NCBI RefSeq assembly: GCF_023650955.1
Contig: NZ_CP098039.1
Location: forward strand, 992,001-1,056,000
Length of the DNA: 64,000 nucleotides
Direction: 5' to 3'
Source of the DNA: Thermosynechococcus sp. HN-54
Lineage (GTDB): Bacteria > Cyanobacteriota > Cyanobacteriia > Thermosynechococcales > Thermosynechococcaceae
Part shown: piece after piece, positions 1 through 64,000 of the stretch
How positions within the stretch are numbered: the first letter of the stretch is position 1
How the letters are laid out: the number at the start of each line of letters is the position of its first letter
The notes under the pieces: model-generated
The model's database searches: none
Told to the model about the DNA's origin: nothing
What the model saw: only the letters and a program-made list of their open reading frames with translations
Translations under genes and position numbers: made by a program

Positions 1-550
1 TATCAGCCACAAGGCGAGCTGCTTTGGCAAGGGCATGGGGACCGACAAAGTTGGGATTCACTTCCACCGCATTGCAGGCACCGTAACAAGCCCCGCAGAG
101 AATACAGTTACCCGAGGCATTGAGCTTGGCGCGATCGCTGGGGGATTGCAGAAACTCCCGCTCAGGCACTTGTCGTGCCGCGGTGCTGACGTAAGGGTTA
201 ATGGCTGAGAGCTTTTGCCAAAAATCACTCATGTCCACGACAAGGTCTTTGAGGACAGCCAAATTCCCCAAGGGGGCGATCGCAATTTGGTTGGGCACAG
301 AACTATTGGCCAACTCAGCACGAATGCTTTGCTGACAGGCAAGAGCAGAACGCCCATTAATGGTCATGGCGCAACTGCCGCAAATCGTGTTTCGGCAATT
401 TTTGCGAAAGCTGAGGCTACCGTCGTGGTATCCCTTGATCTGAATGAGGGCATCAAGGATCGTCAGGGAAGGATCAATGTCTAACTCAAAGGTTTGCCAG
501 TATGCGCTCCTCTCAGGTGTTTGGCGACGAATCGTAAACTGAATTGACAT
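1..550 (-). CDS. sdhB: Succinate dehydrogenase/fumarate reductase iron-sulfur subunit, C-terminus cut off by the window edge
   Basis: The reverse strand reads from ATG at 550 to the window edge without a stop (about 183 residues). Near residue 50 there is a plant-ferredoxin-type [2Fe-2S] set (NCRNTICGSC and a later Cys in SALAC), and near residue 150 the first cysteines of the C-terminal Fe-S part (CILCGACYGAC). In the family this subunit carries electrons from the flavoprotein SdhA to the quinone pool; in cyanobacteria it feeds the thylakoid plastoquinone pool. The last cluster ligands lie outside the window. No other complex II gene is visible, and cyanobacterial sdh genes are usually dispersed. 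A fumarate reductase subunit cannot be excluded. Confidence 0.88.
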   Translation of the reverse strand, partial: MSIQFTIRRQTPERSAYWQTFELDIDPSLTILDALIQIKGYHDGSLSFRKNCRNTICGSCAMTINGRSALACQQSIRAELANSSVPNQIAIAPLGNLAVLKDLVVDMSDFWQKLSAINPYVSTAARQVPEREFLQSPSDRAKLNASGNCILCGACYGACNAVEVNPNFVGPHALAKAARLVAD

Positions 551-676
551 ATCTTGACGTCAGCCCAATGTAGTTTCCAGTTTATAGCAAGCCTTTTGTC
601 AAGGATGGAGGATTGATCAATTGAACCATGGTAAACTCCCCCATCCACAAAGGAATGCCATTTCTTGGAGGATTTT

Positions 677-985
677 ATGAAAATGGTGAAATCCTTACTG
701 GAGCTGGGGGGAGCTTATCTGGTATGGCTCTGGCTGCGCCAGCACAAGAGCATTTGGTATGCCTTAGCAGGAGCAGTTGTACTCTTTCTCTATGGCATGG
801 TACCGACGCTTCAACCCGCACATTTCGGTCGTGTTCAGGCTGCCTATAGTGGCATTTTCCTGCTCGTGGCTCTGTTGTGGAGATGGGGAATTGATAAAGT
901 GCGCCCCGATAAATTTGATCTGCTGGGTGCTGGGGTTGCCCTACTGGGAATGCTCATTATTATGTATGCGCCAAGGAGCCATTGA
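677..985 (+). CDS. UPF0060 (YnfA-type) small membrane protein with a shortened first helix
   Basis: The product is 102 residues, mostly hydrophobic, with family-typical motifs: [11 protein letters not shown], a PTLQP turn, [10 protein letters not shown] and a C-terminal [11 protein letters not shown] chose ATG 677 because GGAGG lies five bases upstream at 667-671; the in-frame TTG at 665 has no comparable site. YnfA proteins are dual-topology four-helix proteins related in fold to small multidrug-resistance transporters; substrates are mostly unknown. Compared with the N-terminus I remember for relatives (KSLL, about eight hydrophobic residues, then EIGGGYLVW), this one goes straight from KSLL to ELGGAYLVW, so helix 1 looks about eight residues short. 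It stands alone between sdhB and sbtA. Confidence 0.75.
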
Positions 986-1014
986 GGGGGTTGCGATCGC
1001 CCTAAGGTCATTTT

Positions 1015-1029
1015 ATAAGTTGAGCTTAT
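1015..1029. promoter_or_regulatory. Inverted repeat upstream of sbtA, candidate LysR-type operator
   Basis: ATAAG and CTTAT form a perfect inverted repeat with a 5-bp spacer, in an AT-rich stretch about 225 bp before sbtA. LysR-type regulators bind imperfect palindromes of this size, and cyanobacterial sbtA genes are controlled by the LysR-type protein CcmR/NdhR. The link to that regulator is inference; no consensus was tested. No convincing sigma-70 promoter was found in 986-1252. Confidence 0.25.
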
Positions 1030-1252
1030 CTAAGCTATTTGAAAGTAATGTTTATTAAATTATGTGTTTTGCTCAAGAATTTGCTATAGACTAAGTCAAG
1101 CAAATGAAAAAGCTTGAATAGATAAAAGGCTATGTTTTGCTTGCGCCGTTGAGCAACGGATGCAATGCTGGCGATCGCCCAATAGTCTTCTATCAACTTC
1201 AACCTCTACAGCCCCATGGATAGCCCCTGATAATTTAAGGAGGAATAGTACT

Positions 1253-2751
<1,499 letters not shown>

Positions 2752-2846
2752 ACTCGTTGGGTTGTTTGCCTAGATCAGCCAGCTGACCACCAAGGGGATA
2801 AACGCCGCGTTGTCTCCTAATTGATTTAATTTGCAGCAACCTTGTT

Positions 2847-2875
2847 GGGGCTTGACAAAGCCCCTCTAATTTTTT
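2847..2875 (+). terminator. Rho-independent terminator of sbtAB
   Basis: GGGGCTT (2847-2853) pairs with AAGCCCC (2858-2864) around a GACA loop, and TCTAATTTTTT follows. This is a 7-bp GC-rich stem with a U-tract, 95 bp after the sbtB stop. Its loop and ascending arm contain the -35 box of the tRNA-Gly promoter. Confidence 0.8.
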
Positions 2876-2880
2876 ACATT
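2852..2880 (+). promoter_or_regulatory. Sigma-70 promoter of tRNA-Gly
   Basis: A perfect TTGACA (2852-2857) and TACATT (2875-2880) are separated by 17 bp, giving an expected start near 2887, about five bases before the tRNA. The elements sit inside the sbtAB terminator hairpin and its T-run. Confidence 0.8.
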
Positions 2881-2891
2881 AGAATTCTGCT

Positions 2892-2963
2892 GCGGGTATA
2901 GCTCAGTGGTAGAGCGCAACCTTGCCAAGGTTGATGTCGCGCGTTCGAATCGCGTTACCCGCT
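2892..2963 (+). tRNA. tRNA-Gly (anticodon GCC)
   Basis: The acceptor arms GCGGGTA (2892-2898) and TACCCGC (2956-2962) pair, with discriminator T at 2963. The D-arm starts GCTCAGTGGTAGAGC, the anticodon stem CAACC/GGTTG encloses TTGCCAA with GCC at 2924-2926, and the T-arm contains GTTCGAATC. CCA is not encoded. GCC reads GGC and GGT codons. Confidence 0.95.
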
Positions 2964-3015
2964 TTTGAAGTAGTGAGCGATCGCCCTCTTCTTTTGGAAA
3001 ACAGATAGCTTTTTG

Positions 3016-4902
3016 CTAATCGGTATCAGCATGAAAGTAGCGGTAAATTTTTTCCGCTAGGCGGGGGCCGACCCCATGCACCTGCGCCAACTGTTCAGGC
3101 GTGGCCATGCGGATGTAGTCGATGGAGCGAAAGGTGGCAAGGAGTTCCTTTTGGCGTTGATAGCCTAAGCCGGGAATTTGGTCGAGGTGCGATCGCCGTT
3201 GGCGTTGGGCGCGTTTTTGACGATGGAAGTTAAGGGCAAAACGATGCGCTTCATCCCGAACTCGCCGCAGCAATTGCACCCCCGGTTGTTCTGGATCAGC
3301 CGAGAGAGGTTCGCGTTGGTGGGGCAGGAAAATCTCCTCCCGCTGTTTGGCCAAGCTGAGAATCGTGAGATCCGCCAAGAGTGGCTCCAACACCTGAACC
3401 ACGGCAGCGAGTTGACCCTTGCCGCCATCAATGAGGACGATATCTGGCCAATCATCAGCCTCTAAGGTCTTCCCTTTTCCTTCAAGGTAGGGGGCAAAGC
3501 GGCGGCGGAGAATCTCGGCAAGACTGGCAAAGTCGTCGGAGTGGCCAAGCTTTACCTCGGGGTGGCGGATGTTGTAGTGGCGATAGTGCTGCTTGGCGGG
3601 CAGGCCATCAATAAAGACCACCCGTGAGGCCACTGCGTCAGACCCTTGAATGTGGGAAATGTCGTAGCCCTCAATGCGGTGGGGCAGGGGTTCAAGGCCA
3701 AGGAGTTGGGCTAAATCTTCAAGAGCTATTTGGGTGCGATCGCTGGCCTGTTGAATGCGTGCCAATTCTAATTCTGCATTGCGTTGCACCATGGCAATGA
3801 GTTCTGCTTTTGCCTGCCGCTGGGGAACGGTGAGGGTAACGGCGCGGCCCTTTTTTGCACTCAAGTAGGTACGCAGTAGATCGGCCTCTGGCAGCGGATA
3901 TTGCAGCAAAATTTCACTGGGAATTTCGACATCGTCCACTTGAGCGTAGTGTTCTTCGAGCACCCGTTGCAAAATTCCTCCCGCACTGGCACTTTGAGCA
4001 TCGGCAACAAAGGCCAAGCGTCCCACCAAGCGACCAGCGCGAATTTGAAAGAGTTGAATGGCGGCATGGCGATCGCCCAAGGCAAGGGCAATGGCATCCC
4101 GTGAGACCGTGTCATCGGGCAAGGACACCTTTTGATCCACGCCTAACTGTTCAAGGCCGCGAATTTGATCCCGCAGTCGTGCTGCCAATTCAAAATTGAG
4201 ATCCGCCGCTGCCTGCGCCATTTGTGCTTGGAGCTGTGCCACCAGTTCCCCCGTGCGTCCCTGAAAGATCATGGCCACCTTTTGCAACGTTTGCCGATAC
4301 TCTTGGGGTGAAATCAAGGCTTGGCAGACCCCCGGACAGCGACCAATGTCATAGTTTAGGCAAGGACGATCTTTGAAAAGGGGGCGGGGGCGTTGCCGCA
4401 GGGGAAAAAGCCGCTTCACAAGGGCAAGGGTTTGGCGCAGACGAAAGCTATCCACGTAGGGGCCATAGTAGCGATCCTTGGGAGCATCACTGCTCGTATC
4501 GCCCACATTGCCAAATTGGCGTTTGCGGGTAATAAAAATGCGGGGATAGGGTTCTGACCACGTAATACAGACGTAGGGATATTTCTTGTCATCCTTGAGG
4601 AGGACATTAAAGTGGGGCTGATGCTGCTTGACTAAATTGGCTTCGAGGGCAAGAGCTTCGGCTTCCGTATCGGTGACAATAAACTCAATGTCTGCCACCT
4701 GATAGACCATTAACTCAAGGCGTGGCCCCAGTTGAGCCGGTTCACGAAAATAGGAGCGCACCCGCGATCGCAAGCGTTTGGACTTGCCAATGTAGAGAAT
4801 TTGATCCGTCTTGTCCTTGAAGAAATAAACGCCGGGTGCCAAGGGCAGTTGCCGCAAGACCTGTTCCAAGCGATCGCGATCCTGAATCAAGGGCTGAAGC
4901 AT
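3016..4902 (-). CDS. uvrC: Excinuclease ABC subunit C
   Basis: At 628 residues it is full length for UvrC, the nuclease that makes both incisions around DNA lesions in nucleotide excision repair. Seen in order: a GIY-YIG nuclease domain (GVY at 24-26, YIG at 37-39) for the 3' cut, a UVR helical segment near 210-245 for UvrB contact, an RNase H-like domain containing [15 protein letters not shown] and IDGGKGQL for the 5' cut, and tandem helix-hairpin-helix motifs at the end (IPGLGYQRQ and [11 protein letters not shown]) for DNA binding. The start ATG at 4902 lies 13 bp past the end of the M61 peptidase gene on the same strand, so co-transcription is likely. Confidence 0.97.
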
Positions 4903-4915
4903 GCTGCCACCTCCC

Positions 4916-6691
4916 CTAAAGCTGCGCCGCTGTGGCTCCCAACCAAGCTTCTAGATGTGCCCGCTGATTCGGCGTGGCATCGGCACGACACTGCACCTGA
5001 TAGCGGGGCTGGGGTTGCCCTAAAATCAACGCCCCAGTGTGCAATTGGTGATCATGAAACCATGTCAGGTGGATTGTCTCTCCCACTGAGTATTCCCGCA
5101 GTCGCTCTGACCAGTCCTCTGCCTTGACGCGCCAACCATTGAGGGCAATGATTTCATCCCCAGCCACCAAGCCTGCCTGTTCAGCGGGGGAGTCCCGTAG
5201 CACTGCCTTGATTTGAAGAGAACCATGTTCCTGCTTGAACTGAAGTCCCGTATAGGGCAACGCGTCTTGGGGCACCAGTTCCAAACCCACTTTAGCCAGC
5301 CACTCCTGAAGGGGGAGTTCCACCGTTTCTTCAATGAATTGCTCGCGCCATGTTCCCAAGTTTTCATCGGCAACGGTTTCAATCGTCTCCCACAACTCGT
5401 CGGGGGTGTAGCCTTGACCTGTTTCGCAATACTGCTGCCACAACCGCCGTAGGACATCGAGGAGCGATCGCCGGTGATTAAAGTTCAGGCGAATCCGCAA
5501 ATCCAACAGCAGTGCCACTAGCTCGCCCTTCAGGTAGTAGGACATTTGCGAGTTGATGCTATTTTCATCGGGACGATAGAGCTTAATCCACGCATCAAAA
5601 CTCGCAGCACTCAGAGACTGAACAAAACGACCGGGGGTGTGCAAGTAGCGATTGAGACTGTCGCTCAGCAGCTTCAGATAGGCCTCAGCATCAAATAGCC
5701 CCGCCCACAGGGGAATCAGTTGGTCAAAATAACTGGTCACCCCCTCCGCAAACCAGAGGCTCGTGGTGTAGTTTTCGCTGTCGTAATCAAAGATCTCAAA
5801 GGCTTGGGGGCGGATGCGTTTGACATTCCAGAGATGGAAAAATTCGTGAGCCACTAAACAGAGAAAGCGGCGATACTGCTCCGCTTGCTGAAAGCCAAAG
5901 CGATGAAAAATCAACGAGCAGCTATTGAGATGTTCGAGACCGCCATAGCCTTTGTGGGTAAGGTGCAAAATAAAGACATAGCGATCGTAGGGCAGGCCGC
6001 CAAAGAGACTTGTCTCTGTTTCAATGATCCGCTGAATGTCAGCGATCGCCCGCTGCGGCTCAAAATTGCCCTTGCCCCACACCGCCAATTCATGAGGTTT
6101 CCCCCCCGCCTCAAAGGTGTAAACAGCATGGGTGCCCACCTCAAAGGGACTATCCACCAGCAGGTCGTAATTTGCTGCCCAAAATGTGAAACCATCCTCG
6201 CCAAAGGGTTTGAGGGGAGTGGTCACCCGCCAATCGGGGGGCGCCTCAATGGTTACCGTTAGGGGCTGGTCGCGATACTCGGGCACATAGAGGCACACCG
6301 CTGCCGGATTGAAGTAGGCGTGGCTGCTATCAAAGTGGTTTGTGCGTACCGAGAGTTCATGGGCATAGATGGCATAGCGCACTTCCAGTTCTTGAGCGGG
6401 GGTGCAGGCCACCTGCCACTGATTTTTAGAGCACTTCCACCAGTCAAGGGGAGTACCGTCAGCGGCCGTTACCGTAAAGTCTTGAAGATGCCTCGCATAT
6501 TCGCGCACAAGGTAGGAGCCGGGCGTCCATACCGGTAAGTGCAGATCAAGGACATCAGTTTGCGGTGCCCTTAACCGCAACGTCACCCCTAAAAGATGCG
6601 TATGCCCCTGCTGGCAGTTAATCCTGTAGGCCATGGCAGGGGTCTGAAGAGAAGACTCAGAGGGGGAAGGATAAATGGTCGTATGCGTCAT
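4916..6691 (-). CDS. M61-family metallopeptidase with PDZ domain
   Basis: The 591-residue product carries the zinc site HEFFH at 282-286, followed by the family motif LWNVKRIRP and a third zinc ligand, the Glu of [10 protein letters not shown] near 316. A PDZ domain covers roughly residues 470-560, with [15 protein letters not shown] as its signature loop. The first part is a beta-rich domain typical of M61 glycyl aminopeptidases. These enzymes remove N-terminal Gly or Ala residues; the cyanobacterial substrate is unknown. I see no signal peptide, so a cytosolic location is likely. It lies 30 bp downstream of rpsJ, at the tail of the str operon, and 13 bp ahead of uvrC. Confidence 0.88.
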
Positions 6692-6721
6692 ACCCCTCAG
6701 TGTAGTGGACTTTGGCGACGC

Positions 6722-7036
6722 TTACAATTTCACCTCAATATCCACGCCCGCCGGCAAATCCAATTTCATCAGGGCATCAATGGTTTTGGGTGAGGGTTGG
6801 TAAATATCGAGAATGCGACGGTGGGTACGGGTTTCAAAATGCTCTCGTGAGTCCTTGTCCACGTGGGGCGATCGCAGGACGCAGTAAATTCGACGGCGGG
6901 TGGGTAGGGGAATCGGGCCAACGGGGGAAGCACCGGTTCTTTTTGCGGTATCCACAATGCGATCGCAGGAAGTATCGAGCAACCGATGATCAAAGGCCTT
7001 AAGGCGAATACGAATTTTCTGTTGTAAAGCAGCCAT
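6722..7036 (-). CDS. rpsJ: 30S ribosomal protein S10
   Basis: The 104-residue product begins [17 protein letters not shown] and contains [15 protein letters not shown] and the [11 protein letters not shown] segment, all diagnostic of S10, a head protein of the small subunit that also acts as NusE in antitermination. In cyanobacteria rpsJ sits behind tufA in the str operon rather than heading the S10 operon, and that order is seen here. The 101-bp gap to tufA contains an intrinsic terminator, so S10 may be made from read-through or from its own promoter. Confidence 0.97.
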
Positions 7037-7088
7037 AGAAATCTTCCTTACTTGTCAAGGTTCAGAGACAATCCGACAAACTTCAGAC

Positions 7089-7126
7089 AAAAAAAGGCCG
7101 CCAACACTACAAAAAGGCTAGCGGCC
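7089..7126 (-). terminator. Intrinsic terminator between tufA and rpsJ
   Basis: On the minus strand GGCCGC (7126-7121) pairs with GCGGCC (7101-7096) around a 19-base loop, and seven T residues follow (7095-7089). It begins 12 bp after the tufA stop and 53 bp before rpsJ, which could lower S10 expression relative to EF-Tu. Confidence 0.7.
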
Positions 7127-7137
7127 ATCAAGATCAA

Positions 7138-8367
7138 CTACTTCAGGATTTTGGAGACAACGCCCGCACCAATCGTACGGCCACCTTCACGGATGGCAAA
7201 GCGCATCCCCTGCTCAATGGCAATGGGCTGGATCAGTTCCACCGTCATTTTGATACGGTCACCGGGCATCACCATTTCAGCGGCGCTACCATCGTCAGCG
7301 GTGAAGGAAGTAATCGTACCAGTCACATCGGTGGTACGCACATAAAACTGCGGACGGTAACCCGCAAAGAAGGGGGTTTTACGGCCACCCTCTTTCTCAG
7401 TGAGCACGTACACTTCACCCTCAAATTGGGTGTGGGGCGTAATGGAGCCGGGCTTGGCAATCACCATTCCCCGTTCTACATCCTCTTTTTTCAGACCGCG
7501 CAGGAGCAGACCAGCGTTGTCACCGGCAATCCCCTCTTCGAGGCTCTTCTTGAACATTTCAATACCGGTGACGGTTGTTGTACGGGTTTCTCGCAGGCCC
7601 ACGAGTTCAACGGTTTCGTTGAGTTTAATACGACCGCGCTCAATGCGACCCGTAGCCACGGTACCCCGACCAGTAATGGAGAACACGTCTTCCACAGCCA
7701 TCAGGAAGGGCTTATCCACATCCCGCTCAGGGGTGGGAATGTAGTTATCCACGGCGTCCATTAGTTCGTAGATCTTATCTACCCACTCATTTTCGCCGCG
7801 TTGGGTTTTTGGATTGACGGTCATGGCTTCAAGGGCTTTCAGACCCGAACCACGGATGATGGGCACTTCGTCACCGGGGAATTCATATTCACTGAGGAGT
7901 TCCCGCAGTTCCAGTTCCACCAGCTCCAGCAGTTCTTCGTCGTCCACCATGTCCACCTTGTTCAGAAAGACAACGATGCTGGGCACCCCCACCTGACGAG
8001 CCAAGAGAATGTGCTCTTTGGTTTGGGGCATTGCACCATCGGTAGCGGCCACCACGAGAATGGCACCATCCATTTGGGCGGCACCGGTGATCATGTTTTT
8101 TACATAGTCAGCGTGGCCGGGGCAATCCACGTGGGCGTAGTGACGTTTCTCCGTTTCATACTCCACATGAGCCGTGTTGATGGTAATCCCACGGGCTTTT
8201 TCCTCAGGTGCAGCGTCAATTTCATCGTATTTGCGAGCCTGAGCTTTCCCTTGGGCGGCCAGTGTCATGGTGATGGCTGCGGTCAATGTGGTTTTACCGT
8301 GGTCAACGTGACCAATCGTACCAATGTTAACGTGGGGTTTGGTTCGTTCAAATTTAGCGCGTGCCAT
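7138..8367 (-). CDS. tufA: Translation elongation factor Tu
   Basis: The 409-residue product has the G1 motif GHVDHGKTT, the DCPGHADYV switch II segment, NKVDMVD as G4 and a GSGLKALE G5 region, followed by beta-barrel domains II and III. EF-Tu delivers aminoacyl-tRNA to the ribosome as a GTP complex and is recharged by EF-Ts, encoded at 31564. It lies 17 bp after fusA, and an intrinsic terminator follows it. The length matches cyanobacterial and plastid EF-Tu, slightly longer than the E. coli protein because of an insertion in the first domain near residue 190. Confidence 0.98.
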
Positions 8368-8384
8368 GTTGTTCCTCGTATAGA

Positions 8385-10460
8385 CTATGCGTTCCCTTTA
8401 TTTTTGGCAATGATCGCCTCAGCCACATTACGGGGGACTTCCTCGTAATGGCTAAATTCCATCGAGAAAATTCCCCGACCTTGGGTATTCGAGCGAATGT
8501 CAGTGGCATAACCAAACATCCGTTCGAGAGGGACTTTTGCCGTTACTTTGGCAATGCCATTTTCCACGGTTTGTCCCTCAATTTGACCACGACGGGAAAT
8601 TAAGTCTCCCATCACTGTCCCAAGGAATTCTTCTGGAACCTCGACCTCGACCTTCATCATTGGCTCCAGCAGCACCGGATTAGCTTTCATCACTGCCTCT
8701 TTAATGGCCATGGAGCCGGCAATTTTGAAGGCCATCTCTGAGGAGTCAACCTCGTGGTAGGAGCCATCCACTAGTGTGACTTTGAGGTCAATCACTGGAT
8801 AACCTGCCAGAATCCCGGATTCACAGGCTTCCCGCATCCCCTGTTCAGCGGGTGGAATATACTCCTTAGGCACAACACCGCCGACAATTTTGGAGACAAA
8901 CTCAAATCCTGTTCCCGGTTCAGCAGGCTCCACTTCAATGACGACGTGACCATATTGGCCTTTACCGCCACTTTGACGGATAAACTTGCCTTCGGCACGG
9001 ACGGGTTTGCGAATCGTTTCGCGGTAGGCCACTTGGGGTTGGCCAATATTGGCTTCCACTTTGAACTCCCGCTGCATCCGATCCACAAGGATCTCGAGGT
9101 GCAGTTCCCCCATGCCCGCAATCACAGTTTGGTTGGTTTCTGGATCAACGCTGACGCGGAACGTGGGGTCTTCCTCAGAGAGGGCTTGCAGGGCTTTGGA
9201 GAGTTTTTCCATGTCCTGCTTGGTTTTGGGTTCCACAGCCACGGAAATCACTGGCTCTGGAATATACAGCGATTCAAGAATCACGGGCGAGCTTTCATCG
9301 CAGAGGGTATCCCCCGTGAAAGTTTCCTTCAGACCCAAGGCAGCTCCTAAATCGCCGGCTCGCAGTTCATCCACCTCAATCCGCTCATCGGCTTTGAGCA
9401 CGATCAGACGAGAAATGCGCTCTTTCTTGCCCTTGGTGGCATTGAGGACATAGCTGCCTTTTTTGAGAACACCGGAATAAACGCGCACGAAAGTCAGGCG
9501 ACCATAGGGATCCGACATGATCTTGAAGGCTAGTGCCGCTAGGGGTTGATCATCATCGGCAGCTCGCTCCACTTCCGTACCATCCGGCAGATGACCTTTA
9601 ATAGCAGGAATGTCAATGGGTGCCGGCAGGTAGTCCACCACGGCATCAAGGAGTAATTGCACGCCTTTGTTTTTGAAGGCAGAGCCGCAAAGCATCGGCA
9701 CAATGGTGCCCGAGATTGTCCCTTTGCGTAGGGCAGCGCGGATTTCCTCTTCTGTGAGTTCTTCCCCCTCAAAGTATTTTTCCATGAGGGCATCGTCGGT
9801 TTCAGCAACAGCCTCGATGAGCTTGGTGCGATACTCTTCCGCCAGCTCAGTCATCTCGGCAGGAATTTCGGTGTCTTCGATTTCCTTACCAAGATCGTCT
9901 TTGTAGATTTTGGCGCGCATCCGCACCAGATCAACGATCCCTTTGAACTTATCTTCAGCACCAATGGGCAGCTGAATCGGCACGGCATTGGCTCGCAGGC
10001 GATCGCGAATCTGGTCATAGACTTTGTAGAAGTTTGCCCCAGTGCGATCCATCTTGTTGACAAAGACAATGCGCGGGACGCTGTAGCGATCCGCTTGCCG
10101 CCACACAGTTTCTGACTGGGGCTGCACACCACCAACGGAGCAGAATACCGCAATCACCCCATCGAGAACCCGCATGGAGCGCTCCACCTCAATCGTGAAG
10201 TCTACGTGGCCGGGGGTGTCAATAATGTTAATCTGGTGGTCTTTCCAAGAGGTGCTAATGGCGGCGGCTGTAATCGTGATGCCCCGCTCCCGCTCCTGTT
10301 CCATCCAGTCGGTAACCGTGGTACCCTCGTGCACTTCGCCAATTTTGTGCACCACACCAGAATAGAAAAGAATACGTTCAGTTGTGGTTGTTTTACCCGC
10401 ATCAATGTGAGCGGCAATCCCGATGTTTCGCACTCGCTCTAGCGGGGTCGTCCGTGCCAC
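8385..10460 (-). CDS. fusA: Translation elongation factor G
   Basis: The 691-residue product has the GTPase motifs [30 protein letters not shown] and [10 protein letters not shown], domain II, and the C-terminal tRNA-mimicry domains (for example GMGELHLEI and [16 protein letters not shown]). It catalyses translocation and, with ribosome recycling factor, ribosome splitting. It is third in the str operon, 74 bp after rpsG. Chromosomes of this group may carry further EF-G-like genes; the operon position argues that this is the main housekeeping copy. Confidence 0.98.
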
Positions 10461-10534
10461 AGCTACCTCCTTGTTTGTTGCATTACGTTAGAATTCTTAA
10501 ATAATTGTATCCAACTCTTGAACCGTGTGACGGT

Positions 10535-11005
10535 TTAGTAGCGATAGTGGGCAAAGGCCTTGTTGGCTTCTGCCATTTTGTGGGTCTCTTCCCGTTTACG
10601 AATGGTGCTGCCTGTCTCATTAGCGGCATCCATTAGTTCATTGGCCAGCTTGACTGACATTGAACGACCGGCTCGTTTGCGGGAAAATTGCACTAACCAG
10701 CGCAAAGCCAAGGCAACCCCGCGATCGGGACGGACTTCCATGGGCACTTGGTAGGTGGCACCCCCCACACGACGGGCTTTCACTTCCACTAGGGGCGTTG
10801 CATTTTTCACTGCACGCTCAAAAATTTGCAGAGCATCCTCGCCGGTGCGCTCCTGTACAGTTTTCATCGCGTCATAGACAATGCGGCTGGCAAGGGATTT
10901 TTTGCCATTGAGCATAATCCGCTGGATCAACATATTCACCAGCACGTTGTTATAGACCGGATCAGGGGCAGTAGGCCGTTTTTGAGCGCGAGTGCGACGA
11001 GACAT
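10535..11005 (-). CDS. rpsG: 30S ribosomal protein S7
   Basis: The 156-residue product begins [10 protein letters not shown] and contains [36 protein letters not shown] and the C-terminal [20 protein letters not shown], which are S7 hallmarks. S7 nucleates assembly of the 30S head by binding 16S rRNA and contacts the E-site tRNA. It lies 71 bp after rpsL. In E. coli S7 is the translational repressor of its operon; no equivalent structure was sought here. Confidence 0.97.
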
Positions 11006-11076
11006 AGGTGTTTGCTGTTTGCTCTAGTGAAGTTTAGGATTTCAAGGGTGGACTCAAGGAGATAGGAGAACGAAAA

Positions 11077-11481
11077 TTATTTTTTCTTGCCGGTAGCAGC
11101 AGCCTCACCGGGTTTGGGACGCTTGGCACCGTATTTAGAGCGACCTTGCTTACGGTCTTTGACACCAGCGGTATCCAGCGTGCCACGAATAATGTGGTAG
11201 CGCACACCGGGCAAATCTTTAACCCGACCGCCGCGAATCATTACCACAGAGTGCTCCTGCAAGTTGTGGCCAATTCCCGGAATATAGGCGGTGACCTCAA
11301 AACCAGAGGTTAAGCGTACCCGTGCCACTTTACGCAGGGCAGAATTGGGCTTTTTGGGGGTTGTTGTATAGACCCGTGTGCACACCCCACGCCGCTGGGG
11401 GCAGCTTTTGAGGGCAGGAGATTTTGTTTTCTTTTTCAACAGTTCCCGCTCTTGGCGGATCAGTTGCTGGATGGTGGGCAT
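11077..11481 (-). CDS. rpsL: 30S ribosomal protein S12
   Basis: The 134-residue product begins [13 protein letters not shown] and contains the decoding-centre loops [34 protein letters not shown] and [13 protein letters not shown]. The lysine of TPKKPN corresponds to the classic streptomycin-resistance residue and is wild type. The tail [10 protein letters not shown] extends about ten residues past the bacterial core. S12 heads the str operon, and a strong promoter lies just upstream. Confidence 0.97.
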
Positions 11482-11511
11482 TGCTGCTTACGTTAATTTC
11501 ACCGAACTTCT

Positions 11512-11541
11512 AGTGTATCGAGGTAGCCGTCGTGTTGTCAA
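11512..11541 (-). promoter_or_regulatory. Promoter of the str operon, overlapping the end of rsmE
   Basis: On the minus strand TTGACA (11541-11536) and TACACT (11517-11512) are 18 bp apart, with a predicted start near 11505 and the rpsL ATG at 11481. The -35 box overlaps the stop region of rsmE, which ends at 11538, so the operon promoter is partly coding. Confidence 0.7.
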
Positions 11542-12272
11542 TGCCGTTGTGCAGTTGCGCAGTGCCTCTCACTGTAATGGCTCACTAAGGTCAGGCTGGC
11601 GATCGCTGCCGTGACGGCTCTCAGGGTACGCCGCCCCAAGGAAAAGGCTTGCCACCCGGCGGCTAAGACCTGTGCTAGCTCTGCGGTTGTCCACCCTCCC
11701 TCTGGCCCAATCACCAGATAAATGGGCTGGGAAAAATCCATCTGGGGCAAGCAGTCCCAGAGTAATTGGGAGGCACTGAGACTAGCGATGTAGCCCCTTG
11801 GGCTAAGGTTGACCATTTCCGCAACTGAGAGGGGATCACTGAGGGTAGGGACGTAAAGACGCTCACTCTGCTCGGCGGCCTCTTGGAGAATGCGTTGCCA
11901 GCGCTGGTATTTATTGGCACTGGGTTGCAGGAGCGATCGCGCGGTTTGAATGGGAATAATGCGCTTGACCCCCAATTCTGTTGCCTGTTGCAACACCTGC
12001 TCAAAGCTGGCTGCCTTCAGCAGCGCCAGACATAAAACAATGTCTACCCTTAGCTCTGTCTCTAGCTGTTCCGGCTCCAATAGCTCTACGGTATGTTCGT
12101 TGACCCCCAGCTTGCCCTGCCATCGCTGCCCTTGACCATCCAATATCGAGACAATATCGCTATCTTTTAACCGCAAGACATGGCGCAGGTAATGGACTTG
12201 CTCAGGGGTGAGCCACACCTGCCGATCCTGAATTTGTGAGGGTGAGACGACTAATCGCTGGGGCGATCGCAT
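11538..12272 (-). CDS. rsmE: 16S rRNA (uracil-1498-N3)-methyltransferase
   Basis: The 244-residue product has an N-terminal PUA-like domain (HYLRHVLRLKDSDIVSILDG) and a C-terminal SPOUT methyltransferase domain with the knot motifs YLVIGPEGGWTTAE and FSLGRRTLRAVTAAIASL. These match RsmE, which methylates N3 of U1498 in 16S rRNA using S-adenosylmethionine. It is just upstream of the str operon on the same strand, and its 3' end carries the -35 box of the rpsL promoter. Confidence 0.92.
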   Translation of the reverse strand: MRSPQRLVVSPSQIQDRQVWLTPEQVHYLRHVLRLKDSDIVSILDGQGQRWQGKLGVNEHTVELLEPEQLETELRVDIVLCLALLKAASFEQVLQQATELGVKRIIPIQTARSLLQPSANKYQRWQRILQEAAEQSERLYVPTLSDPLSVAEMVNLSPRGYIASLSASQLLWDCLPQMDFSQPIYLVIGPEGGWTTAELAQVLAAGWQAFSLGRRTLRAVTAAIASLTLVSHYSERHCATAQRH

Positions 12273-12296
12273 GAATACAGACTCTCGTCAAACTCT

Positions 12297-13145
12297 TTAA
12301 GCACTGACAGGCTTAGTAGCTTCCATAAACAGAGAGTCGGGTTTGCGCACTTGGCCATCAACCACATCTAAGTTGTAACGGGAAAAGTCTGGAATGCAAC
12401 TCTCAAAAGCAGAGACTACACGACAGTCGTGAAAACCACAAGCTTCAATAAAGAGTTTGAGAGAGTAGCCATCGTACATCCACAGATGCGCTTCACCACT
12501 TAGACGAAACAGCCCCACACTAAGGGCATCCACTCCTCGTTTTCCAAGAATTGGCCAAACTAAAATTTTCGCGAGTAACTCACGGGGATGACGTAGTGGT
12601 CTGAGTATTTTTTTGAGAAAGCTCTTAGCTGTTTGCCGTTGTCGAGCTGCTTTGAAGAAATTTTCAGCTTCTTGGCCAATCCGAGATCGGACAAAGTCAG
12701 GATTTGGAATATTTGGATTTAGGAGATAGGCCGCCATTGCACCACCACTGTGATGGCGAACGAGTTGATCCAGAAGCTCTAATTTAAGCCATTCATAGTT
12801 GGCAGATTCTGTTTGACTGCCATCTCGTAACGCATCGAGTTCAGCTCAGTAGGCACGAGTGGTTTGCTCTAAGTCGGGAACTACTATCCGCAGAACGCCA
12901 TTCGGCTTCAATACTCTATAAGCATCGCGTAGAAAGTTTTCTGCTTCTTGGCAACTCAGGTGCTCGAGAACGTGCGAAGAGTAAACAGCATCGACTTCTC
13001 CTTCCTTAAAAGGTAAGCCTCGGCGAATATCCCAGCGTTTTACGCCCGCCACCGCTGGTGCCACATCAAAGTTAAGCCACTCTGGATGGAAAGTGTGGCC
13101 ACAACCAACATTAACCAGTTTTATGGACTGAGACTGCATAGCCAC
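12297..13145 (-). pseudogene. SAM-dependent methyltransferase interrupted by an in-frame TGA
   Basis: The frame from ATG 13145 (or ATG 13139) encodes a class I methyltransferase: motif I VNVGCGHTFHPEWLNFD, then DAVYSSHVLEHL and YRVLKPNGVLRIVVPDLE. After TTRAY a TGA at 12848-12846 stops translation at 99 residues. The same frame then continues without any shift through AELDALRDG to the stop at 12297, another 183 residues. A single base change from TTA, CGA, GGA or TGG would explain the break, and no ribosome-binding site serves the second half. Such genes are often linked to glycan or natural-product methylation, but the substrate is unknown. The start overlaps the end of pepA by about 20 bp. 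A sequencing error cannot be ruled out. Confidence 0.82.
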
Positions 13146-14614
13146 TCCACCAACGTGCGCACAGGATAGCCCGTCCCACAGGGATTATTGTAGCCATCCT
13201 CTTTCTCTGTCCAAACGGGACCGGCAATATCAAGGTGTGCCCAAGGGGTGTGATCGACAAATTGCTGGAGAAATAGGGCGGCGGTAATCGAACCTGCGGA
13301 TCGCGGACCTGTGTTTTTCATATCCGCCACTTGGGACTTCATGCCCTCAAAATATTTATTTTCAAGGGGCATTTGCCAGAATTTCTCGCCGGAGCGATCG
13401 CTCGCCTTCTGCAATGCTTGCGCTAACTCTGAGTTATTACTCCAAAGACCAGCAATGTTGTCCCCCAAGGCGACAATACAGGCACCGGTCAGCGTGGCCA
13501 AATCCACAATCGCATCTACACCTAGTTTTTCCGCATAGACAAGGGCATCAGCAAGGGTGAGACGGCCTTCGGCATCGGTGTTGTTGACTTCGATGGTTTT
13601 ACCGTTAGAGGCAGTGAGAATATCCCCCGGATGCATGGCACGGCCACTAATCATGTTTTCCGTGGCAGCAATAATAAAGTGGACTTCAATGCCCGCAGGT
13701 TTGAGTTGCCCCATCACCTTGGCAGTTCCCAAAACGGCTGCGGCTCCCCCCATGTCCATTTTCATCGTTTCAATGCCCCCTTGGGTCTTGAGGTTGAGGC
13801 CGCCTGAATCAAACGTTAACCCTTTGCCAATGAGGGCAATTTTCTTGTGGACAGTGCCAGTGGGCGTGTAGGTGAGGTGAATAAATTTCGGCGGCAAATC
13901 AGACGCCTGAGCCACCCCCAAAAAGGCACCCATGCCAAGGGCAGCACACTCATCGCGCTCCAAAATTTTTGCGGTCAGGCCATAGGTAGCTGCCAGTTGC
14001 TGAGCTGTTTCTGCAAGGGTCACCGGGGTAACTTCATTGGCAGGGGCATTCACGAGCTCGCGAGCCAAAATCACGCCATCGCAGATTTGCTGCGCACGGG
14101 TCACTGCTGCCGTTTGTTCCCCCAGACCCAACAGGGTCACAGATTCAGGGTAGGGCAGGAGTTTACGGGCTTCGGGATCCGACTTGAAGCGGACATCACT
14201 GTGGAGGGCAAGGAGAATCCCTTCAGCAATGGCTTGGGCAGCATCCGCCGCGTCTAAGGTTTCATGGGGGAGTGCCATCGCCACTGTTTTCACGCGTTCA
14301 CGGCGGGCAGTGCGGGCAATGGTAGCGGCAGTTCGACGCAGGGTCTCTAGGTTAAAGTCCTCGCGATTCCCCAAGCCAACAAGGAGGAGCTTCTTAATGG
14401 GGAAGTTAGGCAGTAGGCGCATGAGCAGGGAGGTGCCAGATTTACCTTGAAACTCCCCTTCGCTGATGAGTTCTTGTAAGAGGCCATTGAGGCGCTGATC
14501 GAGGGTCGTATAGGGGTCTGTAAGGGTGAGGGTGCCTTCCGTTTGAAAGACGGCGATCGCGAGTAAATCACCCGACCACTCGGGAATTGCAGTAGTGACT
14601 GTTTGCAGTTGCAT
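13121..14614 (-). CDS. pepA: Leucyl aminopeptidase (M17, cytosolic)
   Basis: The 497-residue product has an N-terminal macro-like domain and a C-terminal catalytic domain with [14 protein letters not shown] (metal-binding Lys and Asp) and the M17 signature [14 protein letters not shown]. The family forms hexamers that cleave N-terminal Leu and other residues with two bound metal ions, recycling peptides in the cytosol; PepA can also bind DNA in E. coli. The final part of the frame overlaps the start of the broken methyltransferase. Confidence 0.95.
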
Positions 14615-14669
14615 GCCTATGTACGACCCAAAAATCTCCCAGCCCCCTTATTTTATCGGCGTTTAGGCC

Positions 14670-15095
14670 TCAGCAGGAACCCAGACACTGCAAAAATTCA
14701 AGGGGCAAGCCATCGCAGTCACGCACAAAGGCGACGTGATAAAGGTGCGACCCAATCACTTGCTGAGTCGGCTTCAGCAATAGCTCAAAGGGTAAACCTT
14801 CTGCCTTCAATGTTTCTCCCACCTGCTTGAGCCATGTTTCGAGGGGGTCAGGATGATCACTGAGATCAAAGGAGAGATGGTAGTAGCCGACATAGTGCTC
14901 ATCGTGAAAAGGGTCAGCAGCAGGGTAGGGTTCAGGCACTTGCAGGAGTTCAAGGCGGGTATGCCAGCCCTTGAGCCAACAGGCGAGGGTATAGCCTGTG
15001 GTAAAGCGGATATCCATTGTGAAGCCTAGGCATTCATAGAAGGCGATCGCCCGCTGAATATTGGCTGTGCGAATGGAAACGTGATGCAAACCCAT
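14670..15095 (-). CDS. VOC-superfamily (glyoxalase-fold) protein
   Basis: The 141-residue product begins GLHHVSIRTANIQRAIAFYECLGF, the typical first beta-alpha-beta-beta-beta module, and ends HVAFVRDCDGLPLEFLQ, where the last metal ligand (Glu) lies. His 5 of HHVS and the Glu of LEFLQ are plausible ligands. Members include glyoxalase I and ring-cleavage dioxygenases; nothing here fixes the substrate. The start ATG at 15095 is two bases from the stop of the upstream adaptor gene, so the pair is probably co-transcribed. Confidence 0.8.
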   Translation of the reverse strand: MGLHHVSIRTANIQRAIAFYECLGFTMDIRFTTGYTLACWLKGWHTRLELLQVPEPYPAADPFHDEHYVGYYHLSFDLSDHPDPLETWLKQVGETLKAEGLPFELLLKPTQQVIGSHLYHVAFVRDCDGLPLEFLQCLGSC

Positions 15096-15097
15096 AA

Positions 15098-16384
15098 TTA
15101 GTCTTGTTTTGGCCGCAACTGTTCAGGAAAATCAATAAAGACCCGCTCGCCCACACTGAGGCCGCTGATAATTTGGGTTTGATCTTGCCAGCTACTGCCA
15201 ATGGTGACGGGGCGAAATTTTGGCCGATTGTCTTCACCCACCACATAGACACCCGTTTGGCCACGTTCAACGGCAATGGCCACCGTGGGTACCAGCAGAG
15301 CATTATTAATTTTTTGCCCCAGAAAATCTAAGTCCACATTCATCCCAGAGCGCAGTTTCTCCAACCCAGTGAGAAGGGAGACCCGCACCTGAAAAAACGT
15401 CACATTCTGCTCCACAACCGCCTCAGGTGCCACTAACCGCACCCGCCCTTGAAAGGTTTCCCCCGGATAGGCATCGGCACGGATCTCAACCGGCTGTCCC
15501 ACGAGCACTTGGCCAATATCCACTTCTGGTACTTCGGCAAGAATTTCTAGACCCTCAGCGATCGCCACAATCGAGGTTGAAGTTGCAGAGGTGGTGGCAG
15601 AGGCCGTGGTTGTAGGGGTTACAAATGCCCCCGGATTGGCATACTTCTGGGTAATAATTCCCATAAAGGGAGCACGAATCACTGTATCTTCGAGAGCCGC
15701 ACGGGCAGCTTGAACTTGGGCTTGGGCAGCAGCCACTGCCGCTTCTGCTTGGCGGATTTCTTCACTGCGGGAACCCCGCTCTAACAGCTGCAAACGCTTT
15801 TGGGCTTCATTGAGGCTGGCGATCGCGCTATCGCGGTTGGTCTTTAGTTCATCAAGAGTATCGCGGGGAATTGCTCCTTCGGCAGCTAGAATTTGATTGC
15901 GGTTGAGGCGCTCTTCAGCTAACCGGGCCCGGGCTGCCGCCGCTTGGACTTGGGCTTGGGCTTGGGCAATTTCTTCAGCACGGTTGCCGGCCACAATGCG
16001 ATCGCGACGGGCAATGGCATCGGCTAGGTTGGCTTGGGCTTGGGCAAGTTGCGCCTGCTCATCGCGGTTGTCCATGCGGGCAATGATCTGACCTGCTTTG
16101 ACCTGATCCCCCTGCTCAACATAGAGTTTGGCAAGCAGGCCGGCCCGCTTGGGACTGATATTCACGGTTTGTATCGGCACCACTTTGCCCGTGGCAGCAA
16201 TACGAGCCACAAGGTCTCGACGATCCTGAACCGGCACGGTGTAGCGATCCAGATCGAGGGGCGTTTGGCGCGATCGCCACAGAAGCCATCCGGCACTGCC
16301 AATTAGGCCAGCAGCCATCACCCCAATCACGAGCGATCGCCAAGGGGATGAAGGTTTACCGACAAAGGGGATAAACGCTGCCAT
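15098..16384 (-). CDS. HlyD/RND-type membrane-fusion (efflux adaptor) protein
   Basis: The 428-residue product has one N-terminal membrane segment (VIGVMAAGLIGSAGWLLW, residues about 19-36) and a barrel-sandwich lipoyl domain split by a long alpha-hairpin rich in Ala, Gln and Arg (about residues 110-225, KLYVEQGDQVKAGQIIARMD before and VIRAPFMGIITQKYANPGAFV after). Adaptors of this kind bridge an inner-membrane ABC or RND pump to an outer-membrane channel. No pump or TolC gene is adjacent, so its partner is elsewhere. A Thr/Ser/Ala-rich loop interrupts the second half of the lipoyl region. In cyanobacteria, DevB-type adaptors are relatives. Confidence 0.87.
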   Translation of the reverse strand: MAAFIPFVGKPSSPWRSLVIGVMAAGLIGSAGWLLWRSRQTPLDLDRYTVPVQDRRDLVARIAATGKVVPIQTVNISPKRAGLLAKLYVEQGDQVKAGQIIARMDNRDEQAQLAQAQANLADAIARRDRIVAGNRAEEIAQAQAQVQAAAARARLAEERLNRNQILAAEGAIPRDTLDELKTNRDSAIASLNEAQKRLQLLERGSRSEEIRQAEAAVAAAQAQVQAARAALEDTVIRAPFMGIITQKYANPGAFVTPTTTASATTSATSTSIVAIAEGLEILAEVPEVDIGQVLVGQPVEIRADAYPGETFQGRVRLVAPEAVVEQNVTFFQVRVSLLTGLEKLRSGMNVDLDFLGQKINNALLVPTVAIAVERGQTGVYVVGEDNRPKFRPVTIGSSWQDQTQIISGLSVGERVFIDFPEQLRPKQD

Positions 16385-16529
16385 GAATCCTTTACAGTTC
16401 TTGGCCTATTCTAACGTTATGTTACAGTGGCCAACCGAATAGCAGCATTGACCCTACCTATTGCTCCTATATGTCCCTCAGGAGAAGCGCAGATGCTATC
16501 CTAACCAATACTGTTGATGTCCTTTGCCT

Positions 16530-17831
16530 ATGAATCCTGCACTCTCCCAGATTGGCCAGCAGATGTCCCAACTGACGGGAGTTCGGGCAATTATGAAGGA
16601 TATTATCGAGACGCTGCGCCTCAATCGCGGTCAAGACCTAATTAACTTGAGTGCAGGTAACCCACTGATTCTCCCTGAAGTCGAGCAGCTCTGGCGCGAC
16701 TGTACCCACGAGCTAATGGCCAGCCCAGAATTTGGTCAAGTGGTTTGCCGCTATGGGACTAGCCAAGGGTATGAGCCGCTGATAGCTGCTGTAGTCGATG
16801 ACTTTAATCGCCGCTATGGTCTGAATCTGACGGAGCGCAATGTCCTCGTTACGCCGGGCAGTCAGGCCATCTACTTCTTTGCAGCCAATGCCTTTGGGGG
16901 CTTTAGCACCAACGGTAAATTAAAGAAAGTCGTTCTCCCCTTAAGTCCCGAATATACGGGGTATGGGGGGGTCAGTCTCACGCCCAATATCGTCGTCGCC
17001 TATCGTCCGCGCCTTGAGATTTTTGAAGCCGATCACACCTTTAAGTATCGTCCAGACTTTCAACAACTGCACATTGATGAGACCACTGGATGTGTGATCT
17101 TCTCGCGCCCCTGCAATCCGACGGGAAATGTGCTCACGGACATTGAGGTGCGGCAAATTGCTGATCTGGCAGTGCCCTACGGGGTACCTGTGCTGATTGA
17201 TGCTGCCTATGGCCCTCCTTACCCCAGCCTGAACTTTACCGAACTCGCGCCAGTCTTTGGCGGCAATATTGTCCACTGCCTCAGCCTCTCAAAGGCGGGA
17301 CTGCCGGGGGAACGGGTGGGAATTGCCATTGGCGATCGCGAGATTTTGAGTGTCCTTGAAGCTTTTCAAACGAATGCTTGTATTCATGCCTCGCGCTACG
17401 GTCAGGCGATCGCGGCCTTAGCCATTGCCAATGGTGCCCTAGCCGAAGTGTCCGTCAATGTTATTCGCCCCTTCTATCAGCGCAAGTTTACAGTTCTCGA
17501 GGAAACCCTACGAACTGCTTTGCCCAATGACATTCCTTGGTTTTTGCATCGGGGTGAGGGGGCGATTTTTGCGTGGCTGTGGCTACGGGACTTACCCATG
17601 ACGGATTGGGAATTGTATCAACACCTGAAACGAGCAGGGGTGATTGTGGTTCCCGGCAGTTCCTTTTTCCCCGGCTTAACCGAGCAATGGCACCACAAAC
17701 AGGAGTGCTTGCGCATCAGTCTCACCGCTAGCGATGAGGAAATTGCCCTTGGTATGCAACGACTCGCGGCCACGGTTACAGAGGTGTATCAGGAATCCCC
17801 TAGCCGCTCCTATTCTGATGTCCTTGCTTAA
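16530..17831 (+). CDS. avtA: Valine-pyruvate aminotransferase
   Basis: The 433-residue product is a fold-type I PLP enzyme. Seen: SAGNPLILPEVEQLW, VTPGSQAIYFFAANAFGG (phosphate-binding turn), SRPCNPTGNVLTD, the aspartate of VLIDAAYGPP, and HCLSLSKAGLPGERVG with the Schiff-base lysine. The LSKAGLPG neighbourhood and the unusual N-terminus match AvtA, which interconverts valine and alanine through their oxo acids. ATG 16530 was preferred to the in-frame TTG at 16524; neither has a strong ribosome-binding site. The next frame, a broken DUF2887 gene, begins 37 bp after the stop. Confidence 0.88.
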   Translation: MNPALSQIGQQMSQLTGVRAIMKDIIETLRLNRGQDLINLSAGNPLILPEVEQLWRDCTHELMASPEFGQVVCRYGTSQGYEPLIAAVVDDFNRRYGLNLTERNVLVTPGSQAIYFFAANAFGGFSTNGKLKKVVLPLSPEYTGYGGVSLTPNIVVAYRPRLEIFEADHTFKYRPDFQQLHIDETTGCVIFSRPCNPTGNVLTDIEVRQIADLAVPYGVPVLIDAAYGPPYPSLNFTELAPVFGGNIVHCLSLSKAGLPGERVGIAIGDREILSVLEAFQTNACIHASRYGQAIAALAIANGALAEVSVNVIRPFYQRKFTVLEETLRTALPNDIPWFLHRGEGAIFAWLWLRDLPMTDWELYQHLKRAGVIVVPGSSFFPGLTEQWHHKQECLRISLTASDEEIALGMQRLAATVTEVYQESPSRSYSDVLA

Positions 17832-17867
17832 GCCCTCCTACATGGGTGAGTACTTCCCCATTTCTCA

Positions 17868-18711
17868 ATGCGCCGCGACTCCCTCTTTTACCAACTGTTT
17901 GCCCAACTGCCCCAGACGCTCTTTGACCTCCTCGGCATGGATTGCCCCACGGGCTACCGCTTTGACTCCGTGGAACTCAAGCAAACCGCCTTTCGCATCG
18001 ACGGCGTCTTTCTCCCCTGACCCCTCAGGAACCGTCTATTTCTGCGAAGTCCAGTTTCAACGCGATAACACCCTCTACGAACGCCTCTTTGCTGAAATTT
18101 TTCTCTATCTGCGCCTGTATCGCCACACCTTCTCTGACTGGCAAGCGGTGGTCATTTATCCCCACCGCCAAGCGGAACAAACGTCCTTTGAACCCTATGA
18201 CGTCTTAGTGAAGAGCGATCGCCTGCGGCGGGTGTATCTCAATGAGCTAGGAAAGCCAGAAGAGTTGCCGCTGGGGGTTGCCTTAATGCAGTTGACAGTT
18301 TTACCAGAGGCACAGATGCCGAAGGTCGCACAGTTCCTTGCTCAGCAAAGTCAACAAGAGGGGGAGCAAATCCATAAGGCGATAATAGAATTGTTGGCAA
18401 CTATCCTGCTGTACAAGTTTCAGGAGTCCACCCGAGAGGAGGTGCTGCGAATGCTAGGGTTTACCACTCAAGAATTAAAGCAAACGCGATTCTATCAAGA
18501 GGTTTATGCTGAGGGGCGAGAAGAAGGATTACAGCAGGGAGAAGCAATGGTTGTTTTACGACAGTTAAGACGACGGTTTGGGGATTTACCGGCTGACCTT
18601 GAAGCAGCGATTCGCCAACTCCCACCCACTCAGATTGAGACCTTGGCGGAGGCACTCCTTGACTTTGCTACCCTTGAAGACCTTAGGGGCTGGCTCAGGA
18701 ATCTCGGTTAG
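17868..18711 (+). pseudogene. DUF2887/Rpn-type PD-(D/E)XK protein with a +1 frameshift
   Basis: ATG 17868 opens a 50-codon reading frame (MRRDSLFYQLFAQLPQTLFD and onward to FRIDGVFLP) that ends at TGA 18018-18020. Skipping one base there continues in the next frame as DPSGTVYFCEVQFQRD and runs to 18711, restoring a protein of about 280 residues. The DGVF and EVQ motifs, split by the shift, form a PD-(D/E)XK nuclease-like core as in Rpn/transposase-like families. The C-terminal GREEGLQQGEAMVV helix and a DUF4351-like tail (LRRRFGDLPADLEAAIRQLP) are typical. The slip context is CCCC followed by TGAC. It is most simply a pseudogene; recoding is possible but unproven. Confidence 0.8.
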
Positions 18712-18814
18712 GGACAATCCTCCTTTAGTAAAGACTTGCAAACAAGCGTGAAGGAGGCTCAAGAATCCTGATACAACAATTGATGGAGTTGCAGCCGAAC
18801 GTCAACCGATTCCT

Positions 18815-20095
18815 ATGAATATTGCTGTCATTGGCTTGAGTCACAAAACCGCCCCTGTGGATGTGCGCGAAAAATTGAGTGTGCCAGAGGATGTGCGGGA
18901 GCGGGCACTGCAACATCTATGCGGCTACGCCCACATTCAGGAAGCCACCATCCTCAGTACCTGTAACCGCTTAGAAATTTACATTGTTACCAGTGACACT
19001 GAGGTGGGCGTGCGGGAAGTGCATCAGTTTCTCAGTGAGTGGAGCCACATTCCCCTGCCCCAACTGCGCCCCTACCTCTTTATCCTGCTACATCAGGATG
19101 CCGTGATGCACCTCATGCGGGTGGCGTCGGGTCTAGATAGCTTAGTCATTGGGGAGGGGCAAATTCTCTCCCAAGTAAAACGCTGTCATCAGTTAGGGCA
19201 ACAGTACAAGGCCATTGGTTCCATTCTTAACCGCCTCTTTACAGGGGCGATCGCTGCCGGTAAGCGGGTACGCACAGAAACCAGTATTGGCACGGGGGCG
19301 GTCTCCATTAGCTCAGCAGCAGTGGAACTGGCCGATCTGCGGCTGCAAAATCTCCAGAACTGCCGCATTGCCATTGTCGGTGCGGGCAAAATGTCCCGTT
19401 TGGTGGTGCAACACCTAATTGCCCGAGGAGTCAAGGAGATAAGCATTATTAACCGCTCGTTGGAACGGGCACAGGAACTGGCGCAGCAGTTTCCCGAAGT
19501 ACGCTTTGAACTCTTTACGATGACGGATCTACTGCCGATTGTGGCAGCGATGGATTTGGTCTTTACGGGCACAGCAGCGACACAACCCCTCTTGGATCGC
19601 GAGAATTTAGGGTCGGTGCTCACAGGCGATCGCCCCCTTGCAATCATTGATATTTCTGTGCCCCGCAATGTTCATGCCAACGTCACGGAATTGGCCTCCG
19701 TGCAACTCTTCAATGTGGATGATCTCGAAGCCGTAGTTGCCCAAAACCAAGAGGCTCGACGTCAGTTGGCTCAAGAGGCTGAGGCTATCCTTGAGGAGGA
19801 ATTAGAAACATTCTTAGCTTGGTGGCATGCCTTGGAAACAATCCCGACGATCCGCAGTCTGCGCCAAAAAATGGAAGCTATTCGTACCCAAGAGCTGGAA
19901 AAAGCCCTCTCCCGCTTGGGCAGTGAGTTTGGTGAGAAACACCAAGGGGTGATTGAGGCGATGACGCGCACAATTATCAACAAAATCCTCCATGACCCGA
20001 CGGTGCAGCTGCAATCGCAGCGGGATTTAGAGAGTCGCCAGCGAGCGATGCAGACATTACAACACCTCTTTAATCTCGAACCGCTTGAAGCCTAG
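18815..20095 (+). CDS. hemA: Glutamyl-tRNA reductase
   Basis: The 426-residue product contains [15 protein letters not shown], the nucleophile region [11 protein letters not shown] (catalytic Cys), [14 protein letters not shown], an NADPH-binding domain with [15 protein letters not shown], and a C-terminal dimerisation helix. It converts glutamyl-tRNA(Glu) to glutamate-1-semialdehyde, the committed step to haem, chlorophyll and bilins. The ATG at 18815 gives the conserved [14 protein letters not shown] start, although no clear ribosome-binding site precedes it. yraN follows after five bases. Confidence 0.97.
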
Positions 20096-20100
20096 GGTCG

Positions 20101-20475
20101 ATGCGCCACGTGGGCGATCGCGGGGAGGCAGTGGTCGCCGCCTGGCTACAAGCTCAACAGTGTCAAATTTTGGCTCAGAACTGGTCTTGCCCTTGGGGTG
20201 AGTTGGATATTGTGGCTTGGGATCCCAAGGGAGTAGTGCTTTTTGTCGAAGTGAAAACTCGCCGTTTTCGCAACTGGGATAGTGATGGCCTCGGTGCCAT
20301 TTCCCGAAGCAAGCAACGCAAACTCATTTTGGCCGCCCAAGCCTTCCTAGAACGTCAGCCCCAGTGGCAGGAGCATCCCTGTCGCTTCGATGTGGCGTTG
20401 GTGCGCCACCAATCGGGTACCTATCGGCTCCATCACTACTTGGAACACGCATTTACACTGGACGCCACCGATTGA
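20101..20475 (+). CDS. UPF0102 (YraN-type) endonuclease-fold protein
   Basis: The 124-residue product contains GDRGEAVVAAWLQAQ, NWSCPWGELDIVAWDP and VVLFVEVKTRR. The E...D...E-V-K pattern is the PD-(D/E)XK core of the UPF0102 family, related to Holliday-junction resolvases but without a confirmed cellular role. It begins five bases after hemA and is probably co-transcribed. Its stop is five bases from the convergent mechanosensitive-channel gene. Confidence 0.85.
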   Translation: MRHVGDRGEAVVAAWLQAQQCQILAQNWSCPWGELDIVAWDPKGVVLFVEVKTRRFRNWDSDGLGAISRSKQRKLILAAQAFLERQPQWQEHPCRFDVALVRHQSGTYRLHHYLEHAFTLDATD

Positions 20476-20480
20476 GCACT

Positions 20481-21908
20481 TTACCAACTCAGCAGTTTTT
20501 GTAGGCGATCGCGAATCCAGTGAATGGGGCGACTTTGATCCTGATCTGCCCGACTCAGTTGCTGAAGCTCCTGGTGGTGTTGCGCCAGCACATCCTGACG
20601 GCGGGCGATCGCCACCGCAATATCATCAGCAAGGGAAGGGTGTTCTTTTAGCAACTGTTCAAATCCCTCCCGTGGTAGGACAAACAAGACCGTATCCGTC
20701 ATTGCCATCATCGTTGTTGGGCAGGCCACCCCCAGCATCAGTGGTAGCTCCCCAAAGTGCTCCCCCGGATTAAACGTCATCATCGGCTTGAGTTCGCCAT
20801 TCTCCTCATAGACCGCTGCCATCTGCCCCTGCAATACGATGTAGAAGTTAGTGATCGGCTCCTGAGCACGGAACAAAATTTCCTTCGCTGTCAGGTGCTT
20901 GCGGTAGCCTGATTCAATGAGAAAGCGCAGTTGCAGGTCATTCATACACTGAAAGTAGCTCACCTGCTGAAGCAGCGACTTTAAGGAGGGGGTTGCCGGT
21001 GCCAAGGGCATGCCTACCGTTTCGGCTGGCCCAGAGGGAAGAGAGAGCGCCGGCGCATTGCGAATCCACAGATCTCGCTGGGGGAAAGGAATTGAGATAT
21101 TGTGCTGCCGAAAGTAGTAATCAATCTTGAAATTGAGACTGCTTTTGATGAAGACTCGCCGCTCAATGGCATCCGTCCATACCCAAAGTTCAAACTCAAG
21201 AGCCGAATCGCCAAATTCACGGAAAATCACCCGAGGGGCTGGCTCCCTGAGGACATCTGGCTCAGAATGCGCAATATTGAGCAAGACTTCCGTCACCAAA
21301 ACTGGATCTGTCCCATAGGCCACCCCAATGGGAATATCAATGCGACCGCGATGGGTTTCATAATACCAATTCAGCACCGGACTATCGGCAAGGTAGGTAT
21401 TGGGCACCACCACATTTGAACCGTTAAAGGTTTGAATCACCGTGGCTCGCATCGAAACTTCCTGAACGTAACCACTGATGTTTTCAATTTCCACAAAGTC
21501 GCCGACACGGACTTTGCGCTCAATAAGGAGCGTCAGGCCACTGATGAGATTGCGGGTAACATCCTGCAAACCAAAACCAATCCCCACCCCCAAGCCACCG
21601 ATAATCACTGCGAGAGAATCGAGATTAATCCCCACTGCTTGCAAAACAATGATGTAGCCCAGTGCCCCCCCGGCACCACTAATCACCGTGGAAATGGCCT
21701 CGCGGTTGCCTAGATCCAAACCAAGGCGCGGCAGCAGTTGATTTTTCAATACCCCCTTGAAAAAGCGCGCTAGAATTGCAACGAGAATGAGCAGCAGCAC
21801 CACTTGAAACAGCCAACGCAGGGAAATGGTTTCCCGCCCAAGGCGAAACAAAGGTGCATCGACAATATTGATAAAGGACGACCACAGCTCAATAACTTGG
21901 GATGGCAT
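20481..21908 (-). CDS. MscS-type mechanosensitive channel fused to a cyclic-nucleotide-binding domain
   Basis: The 475-residue product has three N-terminal hydrophobic helices, the MscS pore-lining segment with its Gly/Ala pattern (VIIGGLGVGIGFGLQDVTRNLISGL, here about residues 104-128), the beta domain (VRVGDFVEIENISGYVQEV), and then a cNMP domain at about 325-455 with the phosphate-binding cassette region GEHFGELPLMLGVACPTTMMA. The arginine usually found in the cAMP-binding cassette (RxA) is not obvious: the segment reads CPTTMMA, so ligand binding is doubtful. MscK/MscS proteins release solutes on hypo-osmotic shock; fusions to cNMP domains are known and are gated or tuned by the ligand in some bacteria. 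Confidence 0.88.
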   Translation of the reverse strand: MPSQVIELWSSFINIVDAPLFRLGRETISLRWLFQVVLLLILVAILARFFKGVLKNQLLPRLGLDLGNREAISTVISGAGGALGYIIVLQAVGINLDSLAVIIGGLGVGIGFGLQDVTRNLISGLTLLIERKVRVGDFVEIENISGYVQEVSMRATVIQTFNGSNVVVPNTYLADSPVLNWYYETHRGRIDIPIGVAYGTDPVLVTEVLLNIAHSEPDVLREPAPRVIFREFGDSALEFELWVWTDAIERRVFIKSSLNFKIDYYFRQHNISIPFPQRDLWIRNAPALSLPSGPAETVGMPLAPATPSLKSLLQQVSYFQCMNDLQLRFLIESGYRKHLTAKEILFRAQEPITNFYIVLQGQMAAVYEENGELKPMMTFNPGEHFGELPLMLGVACPTTMMAMTDTVLFVLPREGFEQLLKEHPSLADDIAVAIARRQDVLAQHHQELQQLSRADQDQSRPIHWIRDRLQKLLSW

Positions 21909-22048
21909 TCTCCATAGTCTCCTCAGGGGTTCACAAACTTAGACAGTGCCTAAGATAATCAGCGTGCCCAAGCTAACCCCCTCACTTTAGCAGGGGACAA
22001 CCGTCAACTGAAGGAACTCACCTAAATCGCGATCTGCTCTCTTAGTGA

Positions 22049-22348
22049 TCAAAGACTTGGGTGCAACATATCCCACAATAGCCAAAGGGCGATCGCCAAG
22101 AGACTGCTGCCTGTCAACGTTTGTAATCGCTGTTCCGAGAGGTATTGTGACAACCAGCGACCAATCAACACCCCAATCAAACTGGTGGTTACTAAGGCCA
22201 AAGCTGCTCCCAAAAACACCAACCAAGGGGAGGCAGCGCGGGCAGCCATGAAAAACACAGCAATTTGAGTTTTATCGGCAAATTCAGCCAAAAAAACGGT
22301 TAAAAACGCAACCCCGAACTCTCGCCATGGCAACGCGCGCTTAATCAC
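22049..22348 (-). CDS. Half-size UPF0016/Gdt1-type cation transporter with a variant signature
   Basis: The 99-residue product has three hydrophobic segments and one copy of the Gdt1/TMEM165 signature, here EFADKTQ rather than the usual E-x-G-D-K-T/S. Full-length family members have two such repeats; many cyanobacteria instead encode two half-size proteins that presumably pair, and the second half is not in this window. Relatives export Mn2+ or exchange Ca2+ for H+, for example Synechocystis Mnx in thylakoids. The glycine-to-alanine change keeps the acidic and basic residues of the motif. A small basic protein is encoded 10 bp upstream on the same strand. Confidence 0.78.
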   Translation of the reverse strand: MIKRALPWREFGVAFLTVFLAEFADKTQIAVFFMAARAASPWLVFLGAALALVTTSLIGVLIGRWLSQYLSEQRLQTLTGSSLLAIALWLLWDMLHPSL

Positions 22349-22358
22349 CGACTACCCT

Positions 22359-22523
22359 CTAGGTGTCCGTCATTTCCTCAACCGTCTCGGTGGTTTTCGT
22401 CTCTGGGCGATTCTCCGTATTTAGACGACGGCTGTAACGCCCCGAAGAACGCTTGCGAAACTTGCGAGCATAGGCTTGATTACGAAGAGCTTTTTCTTTC
22501 TTGGGATTGCGGCGTTTGGCCAT
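22359..22523 (-). CDS. Small basic protein, conserved in cyanobacteria, function unknown
   Basis: The 54-residue product begins MAKRRNPKKEKALRNQAYAR, is strongly basic in its first 30 residues and acidic and Thr/Glu-rich in the rest. ATG 22523 was chosen because GAGGT lies four bases upstream. A well-formed promoter lies 60 bp further upstream, which supports expression. The Lys/Arg-rich start is reminiscent of small RNA- or ribosome-binding proteins, but that is only composition. It is 10 bp before the Gdt1-type gene, so the two may be co-transcribed. Confidence 0.62.
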   Translation of the reverse strand: MAKRRNPKKEKALRNQAYARKFRKRSSGRYSRRLNTENRPETKTTETVEEMTDT

Positions 22524-22582
22524 GCTTACCTCAATGGTAGGGGTGGTCTCAGCACTCAACAAAAATTAAGGACAGAAACCCT

Positions 22583-22611
22583 ATTGTATCGAAATTTTTC
22601 CCCTAGCACAA
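22583..22611 (-). promoter_or_regulatory. Promoter for the small basic protein and Gdt1-type gene
   Basis: On the minus strand TTGTGC (22611-22606) and TACAAT (22588-22583) are 17 bp apart. The predicted start near 22577 gives a leader of about 55 bases to the ATG at 22523. Confidence 0.55.
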
Positions 22612-22682
22612 GAAGCGCCTGATCGAAGAGCCACCGAGAGCTCTCTGCATAGGGAGCATATCAGATCAAAAAACATGAGAAA

Positions 22683-22706
22683 CCCCCTAAGCCTTGACCT
22701 AGGGGG
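22683..22706 (-). terminator. Rho-independent terminator of dnaK
   Basis: On the minus strand CCCCCTA (22706-22700) pairs with TAGGGGG (22689-22683) around a 10-base loop; TTTCTCATGTTTTTT follows. It is 43 bp after the dnaK stop. Confidence 0.7.
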
Positions 22707-22748
22707 AGGAGGAGTCTTGTTCTGGCAGAAAGTTGCCAATGGGCGGGA

Positions 22749-24671
22749 CTATTTGGTTTCTGAGAACTCAGCGTCAATCACTTCGTCATCACCGCCACTA
22801 CCACTGCTACCGCTGCTGCTGGAGCCAGTCCCATCACTGGGCTGAGCACTTTGATAGACACTGGAGCCGACACTGTAGAGAGTTTGTTGCAGATCCTGCA
22901 TCAGTGATTTCACCCGCTCAAAGTCAATAGACTCAATGGGTTTCTTCTCAGTTTCAGTGCCGATTTCCGAGCGCAGGTTGGCAATGAGGGAGGTGAGACG
23001 GTCTTTATCGCTGCTGGAGACTTTATCCCCCAACTCACTCAACTGTTTCTCCGCTTGATAGCAGAGTTGCTCTGCCTGGTTCTTAGTCTCGATTTTCTCG
23101 CGTTTGGCTTTATCAGCAGCGGCATTCATTTCCGCTTCGCGCACCATGCGTTCCACCTCATCCTTAGGCAGCGTTGAGGCGCCGGTGATGCTAATGGACT
23201 GCTGTTTGCCTGTGCCTTTGTCGCGAGCGGTCACGTTGAGGATACCGTTGGCATCAATATCAAACGTGACTTCGATTTGGGGCACGCCGCGTGGTGCCGG
23301 AGGAATACCATCCAAACGGAAGGTACCGAGGCTCTTGTTGTCAGCGGCCATTTCCCGCTCCCCTTGCAGGACGTGGATCTCCACATTGGTTTGACCGTCA
23401 ACGGCGGTGGAAAAGACCTCGGATTTTTTCGTTGGGATCGTGGTGTTGCGGGGAATAATTTTCGTCATCACACCACCAAGGGTTTCCACCCCCAAGGACA
23501 GCGGTGTGACATCGAGGAGGAGAATGTCTTTCACTTCCCCTGCCAGCACCCCAGCTTGAATGGCAGCACCCACAGCCACGACTTCATCAGGGTTCACACT
23601 CTGGTTAGGGTCTTTGCCCAATAGCCGTTTGACCAGCTCTTGGATGGCGGGAATGCGGGTGGAACCTCCGACGAGCACCACTTCATCAATCTGCTCTTTG
23701 CTGAGTTTGGCATCCCTAAGGGCTTGCTCGACGGGTACGCGGCAACGATCAATCAGATCAGAGCAGAGTTCTTCAAATTTGGCGCGGGTGAGCGTCATGT
23801 CGAGGTGTTTCGGACCATCCTGCGTTGCGGTGATGAAGGGCAGGTTGATTTCCGTTTGCATGACGCTGGAAAGTTCAATCTTGGCTTTTTCTGCCGCTTC
23901 CGTCAGCCGTTGCAGCGCCTGTTTGTCTTTGCGCAGGTCAATGCCCTCTTGGGCACGGAAAGATTCAGCGAGGTAGTCAACAATTTTCTTGTCGAAGTCA
24001 TCACCGCCAAGGTGGGTGTCCCCAGAGGTGGCTAGCACTTCAAAAACGCCATCACCGACTTCGAGGATGGACACGTCAAAGGTACCACCGCCAAGGTCAA
24101 AAACAAGGATGGTTTCATTGGCCTTTTTATCGAGTCCATAGGCCAAGGAGGCGGCGGTGGGTTCGTTGATGATCCGCAGTACTTCGAGACCGGCAATTTT
24201 GCCAGCGTCTTTGGTGGCTTGGCGCTGCGAGTCATTGAAGTAGGCGGGTACTGTAATAACCGCTTGGGTGACTTCCTCGCCAAGGTATTTGCTGGCATCC
24301 TCTTTCAGTTTGCGCAGAACTTGAGCAGAAATCTCTTCGGGGGCAAACTGCTTGCCAAGGGCAGGGCAGTCGAGCTTGACATTGCCATTGACATTCAAAA
24401 CTTTGTAGGAGACCTCAGTGGCTTCGTGGGTCACCTCATCAAAGCGACGACCAATAAAGCGCTTCACCGAATAAAAGGTATTTTCGGGGTTCATTACAGC
24501 TTGCCGTTTGGCAATTTGACCCACGAGGCGATCGCCATTTTTGGTGTAGGCAACAACGGAGGGCGTTGTCCGAAACCCTTCAGCATTGGCAATAACCGTG
24601 GGCTTGCCCCCTTCCATGACGGCCACACAGGAGTTGGTGGTTCCCAGATCAATTCCGACAACTTTTGCCAT
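22749..24671 (-). CDS. dnaK: Chaperone DnaK (Hsp70), probably the DnaK2 paralogue
   Basis: The 640-residue product begins [22 protein letters not shown] and includes the phosphate-2 loop [15 protein letters not shown], the adenosine motif [14 protein letters not shown], the linker [13 protein letters not shown], a substrate-binding domain and a Gly/Ser-rich tail ending DDEVIDAEF. The canonical tail and length fit DnaK2, the essential heat-inducible paralogue in cyanobacteria; DnaK1 and DnaK3 diverge more. It binds unfolded chains in an ATP cycle with DnaJ and GrpE. No grpE or dnaJ is adjacent, and I see no CIRCE element upstream. A terminator closes the transcript. Confidence 0.95.
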
Positions 24672-24796
24672 AGCGACGAAAACTCCCTTTGCAGGCTAAC
24701 TTTGATGCGGGGCACAGCACCCATATTGGGCTTAACCCTCTCTCTTTCCTATAGTGCGATCGCTCTTGCTATGAGTAAAAGGGGGATTTACCGAAC

Positions 24797-25498
24797 CTAC
24801 ACAGGGTAGTCAGCCACGTAGGGCAAGGGATCGACTAAACCTAATTCGGCAAAGGCCGTTAAACGCAACCGACAGGCATCACAGCGACCACAGGCCTGTT
24901 CCCCTTCGGCATAGCAGGACCAAGTTTTTTCCCAAGGGACGCCGTATTCATTGCCAAGGCGAATGATGTCTTTTTTATGAAGGTTAATGAGGGGAGTCAC
25001 AATTTCGATGGGCTGACCTTCGCGCCCCTGTTTTGTACCGAGGCGATAGACCTCCTGCATGGCGGCAATGTAATCAGGGCGACAGTCGGGATAGCCGGAG
25101 TAATCAAGGGCATTAACGCCGATGTGCACGGTTTGCGCCCCTAGGGCTTCCGCATAGGCAAGGGCAACACTTAAAAAGATAGTATTGCGGGCGGGGACAT
25201 AGGTAACCGGAATCTCGTGACTCATCGTGGCAAGGTCACGATCGCGGGGTAAGTCAATCGTTGAGTCTGTCAGAGCTGACCCTCCCCATAACCGCAAATT
25301 TAGGGAAACGATTTGATGCTGAAGGACGTGAGCAGCGGCGGCAATAGCGATCGCGGCTTCCAATTCTCGCCGATGGCGCTGACCATAGTCAAAGGAGAGG
25401 GCATAGCAAGCATAGCCCAAAGCCTTAGCACGAAATAAGATTGTGCTGGAGTCTAAGCCCCCTGAGAGCAACACGACGGCCTTTTGTGTCGTCATCAT
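24797..25498 (-). CDS. queC: 7-cyano-7-deazaguanine (preQ0) synthase
   Basis: The 233-residue product has the ATP pyrophosphatase loop SGGLDSS at 12-18, [14 protein letters not shown], the [18 protein letters not shown] motif and a C-terminal zinc site formed by [15 protein letters not shown]. QueC converts 7-carboxy-7-deazaguanine to preQ0 with ammonia and ATP, a step of queuosine tRNA modification. ATG 25498 and 25495 are both possible starts (MMTTQ or MTTQ). The gene is 125 bp from dnaK on the same strand and looks independently expressed. Confidence 0.95.
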
Positions 25499-25641
25499 AC
25501 CTGTCTATCAAAAACTTTACATTTGGCAATGCTGTGGTAGCATCTTTCTGAAAATGTTCATTCTGTGAGTTTTTACTTACGGCGGGCGATCGCCAACACC
25601 AAGCCCTTCCCCGGTTGCGTAGAGGAGTGAAATAACTAGAC

Positions 25642-26676
25642 ATGAGTTCTGCCGTCCGTCCCCAGCCCGATCCACTGCGCATTGGCGTTATCGGTGTTGG
25701 CAACATGGGTCAGCACCACACCCGTGTTTTGAGTTTACTCAAAGATGTCGAACTTGTGGGCATCTCTGACGTGAATCTGGAGCGGGGCATTGATACCGCC
25801 AGCAAATATCGGGTGAAATTTTTTGAAAACTATGTGGATTTGCTGCCCCACGTTGAGGCGGTGTGTATTGCCGTGCCCACCCGTCTCCACCATGAAGTGG
25901 GCATTACCTGCTTGCGCCATGGGGTGCATGTGTTGGTGGAAAAACCCATTGCCGCGAGTATTAGCGAAGCAGAATCCCTAGTTAACGCGGCAGCGGAGTG
26001 CCAGTGCATCCTCCAAGTTGGACATATTGAGCGCTTTAACCCCGCGTTTCAAGAACTGAGCAAAGTCCTGCGCACTGAGGAAATCCTTGCCCTTGAAGCC
26101 GATCGCATGAGTCCCTACTCCGATCGCGCCAATGATGTCTCGGTGGTTCTCGACTTAATGATTCACGACATTGACCTGTTGCTGGAACTCACCAATTCCC
26201 CTGTGGTGCGCCTGACGGCGGCAGGCAGTCGCTCTGCCAACTCTGGGTATCTAGACTACGTCACGGCTACCTTGGGCTTTGCCAACGGCATTATTGCCAC
26301 ACTGACTGCCAGTAAAGTCACCCACCGCAAGCAACGGCGCATTACCGCCCACTGCAAGAATTCCCTCACGGAAGCTGATTTTCTTAAAAACGAAATTCTC
26401 ATTCACCGCAAAACCACAGCAACGTGCAGTGCTGACCACGGCCAAGTCCTCTATCGCCAAGACGGCCTGATCGAGAAAGTCTATACCAGCAACATTGAAC
26501 CCCTCCATGCGGAATTGGAGCACTTTGTCAACTGCGTCCGCGGGGGTCAACCTCCCTCGGTGGGTGGGGAACAGGCGCTGAAGGCGTTGCGTTTGGCCAG
26601 TCTCATTGAGCAGTTAGCCCTTGATGGGCACAGTTGGGGGCAATTGGACGCATCCTTAGCAACCCTGATTCCTTAG
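25642..26676 (+). CDS. Gfo/Idh/MocA-family NAD(P)-dependent oxidoreductase
   Basis: The 344-residue product has a Rossmann motif IGVIGVGNMGQHHTRVL, the family's EKPIA segment (VLVEKPIAASISEAE), GHIERFNPAFQEL, and DLMIHDIDLLLEL with the likely catalytic His. The GxNMGxHH and GHIERFNP patterns resemble UDP-N-acetylglucosamine 3-dehydrogenase-like members, but the substrate cannot be fixed from sequence. No sugar-pathway genes are adjacent. GAGGAG lies 14 bases upstream, a little far from the ATG. An unknown Cys-rich protein follows on the same strand. Confidence 0.85.
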   Translation: MSSAVRPQPDPLRIGVIGVGNMGQHHTRVLSLLKDVELVGISDVNLERGIDTASKYRVKFFENYVDLLPHVEAVCIAVPTRLHHEVGITCLRHGVHVLVEKPIAASISEAESLVNAAAECQCILQVGHIERFNPAFQELSKVLRTEEILALEADRMSPYSDRANDVSVVLDLMIHDIDLLLELTNSPVVRLTAAGSRSANSGYLDYVTATLGFANGIIATLTASKVTHRKQRRITAHCKNSLTEADFLKNEILIHRKTTATCSADHGQVLYRQDGLIEKVYTSNIEPLHAELEHFVNCVRGGQPPSVGGEQALKALRLASLIEQLALDGHSWGQLDASLATLIP

Positions 26677-26734
26677 ACTCTGCCGCCCTCGTTCTTGCGC
26701 TAGGGTAGTAAGTACAGCAGCGAGGGTTGTGTCA

Positions 26735-27172
26735 ATGACGAGTATAGAAGGCTGTGCCTTTTTGGCAGCCCAAGCAAAGGTGAAGTCCTATCTTGCTTAC
26801 TGGTTTCAGTTGGGTAAACGCCTGTGTATTTGGGGTGGCGAACACACGGTGCTGCCGCAACCTGTCCTGCAGGGCGATCGCTACAGTCAAGCCTTTGAAG
26901 CCTGCTGGGCCTATGTCATTTCTGGTCAAGCGGGAGATTGCTTCCTTGAAGGTACCACAGAAACCATTACCCAACTGTTGAGCGACTGCTGGGAGATTAC
27001 CGCCTGTGCCCGCTGTCAAATGCCTGTGCCCTTACCTTGTCATGGCTTGCCCCCTGTGCACTGTCCCTGTGCCAGTCTGCCCAACTGGCCGAACTTTGAG
27101 TTACCGCTGCCCCGCAGCCCGATTGACCCCCGTACCCACTTGTTGTCGTTGAAAAAACGTCTCAGTCTTTAA
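26735..27172 (+). CDS. Uncharacterised protein with a C-terminal cysteine cluster
   Basis: I do not recognise the family. The 145-residue product is soluble, with aromatic residues in its first half (YLAYWFQLGKRLCIWGG) and a central region ending in CWEITACARCQMPVP, followed by CHG and CPC. This cysteine spacing (CxxC, then CHG and HCPC within 20 residues) could bind zinc or an iron-sulfur centre. ATG 26735 was chosen over GTG 26729 because GAGGG lies nine bases upstream of the ATG. It lies between an oxidoreductase and a phosphopantetheinyl transferase gene that starts 23 bp downstream, so those two are probably co-transcribed. Confidence 0.6.
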   Translation: MTSIEGCAFLAAQAKVKSYLAYWFQLGKRLCIWGGEHTVLPQPVLQGDRYSQAFEACWAYVISGQAGDCFLEGTTETITQLLSDCWEITACARCQMPVPLPCHGLPPVHCPCASLPNWPNFELPLPRSPIDPRTHLLSLKKRLSL

Positions 27173-27195
27173 GTCTTTATTTTTCAGTCTTTGGT

Positions 27196-27783
27196 GTGTG
27201 GGATGCCCCCTTACCCTCTATTTTGTCCCTGCCATGGCAAGAGCCACCGCTGCATCCTAGGCTGGATAGCCATACCCTCCATCTTTGGTGGTTTACCCTT
27301 GCCCCTAATGTCCCCCGTGAGGTGACCCTGCGCACCTATCTACGACACTATCAGCCTGATCTTGAGGAAGCACCGCTCCCACGCACACCACTGGGGAAGC
27401 CCTATTTGCAGGGGTTGGAATTTAACTGGAGCCATAGCGACAACCTCGCCGTGTTGGCCATTAGCGGGAGTGCTGCTGTGGGAGTAGATGTCGAGATTTT
27501 GCGCCCTTGTCCTCAGCGTTCAGCAATTAGTCGGCGGTTTTTTGGGGCTTCTCTGCAACAGAGGGTACAGGAGGGGGGCGATCGCGCGTTTCTGCAAGCA
27601 TGGACTTACTATGAGGCGTGGCTGAAAGCGCAGGGGGTAGGGGTATGGCAGCGAACTGTAGCTCAGACTGTAAAGCATTGGGTGGCTAGTTTTCTTGTGG
27701 GCGATCGCGCCATTGCCAGTGTTGTTGTGCTAACACCAACTCCTCCCCGGTGTTTCTTTTTTCGGCCAGAAACGATGGGATAA
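27196..27783 (+). CDS. 4'-phosphopantetheinyl transferase (Sfp/HetI type)
   Basis: The 195-residue product contains the two metal-site motifs of the superfamily: AVGVDVEIL and, 50 residues later, FLQAWTYYEAWLKAQG, corresponding to W-T-x-K-E-A-x-x-K. The usual Lys before Glu is Tyr here. An upstream PLPRTPLGKPYLQG, with FNWSHSDNLAVLAI, is the CoA-binding start. The enzyme loads the phosphopantetheine arm from CoA onto acyl-, peptidyl- or aryl-carrier proteins. Cyanobacteria usually encode a single Sfp-type enzyme that serves fatty acid synthesis as well, so this may be essential. The GTG start has no clear ribosome-binding site. Confidence 0.85.
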   Translation: MWDAPLPSILSLPWQEPPLHPRLDSHTLHLWWFTLAPNVPREVTLRTYLRHYQPDLEEAPLPRTPLGKPYLQGLEFNWSHSDNLAVLAISGSAAVGVDVEILRPCPQRSAISRRFFGASLQQRVQEGGDRAFLQAWTYYEAWLKAQGVGVWQRTVAQTVKHWVASFLVGDRAIASVVVLTPTPPRCFFFRPETMG

Positions 27784-27791
27784 ATTCATGT

Positions 27792-28334
27792 TCACACTTG
27801 ATCAAACAGTGTAATCTTGGCCAGAAGTCCTGCCACCATCAAAAACAGTGCCACCAGCAATGCCCAAAGGCGATTATCCGTTGAACTTTGGCGTTTTCCC
27901 AATTCCACCAATTGTTCACGATTAGTCTGCACTTCTAAGCGCACAGCCTCAATTTTGGCCTCCATTGTATTAAATTTCTCATCAACAGTCTTAAACTTTT
28001 CATTGATGGTGGCCTCCATTGTATTAAATTTCTCATCAACGGTCTTAAACTTTTCATTGATGGCGGCTTCCATTGTATTAAATTTCTCATCAACAGTCTT
28101 AAACTTTTCGTTAATAGTCGCTTCAATCGTGTTGAATTTTTGATCAAACCTTACTTCTATGGCATTCAGTTTTTCATCCACGATTTGGAATTTCTGATCA
28201 ATCGTGTTAAATTTTTCACGGATTTCCGCTTGGCCCACCTTCACTTCAAGGGTGAGTTCCGCCAGTTGCGACTGGATTGCTTTCATTGTGTCTAGGACTT
28301 CAGCGAGTTGCGATTGAGTGATAGGTTCGCTCAT
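27792..28334 (-). CDS. Tail-anchored coiled-coil protein, paralogue A (longest, with internal repeats)
   Basis: The 180-residue product has a short N-terminus (MSEPITQSQLAEVLDTM), a charged helical middle, and one C-terminal membrane helix (WALLVALFLMVAGLLAKI, about 157-174). Residues 75-128 are three consecutive copies of an 18-residue unit (NEKFKTVDEKFNTMEATI with one variable residue), preceded by degenerate copies. Eighteen residues equals one heptad plus one hendecad, which keeps a coiled coil in register. The C-terminal anchor puts the rod in the cytoplasm. It resembles DUF1640-like coiled-coil membrane proteins in architecture, but I do not recognise a function. AGGAG precedes the start. 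Two shorter paralogues lie immediately upstream. Confidence 0.7.
   Translation of the reverse strand: MSEPITQSQLAEVLDTMKAIQSQLAELTLEVKVGQAEIREKFNTIDQKFQIVDEKLNAIEVRFDQKFNTIEATINEKFKTVDEKFNTMEAAINEKFKTVDEKFNTMEATINEKFKTVDEKFNTMEAKIEAVRLEVQTNREQLVELGKRQSSTDNRLWALLVALFLMVAGLLAKITLFDQV
27951..28112 (-). repeat. Three tandem 54-bp in-frame repeats
   Basis: This segment encodes residues 75-128 of paralogue A as three 18-codon units that differ by a few bases each. The shorter paralogues lack these copies, so the tract is a recent expansion or a loss elsewhere. Confidence 0.85.
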
Positions 28335-28345
28335 AGGAGTCTCCT

Positions 28346-28660
28346 CTAAACTTGGTTAAATTGGTTAAACAGTGTGATCTTGGCCAGAAGTCCTGCCACC
28401 ATCAAAAACAGTGCCACCAGTAATGCCCAAAGACGATTGTCCGTTGAACCTTGGCGCTTTCCCAATTCGACTAATTGTTCACGATTGGTCTGTACTTCTA
28501 AGCGCACAGCCTCAATTTTGGCCTCCATTGTGTTGAACTTTTCACGGATTTCCGCCTGACCCACCTTGACTTCAAGGGTGAGTTCCGCCAGTTGCGACTG
28601 CATTGCTTTCATTGTGTCTAGGACTTCAGCGAGTTGCGATTGAGTGATAGGTTCGCTCAT
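28346..28660 (-). CDS. Tail-anchored coiled-coil protein, paralogue B (shortest)
   Basis: The 104-residue product is nearly identical to paralogue A at both ends (same first 42 residues apart from one substitution, same KIEAVRLEVQTNREQLVELGKRQ segment and membrane helix) but lacks the middle rod. The C-terminus is extended by a small duplication, FNQFNQV instead of FDQV. AGGAG lies upstream in a spacer that is repeated between A and B and between B and C, showing that the duplicated unit includes the leader. Function unknown. Confidence 0.68.
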   Translation of the reverse strand: MSEPITQSQLAEVLDTMKAMQSQLAELTLEVKVGQAEIREKFNTMEAKIEAVRLEVQTNREQLVELGKRQGSTDNRLWALLVALFLMVAGLLAKITLFNQFNQV

Positions 28661-28671
28661 AGGAGTCTCCT

Positions 28672-29052
28672 CTAAACTTTGTCAAACAGTGTGATCTTGG
28701 CCAGAAGTCCTGCCACCATCAAAAAGAGCGCCACCAGTAATGCCCAAAGGCGATTGTCCGTTGAACCTTGGCGCTTTCCCAATTCGACTAATTGTTCACG
28801 ATTGGTCTGTACTTCTAAGCGCACAGCCTCAATTTTGGCCTCCACAGTGTTAAATTTCTCATCAAATCTCGCTTCCATGGCATTCAGTTTTTCATCCACG
28901 ATTTGGAACTTCTGATCCATGGTGTTAAATTTTTCACGGATTTCCGCTTGACCCACCTTCACTTCAAGGGTGAGTTCTGCCAGTTGCGACTGGATTGCCT
29001 TCATGGTTTCCAGAACTTCAGACAGTTGGGATTGGGTGACAGGTTCGGTCAT
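28672..29052 (-). CDS. Tail-anchored coiled-coil protein, paralogue C
   Basis: The 126-residue product begins MTEPVTQSQLSEVLETM, slightly diverged from A and B, and has an intermediate-length rod (KFNTMDQKFQIVDEKLNAME and one further unit) followed by the shared C-terminal helix. It is first of the three in transcription order, 93 bp downstream of the nuclease-ParA gene on the same strand. That gap holds a possible -10 box TATAAA (minus strand, 29122-29117), so separate transcription is possible. Function unknown. Confidence 0.68.
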   Translation of the reverse strand: MTEPVTQSQLSEVLETMKAIQSQLAELTLEVKVGQAEIREKFNTMDQKFQIVDEKLNAMEARFDEKFNTVEAKIEAVRLEVQTNREQLVELGKRQGSTDNRLWALLVALFLMVAGLLAKITLFDKV

Positions 29053-29145
29053 GATTGATGTTCAGGGAGGGGTAACTTCATTTTAGGGGGAGGGAGCAAT
29101 TTCTGTTTTCAGATTCTTTATAAATCCTGTTACAAAGGTTGTCTG

Positions 29146-30537
29146 TTAGGTGAGGTCATCAGGAGCAGCTAAAGGCCGCAGATAGGTCTGCACTAATGTC
29201 TGATAGAAGCCTAAGACGCGCTTATCTTTGAAGACAGCAGGGACACGGGCAAAGGCGGCACGGGAAATAATGGCATATTCCGGAATGGCAAATACGCTTG
29301 TGTCATTGGCTTGATACTGCGGCCAAAAGTAAGGGGTGAGGTGGGGGAGTTTTTGAAGAATTCGTTCAATTTCGGCTTGGGCAACGGCCATCGCCTTATC
29401 AGTTGTGGGAGCACCATTAAAGAAAATAGGCAAAGGAAGGGGTCCGCCTTCGCGGCGCAATGTGTGAATTTCGTTAAAGAGAAATTGGTGAATCACCTGA
29501 GCCGCATTGTTGAGGGAGGAGAGATCGGTGTGGCGGGTGGGAATCAAAACGGCGTCACTGGCATACACGGCGCTCTTACTTAAAAAGAGCCAAGCACTGG
29601 GGCAGTCAATGAGGATGTAGTCGTAGCGATCGCGCAAGGGGGCAAGGAGTTCCCGCAGGCGGGTAATGGGTGGATTTTGGGTTTGCATCGCCTGAATGAG
29701 AATGCTTTGCAGTTGTGGGGCAGCGGGAATGACATCAAAGATATGGGCAGACTTGATACTGCTGCTGGTGCGGATGCGCAGGTCAAAAGGGCGAATCGTA
29801 GCCGTAATCGGCTGATCAGGGTTTTGCAGACAAGCCGCAAGGGTCGTACTTGTGGAGGTTAGCTCAAGGGCGCGGCTGAGATCCCCTTGGGGGTCGCAAT
29901 CAACGAGCAAGACAGCGGCATCTGCCACAGCAAGGGTGGCGCCCAAGTTAATCGTGGTGGTGGTTTTGCCCACTCCCCCCTTGTGGTTATAGATACAGAG
30001 GGTGGTGGCACGGGGGCGCGATCGCAAGCAGGTTTTGAGGTCTTCGATCATGCCCTCAAGGCGATCGCCCGTCAGTTCATAGTTGGGCGTGGCGGGATAG
30101 ACCAAGTGGCCATGGCGTTGAAAAAGCTGTAAATGGCGGGCATTCGTGATCAACCCCCAAGCGGTTCCTTGGCAGTGGCAACCACTGAGAAGTTGCCGTA
30201 GTTGCTGTAGAGCGCGGCTATGATGGGCAGAACCATTCTCAAGGTTCAAGGCCACGGTTTGACTGGGAGTATTGCGGGAGCGACGGGCAGGGGGTTTAAT
30301 CTCAACAATTAAATCAGGGTCAACTTGAGTTTGACAAAAAGGAGGCTGATGTTCGCGGGGGAAACGGGCTGCCACATCGGCAATGCCCGCACCTGTGTCA
30401 AAGGAAGATAGGCAATCGCGATCGCCAAAGCCCAACACACTCAGGAGCGGTCGGACAAAGTACTGCTCAATAACGGCTTCAGAGGTTTCGTCACCGTGAA
30501 TTTGTTGCCATTGCAATCGCAAGCGGGAAATATCCAA
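29146..30537 (-). CDS. Restriction-endonuclease-like domain fused to a ParA-type ATPase
   Basis: The 463-residue product has two parts. Residues 1-165 resemble the HsdR N-terminal nuclease fold: VIEQYFVRPLLSVLGFGD, Asp 54 in GIADV, PDLIVEIK with Glu 79 and Lys 81, then ALQQLRQLLSG and GTAWGLITNARHLQLF, the QxxxY-like and nucleotide-contact region. Residues 175-450 are a ParA/MinD-type ATPase with the deviant Walker A KGGVGKTT at 186-193, LLVDCDPQGDLS and the Walker B segment YDYILIDCPS. ParA proteins position plasmids, chromosomes or protein clusters. No ParB or centromere-like repeat is visible. The active-site acidic residues and lysine appear intact, but cleavage activity is inferred. Confidence 0.82.
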   Translation of the reverse strand: MDISRLRLQWQQIHGDETSEAVIEQYFVRPLLSVLGFGDRDCLSSFDTGAGIADVAARFPREHQPPFCQTQVDPDLIVEIKPPARRSRNTPSQTVALNLENGSAHHSRALQQLRQLLSGCHCQGTAWGLITNARHLQLFQRHGHLVYPATPNYELTGDRLEGMIEDLKTCLRSRPRATTLCIYNHKGGVGKTTTTINLGATLAVADAAVLLVDCDPQGDLSRALELTSTSTTLAACLQNPDQPITATIRPFDLRIRTSSSIKSAHIFDVIPAAPQLQSILIQAMQTQNPPITRLRELLAPLRDRYDYILIDCPSAWLFLSKSAVYASDAVLIPTRHTDLSSLNNAAQVIHQFLFNEIHTLRREGGPLPLPIFFNGAPTTDKAMAVAQAEIERILQKLPHLTPYFWPQYQANDTSVFAIPEYAIISRAAFARVPAVFKDKRVLGFYQTLVQTYLRPLAAPDDLT

Positions 30538-30754
30538 CGTTAAGCACCATCCAGCCGTCTTGAATCTTTCAGAATAGGTTGGCCACCCCCGAGCGTCAAG
30601 ATCACAACGCTACCAAATCGCTGCGGACTGGGCTTTCCAAAGGCCTTGATCATTGGCTATGATAGTAAATCTGCAAATCTTTCACATTCGTCCCCTTGGG
30701 TGTCCTCACCGGATGATGGACGGATGGTTGTTTAACCCATAGGAGTACAACTCA

Positions 30755-31546
30755 ATGGCAGTTCTTAGCCTTGCCCAAATGCTGGAGGCAGGGGTTCACT
30801 TTGGCCACCAAGCCCGCCGCTGGAACCCCCGGATGGCCCCCTACATCTTCACGGTTCGCAATGGGGTGCACATCATTGACCTCGTGCAAACCGCCCAACT
30901 GGTGGATGAAGCCTACAACTACATCCGCAACGCTGCTGAAAAAGGCAAACGCTTCTTGTTTATTGGTACCAAGCGTCAAGCTGCTGGCATCGTCGAGCAG
31001 GAAGCGCTCCGCTGCGGCAGTTACTACGTCAACCAGCGCTGGCTGGGGGGGATGCTCACCAACTGGAATACCATCAAAACCCGTGTCGATCGCCTCAAAG
31101 AACTCGAAAGCATGGAGGAAAGCGGCCTCATTGATCTGCGGCCAAAACAGGAGGCCTCGGCTCTGCGGCGGGAACTGGCACGGCTGCAAAAATATCTTGG
31201 CGGCATCAAACAAATGCGACGGCTGCCCGATGTGGCGATCATCGTTGATGTCAAGCGGGAATACAATGCCGTTGCCGAGTGCCACAAATTGGGGATTCCG
31301 ATCGTGGCGCTGCTGGATACCAACTGCGACCCCAACCAAGTGGATATTCCCATTCCTGCTAACGATGATGCCATCCGTTCGATTAAGCTGATTGTGGGTA
31401 AACTAGCCGATGCCATTTACGAAGGCCGCCATGGTCAGTTGGACGAACCGGAAGCGGATCTCGCTGATGAGGACGACGATGGAATGACCGCCAGCGACGA
31501 TGGTGATGCTGAAGCCCTAGATATTCCAGATGACTCTGACGCTTAA
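30755..31546 (+). CDS. rpsB: 30S ribosomal protein S2
   Basis: The 263-residue product begins [32 protein letters not shown] and contains [32 protein letters not shown] and [15 protein letters not shown]2 bridges the 30S body and head. An acidic tail of about 35 residues (for example [15 protein letters not shown]) follows the conserved core. AGGAGT lies ten bases before the ATG. tsf follows after 17 bp, the conserved rpsB-tsf operon. The 217-bp upstream region contains TATGAT with only a weak -35. Confidence 0.97.
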
Positions 31547-31563
31547 TCCTTGAGGAACAGATC

Positions 31564-32457
31564 ATGGCAGAAATTTCAGCCAAACTAGTCAAAGAACTGC
31601 GGGACAAAACCGGTGCCGGCATGATGGACTGCAAGAAAGCCTTGCAGGAGTCCAACGGCGATATGGAAGCCGCCATTGCTTGGTTACGGCAAAAGGGTCT
31701 AGCCTCTGCGGGTAAAAAAGCCGGGCGCGTGACCAGTGAAGGTCTGGTGGATAGCTACATTCACACTGGCGGGCGCATTGGTGTGCTGGTCGAGGTGAAC
31801 TGTGAGACCGACTTTGTGGCTCGCAACGAGAAATTCAAAGCCCTTGTTCAAGACATTGCCAAGCAAATTGCCGCTTGCCCCAATGTGGAATTTGTCTCAG
31901 TAGATGATATTCCCGCTGAGTACAAGGAAAAAGAACGCCAGATTGCCCTTGGCTCCGATGCCCTGAAGGGCAAACCCCCCGAAGTGAAGGAGAAAATCGT
32001 TGCTGGCAAACTGGAGAAAACCCTCAAAGAGCTGTGCCTGCTCAACCAGCCCTTTATCCGCGATCAATCTAAGACCGTTGAAGAGTTGGTGAAAGAGCAC
32101 ATTGCCGAACTGGGGGAAAATATCCAGATTCGCCGCTTCCAACGCTTTGTCCTCGGTGAGGGGATTGAGAAGCAAGAAACCAACCTTGCTGAAGAGGTGG
32201 CCGCCCAAACCCAAGCCATGACTGCTACCGCAAAAACTGCCGAAGCACCAGCAGAAGTGGCCGAAACTGCAACGCCTGAAGTGAGCACGCCTGAGCCAGC
32301 AGCGGAAACGACGGTTGAAGAGCCAGCCCCAGAACCTGTCGCAGTTTCTGAGCAGACGGCGGAACCAGTAGCTGAACCTGCGGCTGAAAGCAAGGGATTT
32401 GGTGCCGCTGCCAAAAAATCCGGTGGCAAGTCTCGCACCACCAAGAAGAAAAAGTAA
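31564..32457 (+). CDS. tsf: Elongation factor Ts with a long C-terminal extension
   Basis: Residues 1-215 are EF-Ts: a UBA-like N-terminus ([23 protein letters not shown]), the EF-Tu-contact TDFVARN motif, and [13 protein letters not shown]. The remaining 80 residues are rich in Ala, Glu, Pro and Thr and end in a Lys/Arg cluster ([12 protein letters not shown]); they look disordered. EF-Ts exchanges GDP for GTP on EF-Tu. The core is the short cyanobacterial/plastid form, lacking the full coiled-coil domain of the E. coli protein. The extension has no recognised partner. Confidence 0.96.
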
Positions 32458-32462
32458 TGTCC

Positions 32463-33107
32463 CTAGGCGTAGCCATGGGCCTGGAGAAAGGCGAGGTCAA
32501 TTTCCACTGAGGCATCTTGGGGCTGGAGAAACTTGCGGGTATATTTGCCCAGCAGATCCGCCTCTAGGTTCACACCATCGCCAACCCTAAGAAATTGCAA
32601 GGTGGTTTCTGCGTAGGTATGGGGGATGACAGCAATGCTGAATTCATCCCCTGTTTCGTTGCAATGGGCAACGGTGAGGCTAATGCCATTGATGGCAATG
32701 CTGCCTTTGGGGATGATGTAGGTCGCTACCGCTTCAGGGGCAGAGAATGTGACTTCCCAACTCGATCCTGTGGGGGCGATCGCTAGCACTCGACCCACAC
32801 CATCCACATGCCCAGTGACAAAATGCCCCCCCACCTTATCCCCGACTCGTAGGGCAGGTTCTAGGTTCACCATTGCGCCTGCTGCTGCTTTGGCCGCCAG
32901 TGTCGTGCGTTGCAGCGTTTCTGGGGAGACACTGACTGTAAAACCGGTTGCATCGAATGTTTCCACCGTCAGGCAGACCCCATCAACGGCAATACTATCG
33001 CCAATGGCCACGTTAGCAAGGAAAGGGGCATCGGCAGCAGTAACCGTCAACTGCGACTCAGAGCGTTGCTGGAGGACACCAATTGCCTGAATAATACCAG
33101 TAAACAT
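32463..33107 (-). CDS. ribE: Riboflavin synthase, alpha subunit
   Basis: The 214-residue product has two similar beta-barrel halves, each with the family motif: MFTGIIQAIG at the start, GDSIAVDGVCLTV in the first and KGSIAINGISLTV in the second, with GGHFVTGHVDGVG between. It dismutates two molecules of 6,7-dimethyl-8-ribityllumazine to riboflavin. The gene starts seven bases after the S9 peptidase stop on the same strand and converges with tsf, five bases away. It is the last gene of the purL-purF-peptidase-ribE run. Confidence 0.93.
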   Translation of the reverse strand: MFTGIIQAIGVLQQRSESQLTVTAADAPFLANVAIGDSIAVDGVCLTVETFDATGFTVSVSPETLQRTTLAAKAAAGAMVNLEPALRVGDKVGGHFVTGHVDGVGRVLAIAPTGSSWEVTFSAPEAVATYIIPKGSIAINGISLTVAHCNETGDEFSIAVIPHTYAETTLQFLRVGDGVNLEADLLGKYTRKFLQPQDASVEIDLAFLQAHGYA

Positions 33108-33114
33108 GGTGAGT

Positions 33115-34965
33115 CTAGCCTTTGAGTAAAAACCGCTGATAAAACTTTAATTCTGCCTCAAGGGTAGTGGAGATCGTGCTACTTTGGCGGAAGCCGTGCC
33201 CCTCTTCGGCGAAGGTGTAATAATCGACGGGAATGCCCTTGGCCTGAAGGGCGGCCACCATCTGTTCCGCTTGGCTGGGGGGAACGACCACATCCTTGAG
33301 TCCCTGAAAGAAAATCACTGGGCAGGTGAGGCGATCCGTATGGTAGAGGGGCGATCGCTGGCGGTAGAGGTCTGCCCCTTCGGGATAGGGGCCAATCAGT
33401 TGATCAAAGTAGTGGGCTTCAAAGGCATGGGTTTCCTTGAGCAGGCGAATGAGATCGCCAATGCCGTAATAACTTGCTCCCACATGGAAAACCCGCGTAA
33501 ACGTCAGCGCACACAGGGTGGTATAGCCCCCAGCACTACTGCCGCGAATGGCCAAGCGATCACCATCAACCTTTCCTTGGCGAACTAAGTACTCTGCCCC
33601 GGCTCCACAGTCCGCCACATCCACCACTCCCCACTGTCCCCGCAGGGCATTGCGATAGGCACGACCATAACCCGTACTGCCGCGATAGTTCACATCCAAT
33701 ACCGCAAAGCCGCGACTTGTCCAAAACTGGGTGCGCAGATCTAATCCCGTACCACTAGCTGCCGTCGGTCCCCCATGACTTTTGACAATTAAGGGCGGTC
33801 GTGTATTGGCGGGGGGCTGTACCTGAGGATTTTGGGGCGGATAGAAAAAGCCGTAGGCGGTTGCACCGTCACCCGTCGGAAATTCAATCACTTCGGGCTG
33901 GGAAATCCACTCTCGCGGTAGGGGCGCAGACACAGGCTGCACAGGTGCACAGATGCCTGTATCCAGATGCAACTGAACAATATGGGGGGGCAAGTGGGGA
34001 GAACTGCCAATAAAGGCTACCGTGCGATCGCTTACCCGTACAAGGGAATGAACCTCAGTATAGTCGGCGGCTAGGGTTTGCCATTCCCCCCTAGGGAGAG
34101 AAACCACTGCCAGTCGCCACAGGCCACGATCGCTATAGGTTAAAACTGCTGTTTCAGCGTTCACAAGGGCATAGGTGGATTGACCAAAGACCCAGAGGGG
34201 TACACCGGCATCATAACTGGCCTGCCAGACAGGTTCATGGTGGCCATCACGGTAACGATAGAGATTCCACCAGCCAGAGCGATCGCTGATGTAGTAGAGG
34301 GTCTCTCCTTGCCATTGGGGTTGCTGCACAGATTCCTCACTACTGCCAGCAATGCGGTAGGGGGTACCAAGGGAACCGTTACTACTGACCATGGCTCCCC
34401 ACAGTTCACAGCCATCCCAGGGCATCTGCGGTGCTGACCATTGCAACCAAACAAGGGTGTTGCCCTCTGGACTCAAGCGGGGCGCCGCATAAAAGCCCGC
34501 TCCTTGAACCAGCACTGTTCGTTTTCCCGACAGGTGAATCGCCACAATGGACTGTTGGCTGTGGCCATCGGCAAAATGCGCCTCTTCAACACACAGCAGG
34601 CGATCGCGCCAAGAATCGACGCAACCATCGGCAAAGCGGGTATTCGCCGCTTGGTAGATTAGCTTAGGGCTGGGTTCCCCAAGGGCGTAGATGCCCTGAT
34701 CGGCATCATTAACAAAGTAAATCTGGTTACCGTGGCACCAGTAGGCACCGCCACCATACTCATTGACTCGCGATCGCGCACTAAAGGGAGCCGCCAAAAG
34801 CGCTTGCCCTTGACGCACCAACACCACTCGCCCCTTCTCTTGGGGACGCCGCTCTAGCCACACCAGACCAAGGGGCGTGGAACGCAATTCACTGAGACTG
34901 GTGGCAGCAGTACTAACGTCGGCGGCCGAGAGGATGGAAGGCCAGTCACCGTAGTCGAGACTCAT
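33115..34965 (-). CDS. S9-family prolyl oligopeptidase-like peptidase
   Basis: The 616-residue product has an N-terminal WD-like beta-propeller region and a C-terminal alpha/beta-hydrolase domain with the nucleophile motif GSSAGGYTT and the C-terminal EEGHGFRQ histidine region. The family includes dipeptidyl aminopeptidase and acylaminoacyl peptidase-like enzymes that cleave short peptides entering through the propeller. No signal peptide is evident. The start ATG at 34965 overlaps the purF stop by four bases (ATGA), which suggests coupled translation. Confidence 0.9.
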   Translation of the reverse strand: MSLDYGDWPSILSAADVSTAATSLSELRSTPLGLVWLERRPQEKGRVVLVRQGQALLAAPFSARSRVNEYGGGAYWCHGNQIYFVNDADQGIYALGEPSPKLIYQAANTRFADGCVDSWRDRLLCVEEAHFADGHSQQSIVAIHLSGKRTVLVQGAGFYAAPRLSPEGNTLVWLQWSAPQMPWDGCELWGAMVSSNGSLGTPYRIAGSSEESVQQPQWQGETLYYISDRSGWWNLYRYRDGHHEPVWQASYDAGVPLWVFGQSTYALVNAETAVLTYSDRGLWRLAVVSLPRGEWQTLAADYTEVHSLVRVSDRTVAFIGSSPHLPPHIVQLHLDTGICAPVQPVSAPLPREWISQPEVIEFPTGDGATAYGFFYPPQNPQVQPPANTRPPLIVKSHGGPTAASGTGLDLRTQFWTSRGFAVLDVNYRGSTGYGRAYRNALRGQWGVVDVADCGAGAEYLVRQGKVDGDRLAIRGSSAGGYTTLCALTFTRVFHVGASYYGIGDLIRLLKETHAFEAHYFDQLIGPYPEGADLYRQRSPLYHTDRLTCPVIFFQGLKDVVVPPSQAEQMVAALQAKGIPVDYYTFAEEGHGFRQSSTISTTLEAELKFYQRFLLKG

Positions 34966-36410
34966 TGAGGAATTTGCTCAAGCACCAGCTTTTGCCGTTT
35001 CACTGGCTCAGGGACACTAATCGGGTACTTGCCGGTAAAACAGGCAGAACAAAAGCGATCGCCCGTATCGTAGGTAGCAGCAATCATTCCCTGCCAACTA
35101 AGATAACTGAGGGAATCGACGCCAATCTGAGCCGCAATCTCAGCCACGGACTTGGTGGCCGCAATCAGTTGATCTTGGGTATCGGTGTCAATGCCATAAA
35201 AGCAAGGGTGAGTCACCGGCGGCGAGGAAATCCGCATATGCACTTCCACTGCACCCGCATCCCGCAGCGCTTTGACAATTTTGCGGCTAGTGGTACCCCG
35301 CACAATCGAATCATCCACGATCACCACCCGCTGTCCCATCAGCACATCCCGTAGCGGATTGAGTTTCATGCGAATCCCCGACTCCCGCATCGACTGGGTG
35401 GGTTGAATAAACGTGCGTCCCACATAGCGATTTTTAATTAAGCCTTCGGCGTAGGGCACCCCCGTGGCTTGGGAAAAGCCAATGGCCGCCGGCACACCCG
35501 AATCCGGCACCGCAATGACTAGATCCGCATCGGCGGGCGCTTCCCGACCCAACTGCTGTCCCAAGCGCTGGCGGTAGCTATAGAGGCTTTCCCCCTGCAT
35601 GACACTGTCGGGACGCGCAAAGTAAATCATCTCAAAGATACACAACTTGCGTTGCGACTCTGCCCATTGGATACTTTGAATGCCTGACGGCGTAATGTGG
35701 ATCAATTCTCCCGGCTCCACATCCCGCACATAGTCCGCACCGATAATATCAAGGGCACAGGTTTCAGAAGCGAGTACGTAGTGGGGCGTGGTCTCATCCA
35801 TGAGGCGGCCAATCACTAGCGGCCGAATACCATGGGCATCCCGCAGGCCAAACAACCCCGCTGGCGTTCCTATCACTAGACTATAAGCCCCTTGGCACTG
35901 CTGGGCAGCGGTAATGATCCCCTCTGACCACGATTGACCCGTAGCCACAGCCTGAGCGATCGCCCAAGCAATGAGTTCAGAATCCGTTGTACTCGCTAAC
36001 ACCGCCGTAGGCGCATCACAGGCCAGCACCTGTTCTCGCAGAGCGTAGGTATTTACCAAGTTGCCGTTGTGGGCTAAGGCCAAAGGTCCTAGGCGAGTTT
36101 CGACCACCACTGGTTGGGCGTTGACAATGCGACTGGAACCCGTGGTCGAGTAGCGATTGTGGCCAACAGCCAAATTGCCCACTAGCCGTCCAAGAATCTC
36201 TTCATCAAAGACTTGGGAGACCAAGCCCATATCCTTGTAACAATGGACGGTGTCACCCGCAAATGTGGCAATTCCAGCGGATTCCTGACCTCGATGTTGC
36301 AGGGCATAGAGACCAAAGTAGGCAAGGCGAGCCACATCCGCCCCGGGGGCATAGACCCCAAACACACCACAGGCTTCTTCCGGCTTATCAGCAAATTGTT
36401 GTTCTGTCAT
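34962..36410 (-). CDS. purF: Amidophosphoribosyltransferase
   Basis: The 482-residue product starts with a short propeptide whose cleavage exposes Cys 14 (EEACGVFGVY), the glutaminase nucleophile, and has the PRPP-binding loop VVIVDDSIVRGTTS. The Fe-S-type cysteines are suggested by HPCFYGIDTD and FCSACFTGKYP, the Bacillus-like class. It makes phosphoribosylamine, the first purine step. It starts immediately after the purL stop with no gap. Confidence 0.95.
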   Translation of the reverse strand: MTEQQFADKPEEACGVFGVYAPGADVARLAYFGLYALQHRGQESAGIATFAGDTVHCYKDMGLVSQVFDEEILGRLVGNLAVGHNRYSTTGSSRIVNAQPVVVETRLGPLALAHNGNLVNTYALREQVLACDAPTAVLASTTDSELIAWAIAQAVATGQSWSEGIITAAQQCQGAYSLVIGTPAGLFGLRDAHGIRPLVIGRLMDETTPHYVLASETCALDIIGADYVRDVEPGELIHITPSGIQSIQWAESQRKLCIFEMIYFARPDSVMQGESLYSYRQRLGQQLGREAPADADLVIAVPDSGVPAAIGFSQATGVPYAEGLIKNRYVGRTFIQPTQSMRESGIRMKLNPLRDVLMGQRVVIVDDSIVRGTTSRKIVKALRDAGAVEVHMRISSPPVTHPCFYGIDTDTQDQLIAATKSVAEIAAQIGVDSLSYLSWQGMIAATYDTGDRFCSACFTGKYPISVPEPVKRQKLVLEQIPQ

Positions 36411-38696
36411 TTAGTCCAAATACTTCGGCAGGGGCGATCGCCACGCAAGAGCTAGCTCTTCCATCGTAACCCTGATGAGCGGAGAATGGTCACAGGTGTC
36501 AATACACAGTTCTGTATGTTCACCATTAACAACCCCTAGGCGTGTCCAAGCATTGGGCAGTTGCGCCTGCACATAGGCTTCCCACACTGTCTGTTCCGTT
36601 GGTGGCACAGAGACCAAAATCCGCGCTCCCCCCTCAGCAAACAGGAGGGCATCCCACCGGGGATAGACACCCTCTGGCAACTGAATCGTTGCTCCGCGCT
36701 GCCCACTGAGACAGCTTTCTGCCAAAGCTACCGCCAATCCACCCTCACTCAAATCATGAGCACTGGCCAGCCAACCCTGCTGAATGCCATAGCGACACAC
36801 CGCCTGCACCCGCTGCTCAAGGTCTAAATCAATCTGGGGTGGACAACCGGCCACCAAGCCATGGATTTGGGCAAGGTACTCTGAGCCGCCAAGGCTAATG
36901 CGAGGATCACTCAGAGGTGTGGTCAGGGGCAAGCCCAACAGGTAAATGCCATCGCCGGCGGCTCGCCAGCCTTGACCAAGCACCCGCTGCAAGTCCGGAA
37001 GCAACCCCACCATCCCCACCACCGGGGTCGGATAAATCGGCTGTGGTTGGCCATTGCTATCAATTGTTTCGTTGTAGAGGGAGACATTGCCACCCGTGAC
37101 GGGGGTTTCTAGGGCACGACAGGCCTCCGCAAGACCGCGACAGGCATTGGCCAACTGCCAGTAACCCACGGGCGTTTCTGGACTGCCAAAGTTGAGGTTA
37201 TCGGTGACGGCAAGAGGCTCCGCCCCCACACAACTCAGATTACGAGCAGCTTCGGCCACGGCCGCTTTACCCCCTTCGTAGGGATCCAAATACACATAGC
37301 GACTGGGGCAATCCACCGTCGCCGCAATCCCTTTGGAGGTGCCCCGCAGACGAATTACTGCCGCATCGGCATCGCCGGGGAAGACGAGGGTATTGTTTTG
37401 CACTTCGTGATCGTACTGGCGATAGACCCATGCTTTGGAGGCCATACTGGGCGTTGCTAGGAGGGTGAGCAAGATTTCTGCGGGCGATCGCGCCGGTAGC
37501 GCCAATTGAGCCACTGACCATTGCCGTGCCTGTTGGACATAGAGAGGCGGCTCACTGGGACACTGCCGCTCATAGACGGGGGTCTCTTCAGCAAGGGCAC
37601 GGGCAGGCACCTCTGCGGCCACCTCGCCACGGTAAAGCACCCGCACCACCGGCTCGGCAATGACACGTCCCACAACCACTGCCTGCAAGCCCCAACGATG
37701 GAAAATCTCAATGAGTTCCGCTTCGCGGCCTTGGGCAGCAACAAAGAGCATGCGTTCTTGGGATTCCGAGAGTAAAAACTCGTAGGGCACCATTCCCTGT
37801 TCGCGCACGGGCACCTTGTCCAAGTCCAGCTCAATGCCGACACCCCCTTTGGCGGCCATTTCCGATGTCGAGCAAGTCAACCCCGCTGCCCCCATATCTT
37901 GGGCGGCTACCACTGCCCCGGTTTGAAAGGCTTCAAGGCAGGCTTCAATGAGGCATTTTTCCATGAAGGGATCCCCCACTTGCACCGCCGGGCGATCGCG
38001 CGTGGAGTCATCTGTCAGCTCGGCACTGGCAAAACTTGCCCCCCCCATGCCATCACGACCTGTGGTGGATCCCACATAGAGAACTGGATTACCAATACCA
38101 CTGGCTGCCGATTTGACAATCTCTGGGGTTTCCATGAGTCCCAAGGCCATGGCATTCACCAAGGGGTTGCCCGCATAGCAGGGGTCAAAATACACCTCCC
38201 CCCCCACCGTGGGCACACCGGCACAGTTGCCGTAGTGGGCAATACCCGCCACGACGCCTTTCACCAATTGTTGGGTTTTTGGCTCCTTGAGATCCCCAAA
38301 GCGCAGGGCGTTCAGTAGAGCAATGGGACGCGCCCCCATCGTAAAAATATCCCGCAGGATGCCACCGACCCCCGTCGCTGCCCCTTGGAAGGGTTCAATG
38401 GCCGAGGGATGGTTGTGGGACTCAATCTTAAAAGCAAGGCGCAAGCCATCCCCTAAGTCTACAACGCCGGCATTTTCACCAGGCCCGACCAGTACCCGTG
38501 CCCCTTGGGTGGGAAACTGCTTGAGCAGCGGCCGCGAGTTTTTGTAGCAGCAATGCTCCGACCACATGACGCCAAACATGCCCAATTCCGCGCGGTTGGG
38601 ATGGCGGCCAAGACGGCGGACAATTTCAGCATATTCTTGGGGCTTGAGACCTTCAGCAGCAATCTCAGCCTCAGTGACGAGGGGGGGTTGGCTCAT
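36411..38696 (-). CDS. purL: Phosphoribosylformylglycinamidine synthase, subunit PurL (small type)
   Basis: The 761-residue length is that of the stand-alone PurL partner of PurQ and PurS, not the 1300-residue E. coli enzyme. Seen: [42 protein letters not shown] (ATP site), [13 protein letters not shown], and [15 protein letters not shown]-like metal and substrate regions ([11 protein letters not shown]). It uses glutamine-derived ammonia and ATP at the fourth purine step. It is the first gene of the minus-strand run and overlaps nothing upstream; purQ and purS are not in the window. Confidence 0.95.
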
Positions 38697-38735
38697 GGCA
38701 AAGGATCATTTAGGCTACGTTATCGATTATCGAGC

Positions 38736-39260
38736 CTAGCGGGAATTGGGGTACCAAAACATCCCCTTAATCCCCTCGGGATCGGGACGAAAGCCCAACT
38801 GACGGTAAAAGTCCACAACATGGGGATCGGCAAAGAGGGTAATGTTGCTGATGTCCTCGCTGCGCAGTTCTTTGATAATTTGCCGCATCAATTCTTTGCC
38901 CAGCCCCCGCCCCTGAAATTCTGGATGTACCACCACATCCCAAATCGTGGCATTAAAGGCATGATCGGAGGTAGCACGCGAAAAACCAATCAGACGACGA
39001 TAGGCGCCCCGCTGCTCCCACATCGAGATCACAAGGAAACTGTGCTGAATCGCTTTTTTTACCTTGCGAATGGGACGGCGTGACCAGCCAACGGCATCAC
39101 AGAGTTCTTCTAGTTCATAGACATCAATATCTTTGTCTTTGCTAAAAATAATTTGACTTTCGGTGCCATTGTCCCGCTCTACCTGAGAGCTTAGACTGGG
39201 GGACGTGGTGGTGGCGCTGGTAGTCGGTTGCGAATTGAACAGCGATTTCCAGAAGCTCAT
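38736..39260 (-). CDS. GNAT acetyltransferase of the cyanobacterial/plastid SNAT (NSI, Ycf52) type
   Basis: The 174-residue product has an unstructured Ser/Thr-rich N-terminus of about 45 residues, then a GNAT fold with [33 protein letters not shown], whose QGRGLGK is the acetyl-CoA loop, and [19 protein letters not shown] at the C-terminus. This sequence is close to plastid NSI/SNAT proteins, which acetylate serotonin in vitro and lysines of photosynthetic proteins in plants. The role in cyanobacteria is not settled. It is a lone gene between purL and a plus-strand gene. Confidence 0.83.
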
Positions 39261-39331
39261 GCAAGTATGCTGGAGATGGAAGAATGACCAAGTGTAACCC
39301 GGCCTAGGCTATAGTATAGCGACTCTCACCC

Positions 39332-40054
39332 ATGGTTTCCGATTTTCAACTGCGTAACCTTGATGTCCTGAAGCGCTTCAATCGCTCCTTTCCGGAGTTC
39401 TATGAGCAATTTGTCGGTCGGGATGTCCAACTGCAAAACCTGAAACTAGGGTTTCAAATTCACAAAACGAATCAGGCGGTGATTCAGATTGTCCCCGAGG
39501 GCGATCGCTCGGTGCTGCATTTTGCCCATCGCAATCACTCCTATCTGCTGAGCGATCTCTTTGGTGTGATGGCGGCCTACAAACTCACCATCCACAATGT
39601 CTCCCTCTATGGCCATGTGCGACCGCCGATGCTGGTGTTTGTCAAATTGGTGCTCTCGGAACAGGGCAAACCCCTGACGAAAAAGCGGAGTGAAAGTGTG
39701 CGCCGTGCCCTGCAACAGACCCTGAGTGGCGAGTTTGCGGTTGAGGAAATGCTGGCCATGGAGTTTAACCTCAATGAAGGCCTGCCGCAAATTACCACCA
39801 GCTTTTATCAAGATCAGGTCTTTCATCTGCCGGCGCTGTTGGTGGAGTCCACCAATCATCCCGCCTTGCTCTACAAGGTGATGCACGCCATTTGGCAAGA
39901 GGAACTGTTAGTAGTGAATATCAACTTTATGCTCTGGCAGGGACGGGTGCGACTGTTACTCTATCTGCTCGGCCCCAATGGCAGTGTCATTCCTGACTAT
40001 TTAGGCTCCCGTATTGCTGCCAAGATCAAGGATCATCTAACGGGAAACACTTAG
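39332..40054 (+). CDS. Conserved protein with possible ACT-like fold, function unknown
   Basis: I do not recognise a named family. The 240-residue product has alternating beta and helix segments: SVLHFAHRNHSYLLSDLFGVMAAYKLTIHNVSLYGHVRPPMLVFVKLVL resembles the strand-helix-strand order of an ACT domain, and VESTNHPALLYKVMHAIWQEELLVVNINFMLWQGRVRLLLYLLG resembles a second one near the C-terminus. Two ACT-like units would suggest ligand sensing, as in GlnD or RelA tails, but this is inference from pattern. No signal peptide or membrane segment is seen. ppx starts 13 bp downstream, so the two are probably co-transcribed. Confidence 0.6.
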   Translation: MVSDFQLRNLDVLKRFNRSFPEFYEQFVGRDVQLQNLKLGFQIHKTNQAVIQIVPEGDRSVLHFAHRNHSYLLSDLFGVMAAYKLTIHNVSLYGHVRPPMLVFVKLVLSEQGKPLTKKRSESVRRALQQTLSGEFAVEEMLAMEFNLNEGLPQITTSFYQDQVFHLPALLVESTNHPALLYKVMHAIWQEELLVVNINFMLWQGRVRLLLYLLGPNGSVIPDYLGSRIAAKIKDHLTGNT

Positions 40055-40067
40055 GGTAGGATAGGGG

Positions 40068-41753
40068 GTGTTTGTCCCCTTCATGATGCGTCCAATGGCT
40101 GCTGAACAACATCTCCACCTATGGCGACCGGTGAACCTCAGCGATCGCATTCTGGCGGCAATTGATGTCGGGACAAACTCAATTCACATGGTGGTGGTAC
40201 AAATTCAACCCAGCTTACCCAGCTTCAAAATCATTGCTGCCGAAAAGGATATGGTACGGCTGGGGGAACGCTGCCAAATTACAGGACAACTGACGGAAGA
40301 GGCAATGAAGCGGGCGATCGCCACCCTGCGCCGCTGTCGCGAATTGGCCACAGGTCTCAAGGCAGAAGAAATTATTGGCGTGGCCACCAGTGCGGTGCGC
40401 GAAGCCCCCAATGGCCGTGAGTTTCTAGAGCGCGTCAAGGCAGAGACCGGCCTGACCATTGATCTCATTTCTGGGGAAGAGGAAGCGCGGCGCATTTATC
40501 TAGGGGTACTGTCGGGGCTAGAATTCAACGGCAAGCCTCACATCATCATTGACATTGGGGGTGGTTCCACGGAGTTAATTCTCGGCGATGGCCATGAACC
40601 CCGCTACCTCAGCAGCACCAAAGTGGGGGCAGTACGCCTGACGGATTTATTTGTCAAAAGCGATCCCATTAGTGATCAGGACTACGCAGCCCTGCGCGCC
40701 TATGTGCGGGGAATGTTGGATCGCGCGGTTGAAGACCTGCGGCAGCATCTCGGTCCCCATGAAAAACCGCAACTGGTGGGTACCTCAGGCACGATTGAAA
40801 GCCTAATGATGATTCACACCTGCGATCGCCTTGGTACCTGTCCGACCTCATTGCAGGGCTATGAACTCACCCTAGAGGACTTAAAAGCCCTCGTGGCCAA
40901 ATTGCGGCGACTCAACTTTAACCAGCGCTGTCAACTCTTGGGGATGTCGGAGCGGCGGGCAGAAATTATTGTTGCTGGAGCGGTGATTCTTGCTGAAGCC
41001 ATGGAGATGCTCGGCCAAACCAGCCTCATTACCTGCGATCGCGCCCTGCGGGAAGGCATCATTGTGGACTGGATGCTCACCCATGGTCTCATTGAAGACC
41101 GTCTCCGCTATCAAAGCTCAGTGCGCCAGCGCAGTACCTACAGTTTGGCGCAAAAATTCCATGTCAATCTCGCCAGTAGCGAACGGGTGGCTGATTTTGC
41201 CCTGACGCTGTTCGATCGCACCCAAGGGATTCTCCACGAGTGGACAGAAACAGAGCGCGAACTTCTCTGGGCAGCAGCGATTCTTCACAATGCCGGTCAC
41301 TACGTCAGCCACTCTGCTCACCATAAACATTCCTACTACCTCGTGCGCCATGGCGGCCTGCTGGGCTACACGGATACGGAAATTGAGATCATTGCTAACC
41401 TCTGTCGCTACCACCGCAAGAGTCCCCCCAAGAAAAAGCATGAAAACTTCCGCCAACTGGTGGGACGCCGCGAACGCCAAATTGTCGAGCAACTGAGTGC
41501 GATTCTGCGGTTGGCCTCGGCGTTGGATCGGCGACAAATTGGAGCCGTGGATCACATTACCTGTGAGTGGCGTGCTCTACAACGGGAGTTTTGTGTACAG
41601 GTGCATCCCGCTGACCCCAGCGATCGCTGTGAGTTGGAAATTTGGAGTGTCAACTACAAAAAAGAACCCTTTGAAACCCAATTTGGCGTCAGTTTGAAGG
41701 TGGAATTGGTGCCCGCCAGTAGTACAGTTTTAGCTACAGCGGTGAATTACTGA
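40068..41753 (+). CDS. ppx: Exopolyphosphatase/guanosine pentaphosphatase (Ppx/GppA)
   Basis: The product has the actin-like ATPase fold: IDVGTNSIHMVVVQI (phosphate 1), SGEEEARRIYLGVLSG, IIDIGGGSTELILGDG (phosphate 2) and VGTSGTIESLMMI, then a C-terminal HD-like domain (AAILHNAGHYVSHSAHHKHSYYL). Ppx removes terminal phosphates from polyphosphate, and relatives hydrolyse pppGpp. GTG 40068 has AGGA seven bases upstream and gives 561 residues; ATG 40083 is an alternative without a site. It follows the ACT-like gene by 13 bp and converges with natD, 10 bp away. Confidence 0.93.
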   Translation: MFVPFMMRPMAAEQHLHLWRPVNLSDRILAAIDVGTNSIHMVVVQIQPSLPSFKIIAAEKDMVRLGERCQITGQLTEEAMKRAIATLRRCRELATGLKAEEIIGVATSAVREAPNGREFLERVKAETGLTIDLISGEEEARRIYLGVLSGLEFNGKPHIIIDIGGGSTELILGDGHEPRYLSSTKVGAVRLTDLFVKSDPISDQDYAALRAYVRGMLDRAVEDLRQHLGPHEKPQLVGTSGTIESLMMIHTCDRLGTCPTSLQGYELTLEDLKALVAKLRRLNFNQRCQLLGMSERRAEIIVAGAVILAEAMEMLGQTSLITCDRALREGIIVDWMLTHGLIEDRLRYQSSVRQRSTYSLAQKFHVNLASSERVADFALTLFDRTQGILHEWTETERELLWAAAILHNAGHYVSHSAHHKHSYYLVRHGGLLGYTDTEIEIIANLCRYHRKSPPKKKHENFRQLVGRRERQIVEQLSAILRLASALDRRQIGAVDHITCEWRALQREFCVQVHPADPSDRCELEIWSVNYKKEPFETQFGVSLKVELVPASSTVLATAVNY

Positions 41754-41763
41754 TTGAAGATCC

Positions 41764-42699
41764 TTAAACTTTTTCCACTGGAGGCTGACCCAGCAGCCCT
41801 TGGGGTCGCACCAGCAGCACCAAGAATAAAATTGCAAAGGCCGCAGCATCGCGCAACCCGGAAGCTGCCGCAGGCACCATTGCCTCCACCAGTCCCAGCA
41901 AAAAACCCGCCAACATCGTCCCCGGTAAACTGCCTAACCCCCCAAGAACAATCACTGCTAACCCCTTGAGACCAAAGATGACGCCAAACTGCGGCCCTGT
42001 AATGCCAACACTCAGGGCAACAAGGGTACCAGCAACGGCCGCTAAGGCACTGCTGACAAAAAAGGTCACTTGAATAATGCGATCGCCATCAATGCCGAGT
42101 AATGTTGCGGCTGTCGGATTTTCAGCCACTGCTTGTAAGGCTTTTCCCATGCGCGTCCCCTTTACCCAATAAGTGAGAACCATCATTAAGACCACTGCCA
42201 CTGTCAAGATCACGAACTGGCTGGTGCGCAGGGTAATGTCGCCGAAATGCAGTGTTAGCGGCAATCCCCCCAAGAGCTGATCCGGATAGGTATAGACTTC
42301 GGCACCCACCAAATACTGGATCAAGTTGGTGAGGAGAACGGCTGCCCCAAGACTCGCCACCACAGTCAAGAGGGTGTCAGTGCGCTGCTGCCGCAAGGGA
42401 CGAAAGACCAACCAATCAATGCCCACCCCCAACAAACCACAGCCAAGGGCACTCAGAACCAAAGCCGGGGCAAAGGGTAAGGCAAAGGGAAGCTGGCCGT
42501 TGGCCAAAAGGCCATTAAAGCCAAACCGCCCCCCTAAGAGGGCATAGGTGAGGTAGGCACCAATGGCAAAAACAGCGCCGTGGGCAAAGTTGATAATGCC
42601 CAAAATTGAGAACACAAGCGTGTAGCCAAGGGCAAAAATGGCATAGACACTGCCTGTGGCCAATCCATCCACAAGCACTTGCAGAGCACTGGTGGCCAC
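41764..42699 (-). CDS. natD: Branched-chain/neutral amino acid ABC transporter permease (NatD/LivH type)
   Basis: The 311-residue product is a polytopic permease with the LivH pattern: LATGSVYAIFALGYTLVFSILGIINFAHG at the start, and GIDGDRIIQVTFFVSSALAAVAGTLVAL, the conserved G-x-D coupling-helix region, near residue 200. In cyanobacteria the Nat-I neutral amino-acid system uses NatC and NatD permeases; UrtB of the urea system is a close relative, and the assignment to NatD is from similarity in memory. No partner permease, binding protein or ATPase lies in the window. gcvH follows upstream without a gap. Confidence 0.78.
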   Translation of the reverse strand: MATSALQVLVDGLATGSVYAIFALGYTLVFSILGIINFAHGAVFAIGAYLTYALLGGRFGFNGLLANGQLPFALPFAPALVLSALGCGLLGVGIDWLVFRPLRQQRTDTLLTVVASLGAAVLLTNLIQYLVGAEVYTYPDQLLGGLPLTLHFGDITLRTSQFVILTVAVVLMMVLTYWVKGTRMGKALQAVAENPTAATLLGIDGDRIIQVTFFVSSALAAVAGTLVALSVGITGPQFGVIFGLKGLAVIVLGGLGSLPGTMLAGFLLGLVEAMVPAAASGLRDAAAFAILFLVLLVRPQGLLGQPPVEKV

Positions 42700-43083
42700 C
42701 TAAGCTCCTTCCACAAGGGCACGATAATCCGCTGCTGAGAGGAGTCCTGTCGGGGGGGTACTGACTTGCACCTTGACCAACCACCCCTCCCCGTAGGGAT
42801 CGGCAGCAATTTGCTCCGGGTTGTCAATGACGGCCTGATTGACCGCAATTACGGTTCCCGCGAGGGGCGCATAGAGATCCTCAACGGCTTTGACGGATTC
42901 AATCGTACCAAAGCGCTCACCGGGTGCTAGGGTATCACCCACCGCCGGCAATTCCACAAAGACAATATCCCCCAGTTGATCCACAGCAAAGGCACTAATG
43001 CCGAGGGTGGCCGTATCGCCCTCAAGGCGCAGGTACTCATGGCTGTCGAGATATTGAAGATCATCAGGGTAGGTCAGTGTCAT
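42700..43083 (-). CDS. gcvH: Glycine cleavage system H protein
   Basis: The 127-residue product starts at ATG 43083 ([22 protein letters not shown]); an upstream extension to 43143 is unlikely. The lipoylated lysine is Lys 65 in ESVKAVEDL, within the lipoyl domain, and the end NPYGEGWL-like segment ([11 protein letters not shown]) is conserved. H protein shuttles the aminomethyl group between P, T and L proteins, which in cyanobacteria completes photorespiratory glycine use. Genes for P, T and L are absent here. The start of natD directly abuts its stop. HIP1 lies just upstream. Confidence 0.95.
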
Positions 43084-43099
43084 AGCGGGTTTCCATCCA

Positions 43100-43297
43100 T
43101 CAGGGGCGATCGCTGGCACGGGCAAGGCGCACAGCAGTGACAAAAGCAGCTAAGCCAAGGGGCACACTCAGGAGCAAAATCATGGTTGTGGGTACCACTC
43201 CCAACTGAGCTTCTCCAGAACTCAGCTCAAAAATGCACCCCACTGTGGCGATCGCGGCCACACAGGCGGCTAATAGATACAGATAACTCTTGACCAC
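43100..43297 (-). CDS. Small two-helix membrane protein (DUF3188-like)
   Basis: The 65-residue product has two hydrophobic helices ([18 protein letters not shown] and [20 protein letters not shown]) joined by a short acidic loop (ELSSGEAQ). The architecture matches small cyanobacterial proteins of the DUF3188 kind, but this is not certain. It lies 16 bp upstream of gcvH on the same strand and is likely part of that transcript. Function unknown. Confidence 0.6.
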
Positions 43298-43319
43298 AGA
43301 CTCTGATCCTCAGCGTTCC

Positions 43320-43898
43320 CTAAGCGGCAATGGGACGCACGGCACTGGGGGTAAAGCCATGTTCCTTGAGTTCATGGCGTAGTAGCGCTTGGTTTTCCAC
43401 GCGATCCACAAACATCACCCCCGTCAGGTGGTCAATTTCATGCTGGATGGCACGGGCAAGTAACCCACCTGCCATAATCACTTGGGGACGCCCCCACTCA
43501 TCTTTGTAGGCCACTTCCACCATCGCTGGACGGCGCACTTCTAGATAGACGCCCGGAATGCTCAAGCACCCCTCTTGGCAAACCTCAAGTTCTTCACTGA
43601 AGTCCTTAATGACGGGGTTGATCATCACCAACGGCTCTGCTTCAGGATCATCGGGATGGATGTCAATGACGAGGATTTGCTTATTGATGCCCACTTGGGG
43701 TGCTGCCAAGCCAATGCCATCGGCACTGTACATGGTTTGTAACATTTTCCGCACAATATCGCGGATGCTGTCATCAACTTTGGTGACCCGTTTGGCGGGT
43801 TGTCGCAGCACGCGATCGCCCAAATAGTGCAGTTGCAGAGGCGGAGTTTTTAACTTTTTCTTTTCAACAGCGAGGGATGCAGCCATAGGACACGCCAA
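43320..43898 (-). CDS. def: Peptide deformylase
   Basis: The 192-residue product contains the three PDF motifs in order: GIGLAAPQVG (61-70), EGCLSIPG with metal ligand Cys 111, and QHEIDHLTG with ligands His 153 and His 157 and catalytic Glu 154. It removes the formyl group from nascent N-terminal methionines. About 20 N-terminal residues before the fold are extra, as in type 1B enzymes of plastid/cyanobacterial origin. It is 22 bp upstream of the two-helix protein gene. Confidence 0.95.
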   Translation of the reverse strand: MACPMAASLAVEKKKLKTPPLQLHYLGDRVLRQPAKRVTKVDDSIRDIVRKMLQTMYSADGIGLAAPQVGINKQILVIDIHPDDPEAEPLVMINPVIKDFSEELEVCQEGCLSIPGVYLEVRRPAMVEVAYKDEWGRPQVIMAGGLLARAIQHEIDHLTGVMFVDRVENQALLRHELKEHGFTPSAVRPIAA

Positions 43899-43949
43899 GA
43901 CAACAAAACTTAATCAATTCCTAGCCTAACGAATTTTCAAAGCTCTAGG

Positions 43950-44291
43950 CTACTTTTCCGTTGAGGCACTACTGACACTCGGCAAGAGCCGTTGTTGCTC
44001 CTCAAGAGCTGCCTTGTAGCGTTCAATATCCTCTTCGAGGTGGGCAATCTGCTCATCGCGGGCTTCCATTTCCACGCGAATCGTAAAGATGCGCTGTACC
44101 TGTACCCAAACGTTAAAGACCCAAGCAAAGACCGCCCCAATACCCATAGCCACAATCAGTTCAACGCACAGCGGCGCTTGAATCACCTTCCCTTCAAAAA
44201 ACTTAATACTAACCGGATCAGTATTTTGGATACTAAAGAGAACTAAGCCCAAACCAATGACAAATATCATCAAAAAATTAAGTTGTCGCAT
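43950..44291 (-). CDS. LapA/DUF1049-type membrane protein
   Basis: The 113-residue product, started at ATG 44291 (MRQLNFLMIFVIGLGLVLF), has two membrane helices, the QNTDPVSIKFF motif of LapA between them, and a C-terminal coiled coil (EARDEQIAHLEEDIERYKAALEEQQ). LapA in E. coli helps control lipopolysaccharide synthesis with LapB; cyanobacterial members are uncharacterised. The frame extends to 44315 but no better start is seen. It lies 51 bp upstream of def. Confidence 0.8.
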   Translation of the reverse strand: MRQLNFLMIFVIGLGLVLFSIQNTDPVSIKFFEGKVIQAPLCVELIVAMGIGAVFAWVFNVWVQVQRIFTIRVEMEARDEQIAHLEEDIERYKAALEEQQRLLPSVSSASTEK

Positions 44292-44392
44292 AGGGCATCC
44301 TGTCACCAATAGCAAATCTCATCATAAAGGAGAGCTGTCGATCGGGCATCGTGCCAACGACCGACAATCTTGGGCTAATCATACCACTGTGG

Positions 44393-44758
44393 CTAATCTT
44401 CAATCACCGGGTTGCCCACTTCTACCGCTTGGACATCAATGGTGCCGGGGGGAGCCAAGCGTTGAAACCGGCGATCGCGCACCATCAGTACTTCACCACA
44501 AGCCGGGCATTGGGTTTGACTATCATTGAAACTGCTAAATTCAAAACCACAGACGGGACAGGCTGCCGTCACCAGCTTCCAGCGCCACCAGAATTGCAAC
44601 CCTACAACCAAGAGTACAGGGGTGAGCATTAAGATTAAAAACAACACTAAAAAGGATTGCACCAGCCAGCCTAGCCCCAATAGCCCCAGTAACCATGTCA
44701 CCAGTAACACACTGAACCAAAAACGTAGGGTGGGGTTTAGGGTAAATCTTAGGGACAT
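44393..44758 (-). CDS. Membrane protein with a C-terminal zinc-ribbon, function unknown
   Basis: The 121-residue product has two adjacent hydrophobic helices (about 13-57), then CPVCGFEFSSFNDSQTQCPACGEV, a CxxC-x14-CxxC zinc ribbon, and a short tail. ATG 44758 was chosen for its GGAGG site; the frame runs further upstream without a better start. Zinc-ribbon membrane proteins of this size in cyanobacteria have no assigned role. It starts 78 bp from the divergent aldose-1-epimerase-like gene. Confidence 0.65.
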   Translation of the reverse strand: MSLRFTLNPTLRFWFSVLLVTWLLGLLGLGWLVQSFLVLFLILMLTPVLLVVGLQFWWRWKLVTAACPVCGFEFSSFNDSQTQCPACGEVLMVRDRRFQRLAPPGTIDVQAVEVGNPVIED

Positions 44759-44836
44759 TGGCCTCCCTCCAAGGGCATTGCCGCTATTGTAACGCAGTTG
44801 CGGGTGTATCCTAAAAAGCAAGCGTCCAGCCCAGCA

Positions 44837-45664
44837 ATGGTTATCCCCTATACTCTCCACGCTGAACATACCCGCCTTGAAGTGGTGCCAGAGCGCGGTG
44901 GCCTGATTACTCGTTGGCAGTGGCGCGGGCATGAATTGCTGTACTTGGATCGGGAGCGCTTTGCCAATCCCCAGTTGAGTGTGCGGGGCGGCATCCCCCT
45001 GTTGTTTCCCATTTGTGGCAATCTGCCGCAGGATACGTTTCACTACAAAGGCCAAGTCTATCGGCTCAAGCAGCATGGTTTTGCACGGGATTTGCCGTGG
45101 CAGGTGCTCGATCAACAGGAGCATCGTTTGCAACTGGGATTGCAGGATACGCCAACCACGCGCCAAGTTTATCCCTTTCCTTTTCACTTGAGGTTGACCT
45201 ACACCCTTGCGGCTGATTCCCTAGCGATCGCCCTTGAAGTGGCTAACCCCGGTGACACGCCCCTACCCTTTAGCTTTGGTTTGCATCCCTACTTTGCCGT
45301 TGCGGACAAGCAGCAATTGCAGTTTGACCTGCCAATCCATGCCATGGTGGATCAAAAAACGCAGCAACCCCTCACCTTTAGCGGCACCTTTGACTGGAGC
45401 GCTGCCGAGTTGGATTTGGCCTGTCGTCCCCTCACGGGTCAAGTGGCTCGCGTCTGTGACCTGCAACAACAGTACTGCCTGACGCTCCGCTACGACACCG
45501 CGTTTACAACCCTCGTTTTTTGGACTGTTCAGGGCAAACCCTACTACTGTCTAGAGCCTTGGACCGCCCCCCGCAATGCCTTGAATACAGGGGTTGACCT
45601 TCTCCAAGTGCCGCCGCAGAAACACATGACCCTTGGCGTCGAGATTGCCGTTGCCCCCCTTTAG
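44837..45664 (+). CDS. Aldose 1-epimerase-like (hexose-6-phosphate mutarotase-like) protein
   Basis: The 275-residue product, ATG 44837, is a galactose-mutarotase-fold beta protein: VVPERGGLITRWQWRGHELLYLD, GIPLLFPICGNL, HGFARDLPW with the conserved catalytic His, and YCLEPWTAPRNALNTG with the conserved Glu. The FARDLPW and EPWTAP motifs match YeaD-type hexose-6-phosphate epimerases, which interconvert anomers. trpE starts 34 bp after its stop. Exact substrate unproven. Confidence 0.82.
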   Translation: MVIPYTLHAEHTRLEVVPERGGLITRWQWRGHELLYLDRERFANPQLSVRGGIPLLFPICGNLPQDTFHYKGQVYRLKQHGFARDLPWQVLDQQEHRLQLGLQDTPTTRQVYPFPFHLRLTYTLAADSLAIALEVANPGDTPLPFSFGLHPYFAVADKQQLQFDLPIHAMVDQKTQQPLTFSGTFDWSAAELDLACRPLTGQVARVCDLQQQYCLTLRYDTAFTTLVFWTVQGKPYYCLEPWTAPRNALNTGVDLLQVPPQKHMTLGVEIAVAPL

Positions 45665-45698
45665 GGAGAAAATCAAAAAAGTTTTCCCACACGCGACC

Positions 45699-47219
45699 AT
45701 GTACCCCGATTTTCAAACCTTTTGTCAACTGGCTGAGCAGGGTAACTTCATCCCCATCTATCAGGAGTGGGTGGCGGATATGGATACGCCGGTGTCGGCT
45801 TGGTATCGGGTCTGTCGCGATCGCCCCTACAACTTTTTGCTAGAGTCCGTCGAGGGGGGTGAACAACTGGCTCGCTATAGCCTCCTCAGTTGTGATCCGC
45901 TGTGGATCCTCGAAACCCGCGGTAACCAAACCACCCAAACCCATCGCGATGGCTCAGTCACCACGTTTACGGGCAATCCCTTCAGGATTTTGGCCAATTG
46001 CCTTGCCCCTTATCAGCCGGTCAAACTACCACAACTGCCGGGGGGCATTGGCGGTCTTTTTGGTTTTTGGGGCTATGAGCTGATTCAGTGGATTGAGCCA
46101 CGGGTTCCCATTCATCCTGCCACCGAAAAGGATTTGCCTGATGGCGTGTGGATGCAGGTGGATCAAATCCTGATTTTTGATCAGGTGAAGCGAAAAATTT
46201 GGGCAGTGGTCTATGCCGATACGCGCGACACGGACTTAAAAACGGCCTACACCCACGCCAGCGATCGCCTAGAGCGGCTTTTGAGTAAACTGCAAACTCC
46301 AATTCCCGCCGAAGCGACCCAGCTTCACTGGCAACCCAGTCGCCAGACCCCCAGTTACACCAGCAACACCACCCCAGAAACCTTCCGTGCCCATGTGGAG
46401 CGTGCCAAGAACTACATCCGCGCCGGCGATATTTTCCAAGTGGTTCTCTCCCAACGCCTCAGTGCCACCTACAGCGGCGATCCCTTTGCCCTCTATCGCT
46501 CCCTGCGCCTGATTAATCCTTCCCCCTACATGGCTTACTTTCAATTTGGCACGTGGCAGATCATTGGCTCTAGCCCAGAAGTCATGGTCAAAGCGGAGCA
46601 CCACCCTGAAAAAAGTGGCTCTCTCCTTGCCACCGTCCGTCCCATTGCCGGCACCCGCAAGCGGGGGCATACCTACACTGAAGATCAGCAGCTCGCCGCA
46701 GAACTCCTTGCCGATACCAAAGAAGTGGCCGAACACGTCATGCTCGTTGATTTGGGGCGCAATGATTTGGGGCGCGTGTGTCGTCGGGGGAGTGTCACTG
46801 TCGAGGAGTTTATGGTGATTGAACGCTACTCCCACGTCATGCATATTGTGAGTAATGTTGTCGGCGAATTGTTACCCAACAAAACGGCATGGGACTTGCT
46901 CCAAGCTTGTTTTCCGGCTGGAACCGTCAGTGGTGCCCCCAAAATTCGCGCCATGGAAATTATCTATGAATTGGAAGGCTGCCGCCGTGGCCCCTACTCT
47001 GGTGCCTATGGTTACTATGACTTCGAGGGTCAGCTCAACACAGCCATTGCCATTCGCACGATGGTGGTGCAACCGCTCACTGGCCATCAACATCTCATTC
47101 ACGTTCAAGCCGGTGCTGGTATTGTTGCTGATTCCGATCCCCAACGGGAATACGAAGAAACCTTGAACAAAGCCCGCGGTTTATTGGAGGCAATCTCTGC
47201 ACTGGCTGGCAAACCTTAA
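45699..47219 (+). CDS. trpE: Anthranilate synthase component I
   Basis: The 506-residue product, ATG 45699, has the Trp-feedback motif NFLLESVEGGEQLARYSLLS near the N-terminus, HVERAKNYIRAGDIFQVVLSQR, the chorismate-binding core GSSPEVMVK, RPIAGTRKRGHTYTEDQ, and AGTVSGAPKIRAMEII. It converts chorismate to anthranilate using ammonia from the TrpG subunit, absent here. The intact LLES segment predicts tryptophan inhibition. An isolated trpE is usual in cyanobacteria, which do not keep a trp operon. Confidence 0.93.
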   Translation: MYPDFQTFCQLAEQGNFIPIYQEWVADMDTPVSAWYRVCRDRPYNFLLESVEGGEQLARYSLLSCDPLWILETRGNQTTQTHRDGSVTTFTGNPFRILANCLAPYQPVKLPQLPGGIGGLFGFWGYELIQWIEPRVPIHPATEKDLPDGVWMQVDQILIFDQVKRKIWAVVYADTRDTDLKTAYTHASDRLERLLSKLQTPIPAEATQLHWQPSRQTPSYTSNTTPETFRAHVERAKNYIRAGDIFQVVLSQRLSATYSGDPFALYRSLRLINPSPYMAYFQFGTWQIIGSSPEVMVKAEHHPEKSGSLLATVRPIAGTRKRGHTYTEDQQLAAELLADTKEVAEHVMLVDLGRNDLGRVCRRGSVTVEEFMVIERYSHVMHIVSNVVGELLPNKTAWDLLQACFPAGTVSGAPKIRAMEIIYELEGCRRGPYSGAYGYYDFEGQLNTAIAIRTMVVQPLTGHQHLIHVQAGAGIVADSDPQREYEETLNKARGLLEAISALAGKP

Positions 47220-47385
47220 CCAAATATTGACGCAGCGATCATCGAGTCTTTACGTTTGCCCTCTAGCCTAGTAGGCAGTTTTGGCTAACGTTGCCCAGAA
47301 CACAGAAACTGGGGATGTTGACAGAACAACCAATTTCTTGGGGATGCGCCTCAGTATTGGTTTCTTTGCTTGAGGTTCTGCTGCC

Positions 47386-48003
47386 ATGGCAAATATCTCC
47401 ACTGCTGCAATCACTCCCCCCGTGGAGAGCGGCTGGCGTTCTCCCTCTCGGCTCCACACCTTTAGTCTTGGCGATAATATCTGGATGGAGCCGGAACGGA
47501 TTTGGCTGGTGAGTCGCGGCGTTGTGCTGTTAAATCTTCTGCATCCGGATGGCGAAGAAGTGGTTGTCGGCCTAGCTACCCCTGGCACTGCGTTTGGCAT
47601 TCCCTTGACCAGTTTGGCGGCCTATCAAGCCAAGGCACTCTCCAAGGTAGAGCTAATGCTCTTTACGCTGGTGGAGGTGGAATCCTCCCCCAACCTCACG
47701 CAGAGTCTGGTGCGGGGTCTTGCGCGGCGCCTGCGGCAAGCAGAAGGTCTCCTAGGGATTACGAGTCATCGCCGCATCGAGGAGCGATTGCGTCACTTAC
47801 TCCTGCTGTTGAAGCAGGAAATTGGTCAACCCCATCCCCTCGGCACTCGCTACAGTGTTCGCCTCACCCATCAGCAACTGGCAACGGCGATTGGGACGAG
47901 TCGGGTAACGATGACTCGCCTCCTAGGCAAGCTACGTGACGAACATTGGCTCACCTACGATCGCGATCGCCACATCATTCTCACTCATACCGCTCAGATT
48001 TAG
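47386..48003 (+). CDS. NtcA-like transcriptional regulator of the Crp/Fnr family
   Basis: The 205-residue product has a divergent N-terminal sensor beta domain (SGWRSPSRLHTFSLGDNIW to FGIPLTSLAAY), a dimerisation helix (SLVRGLARRLRQAEGLLG), and a C-terminal winged helix-turn-helix LTHQQLATAIGTSRVTMTRLLGKLRDEHWL. The recognition helix SRVTMTRLLGKLR is almost that of NtcA (STRVTVTRLLGDLR), so it may bind GTA-N8-TAC sites. It is shorter than NtcA at the N-terminus and lacks NtcA's typical first residues, so it is a paralogue. gifB follows, with a near-consensus NtcA site in between. Confidence 0.85.
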   Translation: MANISTAAITPPVESGWRSPSRLHTFSLGDNIWMEPERIWLVSRGVVLLNLLHPDGEEVVVGLATPGTAFGIPLTSLAAYQAKALSKVELMLFTLVEVESSPNLTQSLVRGLARRLRQAEGLLGITSHRRIEERLRHLLLLLKQEIGQPHPLGTRYSVRLTHQQLATAIGTSRVTMTRLLGKLRDEHWLTYDRDRHIILTHTAQI

Positions 48004-48065
48004 GTGATTTGGGTTAGTTCTCCCCTGATCAGGGCACCTTTGGCACAAAAGAGAGGGTTTTTAGT

Positions 48066-48118
48066 GTAAATTTTTGTAAACACTTGCGTTCATAGTGGCA
48101 AAACTGTTAAATTAGATA
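48066..48118 (+). promoter_or_regulatory. gifB promoter region with a near-consensus NtcA site
   Basis: GTA (48066-48068), eight bases, then TAA (48077-48079) is one base from the NtcA consensus GTA-N8-TAC. Downstream lie TTGCGT (48084-48089) and TTAAAT (48107-48112), 17 bp apart, or TAGATA (48113-48118) as an alternative -10. NtcA represses gif genes in studied cyanobacteria; the site's function here is inferred. Confidence 0.5.
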
Positions 48119-48124
48119 CAGAAA

Positions 48125-48212
48125 TAAATCGTTCATCTTCGCTAAACAGCACCTGAAAATTTGGGTGAGTAGCGAAGACGGAAGTAGGGCACTTGTCCCG
48201 AAGGAACGCGCC
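48125..48212 (+). promoter_or_regulatory. Glutamine riboswitch (glnA RNA motif) in the gifB leader
   Basis: The closing helix is CGTTC (48130-48134) with GAACG (48204-48208). Inside are a long arm CTTCGCT (48137-48143) with AGCGAAG (48171-48177), capped by CACC/GGTG, and a short arm GGG (48187-48189) with CCC (48197-48199). The invariant joining segments ACGGAAGTAGG and CCGAAGGAACGCG match the glnA RNA motif. Glutamine binding is reported to raise GifB synthesis, closing a feedback loop on glutamine synthetase. The site to the ATG is about 40 bp. Confidence 0.93.
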
Positions 48213-48250
48213 TCAGTTGACAAAAACCACCTAGTAGAGAATTTGGGGCG

Positions 48251-48703
48251 ATGACTATGAAAACCACACTCACCTATCGCGGCGTTCAATACGACTACGT
48301 TCCTCCGGCAGTACGCACTGAAGCAACTGATGTTGTCGCCAAATATCGGGGTTGGAACTACCACTGCACACGCGCAGTGAATCCGCCGGCTCAGCCGGTG
48401 CGGGATTTAATCTATCGCGGTGTGGCCTACCGCACGGGTCAGGCGGAAGCAGTGAATACGACAGCTGTTGCAAGTGCAGCGCAGGAAGTCAACATGCCCG
48501 CCCTTGACCTCAATCAACTTTCACGGGTCATGCTCACCCATCATCACCAAACGATTAAAAACCGCGAACAGTCCCTCCTCACACGGATGATTGCCCAAAT
48601 GGGATTACCTGCGGCCGCAGGTCACTACTGGAATCAAATTCAGGGCAAAATTAAGCCCCATCTCTGGACGAGCTACGATCGCAGTCATGCCACGATGAGC
48701 TAG
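48251..48703 (+). CDS. gifB: Glutamine synthetase inactivating factor IF17 (GifB)
   Basis: The 150-residue product has an N-terminal repeat pair of the DUF4278 type (TLTYRGVQYDY and DLIYRGVAYRT) and a C-terminal segment, MLTHHHQTIKNREQSLLTRMIAQMGL to YDRSHATMS, like the small inhibitor IF7 (HHxxIKNRxQSMLxR). Its length matches the IF17 of about 149 residues I remember from Synechocystis. GifB binds glutamine synthetase GlnA through this basic segment and inhibits it when nitrogen is ample. The riboswitch just upstream is the strongest support. ATG 48251 and 48257 are both possible; GGGG precedes each. Confidence 0.88.
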   Translation: MTMKTTLTYRGVQYDYVPPAVRTEATDVVAKYRGWNYHCTRAVNPPAQPVRDLIYRGVAYRTGQAEAVNTTAVASAAQEVNMPALDLNQLSRVMLTHHHQTIKNREQSLLTRMIAQMGLPAAAGHYWNQIQGKIKPHLWTSYDRSHATMS

Positions 48704-48748
48704 CGCACGGGTGTGATTGTCCTCTCTCAAGACTGATTCGTAACGATG

Positions 48749-48783
48749 CTCGCATTGGAGGTGTCTCTGGTGCGAGTTTTTTT
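48749..48783 (+). terminator. Rho-independent terminator of gifB
   Basis: CTCGCA (48749-48754) pairs with TGCGAG (48771-48776), with an inner GAG/CTC pairing, followed by seven T residues (48777-48783), 45 bp after the gifB stop. Confidence 0.72.
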
Positions 48784-48825
48784 ATTGCAGCCTAGGGCGG
48801 CGCTAAGCGAAGGGCTGTGCTTGGC

Positions 48826-49362
48826 CTAACTGAGCCATTCAATCTCATCAAGGTCGAGGTCGATCTCCGCTAAGTCCTCTGGATCCGCCACCTTCTTCAG
48901 GGATGCAAGGGATTGTTTTGAATGCTTGCGACTTTGGGGGGGTGTTCGCTTGATACCCGATAGGGTGGTCTTCTCGATGCGAGTACTTTCCTTGAGGGCA
49001 TTGGGGTTGAGGTATTCTAGGAAGAAGTTCACTGTTTCCTGTTTCACCCAGCCATTGAGGACGGCCAAGGCACCGAAGCGATAGCTTGCCTGCCACTGCT
49101 CCTTGAGAATTTGTTTAATTTGCTCTTCCGTCAATAAGCCCGCCTTTTTCAGGTAAAACCCAATTGGCTGCTTTTCCTTGTCTTGGATCAGTTTTGGCCA
49201 CTCTTCTACAAAAAAGTCAATCGTTTCTTGGGGCAGCCAACCATGGAGAGCAACAATTTCACCAAAGCGCAGGTTGGTATAAATGCTTTTTTCCATTAAG
49301 GCGACTTGGAGTTGGCCCCTCGTAATTAACCCCGCCTTCAGCAATAATTCACCAATTCTCAT
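48826..49362 (-). CDS. Protein with two MshEN-like (GspE N-terminal) modules, function unknown
   Basis: From ATG 49362 the product is 178 residues. It contains a duplicated module: IGELLLKAGLITRGQLQVALMEKS ... GEIVALHGWLPQETIDFF, and IGFYLKKAGLLTEEQIKQILKEQW ... GALAVLNGWVKQETVNFF. The L-G-x-x-L-x-x-x-G-L-(L/I)-T-x-x-Q-L pattern resembles the MshEN domain of type II secretion/pilus ATPases, some of which bind c-di-GMP. No ATPase follows, so these are free-standing. A basic then acidic tail (SLKKVADPEDLAEIDLDLDEIEWL) ends it. GAATTG-type start context is weak. Second-messenger binding is inference. Confidence 0.6.
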   Translation of the reverse strand: MRIGELLLKAGLITRGQLQVALMEKSIYTNLRFGEIVALHGWLPQETIDFFVEEWPKLIQDKEKQPIGFYLKKAGLLTEEQIKQILKEQWQASYRFGALAVLNGWVKQETVNFFLEYLNPNALKESTRIEKTTLSGIKRTPPQSRKHSKQSLASLKKVADPEDLAEIDLDLDEIEWLS

Positions 49363-49903
49363 GATTGCCCCTACGAGTAGAAAATCATCAACTTTCAACA
49401 ACAACGGGACATCAATTGGGTACAGCCCCTTTCACAGGGATCGAACATCCTTGCAGCAGCCAATGCCACTGTAGGACGGGTCACACGTTTTTGTGCTTAT
49501 TGTGTTTATGCACAATATGTTTAGGACATATTTCAGAAAAAGGCTGCCGTTTTTTCAAGGAAATACATCCGTTACTCTTGACAGTACCCCTAACAATGGG
49601 TGAAGTTACGAGAAATTCCTAATTGTAATAAATCTTAATACAGCTCTTTTCAGGGTGATTTCTTCACACTCATTCGGCGTGGTCAGTACAGCCTTTTTCA
49701 CAGACGCTAAATGCTCGGATGCCATTCTGTGCATTTCAGAAAAGAGCTTTGACATAAGGATGAAACACAGTCAAGACGGCTATGAGGAGAGGGTCACATC
49801 TCCTTTGGTGCGCCACATTTTAGAAAAGGTTAGAAAAGGCTTAGAAAGCGGCAAAAAGACTCAGCTCATCCTCAAATGAGGGGTCAATTAAATGAGTGAT
49901 CAA
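49363..49903. other. 541-bp gap with one doubtful small ORF
   Basis: This AT-richer stretch separates two minus-strand genes. A plus-strand frame runs from GTG 49655 to 49879 (74 codons); its last 39 codons from ATG 49760 encode a basic helical peptide (EERVTSPLVRHILEKVRKGL). No proper ribosome-binding site or recognised family supports it. TTGACA occurs at 49579 but lacks a -10 at the right spacing. No stable RNA could be recognised. Confidence 0.4.
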
Positions 49904-50170
49904 TTAGTGGTTAAGCATCCAAGGGCGACCACAGGATTGTTGTTGAAAGCGCGGCGGCTTGGGTTCTTGGGGCGATCGCTGGACAAGCTCTGGCTCGCTA
50001 CCCCGCGAGGGTCGGGGCAAGGCGGACGAGAGATTCACTGCTGGTACAGAAAAAATCCGTCGGCCAAGCTGCTGACACTCTGGGCAAAAGGCCGGCTCAC
50101 TGGACTGGGCGAGCGATCGCCATTCCTCAAAAATGCCACAGCTAGAGCAGCGAAACTCATAAAGGGGCAT
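49904..50170 (-). CDS. fmdB: FmdB-type zinc-ribbon protein
   Basis: The 88-residue product begins MPLYEFRCSSCGIFEEW and has a CxxC-x18-CxxC zinc ribbon (CSSC, CPEC), the FmdB signature. The rest is a low-complexity Pro/Arg/Gln tail. In Methylophilus, FmdB is the putative regulator beside formamidase; in cyanobacteria its role is unproven. It starts 18 bp after the fmdA stop on the same strand, so the two form an operon. Confidence 0.82.
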   Translation of the reverse strand: MPLYEFRCSSCGIFEEWRSLAQSSEPAFCPECQQLGRRIFSVPAVNLSSALPRPSRGSEPELVQRSPQEPKPPRFQQQSCGRPWMLNH

Positions 50171-50188
50171 CTTTCATCTCCAAAATAA

Positions 50189-51394
50189 TTACTTCGGCAA
50201 AATATCAATATCAAAAATCTCCGTAGGAATCGCTAAGGTACAGCAGGCGTTGGGAATATCCACAATGCCGCTGACGCGACCCTCGACTGGCGCACAACTA
50301 AGGAGAAGGTAGGCTTGCTCACCCGTAAAACCAAACTTTTTCAAATATTCAATGGCATTGAGGCAAGCACGACGATAGGCAATATGCACATCCATATAAT
50401 ACTGCTGACCCGTGTATTCATCGACCGAAATGCCCTCAAAGACGAGGTATTCTGAGTAGCGGGGTTCGACTGGTCCTGGCTTGAAGATCGGGTTTACCAA
50501 GCCATACTTTTCTACACCACCTTTGATGAGATCAACATGCAGGTCAATGTAGCCCGACATCTCAATCGCGCCGCAGAAGGAAATTTCCCCATCGCCTTGG
50601 GAAAAGTGAATATCGCCCATTGAGAGCTTTGCTCCCTCCACATAAACGGGGAAATAAATGCGGGTTCCCTTGGAGAGGTTTTTAATATCACAGTTGCCGC
50701 CATGCTCGCGAGGGGGTACGGTTCGTGCTGCTTCCGCTGCTACCCGTGCATATTCCGACCGTGGCAATGTGCCAAGAATGGCATTTTGAGGATTGGGTAG
50801 GGCGGCATAAACGGGTAGATTTCCTGATAAGCCTGCGCCATAGGTTCGTAGATCAGGTGCCCGATTCACCAGATCCCGTTCCCGCTGATTCCACTTGGCC
50901 AGCAGTTCATGGGAGGGAGCACAGCCAATTAGCCCCGGATGGATGATACCAGCAAACTTGACATGGGGAATGTGGCGAGAGGAGGTATAAATCCCTTGGA
51001 AGTCCCAAATCGCCTTTGCAGCCTTCGGGAAGTGATCCGTCAGGAAACCGCCACCATTTTCTTTGGCAAAGATACCTGTAAATCCCCACTCATCCCCCTG
51101 CAGGGCGCCAATATCCAACAGATCAACAACAAGAATATCGCCGGGTTGGGCGCCATTCACCCAAATCGGTCCGCTCAGGACATGAACAACCGATAAATCA
51201 ACATTTTCAATATCTTCAGGGCTGTCGTTGTTCTTAATTTGGCCGTCCGTCCAATCCTTGCACTCAATACGGAAGACATCACCGGGATTGACTGAAACCA
51301 CTGCGGGGATCTCTGGATGCCAGCGATTATGCCCCGGCAGTTCTTGCTGATCCATGGGCTTAGTCAGATCCACTTTGAACAGGGTTTTCGGCAT
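50189..51394 (-). CDS. fmdA: Formamidase/acetamidase
   Basis: The 401-residue product, from ATG 51394 with GGAG nine bases upstream, is an FmdA/AmdA metalloenzyme: GDVFRIECKDWTDGQIKNNDSPEDIENVDLSVVHVLSGPIWV, EHGGNCDIKNLSKGTRIYFPV and GDIHFSQGDGEISFCGAIEM are family blocks. It hydrolyses formamide or acetamide to ammonia and the acid, a nitrogen-scavenging route that suits the nitrogen-control genes nearby. The family is not related to amidase-signature enzymes. fmdB is downstream. No transporter or regulator is adjacent. Confidence 0.9.
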   Translation of the reverse strand: MPKTLFKVDLTKPMDQQELPGHNRWHPEIPAVVSVNPGDVFRIECKDWTDGQIKNNDSPEDIENVDLSVVHVLSGPIWVNGAQPGDILVVDLLDIGALQGDEWGFTGIFAKENGGGFLTDHFPKAAKAIWDFQGIYTSSRHIPHVKFAGIIHPGLIGCAPSHELLAKWNQRERDLVNRAPDLRTYGAGLSGNLPVYAALPNPQNAILGTLPRSEYARVAAEAARTVPPREHGGNCDIKNLSKGTRIYFPVYVEGAKLSMGDIHFSQGDGEISFCGAIEMSGYIDLHVDLIKGGVEKYGLVNPIFKPGPVEPRYSEYLVFEGISVDEYTGQQYYMDVHIAYRRACLNAIEYLKKFGFTGEQAYLLLSCAPVEGRVSGIVDIPNACCTLAIPTEIFDIDILPK

Positions 51395-51455
51395 AGGGAC
51401 GGACTCCAACGATTGGCAGCGTGCTCACCTGTAACTCAGTACACATGAGCAATCA

Positions 51456-52724
51456 TTGAGATGTTGTTTAGATTTAGTATTGGAGCAAGACCTCGGTGCA
51501 TCTGTATCTCTAGATACGAAAACAGTGTTGGACTTCGTCAAAGTCGCTGCTCAAATGGGAACGGTGGGTCAAGTGATCCGCCAAGGGGCGATCGCTAGCC
51601 AACAAAAACAAGCCCGTGCCCTCGAAGTCTTGACAGCGATGGCAGAGAATTTAGAGCACTATCGCCAAGCCATCCAAGCGTGGGGTGAGTCCTTTCCCTT
51701 TCATGCTGCTGAACCCATTGAATCCCTGACGGTGAAGCACGCTGTCCCCCCTGCCCCAAGGGCGCACACAATTTTTGCCACCGATGGCTCGCAAATTGCC
51801 CCCAGTCACCACGAAATTGCCTACTGCTATTTGATCAACGTGGGACGGGTGGCGATCGCCTACGGTCAAGGGCAACGCCCCCATTTAGATAGCGTGCCGC
51901 AGTTGGTTTATGACCCCGATGAATTGGGGCGATCGCGGGGCTGGGGACTTACCATAGAAGACTGGTTACGCTACCGCCGTACCCAGACGGAAATTCTTGC
52001 CCTCGTTGAACTCATTCAAACTCACAAGGAGCAAGCTCCCAGCTTAGCACTCGTGGATGGTTCACTCATTTTTTGGGCATGGGAGTCACTGCCGCCAATG
52101 GTGCGTGAGGAATTGTTGATGCCCATCTTAGCTGCTTGGGATGAATTGCGAGCCAAGCGAATTCCCTTGGTGGGCTATGTCAGCGCCTCCCGCAGTCAGG
52201 AAACAGTGAATTTTCTGCGTTTGGGGGGTTGCCCCTACCCTGAACCCAACTGTGCCCTCCACTGTGGTCAGACAAGTCAAACTGGCTTCGAGGCGACTCG
52301 CGATCGCCTACCCTGTCAGGTCTTTGAGCCGTTGCGGGATGTCCTTCTCTGGCAAGCGCACTTAGCACCGCAACAGTATAGCCCCCTCTGGCGTAGCCGC
52401 AGTCGCATTCTGGAACATTACGGCGAACATCATATCTACGTTGCTTATCTCCACAGTGGCTCGGAAGTGGTGCGTTTGGAAGTGCCTCAATGGGTGGCGC
52501 GGGATGCAGACCTGTGGCAACAGGCGGTCGCGTTGACGGCAGCACAAATTGAAAAAGGCCGGGGTTACCCTGTGGCACTGGCGGAAGCCCATAATTTAGC
52601 CGTTGTGCGCGGCAGCGATCGCCAGCGCTTTTTTGCTTTACTGGAACGGGAACTGATTAAAGCAGGACACTGGCATGTGGCTCCTTCCCCCAAAGAGCAA
52701 CGCAAACGCCAAAGTATTGCCTAG
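51456..52724 (+). CDS. nurA: NurA-family nuclease
   Basis: The product has the NurA core: FATDGSQIAPSHHEIAYCYLINVG with catalytic Asp 110, SLALVDGSLIFWAWE, and the C-terminal ATP/metal region HIYVAYLHSGSEVVRLEVP. NurA is a 5'-3' nuclease that, in archaea, works with the HerA translocase in double-strand-break end resection; no herA is here. Length is 422 residues from TTG 51456, but no start has a ribosome-binding site, so the N-terminal 20 or so residues are uncertain. lnt overlaps its last 50 bp in another frame. Confidence 0.85.
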   Translation: MRCCLDLVLEQDLGASVSLDTKTVLDFVKVAAQMGTVGQVIRQGAIASQQKQARALEVLTAMAENLEHYRQAIQAWGESFPFHAAEPIESLTVKHAVPPAPRAHTIFATDGSQIAPSHHEIAYCYLINVGRVAIAYGQGQRPHLDSVPQLVYDPDELGRSRGWGLTIEDWLRYRRTQTEILALVELIQTHKEQAPSLALVDGSLIFWAWESLPPMVREELLMPILAAWDELRAKRIPLVGYVSASRSQETVNFLRLGGCPYPEPNCALHCGQTSQTGFEATRDRLPCQVFEPLRDVLLWQAHLAPQQYSPLWRSRSRILEHYGEHHIYVAYLHSGSEVVRLEVPQWVARDADLWQQAVALTAAQIEKGRGYPVALAEAHNLAVVRGSDRQRFFALLERELIKAGHWHVAPSPKEQRKRQSIA

Positions 52725-54207
52725 GTGGCTGCTGTTCGTTGGTTTCGGCATCGCGGGTTGGGGAATGCAGTTGGCGCTACCGCCAGTAAGCGGGTGGTTC
52801 TTGGCCTTCATAGGAATTGTGCCCCTGTGGTGGCAGTGTCAGGTTTTATCGCCACTGTGGGCAGCGATCGCTGGGCTGTGTTGGGGATGGGGGTTCTACG
52901 GCAGTAGCTTGGTCTGGGTGTGGGATCTGCATCCCCTGACGTGGATCGGTATTGCCCCAGTCCCCAGTTGGCTAATCTCGCGGGGGATTTGGCTTTTCCT
53001 CAGCAGTTGGGGGGCAGTCCTGAGTGGGAGTTGGGCGTTTTTGATGGCACGCTATGGTGTGCAGCGATCCGCCCCTTGGCAACTCCTGTGGGGTGTGACC
53101 CTTTGGTGTGCCCTTGAAGCCCTCTGGAGCTATTCGCCCCTGTGGTGGATTAGTTTATCCCTGACCCAAAGCCCAACGGGACTCGTTCAACTCGGTCGTC
53201 TGGCGGGACCCACCACGATTACGGCAGTCGTGATAACAGTGAATGGCTTGGTCACCCTCAGTCTGCGGCGGCAAAAGTGGGCAAGGGTCTGGCTTGCGAT
53301 AACCCTCGCAGGGGCGATCGCCCTCAATGGTGTTTTAGGCGCGAGTGTCATTGCCGATCAAGGGGAATCCCTACGGGTGGGTTTGATCCAAGGCAATATC
53401 CCGACACGGGAAAAGCTCACTCCAGAGGGTATTCGCCGCGCATGGCAGGACTATCCCCGTGGCTATCGGCAACTGGTGGCTTTGGGAGTGGATGCGGTCT
53501 TGACCCCTGAAGGAGCACTGCCGATTGTGTGGCAGCCACACCAAGTCAATCCCATCACCAGCGCTGTTCGCGAGGCGGGTGTGCCCCTGTGGTTAGGGAC
53601 ATTTATGGAGACGGCGGGGGGACATCATCAGGTGCTCCTGACCCTCGATGGGCAGGGGGAGATTTACAGTCGCTACAACAAAGTCAACCTTGTTCTGTTG
53701 GGGGAATATATTCCCGATTGGCTGGGGGGGGTAGTACAGCGGTTATCCACCTTGCGATCGCGCCTAATGCCGGGAGACCCAGCGCAAGTGTTTGCCACCC
53801 CTTGGGGCAATGCTGTTGTCCTGATTTGCTTTGAATCGGCGTTTTCCCACCGCAGTCGCTGGCAACTGGTGCATGGGGGGCAGTTCATTCTCAGTATTGC
53901 CAACAATGATCCCTACCGTCGCCAACTGATGACCCAGCACCATGGCCATGATGTGTTACGGGCTGTCGAGGGGGATCGCTGGCTCGTCCGCTCTACGAAT
54001 ACGGGTCTGTCTGCGGTGATTGCCCCTACAGGGGAAACCCTTTGGCTCTCCGACCCTGACGAGTTTGTGATTCATCGGGCAACCATTTTTCAACGGCAGA
54101 CCCAAACCCTCTACATCCGCTATGGGGATTGGTTACTGCCCCTGTTGCTGGGGGGGCTTATCCTGCTGGAGGGCTTACCCGCTCTTCGACCACGAGCGTT
54201 GCACTGA
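52675..54207 (+). CDS. lnt: Apolipoprotein N-acyltransferase
   Basis: The 510-residue product has about six N-terminal membrane helices, then a nitrilase-type domain with the catalytic triad Glu (LTPEGALPIVW), Lys (YNKVNLVLLGEY) and Cys (VVLICFESAFSHRSR). Lnt transfers an acyl chain to the N-terminal cysteine of lipoproteins after signal peptidase II. It starts 50 bp inside the nurA frame, and its end overlaps the convergent DUF3598 gene by 50 bp, so both ends are shared with neighbours. Confidence 0.93.
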   Translation: MWLLPPKSNANAKVLPRWLLFVGFGIAGWGMQLALPPVSGWFLAFIGIVPLWWQCQVLSPLWAAIAGLCWGWGFYGSSLVWVWDLHPLTWIGIAPVPSWLISRGIWLFLSSWGAVLSGSWAFLMARYGVQRSAPWQLLWGVTLWCALEALWSYSPLWWISLSLTQSPTGLVQLGRLAGPTTITAVVITVNGLVTLSLRRQKWARVWLAITLAGAIALNGVLGASVIADQGESLRVGLIQGNIPTREKLTPEGIRRAWQDYPRGYRQLVALGVDAVLTPEGALPIVWQPHQVNPITSAVREAGVPLWLGTFMETAGGHHQVLLTLDGQGEIYSRYNKVNLVLLGEYIPDWLGGVVQRLSTLRSRLMPGDPAQVFATPWGNAVVLICFESAFSHRSRWQLVHGGQFILSIANNDPYRRQLMTQHHGHDVLRAVEGDRWLVRSTNTGLSAVIAPTGETLWLSDPDEFVIHRATIFQRQTQTLYIRYGDWLLPLLLGGLILLEGLPALRPRALH

Positions 54208-54997
54208 CCCACTCGCCGCGATCGCCATAGGTACGAATGAGGCGCTGCCGCTGCCCTTCTGCCCATAACCAGCCCACCTCCACAAAGAAGGGATGGCGAA
54301 AGGATACCTGCAAGGGGGTCAGGCTAGAGGTACCATCGGGTAGCAACAACAGTTGCTTGGGTTGATCCGTATCGGTAAAGTGTAGGCAGGAGCCAGCAAT
54401 GGTGGCGGATGTTTTCACCTCTTGGTCAGGGGTTTGCAGCAGTTGGTAAAGACGATCGCCCTCGCGCCAGAGGGTCAGTTGGGTTGGGGTTTCGGTGGGC
54501 GATCGCCAGTCGGCATAGACGGTGTAGGCGGTACCGCGCCATTCCCCTAAGAGTTGATCCACGGTTAAGGGGGGACGTTCAACGGCGTTACGGTGGGCAC
54601 GAAACTCGCGAATTAGAGTCATGGATTGGAGGTGCTGATTTTTGTCAAAGAGCTGGACAAAGCGCAGCCGGCGATCGCCCATGACAAAGCCATACTCTGC
54701 GCCAAACTCGGCAAAGGGCGCCACCTGCAACGATCCCTTAGAAAAAGCACCTGTTGGGAAAAACACATTTTGGCGGCCAATGGTGCTGTATTCCTGAACA
54801 GTCTCACTGGTGGGGGGCTGATCAAGGCCATTGCCAAAGCGTCGCAGTTCAAAACGCACCCGCTGGCCATCGGCGGTATCGGCAAGGATTAAAATCGAGG
54901 GCACAGAGGTTCCTAGTTCACCGGTGGGGCTGACCGCCGTAAACGAGCCATGCCATTCCCCAAGATTTTTGCGAAAATTTTCCCAATTTGTTGTCAT
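54158..54997 (-). CDS. DUF3598-family protein, function unknown
   Basis: From ATG 54997 the product is 279 residues with beta-strand-rich sequence: NLGEWHGSFTAVSPTGE, a repeat-like LLGEWRGTAYTVYADW halfway, and GDRRLRFVQLFDKN. The duplicated GEW(H/R)G element suggests two lipocalin-like barrels, the DUF3598 arrangement found mostly in cyanobacteria. Relatives of CpeT/CpcT bilin lyases share the lipocalin fold, but no lyase residues are identified. The frame runs upstream to 55165 without a site; its 3' end overlaps lnt by 50 bp. Confidence 0.72.
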   Translation of the reverse strand: MTTNWENFRKNLGEWHGSFTAVSPTGELGTSVPSILILADTADGQRVRFELRRFGNGLDQPPTSETVQEYSTIGRQNVFFPTGAFSKGSLQVAPFAEFGAEYGFVMGDRRLRFVQLFDKNQHLQSMTLIREFRAHRNAVERPPLTVDQLLGEWRGTAYTVYADWRSPTETPTQLTLWREGDRLYQLLQTPDQEVKTSATIAGSCLHFTDTDQPKQLLLLPDGTSSLTPLQVSFRHPFFVEVGWLWAEGQRQRLIRTYGDRGEWVSATLVVEERVSPPAG

Positions 54998-55167
54998 TGA
55001 TTTATTGCCGCTGTGTGCCACCACCATCCTATAGAAATATAGGAAATCAAGTATTGGCGATCCTGCCAATTTTGAACTGGCCGGCGATCGCCTACGGTCA
55101 GAAAAAACTTTGATAGGATGGGGAGTGTCAGGGCGCTGACGAACGATCGCGATTGGGAGACCCACGC

Positions 55168-56034
55168 ATGACCACCGACCTCTTTGACTCAGGGGCTGGT
55201 CGCATTTTAATTGTCGATGATACCCCCGAAAATGTTGAAGTTTTAACCACGCTGCTGCAACTTGAAGGCTACGATGTGCGCGGTGCCATCAGTGGCCAAA
55301 TGGCGCTCATGGGCATTGAGGCAGAACCCCCCGATGTCATCCTGCTGGACATCATGATGCCCGACATGAACGGCTACGAGGTCTGTCAGACTCTGAAAGA
55401 GAATCCCAAAACGAAGCATATCCCGGTTATTTTTATTAGTGCTTTGGATGATGTGTTTGATAAAGTCAAGGCCTTTGAGATTGGCGGTGCTGACTACATC
55501 ACCAAACCCTTCCAACAGGCGGAAGTGCTCGCACGGGTAAAAAATCAGTTGACCATTGCCCTCCTGCAGCGCAAACTGCGGCAAAAAAACGCCCTACTGC
55601 AAAAGCAAAATCAGCAGTTACAGCAAATTGCCGAAGAACGCCGTGAATTGGTTTCCTCGCTGCAAGCAGCCCAAGAGCAATATCGGCAAATGTTTGAGGA
55701 GGCAGTGGTGGGGATTTACCAAAGCTCGCCAGAGGGCGTTTACTTCAAGGTGAATGATGCCCTAGCGCGCATCTATGGCTATGCTGACGCCGAAGATTGG
55801 CTAGCGGATATTGAGCACCACAATCAACGTCCCTACGTGGAGGAGAGCAGTTGGGAAAAGTTCCAGCAGCAAATTCAAGCGCGGGGAGTTGTGCGCAATT
55901 TAGTTTCAAAGGTCTATCGCGCCGACCAAACCATCACAACCATCTGTGAGTGTGCCCGCCCCGTCAAGAGTGAGGATGGCCAACTCCTATACTATGAGGG
56001 GTTTGTCTTTGAACTGCCCACCCGCAATCCATGA
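55168..56034 (+). CDS. Response regulator with REC, coiled-coil and PAS domains
   Basis: From ATG 55168 the product is 288 residues. Residues 12-125 form a receiver domain with acidic pocket VDD (16-18), phospho-acceptor Asp 61 in LLDIMMPDMNGYE, Ser 91 and Lys 113. A coiled coil (RKLRQKNALLQKQNQQLQQI) leads to a PAS domain (YRQMFEEAVVGIYQSSPEGVYFKVNDALARIYGY to the end). There is no output domain, so signalling must be by protein contact. Its stop overlaps the glcE ATG by four bases, so it is translated with the glycolate dehydrogenase genes. Confidence 0.88.
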   Translation: MTTDLFDSGAGRILIVDDTPENVEVLTTLLQLEGYDVRGAISGQMALMGIEAEPPDVILLDIMMPDMNGYEVCQTLKENPKTKHIPVIFISALDDVFDKVKAFEIGGADYITKPFQQAEVLARVKNQLTIALLQRKLRQKNALLQKQNQQLQQIAEERRELVSSLQAAQEQYRQMFEEAVVGIYQSSPEGVYFKVNDALARIYGYADAEDWLADIEHHNQRPYVEESSWEKFQQQIQARGVVRNLVSKVYRADQTITTICECARPVKSEDGQLLYYEGFVFELPTRNP

Positions 56035-57278
56035 AACAAACGCTGAGCGCCCTGTTGGGGGATGCCGCCGTTCATTCTGTTGCTGAATTGGGCGATCGCG
56101 CCCCTCACCTGCGTCCCTACCTTCCTGAGCATGCCCTGCTAGTGACTCCCCCTACCCCCGAACAGGGAGCAGAGGTGATTGCCTGTGCCCAGCGGGAAGG
56201 CTGGCGGGTATTGCCCATCGGGGCGAGCAGCAAACTCAACTGGCTCGGGAACACCCCCAAGGCAGATATCTTTCTGCGGACAACAGCGTGGCAGAAGCTC
56301 ATTGATCATGCGGCTGCCGATATGACCGTGACAACCCAAGTGGGCATTCCCTTTCAGCAGCTCCAGCACCACCTAGCACCGGCAGGACAGTGGATTGCCG
56401 CCGATCCCCTCTTTCGGGAAACGGCCACCCTTGGCGGCTGCTTGGCCACCCAGAGTAATGGCACCCTGCGGCAGCGGTATGGGTCGTGGCGCGATCAATT
56501 GTTGGGGGTGAAGTTCATTCGCAGCGATGGCCAAATCGTCAAAGCAGGGGGTCGGGTGGTCAAAAATGTTGCCGGCTACGACCTGATGAAACTTCTGATC
56601 GGCAGCTATGGCACACTGGGGATTCTGACCGAAGTGACGTTGCGGGTGTACCCCCTGCCGGATGCGGTACAAATCTGGCACTTGCAGGGGGAAGTTTCTG
56701 CCTTGGCCAAGGGACTTGAGGTGATTTTGACGAGTTCCCTTGCGCCGGCGCGGTGTGTGTTGCGCCTTGAACCACGGGGGACGCTGCTGCTGGAATTAGA
56801 ATTCCATACCCTGCGGGAAGTGCTCGCCTCGGGCAGGTTGGGCGATCGCCTGAGCCACATTGCTCAAAGCCATCAGCTTCAGTTGGAACACCAAGATCCC
56901 CCCACCATTACGCTGAACCCCACCCCCGATCAAGTGATTTTGAAAATCGGCGTGCCTCTGAGTGAAATGTTGGCTGCCCTCACCCAGCTGCAGCAGTTGA
57001 CAAGGGAATTGGCCTGTGAGTGTCGGGGGGAAATGAGTGCAGGGGTCGGTTACGCCTATCTCCACGGACAGGAAGAGCATCTGCGCCAACTCATTCTCAG
57101 GCTGCGCCAAGGGCTACCACGGGGCTATGTCAGCGTCTTGGCTGCTCCTTTGAGTCTCAAGCAGCAACTGGATCCTTGGGATTATCGCGGTAATGCCCTT
57201 GAATTGATGCGGAACCTTAAGCAACAATTGGATGCAACGGGTGTCTTTGGCACTGGCGTTTTTGTTGGCAATCTTTAG
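56031..57278 (+). CDS. glcE: Glycolate dehydrogenase FAD-binding subunit GlcE
   Basis: The 415-residue product has the PP-loop-like FAD motif of the FAD_binding_4 family: CAQREGWRVLPIGASSKLNWLG, PLFRETATLGGCLATQSNG and GGRVVKNVAGYDLMKLLIGSYGTLGILTEVTLRVYPLP. In GlcDEF, GlcE is the second flavoprotein of membrane-associated glycolate dehydrogenase, which oxidises photorespiratory glycolate to glyoxylate. glcF follows after nine bases; glcD is not here. Its ATG overlaps the regulator gene's TGA. Confidence 0.92.
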   Translation: MKQTLSALLGDAAVHSVAELGDRAPHLRPYLPEHALLVTPPTPEQGAEVIACAQREGWRVLPIGASSKLNWLGNTPKADIFLRTTAWQKLIDHAAADMTVTTQVGIPFQQLQHHLAPAGQWIAADPLFRETATLGGCLATQSNGTLRQRYGSWRDQLLGVKFIRSDGQIVKAGGRVVKNVAGYDLMKLLIGSYGTLGILTEVTLRVYPLPDAVQIWHLQGEVSALAKGLEVILTSSLAPARCVLRLEPRGTLLLELEFHTLREVLASGRLGDRLSHIAQSHQLQLEHQDPPTITLNPTPDQVILKIGVPLSEMLAALTQLQQLTRELACECRGEMSAGVGYAYLHGQEEHLRQLILRLRQGLPRGYVSVLAAPLSLKQQLDPWDYRGNALELMRNLKQQLDATGVFGTGVFVGNL

Positions 57279-57287
57279 GCCATTTCA

Positions 57288-58613
57288 ATGACCGCACTTG
57301 ATCCTGTGACTGGCTTTGATGCCCAGTCACCCCCCGATCCCCATCTGATTGATGCCTGTGTCCACTGCGGGTTTTGCCTCTCCACCTGTCCGAGTTATCG
57401 GGTGCTGGGGACTGAAATGGACTCTCCCCGTGGTCGCATTTACCTGATGGATGCCATTAACGAGGGACAAGTCCAACTGGCGGATGTCGTGCCGCACTTT
57501 GATTCCTGCTTGGGTTGCTTGGCCTGTGTCACCACCTGTCCATCGGGGGTTGAGTATGACAAGTTAATTGCTGCTACCCGTGTCCAAGTCCATCGTCATT
57601 ATCAGCGCCCCTTGGGCGATCGCTGGCTGCGGCAGTTGATTTTCCAAACGCTGCCCTACCCCCAACGGCTGCGTGCCCTCCTGTGGCCGCTCTGGCTCTA
57701 CCAAAAACTCGGCTTGGCAAATCTCGAAAAGCGGGTGGGACTCCTGAAACGGCTGCTGCCCAAGTCGCTTGCGGCTATGTATCAAATGCTACCGCCCCTT
57801 TCAACCAAAACATTTCGCGATCGCTCCCCTGAGGTCGTGCCCGCCCAAGGGAAACAGCGTGGCCGCGTGGGGGTGATTCTCGGCTGTGTCCAACGGCTCT
57901 TTTTGCCTGAAGTCAATGAAGCTACGATCTCCGTGTTAAGCGCCAATGGCTTTGAGGTGGTGCTGCCGCCGCAACAGGGGTGCTGTGGTGCCCTGCCCCA
58001 TCACCAAGGGGAGGAGGAGCAAGCGCAAACCCTAGCTCGCCAGATGATTGATTGTTTTGCGGCAGCCCATGTGGATGCCGTTTTGATTAATGCTTCAGGG
58101 TGTGGCCACACCCTCAAGGAGTACCACCACCTCTTGGCTGCTGACCCAGAGTATAGCGATCGCGCCCGTGACTTTGTGCAAAAGGTTGAAGATGTGCAGG
58201 TCTTCCTCGTCAAACAGGGGTTAGTGACCTCCTTGCATCCCTTGGGCGATCGCCCTCTAACCTTGGTCTATCAAGATGCCTGCCACATGATCCACGGCCA
58301 AAAAATTCGCCTTGAACCGCGTCAACTGCTGCGGCAAATTCCCCAAGTGCAACTGCGGGAACCCCTCGATGCAGCGCTATGCTGTGGCAGCGCCGGCGTT
58401 TACAACATTCTTCAACCCGATGTAGCCGCCGAACTGGGGCGCCAAAAGGTGCGCAACCTTCTGAATACTCGCCCTGATGTCATTGTCTCAGCCAATGTCG
58501 GTTGCACAATTCAATTGCGCCAATATCTCCAAGAGCAAGGCAGTACCGTCCCGATTTACCACCCGATGCAACTTCTCGATCGCGCGATTCGGAATGAGAG
58601 GCTACCCCTCTAG
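57288..58613 (+). CDS. glcF: Glycolate dehydrogenase iron-sulfur subunit GlcF
   Basis: The 441-residue product carries two ferredoxin-type [4Fe-4S] motifs (CVHCGFCLSTCPSY and CLGCLACVTTCPSG) in its first 90 residues and two C-terminal CCG/cysteine-rich motifs (QGCCGALPHHQGE and CCGSAGVYN) with flanking conserved cysteines, as in GlcF and LutA. It passes electrons from the flavin subunits toward the quinone pool. The end overlaps an opposite-strand gene by four bases. Confidence 0.92.
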   Translation: MTALDPVTGFDAQSPPDPHLIDACVHCGFCLSTCPSYRVLGTEMDSPRGRIYLMDAINEGQVQLADVVPHFDSCLGCLACVTTCPSGVEYDKLIAATRVQVHRHYQRPLGDRWLRQLIFQTLPYPQRLRALLWPLWLYQKLGLANLEKRVGLLKRLLPKSLAAMYQMLPPLSTKTFRDRSPEVVPAQGKQRGRVGVILGCVQRLFLPEVNEATISVLSANGFEVVLPPQQGCCGALPHHQGEEEQAQTLARQMIDCFAAAHVDAVLINASGCGHTLKEYHHLLAADPEYSDRARDFVQKVEDVQVFLVKQGLVTSLHPLGDRPLTLVYQDACHMIHGQKIRLEPRQLLRQIPQVQLREPLDAALCCGSAGVYNILQPDVAAELGRQKVRNLLNTRPDVIVSANVGCTIQLRQYLQEQGSTVPIYHPMQLLDRAIRNERLPL

Positions 58614-59044
58614 GCCATGTCGGGGGGCGCACTGAGAACGGCCCGTACCTGAGCCAGCAGCATTTCGCGTCCCACTTCCCAGCCCCGCTCCCCATCCGCT
58701 TCAAGGATAATCAGGCTATCCACCGGCTCAGCCGCTAAAAGCTGAAACAGAAGGGGAATAATGGGCATCGCCACTGGGATTAACTGCTCATCACAGGCCT
58801 CTTGAGCCATTGCCTGACTGCCGTAGGCGTGGATAACGTTCTTTTGCTGATGGGGGGGGTGGCGTTCCTCAAGGGTAATCACCTGCCACTGGCCATCGCG
58901 GGTTTGCAGCACGTAATAAACCGTTTGCTGGTAGCGCTGGGCTTCTTCATAGAGGATGGGGGCGATCGCCTGAACAGCGCTCACCGTGGCGGGGTCATCA
59001 GGGGCGTTGGCAATCAGTTCGTCCACTTGGGTGAGTAAATCCAC
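58610..59044 (-). CDS. Conserved cyanobacterial-type protein, function unknown
   Basis: The 144-residue product has no motif I recognise. It opens VDLLTQVDELIANAPDD and contains ILYEEAQRYQQTVYYVLQTRDGQWQVITLEER and a C-terminal LIILEADGERGWEVGREM segment. Mixed alpha/beta, no membrane segment. GTG 59044 follows GGAGG by four bases; the frame also opens at TTG 59062. Possible homologues are annotated only as hypothetical. It is 21 bp downstream of the next membrane gene on the same strand and overlaps the glcF stop by four bases. Confidence 0.6.
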   Translation of the reverse strand: MDLLTQVDELIANAPDDPATVSAVQAIAPILYEEAQRYQQTVYYVLQTRDGQWQVITLEERHPPHQQKNVIHAYGSQAMAQEACDEQLIPVAMPIIPLLFQLLAAEPVDSLIILEADGERGWEVGREMLLAQVRAVLSAPPDMA

Positions 59045-59065
59045 AACGCCTCCTTTTGGCAAGAA

Positions 59066-59437
59066 CTACTCCTTGACTTCAAGGGTATCGAGATCAAGGG
59101 CACGGGAGCCACCCGTACTGAGAATGCTCAGCACTTTCCCCAGTTGATACCACACTAAAAGGGCAGTGGCCAGCGTCAGCACAAAGGCGATCGCCATACT
59201 CATCCCAGCCCCAAAGCCATAGGTCCACAGCCCTGCCATCAGGAACAGCCAAATGCCAATGGAAATGCCCAAGTAGGGCAATTGCAGTTGGAGGCCGCGC
59301 AATTGGCTAAGGACACGGGTGGAGCGACTGCGATTCCATTCTTGGACACTTTGCTTCAGCGTGGCTTCAAAGGCTTTACCACTGGTCAGCCCCATAAAAA
59401 TACCCGCCAGCAGGAGGACAATCGGTGGATCAAACAC
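59066..59437 (-). CDS. Small membrane protein, function unknown
   Basis: From GTG 59437 the product is 123 residues with three hydrophobic helices (PPIVLLLAGIFMG, YLGISIGIWLFLMAGLWTYGF and MAIAFVLTLATALLVWY), a soluble loop between the first and second, and a short acidic tail (ALDLDTLEVKE). The frame reaches back to 59581 but that would overlap ubiB and lacks a site. It starts 55 bp after the UbiB-type gene. I do not recognise the family. Confidence 0.55.
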   Translation of the reverse strand: MFDPPIVLLLAGIFMGLTSGKAFEATLKQSVQEWNRSRSTRVLSQLRGLQLQLPYLGISIGIWLFLMAGLWTYGFGAGMSMAIAFVLTLATALLVWYQLGKVLSILSTGGSRALDLDTLEVKE

Positions 59438-59492
59438 GGAATACCTAACCCTTATTGGACGCTCAGGAACGGTTGATAACCGCTCTCCAGCC

Positions 59493-61202
59493 TTAGCTAG
59501 CAACGGCCAAGGAACTGTTCTCTTCTTCCTTACCGAGGGTATGGGACACTGAGGCCTTGAGGGCTTCCCATGCCACATCAATAAAGAAAAGGGGACGCAG
59601 ATCAGACTTGATCAAATTCCAAAGGCGCTGCACCTCTTCAGTGTGGAGACGGTCATCTTCGGTTAACGCTAGCACAATTTGCCGCCGCAGGTACTGCCCC
59701 TCCTCAGAAAAAAGGTACTGCAACCCCAATGTGGCCGTTGGCGCCAGATTAAAGTGCTGATCCTGACGGGCAATCGTAATCAGATTTTCCAGTCGTTGCC
59801 ATTGGAGACGACCATCCTTGAAGAGGACATCGAGCAGGCGTCGCCGCAGTTGGGGGGATTCTCCTTGGAGCAGACGCCGTGCCACATAGGGATAGCTGAC
59901 ATCAACAATGCGGAAATTGGGGTTGAGGCACAGCGCAATACCCTCTTGGGTGACAAGGGAGCGAATAATCAAGGCAAACTTAGCGGGAACGCGGAAGGGG
60001 TAAGCATACATCAACTCCGAGAAGCGATCAGTGATCACCTTGAAGTTGAATTCCCGCACACTGGAGCCAATCACCTCCTCAAAGACCGATTCAAGGGCAG
60101 GAATAATTGGCGTCATGTCGGTTTCGGGAGTAAGAAATCCCAATTTGACAAAATCTTCAGCCAGTGCTGGATAGTCCTTATTCACCAAATGAACCACTGC
60201 ATCCACGAGGGACTCTTTGGTGCTCTCCTCCAGTTGATCCATCATGCCAAAGTCAATGTAGGCCATACGGCCATCGGGCATGGCAAAGAGGTTCCCTGGG
60301 TGCGGATCGGCATGGAAGAAGCCAAATTCCAAGAGTTGCCGCAGTCCCGAAATCACCCCCACACGGATTAGCTCATCGGGATCAACGCCCGCAGCTACCA
60401 TGCAATCGGTACGGGTGAGCTTAATGCCGTGGATCCACTCCAAGGTCAGCACATGCTCACTGGTGTACTCCCAGTAGATTTTGGGTACCTTGACCGTCGG
60501 ATCGTCGCGGAAGTTGGCAGCAAATTTCTCGGCATTGCGCCCTTCATTGAGGTAGTCAATCTCTTCGTAGAGCTTGCGGCCAAATTCATCCACAATGTCC
60601 CGCAGATCGTGGCAGAGGTTAATGGGCAAAAAGGGCTTAACCCACTGCACCAAGAGGCGAATTAAGAAGAGATCGCGGGTAATGACGGGCAACAGATTGG
60701 GACGCTGGACTTTGACAGCTACTTCCTCACCACTATGGAGTTTGGCGCGATAAACTTGACCGAGACTGGCGGCGGCCACAGGGTGCGGTGAGAATTCGGC
60801 GAAAATATCGCCCAAATTTAGCCGCAGATCCCGCTCAATGATCGCAATGGCAATCTCATTGGGAAAGGGAGGGAGCTTATCTTGTAGTAGCGTCAGTTCT
60901 TCAAGGTAGTCAGGGCGAACTAGATCAGGGCGGGTAGAGAGGGCTTGACCCACTTTGATAAAGGTGGGGCCTAAACGAATCAGAAGTTTGCGCAGTTGCA
61001 TCGCTCGCAGGGGACGCTGACTTTCCTGTTGCCCCAACCACTTGTCCCACTGCAGGAGCAGCCAAAATGTTAAGAAAGATACTGAGATGTTCAAGAACCG
61101 CCAGAGGACGAGCCAAGGGTGTCGCCAGTAGTAGCGAGCGATCGCCTCAGGATCATAGCGACGATGACCAGCACTGGGGACAGCAGAAATACGGGCAGTC
61201 AC
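59493..61202 (-). CDS. ABC1/AarF (UbiB-family) atypical kinase
   Basis: The 569-residue product has the ABC1 N-terminal KxGQ motif (KVGQALSTRPDLVRP), an Ala-rich nucleotide loop (AAASLGQVYRAKL), catalytic region with HADPHPGNLF and YIDFGMMDQL, and a C-terminal membrane part. In cyanobacteria and plastids such kinases (ABC1K) regulate prenylquinone metabolism such as plastoquinone and tocopherol. One or two helices near residues 38-55 and the tail anchor it. A small membrane gene follows it. Confidence 0.87.
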   Translation of the reverse strand: MTARISAVPSAGHRRYDPEAIARYYWRHPWLVLWRFLNISVSFLTFWLLLQWDKWLGQQESQRPLRAMQLRKLLIRLGPTFIKVGQALSTRPDLVRPDYLEELTLLQDKLPPFPNEIAIAIIERDLRLNLGDIFAEFSPHPVAAASLGQVYRAKLHSGEEVAVKVQRPNLLPVITRDLFLIRLLVQWVKPFLPINLCHDLRDIVDEFGRKLYEEIDYLNEGRNAEKFAANFRDDPTVKVPKIYWEYTSEHVLTLEWIHGIKLTRTDCMVAAGVDPDELIRVGVISGLRQLLEFGFFHADPHPGNLFAMPDGRMAYIDFGMMDQLEESTKESLVDAVVHLVNKDYPALAEDFVKLGFLTPETDMTPIIPALESVFEEVIGSSVREFNFKVITDRFSELMYAYPFRVPAKFALIIRSLVTQEGIALCLNPNFRIVDVSYPYVARRLLQGESPQLRRRLLDVLFKDGRLQWQRLENLITIARQDQHFNLAPTATLGLQYLFSEEGQYLRRQIVLALTEDDRLHTEEVQRLWNLIKSDLRPLFFIDVAWEALKASVSHTLGKEEENSSLAVAS

Positions 61203-61555
61203 AGCTTTTTCACCTTATTCTCTGAAACCCAACTTACTACAACCCTCTTCCCTTGCCATGGGTGTTTCCACGGAGCGCTTTTGGAAGCAACGTAAGCAAC
61301 CATCGCAATTATGAGGATTTTGTTGATCCCCGCCGTTAGAGGCGCTGATCTTTTTGGGTTTGCTTAAATATAGTATAGAAAACTACACATAAGTCCTGCT
61401 AATCAATAAAATTCTTAATAAAAGTTAAATTTTAGAGCCGAGGGGAGGAATCATGTTTTTACTCAGCCAGAGGCGCTTGCGGCGAATTCTAGTGGGTGCG
61501 GATTTGCCGATAATGGTACCGTAGGGCATCTTCTCATTCATACCCATACCCTTCC
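61203..61555. other. 353-bp upstream region of the DICT histidine kinase
   Basis: On the plus strand TTTTTG (61351-61356) and TATAGA (61374-61379) are 17 bp apart, a possible promoter. The stretch after it is AT-rich and leads to a 23-codon ORF at 61453. No tRNA or known RNA motif is recognised. Confidence 0.5.
61453..61524 (+). CDS. Possible 23-residue leader or small protein ahead of the histidine kinase
   Basis: ATG 61453 has GGGGAGG at 61442-61448, a strong ribosome-binding site, and encodes MFLLSQRRLRRILVGADL followed by PIMVP, then TAG. It is 31 bp before the histidine kinase ATG, whose own upstream region lacks a ribosome-binding site. It may be a leader peptide, a coupled upstream ORF or a stand-alone small protein. 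Amphipathic and basic. Existence is judged only from start signals. Confidence 0.4.
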   Translation: MFLLSQRRLRRILVGADLPIMVP

Positions 61556-63481
61556 ATGGCCAACAGGATCATTGCCACATCTGTTCTTGAAGAGTTGTTG
61601 GCGCGGTTGCCTCACCTGCGATCGCAACTGTACTTCAAGACATCGCTGACGGCGCTCTCCCATGCAATGGAGGATCAGGTTTTGGCCAATGAGGATGCGC
61701 CAATCATTATTGCCTGTTTTCAGCGGGAACGCTTTTATCGTCAAGAGGCCCATCGCTACCGACGCATTGCCACCAAATCCAATCACGTCTATGTCCTAGC
61801 GGCGCCCGAAACGGAGTTTACCAACTGCTCGGGGGACTATGAAACCGTTGCCTTTGATCCCGCCGATGCCCTGAGTCAAGAATGGCACTTGACGGTCTTG
61901 GGTAAAAATTACAGCACTTGCTTGGTATGCCGCGAAGTCCAGCGATCGCCCGCCCATCGCTTAGATGTGTTGCCCCCCATGGATGCGGCGCGTCGTTTTG
62001 AGGGCATTTGGACCTTTGATCGGCAAGTGGCGGCCACAGCGGCTGAACTGCTCCTGAATCGGATTCGTGAGTACCGCCCGGAACTCAAGGATAAACTTAA
62101 GGAGGCTCTGGGATTGGTGGCGAAGTATCGCCAAGTAGAGGGCTGCAATAGTGACCCTGCCCCCTTTGCCGATCGCTTGGTGACCTATCTGCAAGCAGGA
62201 CAATACAAGCAAATCAAGGCCTACCGCCAAATTGCCATTCAAGAGCGCAAGGAACGCCTCACCAACGCCATCACCACAGCCATTCGCAACTCCCTCAATC
62301 CCACGGAAATTCTCACGCGCGCGGTGGCAGAACTGGGGGAAGCCCTGAAAAGCGATCGCTGTCTCATCTACCGTTGCCGCAGTACCGATACCCGCGTGCG
62401 CATTGAGCACGAGTACACAAGCGGAACCCTACCGCCGTTGCAGTACCAGTATTGGCCGGTCAGCGAGCACCCCTACACACAACGGGCACTGGATCATCAG
62501 CAGGTGATTCAAGTGGATGATGTGGCGGCTGATCCCCACTACGATGCCCTGCGCTTTAAGCCCCTCGATGCTGCTGGGGTCAAGGCACTCCTGCTGGCGC
62601 CAGTGCTCTATCAAGGGCGGCTCCTTGGGATTGTCGAACTGCACCGCGGCGAACCGTTGCCTTGGCACGATATGGACGCAGAATTGGTGGAGGCGATCGC
62701 CACCCAAGTGGGGGTTGCCCTGATTCAGGCAGAGGCCTATGCGGATCTAGAGGAACTGAATGCCCAACTGGAGGCCTTGGATCGCACCCGCAGCAATCTG
62801 ATTGCCATTACCGGTCACGAACTGCGCACGCCCCTTTCGACCATTCAAGTCTGCCTCGAAAGCCTAGCCAGCGAACCCGATATGGATCCAGAACTGCGGC
62901 AGGTGATGCTGAGTACTGCGTTGGCCGATGCGGAGCGGATGCGGAAACTCATTCAGGACTTTCTCACGCTCTCGCAGTTGGAAAGTGGTCGTGTCCAATG
63001 GCGACCGGAACCACTGCCGTTGCAGGAACTGGTGGATTTGGCGCTAAGTAGCTTACGCACCCCTAAGGATCAACTGCCGACGATTCGGATGGCGTTGCCC
63101 AAGGAATTGCCCTTGATCCGAGCCGATGGGGAATGGCTAGTGGAGGTGCTCTCGAAGCTACTCGATAATGCCTGTAAGTTTACGGAACAGTCGGGTCAAG
63201 TTTCCATTGCGGCAAAACCCCGTCCTGATGGTTTGCTGGAAGTGACGGTGGCTGATACTGGGCGGGGGATTGAACCGGATCGTCTGGAAACAATTTTTGA
63301 TCGCTTTTATCAAGAAGAGGGGGCACTGCGGCGCTCGACGGGTGGCACAGGCTTGGGTTTAGCCATCTGTCGCCAGATCATTACCAATCTGGGGGGACAA
63401 ATTTGGGCAGAGTCGGCGGGGCGCGATCGCGGTAGTGAATTCCACTTTACGATTCCCATTGCTGAGCCTTTTTCTGGATAG
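61556..63481 (+). CDS. Sensor histidine kinase with DICT and GAF domains
   Basis: The 641-residue product opens with a DICT sensory domain (about 1-190: SLTALSHAMEDQVLANEDAPIIIACFQRERFYRQEAHRY), then a GAF domain (about 245-400), a coiled linker (YADLEELNAQLEALDRTRSNL), a HisKA domain with phospho-acceptor His 421 in GHELRTPLSTIQ, and a HATPase domain with N box LLDNACKF, DTGRGIEPD and GTGLGLAICRQI. No membrane helix or phytochrome Cys is seen, so the sensed cue is unknown. No response regulator is adjacent. Confidence 0.92.
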   Translation: MANRIIATSVLEELLARLPHLRSQLYFKTSLTALSHAMEDQVLANEDAPIIIACFQRERFYRQEAHRYRRIATKSNHVYVLAAPETEFTNCSGDYETVAFDPADALSQEWHLTVLGKNYSTCLVCREVQRSPAHRLDVLPPMDAARRFEGIWTFDRQVAATAAELLLNRIREYRPELKDKLKEALGLVAKYRQVEGCNSDPAPFADRLVTYLQAGQYKQIKAYRQIAIQERKERLTNAITTAIRNSLNPTEILTRAVAELGEALKSDRCLIYRCRSTDTRVRIEHEYTSGTLPPLQYQYWPVSEHPYTQRALDHQQVIQVDDVAADPHYDALRFKPLDAAGVKALLLAPVLYQGRLLGIVELHRGEPLPWHDMDAELVEAIATQVGVALIQAEAYADLEELNAQLEALDRTRSNLIAITGHELRTPLSTIQVCLESLASEPDMDPELRQVMLSTALADAERMRKLIQDFLTLSQLESGRVQWRPEPLPLQELVDLALSSLRTPKDQLPTIRMALPKELPLIRADGEWLVEVLSKLLDNACKFTEQSGQVSIAAKPRPDGLLEVTVADTGRGIEPDRLETIFDRFYQEEGALRRSTGGTGLGLAICRQIITNLGGQIWAESAGRDRGSEFHFTIPIAEPFSG

Positions 63482-63536
63482 GAATCTCCTCAGGCACGAA
63501 TCCCCTTAACATAGACACCAATGATAGGTAGCAACC

Positions 63537-64000
63537 GTGGCACCATCCTTTGCCGATACCGCCATTGACATTTTGATTGACTTGGCCGAGCGGGGCGAAA
63601 TTGACCCGTGGGATATTCAAGTGATTGATGTCTTTGATCGCTGTTTGGCGGAGTTGGCGCGTCGGGGGGAACCGAGTTTGAGTGAGTCAGGACAGGCTTT
63701 TTTGTATGCAGCCATGCTGGTACTCCTGAAGAGCGATCGCCTGATGACTGTTGCTGAACCAGCGCCAGAGGTGGAAACGGTTGCAGAATCCCCAGAGATT
63801 CCTGAGAACCCCTCCATAGGTGTTTGGCCGACTGCCCTAGAGCAGCATTTACGTCGTCGTCCGGTGGCTCCCCCGCAGCAGCGTCGCCGCGTCACCCTTG
63901 AGGAGCTGATTGCTCACCTGAAAACAATGGCGGTTCAGAGCGATCGCGCCCAGATGTTGCGGTCTCATCAACCCCGCCGTCGTCGCCGGCCGACAACCCT
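63537..64000 (+). CDS. scpA: Segregation and condensation protein A, 3' end beyond the window
   Basis: From GTG 63537 the frame stays open to the window edge (154 codons). ADTAIDILIDLAERGEIDPWDIQVIDVFDRCLAEL is the ScpA N-terminal domain; SGQAFLYAAMLVLLKSDRL follows, and RRVTLEELIAHLKTM begins the next conserved block. ScpA is the kleisin that bridges SMC heads. An acidic/Pro linker and Arg-rich stretches are cyanobacterial features. Only a weak ribosome-binding site is present. Confidence 0.85.
   Translation, partial: MAPSFADTAIDILIDLAERGEIDPWDIQVIDVFDRCLAELARRGEPSLSESGQAFLYAAMLVLLKSDRLMTVAEPAPEVETVAESPEIPENPSIGVWPTALEQHLRRRPVAPPQQRRRVTLEELIAHLKTMAVQSDRAQMLRSHQPRRRRRPTT

Follow-up and report, generated by a model that had tools for sequence, protein, structure and literature searches.

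ATPases of the ParA/MinD group are known for positioning cargo, and to our knowledge none of them is fused to a nuclease domain whose active site is conserved. Partition systems of the ParABS type (Soj/Spo0J, P1 ParA/ParB, SopAB) resemble the cassette described here in having a ParA with a deviant Walker A motif and, downstream of it, a ParB_N-like gene with a putative DNA-binding tail. The cassette differs in that its ParA bears an apparent HSDR_N-type nuclease domain, that its partner protein has neither the GERRxRA nor the LGKGLxxL motif and carries a Rho_N/SAP or helix-hairpin-helix region in place of the ParB helix-turn-helix, and that no centromere repeats were found near it. The adjacent gene for a ParB fold that marks ParABS is present in most relatives and absent from the locus of this study. 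With the N-terminus of the R subunit of type I restriction enzymes (HSDR_N/HSDR_N_2) the fusion shares the E...D...ExK core and the GxxxN segment, but its ATPase is of the ParA type and not an SF2 translocase, and at the loci examined it stands alone or with a ParB-like gene, without an hsdRMS operon. The ParB-CTPase fold has taken many forms on mobile elements, in some cases beside parA (PMC12704722, PNAS 2025); that survey used PF02195 at the curated cut-off, named a DUF3850 fusion as the sole one consistently next to parA and, by a term search, does not mention HsdR. ParB-like DNases occur in polyvalent proteins of phages and conjugative elements, there with no ParA association (PMC5512222). 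These are resembled by a viral protein on L193 that has a domain homologous to the partner, whereas in the cassettes the association with ParA is the rule.

The window, a stretch of 64,000 nucleotides, comes from Thermosynechococcus sp. HN-54, whose genome is a single 2.71-Mb contig. A sequence-only reading had placed at 29146-30537 an open reading frame that joins a restriction-type nuclease domain to a complete ParA ATPase. The frame was confirmed, though on the minus strand, and the positions given for Asp54, Glu79-x-Lys81 and the Walker A motif were exact (Table 1). The joining of the two domains was borne out by the Pfam AAA_31 match of the window protein and the HSDR_N_2 matches of its homologues, and the active-site residues of both domains are intact, as had been claimed, and conserved across homologues.

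Table 1. Coordinates of the fusion gene, its parts and its 3' surroundings in the window
Feature	Position	Strand	Basis or remark
Nuclease-ParA fusion gene	29146..30537	-	TTG start at 30537, 463 aa, open throughout
HSDR_N/PD-(D/E)XK-like N-terminal domain (putative), residues 1-171	30025..30537	-	PF13588 matches in homologues; invariant residues
Glu20 codon, conserved Glu early in nuclease domain	30478..30480	-	Invariant in 38 N-domains
Asp54 codon (predicted catalytic D)	30376..30378	-	Invariant in 38 N-domains; Gly in L017
Glu79-Ile80-Lys81 codons (ExK motif)	30295..30303	-	E79 and K81 invariant in 38 N-domains
ParA ATPase domain, residues 178-455	29173..30006	-	PF13614 AAA_31, E 3.9e-31
Deviant Walker A KGGVGKTT, residues 186-193	29959..29982	-	Sequence; K186 and K191 invariant lysines
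93-nt gap 3' of fusion, where the ParB-like partner gene of relatives starts	29053..29145		No partner in window
Unrelated coiled-coil protein gene, next after gap	28672-29052	-	Neighbour of window fusion

The ATPase half was readily recognized. The AAA_31 match covers residues 179-350, and in a 25-sequence alignment of the fusions K186, K191, D213, D215 and the YDYI-x-ID box were invariant. The protein thus has the deviant Walker A with signature lysine, the Walker A' and the Walker B expected of a ParA and is predicted to be such an ATPase. Scanning contigs with a profile of the whole alignment caught the universal KGGVGKTT pattern and returned ordinary ParAs only; these matches then supplied the set of canonical ParBs used for comparison and the non-cyanobacterial genomes. 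In a phage collection, matches were likewise to the ParA domain only.

Pfam sees only this ATPase in the window fusion, with no direct match for residues 1-171. Of 23 homologous N-domains, however, 19 matched HSDR_N_2 (PF13588; best E 1e-7) and 13 matched HSDR_N, and two passed the HSDR_N_2 curated cut-off of 25 (L014 with 29.7, L292 with 36.8). The window domain is therefore assigned to the HSDR_N branch through its homology to these relatives, having no match of its own. Across 38 diverse N-domains, down to about 20% identity and with the degenerate member L017 left out, only six columns were invariant: E20, D54, E79, K81, G128 and N132. This pattern is as expected for an active PD-(D/E)XK site under selection. 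Among the 25 aligned fusions E20, E79 and Q112 were invariant, with D54 and K81 nearly so. The sequence-only reading had also proposed a QxxxY-like segment. Its glutamine is kept in close relatives, but the tyrosine is not, nor is Q112 in distant ones; position 112 is Gln in 22 of the 38 N-domains, which do not share a QxxxY motif. As an accessory motif, QxxxY characterizes type I R subunits and not the PD-(D/E)XK superfamily as a whole. AlphaFold2, run with two usable sequences (window and L192), gave a mean pLDDT of 35, and profile searches of the PDB with the N-domain and with the partner gave matches at chance level only. The restriction-endonuclease-like fold is accordingly putative, resting on sequence profiles and the motif, and it is from the conserved residues that we infer DNA cleavage by the fusion.

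Homologues lacking the Asp/Glu/Lys residues, which that reading had named as the observation to count against it, were looked for and did not bear against the reading, as only a single degenerate member was found. This natural dead-nuclease variant, L017, has Gly54 and Thr81 in place of the catalytic Asp54 and Lys81 and retains its partner. The existence of L017, the position of the window N-domain below Pfam detection and the disappearance of the partner from the window family could suggest that the N-domain is a catalytically dead restriction remnant, or that the window gene is decaying after its cassette was broken up. We consider this very improbable and strongly disfavour it: the six invariant columns include all catalytic residues, dN/dS of the N-domain is 0.12-0.17 among genus members, and no copy in the genus has a stop codon, one genome's copy being split at contig ends.

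Close homologues of the fusion, mostly full length and of 36-96% identity, were found in 39 of 386 cyanobacterial genomes and 28 of 142 genera; any match to the N-domain, unfused ones counted, extends this to 85 of the 386. When 20 weak N-domain matches were fetched, 17 proved to be ParA fusions again. Distant fusions lie on plasmids (Nostoc sp. UHCC 0870 unnamed10, Leptolyngbya boryana pLBA, Pseudanabaena) as well as on chromosomes. In 738 non-cyanobacterial genomes (349 from the phylum of Paraburkholderia, 345 from that of Flavobacterium and 44 mixed) the N-domain profile matched 36 genomes, with a ParA domain in none of the matching frames read, and no fusion was found. Within this sample, in which Bacillota, Actinomycetota and others are lightly represented, the fusion is cyanobacterial. 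No literature found, all of it open-access text, describes it. The window gene belongs to a widespread and seemingly undescribed two-gene system of cyanobacteria.

The second gene lies directly 3' of the fusion in 32 of 40 close loci and in 16 of 17 sampled distant ones. The homologues establish the architecture, a predicted HSDR_N-type nuclease joined to ParA and followed by a ParB-like gene. The earlier statement that neither a ParB nor a centromere is visible thus holds for the window locus, where parS-like sites were not above chance, but not for the family, which normally has the ParB-like gene. In the close family the partner is on the same strand, encodes 220-280 aa and frequently overlaps the fusion by 4 bases, being otherwise a few bases away. 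Besides a ParB_N-like domain it has either a tail of the Rho_N/SAP type or its middle repeat in duplicate. Five members tested scored 14.8-21.7 bits with Pfam ParB_N against a cut-off of 26.3, so that the survey of PMC12704722 would miss them. In other subfamilies the cut-off is passed (L303 and L292, 31.7 and 29.6 bits); helix-hairpin-helix matches of their tail are weak and below cut-off. Profile-profile comparison (hhalign) of the partner with 18 canonical ParBs gave probabilities of 91% and 95%. That of close with distant partners gave 99.8%, and the two clearly form a single family. All seven plasmid records with the partner were cyanobacterial, with the fusion present in all those examined, and genomic partner matches mostly adjoin fusions; the partner occurs essentially only together with the fusion. 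As side observations, at L308:3922-6366 a single fusion precedes two distinct genes for ParB-like partners, which apparently belong to two subfamilies, and the viral protein mentioned above is a 1633-aa polyvalent protein (L193:4120-9021, on a 109-kb viral contig) with no fusion gene in the stretch fetched. Single-protein viral scans found nothing new.

The order of a ParA and then a ParB-like gene is what a partition module would show. In such a module ParA and the ParB-like adaptor would segregate their own replicon, the HSDR-type domain would bind or process DNA in place of the helix-turn-helix of type Ia ParA, and the window copy would be the leftover of an integrated plasmid. Several plasmids do carry the cassette, among them a 12.6-kb Pseudanabaena plasmid with no other annotated partition gene (the PLSDB tables being incomplete), and it is found on mobilizable plasmids, where co-resident plasmids of one strain hold divergent copies, as incompatibility would select. 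Two Nostoc plasmids with a close cassette, however, also encode ParM/StbA, and a third with a distant cassette also has ParA-ParB and ParG, so that the cassette is not the sole partition system of these three. No consistent iteron- or centromere-like repeats were present in the 450-bp flanks of 29 loci, although a short site, or one farther away, may exist. The GERRxRA box was found in 0 of 28 partners against 18 of 18 canonical ParBs, the latter by construction as they were selected by a GERRxRA-type motif, and the N-terminal ParA-activating motif LGKGLxxL in 0 of 28 against 12 of 18. Canonical CTP switching by the partners is therefore doubtful. Moreover, most copies of the cassette are chromosomal, the best-conserved part of the N-domain is its nuclease residues, and selection throughout a genus would not be expected for a partition ATPase that lacks its partner. 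Taken together, we regard a partition module as unlikely.

Some loci have further features of their own. The 450 bp upstream of the partner-less fusion on L140 (9335) contain a 9-mer minisatellite (ACGTCCAAC register) in 17 copies, and a different 9-mer is present in 7 copies upstream of the L182 cassette. On L293, L299, L301, L303 and L304 an extra ParA-like gene of about 300 aa (MxxIIATANMKGGVGKTTLTVNLATCLAK...) stands beside distant cassettes, in some cases divergently.

The fusion in the window is an orphan: a search of its whole genome at E up to 1 gave no homologue of the partner of the close family. In a tree of 34 fusions the partner-less clade (window, L009-L012) is nested among partner-bearing sequences, grouping with L014 at 100/97 support, from which it follows that the partner was lost once in this family; L034 represents a separate second loss. 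That the partner was lost and the nuclease kept argues against the pair being an obligate toxin and antidote. All 11 genomes of the genus carry the orphan, with identities of 76-96%, and in all four loci examined it adjoins rpsB-tsf. Against the nearest relative its dN/dS is 0.10; comparisons among genus members give about 0.1-0.2, and the values are low for the nuclease and the ATPase domain alike. Given this purifying selection and its presence in all genomes, the orphan gene is functional. Next to it, at 27792-29052 on the minus strand, three paralogous genes in tandem encode coiled-coil proteins that have a membrane-like segment at the C-terminus (MSEPITQSQLAEVLDTMKAIQSQ...) and differ in their internal repeats. 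With neighbour genes called, here as elsewhere, by a crude ORF picker, one copy of this family was called beside the fusion orthologue in L009 and none in L010 or L011. It is a rapidly changing tandem family, and as a replacement for the partner it was rejected because none stands beside the latter two orthologues.

The same genome holds a second, complete cassette of another subfamily (L177:6209-8323; fusion 6977-8323, partner 6209-6973, minus strand) at about 394.2-396.3 kb (C1), some 600 kb away from the window fusion. Matches to the partner of this second cassette occurred in 9 of the 11 genus genomes. A requirement of the window fusion for that partner is not supported, as G402 and G405 keep the orphan fusion with no match to it. 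A separate pair at L178:4793-6559, a ParA of 290 aa with a ParB-like protein that has an apparent C-terminal helix-hairpin-helix, is without a nuclease domain; its presence disfavours the window fusion as the ParABS of the chromosome.

The persistence of the orphan in these two genomes, its genus-wide presence, its place beside rpsB-tsf in the four loci examined, its low dN/dS and the housekeeping genes around chromosomal copies would all fit a function in chromosomal DNA metabolism (repair, processing of incoming DNA in competence, or upkeep of the chromosome in polyploid cells). ParA would then place the nuclease on the nucleoid, and the window gene would be an established form that needs no partner. 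The patchy occurrence of the family in the phylum speaks against this, as do its carriage on plasmids and a viral contig and the fact that nearly all other members have a partner. We judge such a role rather improbable.

Chromosomal cassettes have different housekeeping neighbours in each lineage, with no prophage or defence-island pattern found around them. Of about 30 loci, no more than two or three had defence-like AAA/TOPRIM genes nearby. In PADLOC-DB 2.0.0 the only matches were in the P-loop region, to PDC-M28B, and weak ones of coiled-coil type, to DndD/JetC. One full cassette is on a 58-kb viral contig. With a second partition system often present on carrier plasmids, no centromere-like repeats in the flanks searched and no defence-island signal, the function of the cassette has to be deduced indirectly.

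We tentatively favour, while holding it short of probable, that the window gene is the half that remains of a two-gene ParA/ParB-like DNA-targeting cassette of cyanobacteria, most likely one for exclusion or defence. ATP-bound ParA dimers would load on DNA, as other ParAs do, and dimerization would pair two nuclease domains. The ParB-like partner would recognize or clamp certain DNA and control ATP turnover, and cutting would thereby be limited to DNA without (or with) the mark of the partner. On chromosomes and mobilizable plasmids alike, the result would be that foreign or competing DNA is excluded or destroyed, as in plasmid or phage exclusion. In the window family the dedicated partner was lost once and the nuclease-ParA was retained genus-wide, where it presumably works by itself or together with some other DNA-binding partner. 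An outcome in which foreign or competing DNA is kept out or destroyed fits the distribution of the cassette best. The least certain step is what the cassette is for, with exclusion or defence preferred here to partition or housekeeping. A role in defence, exclusion or DNA capture, already suggested by the sequence-only reading, agrees with the conserved catalytic residues, the patchy phyletic spread, the occurrence of the same cassette in different neighbourhoods and its carriage on plasmids and a viral contig. It agrees less well with neighbours that are mostly housekeeping genes, with the lack of defence islands and with PADLOC matches that do not go beyond the P-loop. Presence in all genomes of a genus, here 11 of 11, is moreover unusual for a defence gene and counts against exclusion. 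Somewhat more guardedly, the cassette may serve lineage-specific DNA surveillance, in which the ParB-like adaptor would select DNA and the nucleoid-patterned ParA would deliver and activate the built-in endonuclease; this we regard as possible.

A cyanobacterial nuclease-ParA family with a ParB-like partner, often below the standard ParB profile cut-off, would tie the partition machinery to DNA restriction. Natural variants are at hand: complete cassettes, a form that lacks the partner yet is under selection, a member with a degenerate nuclease and copies on small plasmids. The cassette may bear on the barriers to plasmid establishment in cyanobacteria. If the reading as DNA surveillance is true, a ParAB machine would have been turned from DNA movement to DNA cutting.
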